A DNA stretch of 20,495 nucleotides from a virus: the IMG/VR virus record IMGVR_UViG_3300027759_000528, positions 1 through 20,495 of that record, one strand, 5' to 3'. Below the pieces are notes generated by a model that worked only from the letters and a program-made list of their open reading frames with translations, had not been told where the DNA came from and did not search any database. How positions within the stretch are numbered: position 1 is the stretch's first letter; each line of letters starts with the position of its first letter. Below, one piece after another: positions 1 through 20,495 of this stretch. Position numbers and translations under genes: made by a program.

Positions 1-134
1 AGTGGGGCGACTTACGCAAGTGGGGCGACGGGTGACGGGTGACGGGTGATGGGTGACGTGGGGCGACGGGATCCGGCGACGGGTGACGGGTGACGTGGGG
101 ACGTGGGGACGTGGGGACGTGGGGACGTGGGGAA
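1..134. repeat. G-rich short tandem repeats at the left edge
   Basis: Low-complexity DNA. The 7-mer GGGTGAC is repeated about four times at 30-57 (one copy ends GAT) and twice at 81-94. The 8-mer GTGGGGAC is repeated five times at 95-134, the last copy ending GAA. No reading frame here looks like protein. The run of GGGG tracts could form a G-quadruplex on the plus strand. Because it sits at the very edge of the window it may also mark a repeat-limited contig end. Confidence 0.85.
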
Positions 135-223
135 GTTGATCTGGGAGCGACTTACGTAAGTTATTGAGAATGGGTTTCAACTAGCAGGAATCGTTTCCTA
201 GTCGCCGGATTCCGCCGTCGACC

Positions 224-302
224 GCCGGAGCCGGGTGCCGCCGGAGCCGGGTGCCGCCGGGTGCCGGGTGCCGGGTGCCGCAGTCGCCGGGTGCCGGGTG
301 CC
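224..302. repeat. GCC/GGGTG-rich tandem repeats
   Basis: Two exact copies of a 16-bp unit (GCCGGAGCCGGGTGCC) at 224-239 and 240-255 are followed by further GCCGGGT 7-mers up to 302, interrupted once by GCAGTC. Open frames cross this region on both strands, but only because the repeats lack stops; their translations are repetitive Pro/Ala/Gly/Arg without protein-like features. A looser direct repeat follows: 304-327 and 383-406 match at about 20 of 24 positions, 79 bp apart. No gene is called here. Confidence 0.75.
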
Positions 303-582
303 TGTTTGCGTAAGTGCCTGCGCCGCACTCGTCTGCGCTCCGGTAACGTACAATGGTGATTATGTTAAGTTCGGTCCTAGCTGTCTGCGGAAGTGCTTGT
401 GCCGCATGGGGTTGCGCTGCGTGTATGCGGGGAGCGGATACGAGACCGTGGGGGCACGGCGGGAGACCGGTATTCGGGTGGAGCGAGGCACCAGATCTGG
501 AGCAGGGAGGGGGGGAGGGGGTCAGGCGCGGGCGCTCGCGCAATTCTTATTATCCATTGGAACCCCCAAATCGAATTTTACA

Positions 583-648
583 GTAGGTCTTCCCCCAGTT
601 CGGAGTAGGTCTTCCCCCAGTTCGGAGTAGGTCTTCCCCCAGTTCAGG
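583..648. repeat. Three tandem copies of a 22-bp direct repeat
   Basis: Units lie at 583-604, 605-626 and 627-648 with no spacer. Each begins GTAGGTCTTCCCCCAGTTC; the first two are identical and the third differs only in its last few bases. The length and head-to-tail arrangement resemble iterons or a protein-binding array rather than a CRISPR, since there are no spacers. They stand about 60 bp before the AT-rich island at 711-790 and about 250 bp before the first gene, so a replication or transcription control role is plausible but unproven. Confidence 0.85.
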
Positions 649-688
649 GCCGGTCAGATATTCCCAAGTAGAATGGGGGAGCTGCCGG

Positions 689-833
689 AAAACTCCGCCA
701 GATTACGGGATTTATTGTTTACCGTATTTTATTTTATTTGATTTACTTTACACGCGAGATAAATTATAGAAATAATAATAAAAAATATATATACAGCCCG
801 AAAAGCATAATACTTGATTATAGGCGGAGTTTT
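689..833. other. AT-rich island enclosed by an 11-bp inverted repeat (origin-like region)
   Basis: AAAACTCCGCC at 689-699 is exactly complementary to GGCGGAGTTTT at 823-833. The enclosed stretch is strikingly AT-rich: by count about 84% A+T over 711-790, in a window that is otherwise GC-rich. Together with the adjoining triple 22-bp repeat it resembles a duplex-unwinding element beside iterons. It could equally be a promoter region. No protein gene is visible inside. Confidence 0.5.
747..776 (+). promoter_or_regulatory. Candidate sigma70-like promoter ahead of the first genes
   Basis: TTTACA (747-752, five of six matches to the -35 consensus) and AATAAT (771-776, five of six to the -10) are separated by 18 bp, pointing to the gene at 902. 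The surroundings are so AT-rich that such matches arise easily, so this is only a candidate. Confidence 0.3.
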
Positions 834-901
834 GCGGGAGATCCCCCATTTTTATTGGGAAAACTCTTGACTCGGCCAACGCCCCCCGATCTGGTGAACG
901 C

Positions 902-1297
902 ATGGCGAAATCGAAAGCTCAGTGGAGAATGGAGCACAAAGCCCTTAACCTCTGCACCCACTGCAATGGAGCAGTGATCCCCGGCCAGACCCTGTGCCCT
1001 ATCCATTCTGCGCGAAGCGCGGAACGGAGGCGTGCTTCTGCCCTGAAGAGGGCGGAAAGGGTCGCAATGGGCCTATGCGTCATCTGTGGCCAGTGCGCCG
1101 TCAAGGGCAGGCGTCACTGCCACCAGCACACCGCTATCGCACAGGCCCGACTGGAGGCCAAGCTCCTCTGGTCCCTTCGCCGGTCACAACAGGGAATCTG
1201 CCGCCAATGCAGCCAGCCCGCAGCCCCCAATCGCACTTTATGCCTACCACACCTGATCAAGGAACGCAGAGCCAAAGCCATCAAGACCCATATATGA
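902..1297 (+). CDS. Small protein with three CxxC-x10-CxxH zinc-finger-like repeats
   Basis: This 131-residue protein is Lys/Arg-rich and has no signal peptide or membrane segment. It contains three copies of C-x2-C-x10-C-x2-H with cysteine pairs starting at residues 18, 59 and 100, each ending in His (35, 76, 117). The period is exactly 41 residues, so it looks like an internal triplication of a zinc-binding unit joined by basic helices such as SAERRRASALKRAER. Zinc binding and nucleic-acid contact are inferred from the pattern; I do not recognise a named family. Single copies of similar motifs occur in small phage proteins. The ATG at 902 has no good SD. The stop overlaps the next start as ATGA (1294-1297), indicating translational coupling. 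It lies downstream of the AT-rich control region and is probably the first gene of a three-gene unit. Confidence 0.75.
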   Translation: MAKSKAQWRMEHKALNLCTHCNGAVIPGQTLCPIHSARSAERRRASALKRAERVAMGLCVICGQCAVKGRRHCHQHTAIAQARLEAKLLWSLRRSQQGICRQCSQPAAPNRTLCLPHLIKERRAKAIKTHI

Positions 1298-1629
1298 ACG
1301 ACGAAGAATTTGATAAGACCGTTGCCGAGTGGCAGCAGCGTTTCGACGAACTGCACAGCAAGCTCGCCTCGAAAGACCGCGAGATCATCCGACTGTCCCT
1401 GATGAAGGGGGTGACCGCCCGCTACCGGGAACGCTGCAAGGTTCTGCGCGAAGAGCTGGCCCAATTCAAGATTACCGAGTCCAAACTGCAAGAGGCCATC
1501 ACCCAAGTCCAATCCCTGACCAAAGCCTTGGCAGCGGTCACCGAATCCGAGCGACTGGCCAAACTGGGAAATGCGTTGAAAGACGACCGGATCTCCCGCT
1601 TACTGGCCGACAAAGACTCACCCATATGA
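1294..1629 (+). CDS. Small coiled-coil protein of unknown function
   Basis: The protein has 111 residues, beginning MNDEEFDKTVAEWQQ. It is almost entirely charged amphipathic helix, with heptad-like spacing of Leu/Ile/Val between about residues 5 and 105, so a coiled-coil or helical bundle is likely. The frame is open further upstream, but the ATG at 1294 is chosen because it forms an ATGA overlap with the preceding stop and because the upstream translation is out-of-frame shadow of the zinc-finger gene. The stop overlaps the next ATG as ATGA at 1626-1629. The family is not recognised. Position next to a possible small-terminase gene allows, but does not show, a role in packaging or its regulation. 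Confidence 0.75.
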   Translation: MNDEEFDKTVAEWQQRFDELHSKLASKDREIIRLSLMKGVTARYRERCKVLREELAQFKITESKLQEAITQVQSLTKALAAVTESERLAKLGNALKDDRISRLLADKDSPI

Positions 1630-2123
1630 CCCGCAGCGAAATCAATCGACTGAACGGCCTTAAAGGGGGCAACCCAAACCTCTCTGCCCAAAGGAAGGCG
1701 CAGAAAAGAACCTACGAACTGGATGCCGTCATCGACGAATTTGCCGAGCGGGCTATCGCTGGTAAGTCGGTCCCACGAACAGGCTCGACATGTAAGCCCA
1801 TTACCGGGGATGATCGGGCCATGATCCAACGAGTGGTAGGGGCATCTGCCGAAGAGTTTCAGGCTCTGTTCTCCGAACGTCTGCGTTCTCTGGCCGACAT
1901 GGCCGTAGACCGTATTCAGGAGAAACTGGCCGAGGGCGGACAGAAGTTGAGCGACCTCAACATGACACTGGCCATCTCGGTGGACAAGCTGGCAGCCATG
2001 AACTCCAAGCCCTCTCAGGGCAACCTGAGCGTCCAGATCAACAACTACGGCGACATGAGCCGGGAGGAGCTTCTCTCCTCTTTGAGAGGAGAGAAGAAGG
2101 TCATCGACCTCGACGTTATTTAG
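1626..2123 (+). CDS. Putative small-terminase-like or DNA-packaging accessory protein
   Basis: The protein has 165 residues. A basic N-terminus (LNGLKGGNPNLSAQRKAQKR, about residues 9-28) is followed by helices and then a segment reading LAISVDKLAAMNSKPSQGN (about 115-133). That segment resembles the conserved region of phage helix-rich proteins often found before large terminases. The start at 1626 overlaps the previous stop (ATGA). If it is TerS it would recognise the packaging site, but it is separated from TerL by a reverse-strand cassette of about 2.8 kb, which is unusual. Assignment rests on general resemblance and position only; an unrelated DNA-binding protein is possible. The stop codon overlaps the convergent gene's stop, and a perfect 12-bp hairpin lies within the last codons. 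Confidence 0.55.
   Translation: MTRSEINRLNGLKGGNPNLSAQRKAQKRTYELDAVIDEFAERAIAGKSVPRTGSTCKPITGDDRAMIQRVVGASAEEFQALFSERLRSLADMAVDRIQEKLAEGGQKLSDLNMTLAISVDKLAAMNSKPSQGNLSVQINNYGDMSREELLSSLRGEKKVIDLDVI
2070..2096. other. Perfect 12-bp stem-loop near the convergent gene ends
   Basis: CTTCTCTCCTCT (2070-2081) and AGAGGAGAGAAG (2085-2096) are exact reverse complements with a 3-nt loop TTG. It lies inside the last codons of the forward gene, 24 bp before the point where two genes converge. Neither strand has a T-tract after it, so it is not a standard intrinsic terminator. It may protect mRNA ends, pause polymerase, or be a DNA site. Confidence 0.75.
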
Positions 2124-2605
2124 AACGCAGTCGTAGCCCTTGGCAGTTCGACGTAGAGGGGGTCTCCCAAAGACTTGGACAGCTTGACCGCTATCCGGTC
2201 CCGGGTGCGGTAAGGGAGACCCCGGGTCTTTTGCAGGGACACCTTCCGCCCGTCGTCGAGCTTCACGATGATCAGACTGGCGTTGGTGCATAGACCCCAG
2301 ACCTCGGCCTCGCACTCCACCGGCCACCCGTTCTCCAGCACCACCTCCTTCACCTCTGCCACCTCCACCTCCACCTCTGCCACTGCCACTGCCTCATCTT
2401 CCCCGAGATCCAGAGCCGCGAAGAACGGTTCCGAGGGGTTGTTGTAGATCAGGGGCAGTCGGGCGTCTTGGAGGTCAAAGCCCTCCTTGGCCGCGATGGA
2501 CTTGGCCAAGGCCAGATCCCCTTCGATCATGGCAGTGCGAACAGCGGACTTCTGTTTCGCCAAACGCCTCTTTGCTGCAAGCTGTTCTGGAGTGTGTTTA
2601 GGCAT
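2120..2605 (-). CDS. Hypothetical protein with acidic linker and C-terminal beta-rich domain
   Basis: The protein has 161 residues, starting MPKHTPEQLAAKRR. The N-terminal 45 residues are a basic helical region. A strongly acidic Glu/Val/Ala stretch follows at about 69-90 (alternating EVEVEV). The C-terminal part, about 95-150, has alternating hydrophobic residues (ASLIIVKLDDGRKVSL) suggesting a small beta-barrel or OB-like domain. The family is not recognised. The frame is open further upstream, but that portion is antisense-frame shadow of the glycosyltransferase gene, so the ATG at 2605, 7 nt after the upstream stop, is preferred. It is the last gene of the reverse cassette and converges on the forward gene with overlapping stop codons. 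Confidence 0.65.
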   Translation of the reverse strand: MPKHTPEQLAAKRRLAKQKSAVRTAMIEGDLALAKSIAAKEGFDLQDARLPLIYNNPSEPFFAALDLGEDEAVAVAEVEVEVAEVKEVVLENGWPVECEAEVWGLCTNASLIIVKLDDGRKVSLQKTRGLPYRTRDRIAVKLSKSLGDPLYVELPRATTAF

Positions 2606-2612
2606 GGGGGTT

Positions 2613-3410
2613 TTAGTAGCTGTCGAGGCAGAGAGAGTGGGTCGGGATGGAAGCGGGAGAACTGAGAGCTTCAGGGGTGATCGGGTACACGACGTCGCCC
2701 ACATGGCCCACCACTTGACGGGTGTCGCACCACAGCTTGAGTCCGGACTTGCGGGCCAGATGGCAGAAGCCGTAGTCCTCGCCCAGCAGTCTGGCCCCTC
2801 CTCCTCCCTCGATGTCGGTGTGCAGGATGTCCTGCATCTCGCGGAAAGTACCGGCCAAGGCCATCCGGGCCAGCTTCCCCTCCGGGGTGTTCGGACCCAC
2901 CAGCCCAATGGGGAATAGCTCGGTCATGGACTTGGTCTTCCCGCTCTCATCCTCGTAGTCGAACCTGCGCTCGGGGAAGAAGTCGACCATGTGCTGCAAG
3001 GCCGACACTGAGGTGGACAGCATGCCCGTGCCGACGAAGTCGCACTGGAGCAGTCCGTCCTCACGGACCTCGGCACCGGGCGTCTTCACGATCAGCCACG
3101 AGACCGGCCCACTCTTCTTCTTCACGTAGGGCGCAGCCACAATGTCCTCGTCACGGGACACCAAGGCCACCAACTGGGACGGGTTCCAGAACTGGTCCTT
3201 GTCGATCTGGACCAGCTTCCAGTAGCCCTGCTCAATGGCCGAGGCTGCCGCGATGTTGCGGGAAATGCTGATGGCCGAGTTGCCCGACTCCATCACGAAC
3301 TCAAACGAGTAGTCGGGATGGTCCATCCGCATCATCTGATCGTAGGACGAGAACCAGTAGTAAGGGACTCCACCTTTGGCGGAGCAGGAGACGAGGACAC
3401 GTTTTTTCAT
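2613..3410 (-). CDS. Putative GT-A-type glycosyltransferase
   Basis: The protein has 265 residues. The N-terminus MKKRVLVSCSAKGG is a beta-strand entry, followed by SRNIAAASAI (about 50-59) and a DxD-like metal/nucleotide-sugar motif in LVQIDKDQFW (DKD at about 70-72). CDFVGTGMLSTS (about 123-134), LLGEDYGFC (about 208-216) and a W-x-DTR-x2-VGHVG segment near 227-238 complete the pattern seen in phage GT2-like transferases, in which an (E)D acts near the C-terminal half. The predicted role is transfer of a sugar from a nucleotide-sugar donor; donor and acceptor are unknown. It is cytosolic, with no membrane segment. The start codon overlaps the upstream stop as ATGA (3407-3410). Co-occurrence with a methyltransferase in the same operon suggests glycan modification and methylation of one target, which is inference. 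Confidence 0.7.
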   Translation of the reverse strand: MKKRVLVSCSAKGGVPYYWFSSYDQMMRMDHPDYSFEFVMESGNSAISISRNIAAASAIEQGYWKLVQIDKDQFWNPSQLVALVSRDEDIVAAPYVKKKSGPVSWLIVKTPGAEVREDGLLQCDFVGTGMLSTSVSALQHMVDFFPERRFDYEDESGKTKSMTELFPIGLVGPNTPEGKLARMALAGTFREMQDILHTDIEGGGGARLLGEDYGFCHLARKSGLKLWCDTRQVVGHVGDVVYPITPEALSSPASIPTHSLCLDSY

Positions 3411-3631
3411 GGTGCGGTCAAAGCGAGGAAAACTTCATCCGAAAAATCTTCTGCCCCTTTTCGGGAGGAGAACCCGATGCTGTAAGTCGCGGCGGCCATG
3501 GTGATGGTCACGCGGAACGACCACTGCATTTTCAGCCAGAGCCACTTCTTCGCAATCACCACGCCGTGGAGTTGACTGACGGGGATGATGTCACCCGTGG
3601 ACAATTTGACGAAGTCTTTACGGGAGTTCAT
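3407..3631 (-). CDS. Small beta-rich protein, possibly PH-like
   Basis: The protein has 74 residues, starting MNSRKDFVKLSTGDIIPVSQ. Alternating hydrophobic strands are followed by a C-terminal helix (SSRKGAEDFSDEVFLALTA). The order resembles small phage and bacterial proteins with one PH-like or GRAM-like fold, which typically open with an FVKLxTGD strand and end with a helix after a beta hairpin. This is pattern-based only. The open frame continues upstream, but the ATG at 3631 overlaps the upstream stop (ATGA, 3628-3631) and the longer version is shadow. Both junctions are 4-bp overlaps, so it is translated as part of the coupled reverse operon. Confidence 0.65.
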   Translation of the reverse strand: MNSRKDFVKLSTGDIIPVSQLHGVVIAKKWLWLKMQWSFRVTITMAAATYSIGFSSRKGAEDFSDEVFLALTAP

Positions 3632-3915
3632 GCGAAGAGTTTCTCCGAAGCCCGCAACGCGAAGACCTGCCACACCCCGGCATTGCCCTTGAAGTTGCCC
3701 ACATACCGGGCGTTCTCGGGAGTGAGCGTTTGATCCACCGTAAGCATAATGATGTCCACTTTCTCCGTTGTCCGCTCCTTGTCCTCCAAGGTCCACAGGA
3801 GGCAGTTGTTGTGGCGGATGTCCAGATGGACGTCGAGCAGCTTGCAATGCAGCGGCAGATCCAGCGTCTGACTGGGGAGAATCTTGATCGAACGGGCTTG
3901 GATGGTTTGGCTCAT
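3628..3915 (-). CDS. DUF7352-like small phage protein
   Basis: The protein has 95 residues. The layout is an N-terminal Ile/Leu strand (SIKILPSQTLDLPLHCKLLD), then a strand pair ending NNCLLWTLED, then YVGNFKGNAGVWQVFAL near the C-terminus. This resembles the small family labelled DUF7352 in phages, whose members read roughly L-P-x-G-A-x-I-L, then LWAL, then a Y-x-G-T ... W-H-V-F ending. The function of that family is not known to me. Start and stop overlap both neighbours by 4 bp (ATGA). The family match is from memory of the pattern, not a search. Confidence 0.6.
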   Translation of the reverse strand: MSQTIQARSIKILPSQTLDLPLHCKLLDVHLDIRHNNCLLWTLEDKERTTEKVDIIMLTVDQTLTPENARYVGNFKGNAGVWQVFALRASEKLFA

Positions 3916-4175
3916 GGTTGGATATGTTGGTGGGTGACCCAGCGGTGGGAAAGAACCTCACCGTTTTTCCGGGCATCATTCAAAAGATCTTCCCCCATAA
4001 TCTCAATGACCAGCATGGGGTCCATGTGGGGATGGATGAGACCAGCACACACCTGTTCAGTGTTGCCCGAGGCGTTGAGCCGGATCTGGGAGGGGTCTGA
4101 AACACCGCTTTCGATCACTCGCTCGGTGATGTCCCCGGCGTAGGTCACGATTAACTGCAACGTCTGGCAATTCAT
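3912..4175 (-). CDS. Hypothetical small protein in the reverse cassette
   Basis: The protein has 87 residues, beginning MNCQTLQLIVTYAGDITERV. Two alternating hydrophobic segments (residues 5-15 and about 50-58, PMLVIEIMG) suggest a small alpha/beta or beta-sandwich fold. No membrane segment, signal peptide or known motif is visible. It is placed between the methyltransferase and the DUF7352-like gene with ATGA overlaps on both sides (4172-4175 and 3912-3915), which is the main evidence that it is real. The family is not recognised. Confidence 0.65.
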   Translation of the reverse strand: MNCQTLQLIVTYAGDITERVIESGVSDPSQIRLNASGNTEQVCAGLIHPHMDPMLVIEIMGEDLLNDARKNGEVLSHRWVTHQHIQP

Positions 4176-4819
4176 GGCTTGGTCAGCAGACCGAAGGTGT
4201 TGTTGTCGACAGCTTCAAAGCTGCTCCACAGACCTTGCTCGGATACGAACCGCAGCATGGCCGCGTACACGTCAGGATAGGTTGTCAGGTCATCGACCAG
4301 CATCACCCCACCCTTGCGCAGCAACGGCCAGTAGTCGCAGATGTCCTGATAGGCTGCCCGAAAAGTGTGCGAGGCGTCGACGTAGATGATGTCAGCCACC
4401 ACCTCCGCAGCACCCAGCAGGATGGCCCCTTCGGCAGAGGTGTTGACGATGGGCACCACCCGGTCTTGCAGGCCACGGGACTTCATGTTCGTCAGGAACT
4501 GCCAGTAGGTCATGGGATGACCGTTCTGGCGGAGGATGGTGTACGTCTGGGAGTTGTTCAGGACTGCCTCCGCAGACTCCAGCCAAGTGTCGACGCAGTA
4601 GAGTTTCCCCTCCGCCCCCATGGCCCCGGCCCAACGCACTGCCGATCCGCCTTTGTGCGAGCCGACCTCAATGACCACCTTGGCCTTCAACTTCCCGACG
4701 AGATCATCAAAGACCGGCGAGAGCGCGGAGGGGAAAGTCTGGCCGTCGAACGGCAGCTTCAGATCTTCAACGCGGTCGTAGACGGAGGCGTCGGGCAAGA
4801 TATGTTTTACGGAGGACAT
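4172..4819 (-). CDS. Class I SAM-dependent methyltransferase (Methyltransf_24-like)
   Basis: The protein has 215 residues. Motif I (VVIEVGSHKGGSAV, about 48-61) is the glycine-rich SAM-binding loop. CVDTW (about 75-79) supplies the acidic residue expected at the end of strand 2. IIYVDASHTFRAAYQDI (about 144-160) and LLRKGGVMLVDDL (about 166-178) are the remaining core strands. The YVDASH-then-helix layout is typical of methyltransferase family 24, which often acts on small molecules or sugars; the acceptor here is unknown. No DNA-methylase catalytic motif such as DPPY or a PCQ loop is present, so DNA modification is not supported. It ends in an ATGA overlap with the next gene. Its start lies inside the RHH gene in another frame. 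Confidence 0.85.
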   Translation of the reverse strand: MSSVKHILPDASVYDRVEDLKLPFDGQTFPSALSPVFDDLVGKLKAKVVIEVGSHKGGSAVRWAGAMGAEGKLYCVDTWLESAEAVLNNSQTYTILRQNGHPMTYWQFLTNMKSRGLQDRVVPIVNTSAEGAILLGAAEVVADIIYVDASHTFRAAYQDICDYWPLLRKGGVMLVDDLTTYPDVYAAMLRFVSEQGLWSSFEAVDNNTFGLLTKP

Positions 4820-4928
4820 GGTTTACTTCAGCGGGCGCAGACCGGGAACTCTCCAACATGGCGGCAAGCATCAAGGGTTCTACATCCTTGGCGATCCGTA
4901 CCTGTCTCAGTTTGGGGGTCTTGGCCAT
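4767..4928 (-). CDS. Small ribbon-helix-helix (RHH) DNA-binding protein
   Basis: The protein has 53 residues from ATG 4928. The basic N-terminus holds a strand RQVRI (8-12), followed by helix A (about 15-28, DVEPLMLAAMLESS), a turn SAPA (30-33) and helix B (about 33-46, AEVNHVLRKTYLAR). This strand-helix-turn-helix layout with an Asn-x-x-Leu pattern matches small RHH regulators of the Arc/CopG/MetJ type, which bind palindromic DNA as dimers. Longer starts exist upstream but fall within the palindrome at 4937-4967. The 3' third overlaps the methyltransferase start in another frame (4767-4819). It would be the first gene of the reverse cassette and may autoregulate. Without homology evidence this stays moderate. 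Confidence 0.55.
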   Translation of the reverse strand: MAKTPKLRQVRIAKDVEPLMLAAMLESSRSAPAEVNHVLRKTYLARRLRLRPR

Positions 4929-4936
4929 TGAAGAAC

Positions 4937-4967
4937 TTGACAATGTTGCATTTTGCAACATTGTCAA
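4937..4967. promoter_or_regulatory. Perfect palindrome between divergent genes (candidate operator)
   Basis: TTGACAATGTTGCA (4937-4950) and TGCAACATTGTCAA (4954-4967) are exact reverse complements around a TTT spacer. It lies 8 bp from the RHH start on one side and 12 bp from the TerL start on the other. Both arms contain a TTGACA hexamer facing inward. It could be an operator for the RHH protein, or a stem-loop in either leader RNA. Confidence 0.8.
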
Positions 4968-4979
4968 CAGCTAAACCCG

Positions 4980-6662
4980 ATGGCCTCCAGCATTCAATAC
5001 GCCGACAAGTTCCAGCCCCGGTTCGGCGTACCGTGGGTGCCACCGTTAAAACCGGAGCAACTGGCCGCGATGTCCGATGCGGAACTCCGGCAGTACGTCT
5101 CCCATCGCAAGATGGTCGAGGCCAAGATGCAGGAGAATCCCGTGGGCTGGGGCTGGGCACCCCCGGTCTGGGATCAGGTGATGGACGCTTGGCCGCACTA
5201 CAACGTCCACGTACTTCTGGGGGGCAACCAAAGTTCGAAGACCACGCTCGGCGCACGCATGACGGTCTGGGCTGCCTCGACCATCCCCGAGGCCGAGGTC
5301 TACGGCTTTCACATCTCCGACCGACGGTCAATCGACGACCAGCAACGCTTCGTCTACGAGTCCCTGCCGGAGAACCTGCGCAATGTGTCCACGAAAAAGG
5401 GTACGTATCACAGCCTTCAATACTCGCAGAAGAACGGCTTCACCGACTCGATTGCCATCCTCCCACCCTCCAAGGGCTACCGGAGGGGCGGCTCCATAAA
5501 ATTTTACAACTTCGCCCAGTTCTCTCAGAACAGCCAGATCATCGAAGGCATCAAGGCTCACTTCGTCTGGGCCGATGAAAAAATTCCCTACGACCTGTTT
5601 GAGACGATCCGCATGGGGCGACTGGGCACCTACCATGGCCGGATGCTGCTGACCTACACCGTCGTCGACGGTTGGAACGAGACCATCGAAAAGATCCTCG
5701 CCAAGACCCGCACCCTCAAGACCCGCTTCTGCAACCACCCCAAGATCATGGCCAATCTGCCGGTCATGCAGGAGAGCCTGTCGGTGGGATCCTGCTGCAT
5801 CCACTACGCTTGGACCGAGGACAACCCATTTACAGATATTACGGAGTTCATGAAGCTCTACGGCTCGGAGAGCCGGGAGGTCATCCTCGCCCGCGCCTAC
5901 GGAGTACCGACCAAGTCGGTCAGCTCAGCTTTCCCCCTCTTCAGCCGGGACGTCAACGTGGTCTCTCACGACGACCTCCCATGGCTGAAGCCCAAGTTCA
6001 ATGCCAAGGGAGGCGAGATCCCCTACCCCATCACCCGCTACATGGCCATCGACTTGGGCGGGTCCAAGAACTGGTGCATGCTGTGGGTGGCCATCGACGT
6101 GCGCGGGACGTGGTGGGTCTACCGGGAGTGGCCCGACGTCAGCTACGGCGACTGGGCGCTCCCCGGGGACAAGGAGGGTCCGGCCCAGAAGGGGATCGGC
6201 TTGGACATCAAGGGCTACGTCAGCCTCATCAAGGATGCCGAGGGGACGGAGAAGATCTTTGAGCGGTTCATCGACCCACGCATGGGAGCCGCCGAGCGCC
6301 AGACCAAGGACCGGGGAGCAACCACCATCATCTCGGACTTGGACGACTGCGGCATCAGCATGATCCCAGCCCCCGCAGCGGTCTCGGAGTCAGACCGGGG
6401 TGAGATCGAGGACGGCATCCAACTTATCACCAACCTGTTGGCCTATGATACCAAGAAGCCCATCGACAGCCTGAACTCCCCCCGCCTCTACGTGTCCGAC
6501 CGTTGCGAGAACTTCATCTACGCCATGCAGGAGTACACCGGCAAACTGGGAGGCAAGGAGCACACCAAGGACTTCGTCGACTGCCTTCGCTACCTGCGCA
6601 AAGGTGGGTGCGAGTATGTCCCTCCCGTCACCGAGGATCGCAACCGGACGGGCGTATATTAG
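4980..6662 (+). CDS. terL: Terminase large subunit (packaging ATPase and nuclease)
   Basis: The protein has 560 residues. The ATPase domain has Walker A GGNQSSKT (81-88) and Walker B HFVWADE (194-200, with D199-E200). The C-terminal nuclease domain, RNase H-like, begins YMAIDLGGSKN (D358), has a middle ISDLDD segment, and ends HTKDFVDCLRYL with D531 and D534, which fits a metal-binding acidic triad. It powers DNA translocation into the procapsid and cuts the concatemer; the partner is the portal. The ATG at 4980 is preferred to a TTG 27 bp upstream that lies inside the palindrome. There is no SD. It is the first gene of the long forward module and is followed 42 bp later by the portal. Length and motif order are normal for the family. 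Confidence 0.96.
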   Translation: MASSIQYADKFQPRFGVPWVPPLKPEQLAAMSDAELRQYVSHRKMVEAKMQENPVGWGWAPPVWDQVMDAWPHYNVHVLLGGNQSSKTTLGARMTVWAASTIPEAEVYGFHISDRRSIDDQQRFVYESLPENLRNVSTKKGTYHSLQYSQKNGFTDSIAILPPSKGYRRGGSIKFYNFAQFSQNSQIIEGIKAHFVWADEKIPYDLFETIRMGRLGTYHGRMLLTYTVVDGWNETIEKILAKTRTLKTRFCNHPKIMANLPVMQESLSVGSCCIHYAWTEDNPFTDITEFMKLYGSESREVILARAYGVPTKSVSSAFPLFSRDVNVVSHDDLPWLKPKFNAKGGEIPYPITRYMAIDLGGSKNWCMLWVAIDVRGTWWVYREWPDVSYGDWALPGDKEGPAQKGIGLDIKGYVSLIKDAEGTEKIFERFIDPRMGAAERQTKDRGATTIISDLDDCGISMIPAPAAVSESDRGEIEDGIQLITNLLAYDTKKPIDSLNSPRLYVSDRCENFIYAMQEYTGKLGGKEHTKDFVDCLRYLRKGGCEYVPPVTEDRNRTGVY

Positions 6663-6704
6663 ACTTGCCTTATGACCGCCCTGCAACCTACCTGCTAAAA
6701 ACGT

Positions 6705-8822
6705 ATGAGTTCTTATTCGGGCACTACTGATGGTCAGGCCGATGCCGGTCTGCAACTCGCCCCCGCTGGTAACGACGGGCCGGATCATGCGCTCTTGTCC
6801 AAGACGTTCAATACGACGCTGGCCAACCTGCAAGGTTTCTTCGACCAGTGTGAGGAGAATTTCAATACCCGCTACGCCCTGTGGTCCGGTCAGAGTGCCG
6901 ATGGAAAGAAGCACGCCCGTGAGGGATCCAAGATCGACCCCACTCCATGGGACGGGGCGTCGGATCTTCAGGTCTTCCTGACTGACGAAGCGATCATCAA
7001 GAAGGTGGCCATGCTGTGCATGGCGTTTCGACGGGCAGGCATTTCAGCCACTCCGGTCGAAGGCAACGACATCAAGCGGGCCAAGACGGTGGCCAATTTC
7101 ATGCGCTGGATGGTCCAGACCCAGATCCCCGAAGTCGCTCGGGAGGTCAAGCTGCTGGCCAACTTTGTCCAAGAACAGGGTATTGGGGCCATCGGCACTT
7201 TCTGGGAGGAGAGTCAGGAGCGAATCCTCACCACCGTCACACTGGAACAACTTCAGGCCCAGTCCCCCGAGGCCGACCTCACTGCCGTCCTCTACTCCAC
7301 CGAGGGTGAGGACCAGCTGGTCGAGATCTTTGTCAGCCTGTACCAGTGCTCCCGGGCCAAGGCGAAGAAGATGCTGGCCGAGTTGCGCAAATCCCAGACG
7401 ACCACCGTCCCTACCGTCTCACGCAAGAAGTCCCGACCGGTCATTCGGGCATTCAACCTCAATCAGAACCTTTTCATCCCGGCTGAGTCTACCGATCCGG
7501 AGACCTGCTCGGCCATGTTCCGCGTGGAGTACTACACCGCCGAGCAGCTGCGGGGCTTCGTCAATACCTCCGGCTGGGACGAGGCATGGGTCGAGGCGGC
7601 GATCACCACCTGCCGTGGGCAGTTAATCACCAACACCCAGAACGAGTACAACCAACCGATGGGTCGCTCGTTCACCTTCCAGAGCAGCCAGTTCACCAAC
7701 CTCATCGGAGTGGTGTTCGCCTATCAACGGCTGTCCGACGAGGACGGCAACGCGGGCATTTACCTGACCATCTTCAACCCCAAGATGGGTCCGGACGGCA
7801 GCCATGAGGGCTACGCCAAGACGGGACTGCTGGGCTACGCCCATGGCCAGTACCCTTTCACCATCTTCCGCCGGGAGCATCTGTCCCGCAAACTGCACGA
7901 CTCCCGGGGCATTCCAGAACCGGGCAAGCCGTTGCAGCAGCAGATCAAGGTCCACAAGGACTCGCTGATCGACAACGCCTCGATGCAGATCATGCCCCCA
8001 CTCATGTACCCCCAAGGGCGTCCGCCCTTGCGGTGGGGTGCGGGTGCGCGTATCGCGGAACGTCGGCCCGGTGAGTACCATTTCGGCACCACCCCCTCCT
8101 ACTCTCCCAGTACTGAGGCCAGCTACAAGGAGTTGAAGTCCGACTTCAACGGCTATCTCGGGTTTGCCACCAATTCAAGCGACCCGACCTACACCCCCCT
8201 GCTGACGCAGGACGAGGCCGACGAGTTCCTCATCGGGTGGAACAAGGTCTATCTCCAGTGCTGGCAGCTCTTCAAGCAGTTCGGCAAAGAGGAGACCTAC
8301 TACCGGGTGGTCGGCCTGAAGCAAGTAGACCCCGTCGAGTTCCGCAAGGGCGAGGAGGATGAGCAGTTCGACTTCGTGTTGCGGTTCTCGGTCGACAGCA
8401 TGAGCCCTGACCAGACCTTCGCCAAGCTGGAGCAGATCGCCAAGATCGTAGCCACGGGCGACCGTGAAGGCATGGTCAACTACTCTGAGTGGCTGCAAGT
8501 CATGGTCAACGCCATCGACCCGACCATCGCTGAGATGATCTTGGACCCCAAAGAGGTAGGCCAGCAGCGGGCATCCGGCGACGTGCAGGACATGCTGACC
8601 AAGGTGTACTCAGGCATCGACCAAGACCTGAGTCCGGGCACGCCCCCAGATCTCGCCCTCTCAGTCATCCAGAACTACCTTCAGGGAGACCCCACGGTCC
8701 AAGCCAAGATGCAGAACCCGCAGGATCCCTTCGGCAAGCGCATCGAGAAATTGATGAAGCAGGCGGAATTTCAGAAAACCCAGCGCAACAATGCCCGGAT
8801 CGGGCGTTTAGGAGCGGTCTAA
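6705..8822 (+). CDS. Portal protein
   Basis: The protein has 705 residues and lies directly after TerL. It shows the mixed alpha/beta layout of large podovirus or P22-like portals: an acidic N-terminal region, a helical wing, DSRGIPEPGKPLQQQ (about 399-413) as in many portal crowns, and a basic C-terminal helix of about 30 residues. The dodecameric ring forms the DNA entry vertex and docks TerL and the head-completion proteins. There is no SD; the leader reads CTAAAAACGT before the ATG. A 9-codon mini-ORF (6672-6698) lies just upstream. Identity rests on size, position and recognisable segments; confidence is high because the flanking genes are TerL and scaffold. Confidence 0.9.
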   Translation: MSSYSGTTDGQADAGLQLAPAGNDGPDHALLSKTFNTTLANLQGFFDQCEENFNTRYALWSGQSADGKKHAREGSKIDPTPWDGASDLQVFLTDEAIIKKVAMLCMAFRRAGISATPVEGNDIKRAKTVANFMRWMVQTQIPEVAREVKLLANFVQEQGIGAIGTFWEESQERILTTVTLEQLQAQSPEADLTAVLYSTEGEDQLVEIFVSLYQCSRAKAKKMLAELRKSQTTTVPTVSRKKSRPVIRAFNLNQNLFIPAESTDPETCSAMFRVEYYTAEQLRGFVNTSGWDEAWVEAAITTCRGQLITNTQNEYNQPMGRSFTFQSSQFTNLIGVVFAYQRLSDEDGNAGIYLTIFNPKMGPDGSHEGYAKTGLLGYAHGQYPFTIFRREHLSRKLHDSRGIPEPGKPLQQQIKVHKDSLIDNASMQIMPPLMYPQGRPPLRWGAGARIAERRPGEYHFGTTPSYSPSTEASYKELKSDFNGYLGFATNSSDPTYTPLLTQDEADEFLIGWNKVYLQCWQLFKQFGKEETYYRVVGLKQVDPVEFRKGEEDEQFDFVLRFSVDSMSPDQTFAKLEQIAKIVATGDREGMVNYSEWLQVMVNAIDPTIAEMILDPKEVGQQRASGDVQDMLTKVYSGIDQDLSPGTPPDLALSVIQNYLQGDPTVQAKMQNPQDPFGKRIEKLMKQAEFQKTQRNNARIGRLGAV

Positions 8823-8823
8823 T

Positions 8824-9084
8824 ATGCCTCCTCAAGACTCAGTCAAAGCCCAGAAGCGGTTGCAGAATGCCCTCCTCGGGCTGGCCAAGGATACCCGCTT
8901 CGCCGAGTTCATGGCGGAGGTTCGGTCCATGCGCGAGGCTGCGGTGTCCAACCTTTGCGATGGCAATGTGATCGTCAATGAGCGGGCCACACTGGCTTGC
9001 ATCGGAGAGATCGCCAGCTACGAATCAATCCTATCCCTGTATCAGGAAGCATTGAACCGGGCGGCAGAAGAAGCGGCGCTGTAA
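8824..9084 (+). CDS. Small helical protein next to the portal
   Basis: The protein has 86 residues. It is helical with a charged N-terminus (MPPQDSVKAQKRLQNALLGL) and a C-terminal helix ending in EEAAL. It begins one base after the portal stop (TAATATG). Similar short proteins of about 80-100 residues follow portals in many phages and are usually uncharacterised; proposed roles include minor head or scaffold functions. No motif identifies it. Synteny supports it as a head-module gene. Confidence 0.7.
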   Translation: MPPQDSVKAQKRLQNALLGLAKDTRFAEFMAEVRSMREAAVSNLCDGNVIVNERATLACIGEIASYESILSLYQEALNRAAEEAAL

Positions 9085-9185
9085 TTTTGTTGTTGACCTG
9101 AAACCAGTTTTAGGACTTGGCTATGGTTCTTGGCACTTCAGCCATGCGTCAGGATGTTAGACAACGGTTCTTGTTTACGTAAAAC
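9085..9185. other. Non-coding gap before the scaffold gene
   Basis: This is the only gap near 100 bp in the head module. It contains TTGACC at 9093, a palindromic TTTACGTAAA (9174-9183) just before the scaffold ATG, and two copies of GGTTCTTG about 40 bp apart. No convincing promoter or terminator emerges. A local control site for the scaffold and capsid genes is plausible. Confidence 0.4.
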
Positions 9186-10364
9186 ATGTCGTCAGAAACT
9201 TCTCAAGCTTCTTCACCAGCTTCTACAGGTGATGCGTCAAAGTCCGGGTCGGAAAATATCTCTACGGGTGCGGCAGCGATGATGATGTTGGCCTCGGCCA
9301 GCAAAGCATCTTCGCCATCGCCAACCCGACAAGCTGCGGAAGATACTTCCACTGAGACCCAAGAAACTCCGACAGCGAGGGCCGAGCAGGCTCCCGAATT
9401 AACAGCCACCACGGAAGAGACTCCAGCATCCGAGACGACTGAGGTTGCCACCGAGACTCCCACGACGGAGGCCGACCCCGTTCCTTCTCAAACCCATTCG
9501 TTCACTCCCGAACAACAGGAGATCTTTAACCGACGACTGCGCAAGGAATTGGCCAAGACCTCTGCAATTCAAGCGCAGATGGAGGAGACCAAAGCCAAGC
9601 TCAGGGAAGTGGAAGCCAAGCTCAACAGCCAACCGGCTGCGCCGCCCACGCCACCACCCCCGCCAATCGTAGTAGCCTCTGAACCGCTGTCAGGCTTCAA
9701 TGATCCAGCCGCACTGGCCGATCTGAAGAAGACGGCGAAAGATGCCCTACGGTACGTCGAAGAAGTCTTGGAAGATCCATCACGGTGGAATGTAAGCACC
9801 GTGGTCGACCCAGTAACTGGAGACGAGCGCGAAGTGACCTACCACAATATAGGGGATGTCTCCTATACGAAGGCAGATCTCATCAGTCAACGACGCCAAG
9901 CCCGGGCAACTTTGGAAGATCACATTCCGAAGCGAGAGCAATTCATTGCCACCCGAATCGAGTCGACCCGACAAGCGCACATCCAGTTCCCCTTCCTCAC
10001 CGACACCAGTTCTCCTGAATACAAGATTGCCGAAGCAGCCCGCAAAAACCCCGCACTGGCAACGATCATGTCGATGCCTCAGGCGGAGTACATTCTCGGG
10101 GTGCAGATCCGAGGTCTCCGCGCACTAGCGGAGGACGCAGCTGCGGCAGCCAAGACCAAACCCAAAGCACCGGCCAATAAGCCGAGCAGCGATCAGGCAG
10201 TGGTATCCTCTGGATCGGCTTCAGCAGTTCGGCAACCGGCAGCAAATGGTGAACGTGGCAAACTCTCCGCAGAGATGGCGAAAATGGTAAGCAAGGGCGG
10301 GATCAATTCGGCAGACGCGCAAAGCCTCCTTTTACGACACGAACAACTTAGAAAATCTCGATAA
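9186..10364 (+). CDS. Capsid scaffolding protein
   Basis: The protein has 392 residues. The Ser/Thr/Glu-rich, apparently disordered N-terminus (1-100) is followed by a coiled-coil (SFTPEQQEIFNRRLRKEL onward, about 105-149), a Pro-rich linker (about 150-160, including PPTPPPPP) and a helical C-terminal half, with a Lys/Arg-rich tail ending LRKSR. Acidic-disordered, coil and basic-tail elements immediately before the major capsid gene are the usual signature of scaffolds, which nucleate the procapsid and leave before packaging. The start at ATG 9186 is clear. The MCP begins 6 bp after the stop. Confidence 0.8.
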   Translation: MSSETSQASSPASTGDASKSGSENISTGAAAMMMLASASKASSPSPTRQAAEDTSTETQETPTARAEQAPELTATTEETPASETTEVATETPTTEADPVPSQTHSFTPEQQEIFNRRLRKELAKTSAIQAQMEETKAKLREVEAKLNSQPAAPPTPPPPPIVVASEPLSGFNDPAALADLKKTAKDALRYVEEVLEDPSRWNVSTVVDPVTGDEREVTYHNIGDVSYTKADLISQRRQARATLEDHIPKREQFIATRIESTRQAHIQFPFLTDTSSPEYKIAEAARKNPALATIMSMPQAEYILGVQIRGLRALAEDAAAAAKTKPKAPANKPSSDQAVVSSGSASAVRQPAANGERGKLSAEMAKMVSKGGINSADAQSLLLRHEQLRKSR

Positions 10365-10370
10365 ACCACC

Positions 10371-11378
10371 ATGGCTCTAGCAACATCATACAACGTATCC
10401 GGAGATCGCGAAGCTCTCACGAACTTCCTCACAATCCTTGAACCCGAGGATTGCCCAAAGACGTCTTCGTTCGCGAAGACGACCAAAGTCACCAACACCT
10501 ACCAAACGTGGCAGGCTGACACTCTCGCCAATGTTGATTTCGCAGGTGTCTTGGAAGGCCAAGACGTCAATGCGTTCAACAACGAAGCCGCCAACCGCGC
10601 CCGCTTCGGCAACTACATCCAGAAGTTCTGGCGTCCTTGGATGGTCTCGGACCTCCAAGAAGCCTCCGACCCGGCGGGCACCGACGGTGAAGTCGCGAAC
10701 TCCAAGGTGAAGGCGATGCGCGAGCTGAAACGCTCCATCGAAGCCGCCATCGGTTCCGACAACGACATGCAGGCCGACACCGGTCTCCTGCCTTACAAGA
10801 CCCGTGGCCTTGGCAAGTGGATCCAGTCCACGGCTCAGACCGTGAATCCTGTCCCCACGGCGTTCCTCACGCCGTCCGGCAACATCGACGCCACGGCGAC
10901 GGCTTCCCTCACGGAAGCCACCTTCAACGGCGTGTTCCGCTCGATCTTCACCCAGAACGGTGGACGTCGCGCCTACTCGCTGTTCGCTGGCCCTAACCTG
11001 ATGACCGCCATCAACACGTTCCAACGTGTTGAGGGTGCCTCGGGCACGACCAAGACCTATCAGGTCTCCCAAGACGCTGCCAGTAACCGCATCGACCTCG
11101 ATGTCTCGGTCTACAAAGGCTCGTTCCACACCGTGACGATCATCCCCGACATGTTCAACGGCCTGTTGGACGGTTCGGCGGTCACGACCACGACCAATCA
11201 GCAGATGGCCCGTGGCTACGTCATCGACCCCCAGCTGGTCGGCATCGGCACCATGCTCGGCGTCGACTCGATGGAGCTTGAGAATCAGGGTGGTGGCCGT
11301 CGCGGCCTTGTCCAGTCGGCTCTCTTGCTGCTGGTCAAGAATCCTCGCGGTCTCGGCAAATTCGCCGGATCCAGCTAA
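10371..11378 (+). CDS. Major capsid protein (DUF5309/SU10-type, HK97 fold)
   Basis: The protein has 335 residues. The N-terminus MALATSYNVSGDREALTNFL, then LEPEDCPKTSSFAKT (about 23-37) and TWQADTLA (about 46-53), matches the opening of DUF5309-type capsid proteins (SU10-like), which typically read 'xxPTETPFxSxxxK' then 'WQxDxL'. The rest is beta-rich, with a long central region and a C-terminal Gly-rich tail, consistent with an HK97 fold. It forms the icosahedral shell. The leader AAACCACC before the ATG has no SD. It lies between the scaffold gene and a small, beta-rich decoration-like gene, as expected. Confidence 0.85.
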   Translation: MALATSYNVSGDREALTNFLTILEPEDCPKTSSFAKTTKVTNTYQTWQADTLANVDFAGVLEGQDVNAFNNEAANRARFGNYIQKFWRPWMVSDLQEASDPAGTDGEVANSKVKAMRELKRSIEAAIGSDNDMQADTGLLPYKTRGLGKWIQSTAQTVNPVPTAFLTPSGNIDATATASLTEATFNGVFRSIFTQNGGRRAYSLFAGPNLMTAINTFQRVEGASGTTKTYQVSQDAASNRIDLDVSVYKGSFHTVTIIPDMFNGLLDGSAVTTTTNQQMARGYVIDPQLVGIGTMLGVDSMELENQGGGRRGLVQSALLLLVKNPRGLGKFAGSS

Positions 11379-11388
11379 CACTTAACCT

Positions 11389-11396
11389 AAAGGAGA
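11389..11396 (+). promoter_or_regulatory. Strong Shine-Dalgarno before the decoration-like gene
   Basis: AAAGGAGA ends 9 nt before ATG 11406. This is the only near-perfect SD I see before a gene in the window; neighbouring genes, including the MCP, have none. Confidence 0.85.
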
Positions 11397-11405
11397 ACCC
11401 ACACC

Positions 11406-11873
11406 ATGGCTGATACAGCAATCACGATCTCGCCCACCCGCGTCACCCCCCTCTCTGAACAAGAGGTTTCGGCGACCGGCTACAACGCACGCTTCCGCGT
11501 GCTCTCGACCGACATCCTCTACGGCACTGGGGCCAGCGACACCGTCACGATGACGTTGGGCGCGACCCCGGCCAAGTGGTATATCGACAAAGCTGGTGTC
11601 AACATCACGACGGCTTTCACTGGTATCACTGCGGCGACCATCATTGTCGGCACCACCTCGTCCACCGCTGCGCTCACCTCGTCCACGACCCTCCTCACGG
11701 CGGCGTTCTTGAACCAGACGGTAGGCACTGCGGTCCTGACGAACACCACGGGTACGGCTTCCCGCAACCTTGTCGCGACCTTCACGGCTGCGGGCACGGG
11801 CGGTCCTGCTGCACTCACGGCGGGTCAGTTGGACATCTACCTGAACCTCGTCAATACCGCTCTCCTGCCGTAA
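11406..11873 (+). CDS. Small beta-rich virion protein, possible head-decoration protein
   Basis: The protein has 155 residues, is very rich in Thr, Ala, Val and Ile, and has few charges. Strongly alternating beta pattern and TT/SS/GT repeats (about 75-125) suggest a beta-sandwich or trimeric decoration fold. It directly follows the MCP, and its strong SD would favour high expression, as for decoration or cement proteins; this is inference. It ends 17 bp before a strong terminator (11891-11926), so it likely closes the capsid transcript. No sequence motif identifies the family, so another minor structural role is possible. Confidence 0.6.
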   Translation: MADTAITISPTRVTPLSEQEVSATGYNARFRVLSTDILYGTGASDTVTMTLGATPAKWYIDKAGVNITTAFTGITAATIIVGTTSSTAALTSSTTLLTAAFLNQTVGTAVLTNTTGTASRNLVATFTAAGTGGPAALTAGQLDIYLNLVNTALLP

Positions 11874-11890
11874 TTGGCAGTTGAGTGTGA

Positions 11891-11926
11891 GGGGCACATG
11901 GCCTAGCCATGTGCCCCACCCTTTTT
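11891..11926 (+). terminator. Strong Rho-independent terminator
   Basis: GGGGCACATGGC (11891-11902) pairs perfectly with GCCATGTGCCCC (11906-11917) over a CTA loop, giving a 12-bp GC-rich stem. It is followed by ACCC and five T's (11922-11926). It lies 17 bp after the decoration-like stop. The T-run is immediately followed by the start codon of the next gene. Confidence 0.9.
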
Positions 11927-12292
11927 ATGTCTTACGAAGCCACCGGAAGTGGAGACCTGATTACCGGCCTCCCACAATCATTCTTGGACGAGTTTGAGGC
12001 CGAGATCCGGGGGCATGTGCCTGCGGAGAAGGTCGCTGCCCAACTGCGGCAAGAGAAACTGTCACGGGTGATGAGGCAGGCAGGCTCGATACAGATCGAC
12101 ACCCTCGGCCAAAGGATCACCAGCATGGACCGTCGCCTGTACTTCCGCTGCTTCGCCGAGCGAGGCCATGAAGAGAACTGGATCGACGACCTCCTCAAGG
12201 ACAACCCTGAACTGTGCGCCCCGGGCTATCGCCCCCGTCGCAAAGGCGATTTCCGCCACGGCAAAACCTTCATCAACGGTAAACCTGTCTGA
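11927..12292 (+). CDS. Conserved-type small phage protein with DNPE motif
   Basis: The protein has 121 residues from ATG 11927, the first codon after the terminator T-run. Helical N-terminus (to about 50) then IDTLGQRITSMDRRLYFRCF (about 57-76) and NWIDDLLKDNPELC (about 84-97), followed by a basic, Pro/Arg-rich C-terminus. The tyrosine-phenylalanine-arginine segment followed by KDNPE recalls a small protein family common in phage structural regions, whose function is not known to me. A second ATG at 11909 lies inside the terminator stem and is less likely. Starting here means the leader is the terminator hairpin, so expression would need readthrough or another signal. The next gene begins two bases after its stop. 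Confidence 0.65.
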   Translation: MSYEATGSGDLITGLPQSFLDEFEAEIRGHVPAEKVAAQLRQEKLSRVMRQAGSIQIDTLGQRITSMDRRLYFRCFAERGHEENWIDDLLKDNPELCAPGYRPRRKGDFRHGKTFINGKPV

Positions 12293-12294
12293 TC

Positions 12295-12933
12295 ATGAAA
12301 CCAAAATCCAACCATTGTGCCGAGTGTAAGAAACGTGGAAAGATCTGCCCTGAGTGCGAGGAGGACGGCATGGGCGAGGGCATGCTCGACGAAGGCGAAG
12401 ACGGCGGCGTAGTCGATGGCGTCCCGATGACCAAGTTCACCGTGACCAGCAAGCGGCTGGCTAAGGATGACGACCTACTCGACGAAGGCGAAGACGGTGG
12501 CGTAGTCGAGGGCATCCCAGTGACCAAGTTCACCGTGATCGGGAAGAAGCGAAAGCTCCCAGAGAACGAAGGGCTCAGTGACGAAAGTATTGAGATCGCG
12601 GATGCCCTCATAGCTAAAGATAAAAAGTCCAAGTCCATCGAGACGGGCGAGCGTTATGGAGACGAAGACCTCGACAAATCCAATGACGATGCGGTCAAGG
12701 ATGGCATGGAGCATCTGAAGTTCCTGCGCGACCAACTGTCCGAGGCCAAAGACGACGCCGAGAAGAAGCGGATCAAAGGCGACATCTCGGAATGGTCTGC
12801 ACTCCTGCTGAAGCGTCACAAGCAGTATCGCCCCGCTCCTGCCGACACCGAGAACATCACCGACAAGAAGAAGAAGTCTCCGGTGTCTCTCTTGGACCTG
12901 TTCAATCCTTCACGCCCGATGGGGATGCGGTAA
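12295..12933 (+). CDS. Acidic protein with CxxC pair and a 31-residue tandem duplication
   Basis: The protein has 212 residues. N-terminal CAEC and CPEC (Cys 8, 11, 18, 21) form a likely zinc-binding knuckle. Two tandem copies of a 31-residue unit follow: LDEGEDGGVVDGVPMTKFTV and LDEGEDGGVVEGIPVTKFTV. The remainder is charged and helical (about 90-212), with long Glu/Asp/Lys stretches and a basic C-terminus. It is not recognised. The DNA period is 93 bp (units from 12385 and 12478). It begins 2 bp after the preceding stop in the connector region. A structural or scaffold-like role is possible but unsupported. Confidence 0.65.
   Translation: MKPKSNHCAECKKRGKICPECEEDGMGEGMLDEGEDGGVVDGVPMTKFTVTSKRLAKDDDLLDEGEDGGVVEGIPVTKFTVIGKKRKLPENEGLSDESIEIADALIAKDKKSKSIETGERYGDEDLDKSNDDAVKDGMEHLKFLRDQLSEAKDDAEKKRIKGDISEWSALLLKRHKQYRPAPADTENITDKKKKSPVSLLDLFNPSRPMGMR
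12385..12570 (+). repeat. 93-bp tandem duplication within the acidic gene
   Basis: Two in-frame units begin CTCGACGAAGGCGAAGACGG at 12385 and 12478, with small differences between them. The unit length of 93 bp equals 31 codons. Confidence 0.8.
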
Positions 12934-12937
12934 CCCC

Positions 12938-14266
12938 ATGGCCCGTCTCGTCAGTCACTACTCTACGTTCCTGACGAACTGGTCTTCGTTGGTGGGGATC
13001 CCCACGTCCCGACTGACGACAGAGATTGCGGCGACCGCCAACGCGGCATTCAACTCCGCACTGTCGAAGATGTGGGGCGACGGGCAGTGGATGGAGATCT
13101 GCCCTTACGGTGAGGCACGATTTCTCGGGAACCGTCTGACCTACCCCAACAACCTGTCCAAGACCTCGGTCTGGACGGCTACGGCGGTGACAGCCACCGC
13201 GAACAGCGTATCGAACCCAGCAGATGGGAATGTAACTGCCACGAAGCTGATGGAGACTGCGGCCAACTCTGCCCACAAGGTGGTGCAGACGGTCACTAAC
13301 TTCTTCCCGTCGACCAGTTATACGGTCTCGTTCTACGCTCGCCCCAATGGTCGGGCATTCCAGTACCTGTCGGTCACGGATGGAGTCACCACCTACACGG
13401 CGTTCTTCAACACGACGACCGGAGTGGTGGGCACGGCGACCAACTTCACCACCACCACGATTGCCCAGCAGCCCAACGGTTTTTGGCTCTGCCAAGCGAC
13501 GTTCACCGCCAACGTGGCTGCCACGTCTAGCGGATCGGTCACGCTGCAACTGTCGTCCGATGGCTCCACCCTTTCCTATGCAGGGGACACCGCCAAGGGT
13601 GCGTATTTCTGGGGCGCGTTGGTGCAACAGACCAGCAACACCCCTGTTCAAGATCTCATTCTGGAGTGGGATCAGACGGGAGAATCCACCATCGACGTCG
13701 TCTTCAACGTCTGGCCATGCTCTCCCTTCGCCAGCAATTTCCCTTCTCAGTTTGGCTACAACCTGTTGCCACAAGGCATTCAGATTATCAACGGGACGCC
13801 GTATCAGTACGTCGTCTACAACAACGGTGTAGCCCAGAACAATCTCTACGGTGCCCCACCCAGCAACCCGGTCTACATCTACTACCGCAAGACCGCTCCC
13901 ACCTATTCTGGCGACGTTTACAGCGCGACCAGCACCTACACTGTCGACCAGCAAGTCTACTTCACCAGCACCGCAGGCTACGGGGATTTCTACAAGTGCA
14001 TCGTGGCCACGACCGCTGGTCAGAGTCCCACCACCACCCCAACCAGCTGGGAGGTCATTCCGTTCTACGAGGTGTTCCTGCAATTTTGCACCTATCAATC
14101 CTACGGCGATTGGCTGATTGCTGATGGTCAGATGGACAAGGCTCAAGCCGCTTACAGTATTGCAGAGGGGAAGATGGGCGACCAGTTTGACGTGATCGAA
14201 CGCCAGATGAACTCCATCTCTCCGATGAAGGTCCAAAGCCACTTAACCTCTCGACCCGCCTACTAA
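12938..14266 (+). CDS. Head-tail adaptor-like protein with two carbohydrate-binding-like insertions
   Basis: The protein has 442 residues. The N-terminal helix (about 20-60, ending EICPYGEARF) and the C-terminal helices (about 376-430) read like a head-tail adaptor that stacks under the portal. Between them lie two inserts. Residues about 62-233 (FLGNRLTYPNNLSKTSVWT onward) end in GAYFWGALVQ and include YAGDTAKG and PNGFWLCQATFTAN, the typical pattern of phage jelly-roll/CBM-like domains. Residues about 325-374 (TYTVDQQVYF ... FYKCIVATTAGQSP ... TSWEVIP) resemble a chitin-binding (CBM5/12) repeat. Surface insertions could bind sugars on the host. The function is inferred from order in the module. 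The ATG is preceded by TAACCCC. Confidence 0.65.
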   Translation: MARLVSHYSTFLTNWSSLVGIPTSRLTTEIAATANAAFNSALSKMWGDGQWMEICPYGEARFLGNRLTYPNNLSKTSVWTATAVTATANSVSNPADGNVTATKLMETAANSAHKVVQTVTNFFPSTSYTVSFYARPNGRAFQYLSVTDGVTTYTAFFNTTTGVVGTATNFTTTTIAQQPNGFWLCQATFTANVAATSSGSVTLQLSSDGSTLSYAGDTAKGAYFWGALVQQTSNTPVQDLILEWDQTGESTIDVVFNVWPCSPFASNFPSQFGYNLLPQGIQIINGTPYQYVVYNNGVAQNNLYGAPPSNPVYIYYRKTAPTYSGDVYSATSTYTVDQQVYFTSTAGYGDFYKCIVATTAGQSPTTTPTSWEVIPFYEVFLQFCTYQSYGDWLIADGQMDKAQAAYSIAEGKMGDQFDVIERQMNSISPMKVQSHLTSRPAY

Positions 14267-14267
14267 C

Positions 14268-14609
14268 ATGAGCTTCTCCACTGCCAACGTCTCCTACCCC
14301 TTTCGTGCCATGGTCGCCGGGTCTCCGGTCGCCAGCCAATCACTCACGGTCTCTACCGCTGCGGTAGCCCCTGCCGGTTACACCGCATCCCCTGCCGTCA
14401 ATGGGGTCAACTACGTCACCTTCGACGTGCAGACCGATTCGGTGCGAGTCCGCTGGGACGGCACCGATCCGACGAGCACCGTGGGACACCTCCTCTACCC
14501 GGGCAGTGCCTACACTTGGGCTGTCTCGCAGTTCAACGCCTCCAAGTTTATCCGCAGTTCTACCGCAACTGCTGACGCAGTGATCTTCTCGTCAGCCCTC
14601 CAATCCTAA
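14268..14609 (+). CDS. Small beta-sandwich virion-type protein
   Basis: The protein has 113 residues. It is Ser/Thr/Val-rich with RWDGTDPTSTVGHLLYPG (62-79), a segment that recurs in small beta-sandwich proteins of phage structural regions (typically a D-G-T-D-P-T then G-H-L-L core). The function of those proteins is not known to me; a small connector or fibre-base role fits the position between the adaptor and a fibre gene. It starts one base after the adaptor stop (TAACATG) and ends the same way before the next start. Confidence 0.65.
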   Translation: MSFSTANVSYPFRAMVAGSPVASQSLTVSTAAVAPAGYTASPAVNGVNYVTFDVQTDSVRVRWDGTDPTSTVGHLLYPGSAYTWAVSQFNASKFIRSSTATADAVIFSSALQS

Positions 14610-14610
14610 C

Positions 14611-15567
14611 ATGCTCTCCAATCACCCGTCTGTTCTGGGTAGCGGTGGCGGGACCGCCTACAACACCATCGGAGGCATCGGCCTCTTTGCCGACGGCACC
14701 GCCGCCGCGCCGAGCATTAGTTTTGCGGCGGATACGGACACGGGGTTTTATCGTTCGTCATCGGGAAATGTTCGTTTTTCTTCGAACGGTGTCGATGCGT
14801 TACAGATGTCCAGCACTGGAACGACGTTTATTCCCGGCGGGATTAACGCGGGATACATTAGCAACGTTGGCGCGGGCGGTGGTCTTGCTTTGTTTGCGCT
14901 CGGCACCAACCAAAACATCACGCTGACGCCGAGCGGGACGGGGCAAACCACTCTTGTGTCTGGAAATCTGGTTCTCTCGGCGGTCGCCGGAATCGGCATC
15001 GGCGGAACGACCTACGCTAACGGAGATTTTCAAATTGGATACAACGGTTTAGGCCTTTATATCAACACACTCGCCGCGAGTCGTTTTATCTCCTTCAACG
15101 TTAATTCAGTTGAAAAAGCTAGGTTTACAGCAACCGACGGACGTTTTCTCCTCGGCACCACCACCGACTACGGCGCACTCCTGCAACTTGGCGGAGCAGG
15201 CACCACGACCGCAGCAACCAACGGAATTGTGTTCTCCACTGACACATCCATTCACCGCAATTCCGCAGGACTTCTTAGATTCGGCGGCACGCAGACTACT
15301 GCTGCCCTAAATATGGGAACTGCTGGTTACGTTAGCCTTGCAAATGTTTCTGGAGGCAGTTGTGAGGTCAGGCTTTTAAGCGCCGGTTCCATTGACCTTG
15401 TATCCAACGGCACCACCGCCCTTACCCTCGACACGTCGCAGCGAACGATTCTTTCGGGCGCGCTTCGCCTCGCGAACGCCTACGTCGCCGGCGCTGTTGT
15501 CGGGACCGGATACGTCACAATCCAAGATTCCACCGGGACCACGTATCGCGTTCCCGTCCTCGTCTAA
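14611..15567 (+). CDS. Tail-fibre-like protein
   Basis: The protein has 318 residues. Near the N-terminus PSISFAADTDTGFYR (34-48) is the familiar phage-fibre unit (Phe-Ala-x-Asp-x-Asp-Thr-Gly). Several Gly/Ser/Thr-rich beta repeats follow. No chaperone-type C-terminal peptidase domain is obvious. It probably forms a trimeric adsorption appendage. Codon choice differs from its neighbours: Phe is often TTT and Arg CGT, and G/C in third positions is weaker than in flanking genes. This suggests recent exchange of the module. The start ATG follows TAAC. Confidence 0.75.
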   Translation: MLSNHPSVLGSGGGTAYNTIGGIGLFADGTAAAPSISFAADTDTGFYRSSSGNVRFSSNGVDALQMSSTGTTFIPGGINAGYISNVGAGGGLALFALGTNQNITLTPSGTGQTTLVSGNLVLSAVAGIGIGGTTYANGDFQIGYNGLGLYINTLAASRFISFNVNSVEKARFTATDGRFLLGTTTDYGALLQLGGAGTTTAATNGIVFSTDTSIHRNSAGLLRFGGTQTTAALNMGTAGYVSLANVSGGSCEVRLLSAGSIDLVSNGTTALTLDTSQRTILSGALRLANAYVAGAVVGTGYVTIQDSTGTTYRVPVLV

Positions 15568-15576
15568 TCACTCACC

Positions 15577-15909
15577 ATGCAAACTCCCATCGTCCCCGTC
15601 AAAGTTTTTCCCTCCACCGCCAACACGCTCGAAATCCGTGGCGTTGGCCCCGTGGATGACTCGGGTTGCCCGAATTACTTCTGGCAACTCTCCGACCGCC
15701 AACTCGTCACCCCGGCCACGCCCGCCATCCCGGCCACCGACGACACCCCTGAGGTGCCTGCGGTTGAGGCGGTTTACTCCACGACCACGCTGACCTCTGG
15801 TAACGAGGCCATGACCGCTGCGCAGTGGGCCAACTGGGGTCGCACCAACCCCGACGAAGCGTATCAGCTCGCCTGCCTCGCGACCAACCTCGGTCTGACG
15901 CAAGCCTGA
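15577..15909 (+). CDS. Hypothetical protein of phage fibre region
   Basis: The protein has 110 residues. The N-terminal strands end in YFWQLSD (about 34-40). A Pro/Ala-rich loop (about 46-66) interrupts the fold, and TSGNEAMTAAQWANWGRTNP (about 73-92) with a C-terminal helix ending ATNLGLT closes it. This WQL ... SGN ... M-T-x-x-Q-W-x-x-W-G ... LGLT arrangement is common in small phage proteins adjacent to fibres and may act as a structural adaptor or assembly factor; the role is not established. It starts 10 bp after the fibre stop. Confidence 0.7.
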   Translation: MQTPIVPVKVFPSTANTLEIRGVGPVDDSGCPNYFWQLSDRQLVTPATPAIPATDDTPEVPAVEAVYSTTTLTSGNEAMTAAQWANWGRTNPDEAYQLACLATNLGLTQA

Positions 15910-15919
15910 ATATCTAACC

Positions 15920-16072
15920 ATGACGACCAACGAATACAAATCAGCCATCGCCATCGAACTCGCCCAGACGAACGTGAACCTGCTCATCAACGAGCTGGCG
16001 AAAGCGAAGGAAGAGATCGACTCCGTCAAAAAGGAGATTGAGGCCATCCGGGTTAATCTCGCCAAGTCCTGA
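15920..16072 (+). CDS. 50-residue coiled-coil protein
   Basis: This is a short gene beginning MTTNEYKSAIAIELAQTNVN. From about residue 8 to the end it is one amphipathic helix with heptad-like hydrophobics and many Lys/Glu residues, so a coiled-coil or helical hairpin is likely. It has no membrane segment, which argues against a holin. It lies 10 bp after one gene and 11 bp before the hub gene, with the leader CTAACC before ATG. Being small, it is easily missed; the codon pattern and tight fit support it. Confidence 0.6.
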   Translation: MTTNEYKSAIAIELAQTNVNLLINELAKAKEEIDSVKKEIEAIRVNLAKS

Positions 16073-16083
16073 TGGGGTAACCC

Positions 16084-18651
16084 ATGAACCGCTATCGCTC
16101 CTATGGACAGGCCGACGATCCCCCTCTCATCGAGGGGGATCGTTCGCTCATAGGGTCTAACGACTGGGACGCACCGGAGAACATCGGTCCCGGCCAAGTC
16201 CAGTCAGCGGTCAACATGGACTTCACCACGCAGGACGCCGTCACCCGTGGCGGGTTTGTCTGCCTCCCCAGCTTGGGTGCGGCTCCGTTCGACAGTGCTT
16301 GGATCTCGCAATCAGCTCAGAATGGTTATTGGCAATCCGTGGCCTACGGCAACGGCACCTTTGTAGCGGTAGAGCCACTGGGAACTCGGGTGATGTCCTC
16401 GCCCGACGGGAGCACTTGGACCGCCCGCACTCCCGCTACTACAAACTTTTGGTTTTCGGTCACCTTTGGCGAAGGTCTTTTTGTTGCGGTATCTACCTCA
16501 GGTGTTGGCGACCGGGTGATGACTTCGCCCGACGGTATCACATGGACGAGCCGAGTCTCTGCCGCAGACAGTAGCTGGATCGCGGTGACCTATGGCGCAG
16601 GGCGTTTCGTTGCAGTGGCTCAAGGTGGGGCTGCGCGGTCGATGTATTCGACTGACGGCATTACATGGGCATCCAGTACGTCTTTGGCATTTTCCCTCTG
16701 GACAGACGTCACTTACGGGAACGGACTTTTTGTCGCTGTCGGCGGAAGTGGCGGGAATGGGGTGGCGGCAACTTCGAACGACGGCATCACATGGACTTCG
16801 CGAACTGCCGCCGCATCGAACTGGCAGAGTGTCGCCTACGGAGATGGCATATTCGTGGCCGTGGGTGACTTTGGGAGTCAGCGGGCAATGTCCTCGCCCG
16901 ACGGCATTACATGGACCGCCCGCACCACGCCCGACAATGACGGATATAAATCGGTGACCTTCGGGTACGACCGGTTCGTGGCAGTTTCGCTGGCTTCAAG
17001 CGGATACGGCGTGATGACCTCCTACAATGGCACCGACTGGCAGTCACGGGTCGGGGCTGCCGGTCCAACATGGGCTGCGGTCACTTACGGGAACGGGCTT
17101 TTCGTCGCAGTCTCCGATGACTCCGGTGCTCCGGGCACGCAAGTGATGACCTCTTACGCCGTCACGGTCTGGGCCTCAGGGGTCTACTCCGACCAGACGG
17201 ACCCGGGCTCTCAGTGGATCATGCTGGTGGGCAATACCTCGGTGGGATTCTACGCCAACGGCAGAGCCCCCCACACCATCTCACTGGGCTCCTTCACGGT
17301 CTCAAACCAGTCTACCATCGTCCAGTGCAACAATCTCGTCTACCTGTTCCGTGGCCCGGATGAGGCACCGATCTACTGGAACGGGGATTGGAACACGACG
17401 TTTGTCGCCGTCCCCACCCCGACTCCGTTGCCCGGATTCTCAAATATCCCCAACAGCAGTCAGGCCACCTACTATCAAGACCGGTTGTGGGTGATCGACG
17501 GGAAGGACGAAGTCGCGGCGTCGGACACGCTGGACTTCAACACCTACGACGACCTCGCCAACAACTTCAACCTGAACAAGGGGTCGTCCGACTATCTGGT
17601 AAGGACGTATCCGTTTGGAGAGAACAGCCTTCTCGTCTTCAAGAACAAGTCCATCTTGGTCCTGCAAAACGTGCAAGGGGCTTTGGACGATGTAACCGTT
17701 ACGGAGATAACGCGGCAGGTCGGGTGCATCGGCATCAACTCAGTGGTCTCGGTCGGACCCGACGTGGTCTACATGAGCGACCGCAACATCAACCTCATCA
17801 CGCTGACCGCCACCAACAATTCGGTCCAGCACAAGACCCTGCCTCTTTCGCGCAACATCTCCAGCCTCCTCAAGCGGGTGAATTGGGACTACGGCTACAA
17901 GGTGAGCATGGCCTATTTCGACAACAAGCTGTTCGTGGCAGTCCCCCTCGATAATGCGGTCTTCTGCAACACCGTCCTTGTCTACAATTTCGTCACCGAG
18001 AACTGGTTTGGGGAATGGAATTTTGCGTCCTCCTTCTCCATGGGTATTCAAGGCTGGGCCGTCGCGAACTATCTCGGGCCGCAACGACTGCACGCCATCA
18101 CTGAGGATGGGCAGATCTTTGTGACCGGCGAGGGGCAGAACGACATCAGCGGGACGAATGTGGCAGACATCGCCACTTCGCTGACCTCCCGGGCCTACAA
18201 CTTTGAGGGCAACAACGCCACCCAACGACGCATGTGGGTCGACCTTGGCACCAATCGCCCGGATTTCAGCGTCACCACCTACACCGATGGAGCCTCGGAA
18301 AGCTCCACCATTCTGACCGACCAGACCTATACCCGGGCAGAGAGCTGGTTGTTCAACGACTCGACCTACGACCAGACCAACGTCAACGACGACTTCAACC
18401 GGGCCTACCGGAAGGACTACTCCACTGGCCCCTTGGCCGCAGGGTCGACGCCGGGATTGCCCATCACCGGACTGCAATGCGGTACGGGCTTCCAGCCGGA
18501 GATGACGCAGGACTATCGGTTCCCCATTATCACCCGGCGACAGGGGAGACTCTCATGGCTCAACATCACCAACACCACGGGGATCATTAAAATTCGCGGG
18601 ATCGGCTTTGAGAATCACACTGGCCAACGGAGCAGTCTCGTCCAAGTCTAA
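16084..18651 (+). CDS. Tail hub/stopper-like protein with inserted seven-blade beta-propeller
   Basis: The protein has 855 residues. The N-terminal 66 residues and the C-terminal part (about 366-855; for example RLSWLNITNTTGIIKIRGIG) resemble podovirus hub or stopper proteins that complete the portal-tail channel. Residues about 83-365 form seven repeats of about 41 residues: W-x-S-V-x-Y-G-x-G-x-F-V-A-V ... S-x-D-G-x-T-W, starting near 83, 123, 165, 206, 247, 288 and 330. This pattern fits a seven-blade beta-propeller (sialidase/YCF48-like). The first blade and the last are somewhat degenerate. The insertion probably sits on the outer surface. A perfect 12-bp hairpin lies in the first codons (16115-16143). 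No catalytic residues are identified, so binding is more likely than enzymatic activity. Confidence 0.7.
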   Translation: MNRYRSYGQADDPPLIEGDRSLIGSNDWDAPENIGPGQVQSAVNMDFTTQDAVTRGGFVCLPSLGAAPFDSAWISQSAQNGYWQSVAYGNGTFVAVEPLGTRVMSSPDGSTWTARTPATTNFWFSVTFGEGLFVAVSTSGVGDRVMTSPDGITWTSRVSAADSSWIAVTYGAGRFVAVAQGGAARSMYSTDGITWASSTSLAFSLWTDVTYGNGLFVAVGGSGGNGVAATSNDGITWTSRTAAASNWQSVAYGDGIFVAVGDFGSQRAMSSPDGITWTARTTPDNDGYKSVTFGYDRFVAVSLASSGYGVMTSYNGTDWQSRVGAAGPTWAAVTYGNGLFVAVSDDSGAPGTQVMTSYAVTVWASGVYSDQTDPGSQWIMLVGNTSVGFYANGRAPHTISLGSFTVSNQSTIVQCNNLVYLFRGPDEAPIYWNGDWNTTFVAVPTPTPLPGFSNIPNSSQATYYQDRLWVIDGKDEVAASDTLDFNTYDDLANNFNLNKGSSDYLVRTYPFGENSLLVFKNKSILVLQNVQGALDDVTVTEITRQVGCIGINSVVSVGPDVVYMSDRNINLITLTATNNSVQHKTLPLSRNISSLLKRVNWDYGYKVSMAYFDNKLFVAVPLDNAVFCNTVLVYNFVTENWFGEWNFASSFSMGIQGWAVANYLGPQRLHAITEDGQIFVTGEGQNDISGTNVADIATSLTSRAYNFEGNNATQRRMWVDLGTNRPDFSVTTYTDGASESSTILTDQTYTRAESWLFNDSTYDQTNVNDDFNRAYRKDYSTGPLAAGSTPGLPITGLQCGTGFQPEMTQDYRFPIITRRQGRLSWLNITNTTGIIKIRGIGFENHTGQRSSLVQV
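16115..16143. other. Perfect 12-bp stem-loop in the hub gene's first codons
   Basis: ACGATCCCCCTC (16115-16126) and GAGGGGGATCGT (16132-16143) are exact reverse complements with a 5-nt loop TCATC. It begins 31 nt after the ATG. There is no T-run after it, so termination is unlikely; a translational brake or mRNA-processing structure is possible. Confidence 0.75.
16330..17178 (+). repeat. Seven-repeat propeller region
   Basis: Seven protein repeats of about 41 residues lie at about residues 83-365 of the hub gene. DNA copies differ at synonymous positions (for example TTTGTAGCGGTA versus TTCGTGGCAGTT for FVAV), so amplification is not recent or has been diversified. Confidence 0.75.
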
Positions 18652-18662
18652 CACTTACCACC

Positions 18663-19361
18663 ATGCCATCTGTATCACCCGGCTACACCTTCACGGGGAC
18701 CACCGACCCGATCACCTTCACCAAGCTCAACCTGTTGAGCACGCCCTCCGTGACACTTGGGAACAACGAGGTGATTGCGACGACCATTGCGGATGGCTCG
18801 ATCATCACCAGCAAACTTGCGGACCTCGCGGTTACCACCGCCAAGATCAACGACCTCGCGGTTACCACTGCCAAGATCAACGACCTTGGAGTGACGACGG
18901 GCAAGCTCGCGAATAATGCAGTGACTCTTGCCAAAGTTGTCGCAGCGGCGGGCAACAACACGTTCCTTGCTCGTTCTACTGCCGGTGCTGGCAACTTCGA
19001 AGCTGTGGATACGACGGTCACCGGTCTGGGCTTTTACACGGGTGCCGGGGGCACTGTAACTCAAGCGACCAGCAAGGCTACTGCGTTCACTTTGAACGCT
19101 ATGTGTGGTCAGATCACCACTGCCGCAGATTCATTGGGCCATGCAACCGTCGTTTCAGCTGTTTGGACTAACAGTAAGATTGCCGCTACAGATGTAGTGA
19201 TTATCAATCACAAGTCAGGCGGCACTATCGGAGCTTACGTGTTCAATGTTTCCTGCGGTGCAGGCGCTGCGACATTGTACATCACAAACAATCAAACCGC
19301 TGGCTCCCTTTCTGAGGCATTGGTCCTTAGTTTCGCAGTCATCAAGGGCGTCACTTCCTAA
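18663..19361 (+). CDS. Tail-fibre protein with short-repeat stalk and C-terminal knob
   Basis: The protein has 232 residues. The N-terminal region is followed by five 10-residue repeats (44-93: DGSIITSKLA, DLAVTTAKIN, DLAVTTAKIN, DLGVTTGKLA, NNAVTLAKVV), a stalk typical of trimeric fibres. After a linker (FLARSTAGAGNFEAV), the knob from about 122 (GTVTQATSKATAFTLN ... WTNSKIAATDVVII ... LSFAVIKGVTS) has the layout of the widespread phage fibre C-terminal receptor-binding domain. It therefore probably contacts the host surface. The ATG is preceded by ACTTACCACC. The next gene begins one base after its stop. Confidence 0.8.
   Translation: MPSVSPGYTFTGTTDPITFTKLNLLSTPSVTLGNNEVIATTIADGSIITSKLADLAVTTAKINDLAVTTAKINDLGVTTGKLANNAVTLAKVVAAAGNNTFLARSTAGAGNFEAVDTTVTGLGFYTGAGGTVTQATSKATAFTLNAMCGQITTAADSLGHATVVSAVWTNSKIAATDVVIINHKSGGTIGAYVFNVSCGAGAATLYITNNQTAGSLSEALVLSFAVIKGVTS
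18792..18941 (+). repeat. 30-bp tandem repeats encoding the fibre stalk
   Basis: Five in-frame 30-bp units lie at 18792-18941. The copies at 18822 and 18852 differ by a single base; flanking units are more divergent. They encode the DLAVTTAKIN-type stalk. Confidence 0.85.
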
Positions 19362-19362
19362 C

Positions 19363-20495
19363 ATGCCCAACTGGCAAAAATACTACGCAGGAGAGATCCT
19401 CGACCCCTACGAGGAGGACGAAAAAGAGCGTCTGGCAGCTATCGAGGAAGAGAAAGCACGCCTGCTGGAAGATAAACGTCTGGCAGATATCGAGGAAGAG
19501 AAAGCACGTCTGGCAAAATCAAAAGAAGCGGAGGGTGACGGCACCATCGTAATGGACCCTTTCTTCGTACCCTTAACACGTCTCGGAGGCGGTGATGCAG
19601 GCAGCGGTGCAGGCAGCGGTGCAGGCGAGGGCGATGGCGATGGCGAGGGTGATGGCGGCAGCTCAGGTCCAAACATCTTCTCTCCACCGAATGCTGTCAC
19701 CATCGGAAACCCGAGCTTGATCATCCCGATCAACAAAGACCCTAACGTTGTAGGAACTGCGGAGTTCGAAGCCCGTGAAAGAGCCGAATACGAAGCGAGA
19801 GAAAAAGCTGCTGCTGATGCAAAGGCGGAGAAGGAGATTGCCGATATGGTCGCTAAGGGGAGACCGCCCCCCATTACAATCGGCAACCCCATCGACGTCA
19901 TAGGCTCTGCTGCCACAGGAATAGGGCAAATCGTCAGCGATCCTATAACCGGTGCCCGCAACGTCATCACGAATATCGGAGAGGGCATCTTCGGTACGGG
20001 AAATGGCAACATCTCCATCACTCCTCTCCCGGTTGATCCGATCACTGGATTGATCATTACCGGAGCCGTAGCCGCCAATGCGACAGCGGCAACACGAGCT
20101 AGGGACGCAGCCGAAGCAGCAAAGGCAGCGGGGGCATCGCCCGAAGTACAGGCCCAGCTGGATGCCGAAGCCGCAGCCGCAGCCGCAGCCGCAGCTGCCC
20201 AAACCCAGACGCCGAGCACCGTCCCATTGGGCATATTGACTGGTGGGGCTCCCAATTCCGGACCCCCTAAACCCGGGGACATGGGGCCATTCGACCAGAG
20301 GACTCCAGAGCAAAGAGCGGCAGACGCGGCAGCCGCAGCCCAGACGCCGAACTCCGGCCCATTGGTCATCTCGACGGAGACTCCCAATTCCGGACCTCCT
20401 AAACCCGGGGACATGGGGCCATTCGACCAGAGGACTCCGGAGCAAAAAGCAGAGGATGCCGCAAAGGCAGTCGCAACTCAGACGCCGAACTCCGG
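19363..20495 (+). CDS. Repetitive Ala/Gly-rich protein, partial (right end missing)
   Basis: The frame is open from ATG 19363 (leader TAAC, one base after the fibre stop) to the window end with no stop. At least 377 residues are visible. Order: a charged helix with a 16-residue duplication (RLAAIEEEKARL and RLADIEEEKARL, about 23-54), an acidic Gly-rich linker (GSGAGSGAGEGDGDGEGDGG), a charged region, Gly/Ile-rich hydrophobic stretches (about residues 185-235), an Ala-rich helix, then tandem repeats of 45 and 46 residues containing GPPKPGDMGPFDQRTPEQ. The last repeat is cut. Long hydrophobic and Ala-rich stretches could suit a tail or ejection protein, but I do not recognise the family. A long antisense frame here is shadow. 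Confidence 0.75.
   Translation, partial: MPNWQKYYAGEILDPYEEDEKERLAAIEEEKARLLEDKRLADIEEEKARLAKSKEAEGDGTIVMDPFFVPLTRLGGGDAGSGAGSGAGEGDGDGEGDGGSSGPNIFSPPNAVTIGNPSLIIPINKDPNVVGTAEFEARERAEYEAREKAAADAKAEKEIADMVAKGRPPPITIGNPIDVIGSAATGIGQIVSDPITGARNVITNIGEGIFGTGNGNISITPLPVDPITGLIITGAVAANATAATRARDAAEAAKAAGASPEVQAQLDAEAAAAAAAAAAQTQTPSTVPLGILTGGAPNSGPPKPGDMGPFDQRTPEQRAADAAAAAQTPNSGPLVISTETPNSGPPKPGDMGPFDQRTPEQKAEDAAKAVATQTPNS
19429..19524 (+). repeat. 48-bp tandem duplication at the start of the last gene
   Basis: Two in-frame 48-bp (16-codon) copies begin CGTCTGGCA at 19429 and 19477 and encode RLA(A/D)IEEEKARL units. The duplication extends the N-terminal charged helix. Confidence 0.75.
20206..20495 (+). 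repeat. 45/46-residue tandem repeats reaching the window edge
   Basis: Units start with CAGACGCCGA at 20206, 20341 and 20479, giving periods of 135 and 138 bp (45 and 46 codons). The third unit is cut after 17 bases. Each complete unit encodes a TPNSGPPKPGDMGPF-type stretch (APNSGPP in the first) followed by a short Ala-rich helix. Confidence 0.85.

Follow-up and report, generated by a model that had tools for sequence, protein, structure and literature searches.

A 53-residue ribbon-helix-helix (RHH) protein, encoded divergently to the large terminase gene (terL) of the window (the whole 20,495-nucleotide, i.e. 20.5-kb, stretch analysed here), is predicted to be an Arc-like repressor that would repress its own cassette through a 31-bp palindromic operator and would probably also occlude terL; the probability of this model, taken as a whole, was estimated at about 0.7. 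Arc-like phage RHH repressors acting with an operator are a known kind of system, and what is unusual here is the position beside terL, in phages without a close cultured relative. The features concerned are the following:

1533..2123, plus strand: putative small-terminase-like (terS-like) gene, upstream of the inverted cassette, with profile homologues upstream of terL in most relatives
2613..3410, minus strand: phrog_1574 family protein, glycosyltransferase-like (weak phrog_12406 match)
3628..4175, minus strand: two small cassette genes (3912-4175, no assigned family; 3628-3915, DUF7352)
4172..4819, minus strand: SAM-dependent methyltransferase (Methyltransf_24; Pfam PF13578, E 6e-18), the next cassette gene after RHH
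4767..4928, minus strand: Arc-like regulator of the ribbon-helix-helix type, 53 aa (start codon ATG at 4928, last codon ending at 4770, stop at 4767-4769)
4937..4967, no strand: candidate operator of 31 bp, made up of two 14-bp half-sites TTGACAATGTTGCA in inverted orientation around a TTT centre; conserved TTGAC-N21-GTCAA
4980..6662, plus strand: terL, large terminase subunit (PHROG 2, E 9e-18), which opens the rightward structural block

The methyltransferase gene overlaps the 3' end of the RHH gene by about 50 bp. The gene at 1533..2123 was named from its position, since it gave no Pfam or PHROG match.

On the basis of family matches, of a fold search that ranked Arc first and of purifying selection, the 53-aa frame is considered as a genuine RHH gene under selection. 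The window protein by itself had no match in Pfam or PHROGs; the set of eleven RHH relatives matched PHROG Arc-like repressor families (best value 2.2e-5) and the Pfam families FitA-like_RHH, Arc and RHH_1 (6e-4 to 7e-3), and a profile built from these relatives ranked Arc first against the PDB (E 2.3e-4). In the AlphaFold (AF2) model of the window protein (pLDDT 81.7), an N-terminal segment is followed by helices at residues 17-27 and 31-49, and the beta-strand, for which only a dimer would offer a pairing partner, is unassigned in the monomer. Foldseek searches with this model returned Arc as the top match, AmrZ and CopG also ranking high and most of the top matches being RHH proteins; the E-values are weak (0.36 for Arc), as is to be expected of a 53-residue chain. 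Residues R11, R29, E34 and N36 are invariant among the RHH proteins compared (R11 in 11/11, Q9 in 10/11), and R11 and Q9 align with R13 and N11 of Arc, in an alignment made by hand in this analysis, at predicted DNA-facing positions of the beta-strand. Three of the features expected in the Arc/MetJ ribbon-helix-helix superfamily, namely a profile match, a strand followed by two helices and conserved strand residues facing DNA, were thus found, and the RHH identity claimed in the original prediction was borne out by the family matches of the relatives and by the first rank of Arc in both the PDB profile search and Foldseek. The frame, on whose conservation that prediction depended, is conserved in homologues: 18 of the 23 nucleotide differences between the window and L010 over the first 36 RHH codons fall at third positions, and dN/dS against L004 is about 0.16, indicating purifying selection.

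The perfect palindrome announced between the RHH and TerL starts is present exactly where it had been placed, with arms at 4937-4950 and 4954-4967 (TTGACAATGTTGCA and TGCAACATTGTCAA, 14 bp each) that are 100% complementary around the TTT centre, the RHH ATG (4928) being 8 bp away on one side and the terL ATG (4980) 12 bp away on the other. No other perfect inverted repeat of the window is as long; in 60 shuffled windows (first-order Markov, the entire window being randomised and perfect arms counted with a spacer of 0-10), the longest perfect arm was usually 8-9 and at most 12, versus 14 in the real sequence. The span first proposed for the regulator and its site (4767-4967) takes in an alternative TTG start inside the palindrome, a start that is unsupported by distant relatives. 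Perfection of the palindrome is unique to the window virus, with 1-2 mismatched pairs in close relatives and 2-4 in distant ones, one of which (L011) stands at 7/15 pairs. Contig 3300009183_000012, which has an identical palindrome and 100% identity over the matched stretches, is the same virus and was thus excluded as independent support.

Relatives were gathered using TerL as bait, which performed better than the short RHH profile (a scan of viral contigs with the latter retrieved close relatives only). Both the close relatives (L004, L005, L009 and L010) and L011, L012, L026, L044/L054, L066 and L144 carry a minus-strand RHH gene divergent to terL; in the carriers beyond the close relatives, TerL is 50-68% identical to that of the window and RHH occupies the same divergent place. 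Comparison of these sequences established membership of the RHH family and conservation of the predicted operator with the RHH gene, at one site per record. In 6 of 7 RHH lineages, L012 being the exception, a TTGAC-N21-GTCAA site, always 31 bp long, with half-site TTGACRRTGKKG (a consensus symmetrised over nine distinct sites), lies between the start codons, and none of the RHH-less TerL relatives (about 20 lineages, the majority) has it (6/7 vs 0/20, Fisher p about 2e-5, lineages being tallied by hand and some RHH-less rows being closely related). In the 1.11 Mb of loci compared, a total that includes overlapping and duplicate loci, TTGAC-N21-GTCAA occurs solely beside RHH starts; when N20-22 is allowed, exactly one site is present, always at the RHH start, in 11 of 12 records with an RHH gene (the longest being 56 kb), and in G001, which represents the window virus as a 51.7-kb contig, the next-best full-site match has 12 mismatches. 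The search for the palindrome in relatives, which had been suggested as a check, was therefore positive.

In the TerL tree, RHH carriers form two groups, L026/L044/L054/L066/L144 on the one hand and the window clade with L012 on the other, L011 being omitted because its TerL carries an insertion. Read off translations, this TerL (L011, 6001-8082) is interrupted in frame at the Walker-A motif (GGNQ|C...N|SGKT) in an intein-like manner, and L006-L009 have intein-like C-terminal ends (HHN|S) before SSKT, with an apparent homing-endonuclease-like sequence upstream. The gap of L012 (5911-5976) contains a degenerate variant, TTGACC-N24-GGTCAA around an inner dyad GTTGAGA/TCTCAAC, together with GTTTTGTC-N10-GACAAAAC. 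In L012, RHH is followed by a methyltransferase homologue; L004 lacks the methyltransferase but keeps RHH and the operator, and there a DUF7352 gene lies next to RHH. The genome of L011 has a second RHH gene (L154, 1948-2067, minus strand), whose upstream repeats are GTCAC/GTGAC boxes, not TTGAC.

The 31-bp site is the predicted RHH operator, and it was considered as RHH-specific given the co-occurrence, the phylogenetic footprint, the single site per record and the conserved predicted DNA-contact residues. Between the window and L004, L005, L009 or L010, the operator is identical at 29-30 of 31 positions, versus 7 of 20 in the flanking spacers (Fisher p 2e-6 to 1e-5). Among the nine distinct operators, T1 T2 G3 A4 C5 and G9 are invariant, and T8 and G12 each vary in 1 of 18 half-sites; Q9 and R11, the predicted strand contacts, are conserved, as are the outer arms of the operator. 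The inner arm differs by clade (GTTGCA in the window versus GGGGA in the L054 group), and so do the residues just before Q9, a co-variation that spans two clades only.

Among known systems, the Arc repressor of phage P22, the best profile match and the top Foldseek match, is likewise a 53-residue phage RHH protein, and the Arg of its DNA-contact strand is conserved in the RHH group of the window. Arc is encoded in the immunity region of P22 rather than next to the terminase; compared with the Arc operator of about 21 bp, that of the window is longer (31 bp) and has a different half-site. CopG/RHH_1 plasmid repressors and phage partition RHH proteins are alike in fold and small size (weak PHROG matches); in contrast to these, the window cassette has no partition or copy-control neighbours.

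Autoregulation by RHH is the best reading of these data, since both the identity of the protein and an RHH-specific operator are supported by comparison. Arc-like RHH dimers would bind the two inverted half-sites cooperatively on the predicted 31-bp operator, and its occupancy would limit expression of the leftward cassette, i.e. RHH, the methyltransferase, the DUF7352 gene and the phrog_1574 glycosyltransferase-like gene. Control of terL and the packaging genes by RHH is plausible because the operator fills most of the RHH-terL gap (31 bp of a start-to-start gap of about 40-51 bp): the same binding would probably occlude a promoter for terL and the downstream structural genes, a less certain step. 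Both directions might then be damped until the repressor is titrated or diluted, for instance by genome replication, and this timing role is likewise less certain. Several points count against the model: the lack of a visible sigma-70 promoter in the gap of the window or of L054, the degenerate site of L012, the asymmetric inner arms of L011, the window protein's failure to match Pfam or PHROGs, and the weak Foldseek values.

The alternative that survives best, rather doubtful in our estimation though a serious contender, is that RHH controls only its own cassette and that terL, unaffected, is transcribed by some other route, be it read-through, a phage-specific promoter or a start located further upstream, within the RHH gene. 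In L011 an extra plus-strand gene separates the operator from terL, and the operator remains at the RHH start, which favours such a restriction; control could still reach terL there as the second gene of that plus-strand operon. RHH-less relatives, in which terL lies beside the same inverted neighbour without an operator, point the same way, as does the sigma-70 promoter scan of the gap in the window and L054, in which no promoter was visible for terL. Given this lack of a recognisable sigma-70 promoter, and since leaders would be extremely short, transcription may begin within the opposite gene or from a promoter of another kind. Against exclusive autorepression, the operator lies 5-12 nt before the plus-strand start (and 3-8 nt from the RHH start) in every aligned lineage with a canonical 31-bp site, and it is so near both starts that it would overlap any promoter adjacent to either gene.

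The RHH-less layout consists of the terS-like gene (plus strand), the phrog_1574 glycosyltransferase-like gene (minus strand), a small plus-strand gene in most cases, and terL (plus strand). The inverted glycosyltransferase-like gene between terS-like and terL was observed in the window (1533-4928), L016, L020, L028, L032, L061, L078 and L139, and its presence in RHH-less relatives indicates that it predates the RHH layer or is more general. The small plus-strand gene (EWLIEPDIEGAREYARL...) lies directly 5' of terL in the RHH-less L028 (about 5800-5990), L032, L078, L020, L139 and L016, and is apparently missing from RHH-bearing lineages. Since RHH-less relatives keep the same inverted gene without the palindrome, the layout works without the RHH layer, which weakens the proposal of a switch between accessory and late expression. 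The original interpretation thus stands for the identity of the protein and, by comparison, for its specific operator, and extends to autoregulation by inference, but its switch overreaches the data. RHH and its predicted operator are best regarded as a local governor, either gained by or lost from the terS-like/inverted gene/terL layout. More tentatively, and with somewhat less than even confidence, we propose that a single bidirectional RHH operator, carried with the inverted cassette between the terS-like gene and terL, puts the terminase/structural operon of this uncultured phage group under a cassette-encoded repressor and would couple virion production to accessory-gene dosage.

The palindrome might instead form an RNA hairpin (a 5' leader or an attenuator) in one or both transcripts, and a perfect 14-bp stem with a 3-nt loop, 8-12 nt from both start codons, as well as changes on both sides of pairs 11 and 13 between clades, would suit this. 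Across the nine operators, pairs 6, 7, 14 and 15 are mostly non-complementary (at 6 and 7, no more than 3-4 of 9 sites have a Watson-Crick pair), a pattern that favours protein contacts over an RNA stem; moreover, base identity is constant in the outer arms, the site depends on the presence of the RHH gene, and no Rfam match was obtained. The hairpin reading, very improbable on these grounds, was rejected. A terminator scan found none, and the palindrome as a terminator was ruled out by the absence of a terminator-like T-run and by the divergent genes.

It is still less probable that RHH is the antitoxin of a toxin-antitoxin pair, and this was also rejected, even though many small autoregulating RHH proteins are antitoxins and FitA-like_RHH is among the weak Pfam matches. 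Neighbours of RHH are variable and non-toxin (the methyltransferase here, the DUF7352 gene in L004, others elsewhere), and no toxin family was matched in the tested cassettes, nor was the adjacent toxin of a type II system found. RelB, an RHH antitoxin, is an autorepressor whose cooperative dimers bind short repeated motifs in the promoter of its own gene, the relO operator consisting of four abutting 6-bp repeats (PMC2812701); the window, by comparison, combines two half-sites of 12-14 bp into a 31-bp dyad and lacks a toxin partner. Least probable of all, and rejected, is a packaging (pac/cos) or recombination site unrelated to RHH: the palindrome adjoins terL and occurs once per record, but TerL relatives without RHH also lack it, and in L011 it tracks the RHH gene, not terL.

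The closest phage record by TerL is 33% identical, and a tblastn search of RHH against cultured phages gave no meaningful match. Searching genome contigs with the TerL profile retrieved one 7-kb contig with the RHH-less layout, binned as Alphaproteobacteria (a bin label, which is no proof of host). On the longer contig from the window virus, the structural block includes a gene for a 2365-aa protein (L151, 2207-9304). Searches of the open-access literature turned up no description of an RHH regulator associated with terL.

These results single out, in a phage group without a close cultured relative, a specific pair of protein and predicted operator that lends itself to testing, and the half-site consensus makes the regulator recognisable in metagenomes. 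They suggest that an operon of packaging and structural genes can have an RHH repressor at its head, and that inverted accessory cassettes within late operons may carry their own control.

Follow-up and report, generated by a model that had tools for sequence, protein, structure and literature searches.

Does the tail hub protein of an uncultured podovirus carry a complete β-propeller as an inserted domain, and what might such a propeller contribute to the virion? The question is raised by the window analyzed here, a 20,495-nucleotide stretch of viral DNA (IMG/VR record IMGVR_UViG_3300027759_000528), which encodes a protein of 855 amino acids on the plus strand (16084..18651, stop codon in range). 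A sequence-only reading of this locus had proposed that seven repeats at 16330–17178 form a seven-bladed propeller inserted in a tail hub protein and that the insertion could add an adhesive or enzymatic surface at the tail base.

The repeats were examined first at the level of their motifs. W..V.YG.G.FVAV is present in all seven copies, beginning at aa. 83, 123, 165, 206, 247, 288 and 330 (nt 16330, 16450, 16576, 16699, 16822, 16945 and 17071) with a spacing of 40–42 amino acids, and the seven repeats span aa. 83–358. The second motif, S.DG..W, is found in 6/7 copies (aa. 106, 148, 189, 231, 271 and 313), the last being SYNGTDW. When the residues of the protein were shuffled 20,000 times, W..V.YG.G.FVAV was not produced once, and S.DG..W had a mean of 0.07 occurrences and a maximum of two. 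The count and coordinates of the repeats were read correctly from the sequence. All repeats lie on the plus strand and are visible at the DNA level too: repeat 1 (16330..16449; WQSVAYGNGTFVAV ... SPDGSTW), repeat 2 (16450..16575; WFSVTFGEGLFVAV ... SPDGITW), repeat 3 (16576..16698; WIAVTYGAGRFVAV ... STDGITW), repeat 4 (16699..16821; WTDVTYGNGLFVAV ... SNDGITW), repeat 5 (16822..16944; WQSVAYGDGIFVAV ... SPDGITW), the degenerate repeat 6 (16945..17070; YKSVTFGYDRFVAV ... SYNGTDW) and repeat 7 (17071..17157; WAAVTYGNGLFVAV).

An initial AlphaFold2 calculation with 16 close sequences was confident over the propeller and poor elsewhere; when distant hubs were added to the alignment, the core was modeled too. 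The final calculation (70 sequences including 43 distant hubs) had a mean pLDDT of 80.3 and a pTM of 0.75, with low confidence chiefly at the N-terminus and over aa. 748–805. Within the insert, pLDDT is mostly 80–96 and 28 strands are modeled: aa. 74–76, then six blocks of four, then three ending at aa. 358, the shortest strand being only two residues in length (aa. 195–196). Repeat 7 supplies three strands only and aa. 74–76 supply the fourth. According to the model, the repeats form a closed seven-bladed propeller in which an N-terminal strand completes the last blade ("1+3 Velcro"); closure of the ring is judged from the number of strands, the model confidence and the Foldseek matches, not from coordinates. 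Foldseek matched single-propeller viral models, namely A0A6J5SXG5 (299 aa, target TM 0.90, RMSD 1.8) and M1PQ47 (315 aa, target TM 0.87). The seven blades that had been proposed are thus supported by the prediction, and the proposed interval was close to the domain; better boundaries are aa. 74–358 (16303..17157). The EPTP Pfam repeat (PF03736) scores above its cut-off in the inserts of three relatives (L056, L057 and L039) and below it in the window protein (15.2 vs 21), and in the preferred explanation the window propeller would be of the EPTP/Asp-box type. Other Pfam profiles that matched the repeats, namely seed maturation, MHC and Influenza PB2, were discounted as artefacts of the repetition.

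The identity of the host protein may be considered in terms of its two flanks, an N-terminal region (aa. 1–64; 16084..16275) and a C-terminal region (aa. 359–855; 17158..18648) that corresponds to the nozzle core. By sequence, the window protein returned nothing usable from Pfam, NCBIfam, PHROG or the PDB, including no direct hub-profile match in PHROG or Pfam. A tblastn search with the same protein identified "head closure Hc3" of phage C75C1 (E 2e-16) and, in environmental podoviruses, proteins annotated as "phage stabilization protein". Over aa. 1–69, which include the N-terminal flank, identity to the head-closure protein of C75C1 is 33%, and the C-terminal flank is 26–27% identical to C75C1 Hc3. 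A distant IMG/VR family, reached through C75C1, aligned with the window family over aa. 356–719 by hhalign (E=5.5e-41), and aa. 451–683 share 35% identity with L073, a homologue with an empty insertion site. The P22 gp10/Hc3 family (phrog_578) is matched by 43/43 tested members of this distant family, but not directly by the window protein; to our knowledge, P22 gp10 is without such a propeller insert. Among the best PDB matches of the whole model in Foldseek were the podovirus tails of Pa223 (E 1.3e-18), SU10, A4, VP1 and T7, all at the level of a model and with a target TM of about 0.3–0.6. Since the C75C1 match, the alignment to an Hc3-matching family and the podovirus tail matches agree, the flanks are identified as a podoviral tail hub or nozzle in the position of T7 gp12 and P22 gp10, and the hub-like character that had been ascribed to them is upheld. 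The hub gene lies in a tail module that follows the genes for terminase, portal and capsid. In C75C1 the order is identical and these three genes are related to those of the window, and the window capsid protein matches SU10_MCP. A search of the genome collection returned one locus only, and the hub of MW202524 had no relatives in an IMG/VR scan. Matches of the empty-site family to enterotoxin B chains in the PDB (E 0.13 and up, ~50 residues) were rejected as chance.

Podoviral nozzles such as those of T7 and SU10 have a seven-bladed core propeller of their own (PMC6702177, PMC9509320), and the repeats might be this canonical core with nothing inserted. Homologues that lack the 285 residues contradict this reading, as they keep both flanks and the core: their N-terminal flank is followed by a linker of 32–44 amino acids, whereas in the window protein the insert sits between the flank (aa. 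1–64) and a core that resumes at ~aa. 361. The S.DG..W motif was found in 0/70 distant hubs. It is thus very improbable that the repeats are the core propeller, and the description of the propeller as inserted is borne out. Given this core architecture in T7 and SU10, the window protein probably holds one propeller nested within another.

The site itself varies in content. Measured from "...TR.G" of the N-terminal flank to the strand "[FY]SDP", it is 310 amino acids in the window protein; in 69 distant proteins it is 32–44 amino acids in 28, ~70 in one, 110–129 in 39 and 220 in one. In L099, L102, L138 and others, the site of the propeller is occupied by a domain of ~110 amino acids, possibly E1_FCCH-like, or by the 220-amino acid stretch. 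The E1_FCCH Pfam profile was matched by 18/43 distant-family members and is a candidate for the domain at the site. The hub site appears to be a general insertion site that, depending on the clade, is empty or is occupied by a small domain or a propeller. Among close relatives the site is always filled, with inserts of 288–386 amino acids in 43/43 sequences (window included), although in the most divergent of these (e.g. L046, L054) the propeller repeat is hard to discern by eye.

Comparison of the 43 close-family sequences revealed that the insert does not share the history of its flanks. Over 903 pairs, mean identity is 71% for the N-terminal flank, 32% for the insert and 69% for the C-terminal flank, with shifts close to the junctions (residues 61–80 and 341–360). 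Individual pairs are more striking: L007 and L012 are 100% and 98.8% identical in their N- and C-terminal flanks and 60.5% identical in the insert, while L025 and L028 are 95, 33 and 94% identical in N-terminal flank, insert and C-terminal flank, respectively. For the 45 close pairs whose C-terminal flanks have a dS of less than 0.5, median values of dS in the same three regions are 0.24, 1.20 and 0.34, and dS exceeds twice that of the C-terminal flank for the insert in 33/45 pairs and for the N-terminal flank in only five. A raised dS indicates DNA of a different history, and therefore recombination, as opposed to selection on amino acids. The median dN/dS of the insert (0.26; C-terminal flank, 0.11) is below 1 and gives no direct indication of positive selection. 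Trees of the insert and the C-terminal flank have 6 well-supported splits in common and 38 conflicting split pairs; the insert of L010, for instance, clusters with that of L036, and the flank of L010 with that of L008. The propeller domain is exchanged by recombination between relatives, and rapid swapping of a domain on a conserved anchor is a trait of receptor-binding proteins. A displayed domain, as this one probably is, might also diverge rapidly through the action of a diversity-generating retroelement or some other hypermutation mechanism. The traits of a retroelement target were absent, however: synonymous divergence is strongly raised and rises together with amino acid divergence, the insert and flank trees conflict, and no reverse transcriptase (RVT_1) was found in 15 contigs, many of them fragments. 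Hypermutation is very improbable as the source of the divergence.

Where the substitutions fall on the propeller was assessed using strands taken from the AlphaFold2 model and 11 ortholog groups that are not fully independent of one another. The B–C and D–A loops vary more than the strands in 11/11 groups and more than the A–B and C–D hairpins in 10/11, by 1.5 to 7 times. On the model, the substitutions concentrate on one face of the propeller, the exposure of which is assumed. Part of the contrast could be ordinary relaxation, the A–B and C–D turns being constrained Asp-box-like hairpins. Many propellers with Asp-box-like repeats are glycosidases, and in Asp-box enzymes the Asp-box hairpin lies on the face opposite the ligand site. 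The insert could be an enzyme, e.g. a glycan hydrolase that cuts surface polysaccharide, and a location at the tail base would suit a depolymerase. In sialidase-like enzymes, conserved catalytic charged residues are expected; apart from the Asp-box aspartates, no charged position reaches 80% conservation across the 43 inserts, a result that speaks against a fixed catalytic site. Moreover, the face that varies is the substrate-binding face of such enzymes, and the window protein matches no glycosidase family. An enzymatic role is accordingly improbable. Of the two surfaces that had been suggested for the insertion, the enzymatic one found no positive support, while the adhesive one is strengthened, short of proof, by the exchange of the cassette and the variability of one face.

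The propeller is not confined to hubs. A scan with propeller sequences identified at least 560 confirmed relatives in IMG/VR, and carriers elsewhere match both EPTP (PF03736) and DUF6242 (PF19755). Among the matches listed are four proteins of uncultured phages in which the propeller accompanies an N-terminal λ-like tail-tube domain (L157:4617-5906; 26.5 bits vs a cut-off of 26.1), a tail terminator (L180:854-2353; 55.2 vs 27), a distal-tail RIFT domain (L218:4512-6071; 33.1 vs 24.2) or a collagen-repeat, i.e. collagen-fibre, protein (L188:3630-5864). The propeller appears to be a display module common to many virion proteins, a distribution that fits display or adhesion better than a structural task specific to the hub. 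A propeller with 38% identity to that of the window also occurs on the plus strand of Synechococcus phage B23 (L018:4030-4869), where the record has two hypothetical genes on the minus strand; a gene was possibly missed there.

The genes on either side of the hub vary as well. Upstream, 14611-15567 (+) is tail fibre-like from weak PHROG matches and cannot be aligned between otherwise close relatives. Downstream, 18663-19361 (+) is identified by PHROG as a tail fibre gene (phrog_18251, 3e-29) and contains, at 18822-18886, a tandem repeat with a 30-bp unit. It is mosaic, with 54% identity to L003, which is close by hub, and 76–80% to the more distant L007 and L012. Both genes are exchanged among relatives, apparently independently of the propeller. 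These observations bear on the possibility that the propeller is a docking or stabilizing platform for the tail fibres or the hub hexamer, varying along with exchanged virion partners. Fibre-dock elements are present on the nozzle hubs of T7 and SU10 (PMC6702177, PMC9509320), and the high variability of the upstream fibre-like gene between close relatives would be compatible with a changing partner. On the other hand, variation in the neighbours does not follow that of the propeller: identity in g15577 is 86% for both L011 and L007, the propellers of which are 62% and 31% identical to that of the window. The module also occurs on proteins with quite different partners. A platform is thus unlikely, though less so than an enzyme.

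Insertion of domains into podoviral nozzles and the use of propellers as adhesins are both known already. T7 gp12 (tail tubular protein B) shares the nozzle position, Foldseek similarity (6r21, 7ey7) and, probably, a core propeller with inserted domains, but its insertion is a nozzle-tip barrel at blade 3 (PMC6702177), whereas the window hub carries a complete second propeller near the start of the chain that is exchanged between relatives. The SU10 nozzle (7z4b, 7z47) likewise has inserted domains in a seven-bladed core, but these are four Ig-like domains between blades 2 and 3 (PMC9509320). Distant hubs have a domain (aa. about 175–270 of L073) in a place that may be comparable to the SU10 Ig-like insertion; this domain is absent from the window hub. 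The muzzle protein gp44 of crAss001 forms a hexameric tail tip with a T7-like ring-joining domain, a seven-bladed propeller and large insertions of variable length that are thought to face the host; these insertions differ in being Ig-like and of a unique "crass fold" instead of a propeller (PMC10172136). Propellers are found on the adsorption devices of phi11 (the receptor-binding protein Gp45), PRD1 (P2) and phiKZ (gp131C). That of phiKZ has seven blades, as in the window, and those of phi11 and PRD1 have five; none of the three is on a podoviral hub (PMC4901313). The nozzle itself may take part in adsorption: in the Vibrio podovirus OWB, TTPB binds a membrane protein of the host on which adsorption depends (PMC7241545), and in an Acinetobacter phage one TTPB substitution broadens the host range (PMC10904470). 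The literature searched, mostly papers available without subscription and outside bioRxiv, yielded no nozzle with a propeller inserted in it, no phage EPTP/DUF6242 propellers and no combination of a hub with a recombining seven-bladed propeller. The impression that this exact arrangement was undescribed therefore stands within that literature.

Taken with the exchange of the cassette, the preferred explanation is that the propeller is a receptor-binding module at the tail tip that is swapped by recombination, which is somewhat better than an even proposition. A podoviral hub, expected to be a hexamer that closes the tail, would have acquired a complete seven-bladed propeller near the start of its chain. 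If the propellers are displayed outward, approximately six per virion would ring the tail tip, and the B–C and D–A loops on one face would engage a variable host-surface structure, probably making a second contact at close range after that of the fibres. Recombination between relatives would then replace the whole propeller and retarget the tip, with a presumed effect on host range. The hub need not be the main determinant of the host, since the neighbouring fibre genes vary too. A broader proposal is more tentative, falling a little short of even: in this uncultured podovirus clade the hub itself, and not the fibres only, may be a receptor-binding protein with its specificity in the propeller cassette, and the cassette may be a general phage display module that recombines between hubs and, in the longer term, onto tail-tube, terminator, distal-tail and fibre proteins. 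The main role ascribed to podoviral hubs is that of a gate for retaining and releasing DNA, the choice of host being left to fibres and spikes. An exchangeable hub propeller would place specificity on the gate, and recognition of the receptor could then be linked directly to its opening. The insertion site and the widely shared propeller module should also help to annotate many hypothetical phage tail genes.

Several other features of the window were recorded. Beyond the downstream fibre gene, a proline/alanine-rich open reading frame (19246-20495, +) runs off the end of the window and has a tandem repeat of ~132 bp at 20202-20495. Tandem repeats are also present at the left end of the contig (20-302 and 582-645), with units of 7–8 bp resembling GACGTGGG, 16 bp and 22 bp (2.9 copies). 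On the minus strand, 2613-3410 appears by eye to be glycosyltransferase-like, with no match in Pfam, and 4172-4819 appears, also by eye, to be a class I methyltransferase-like gene.
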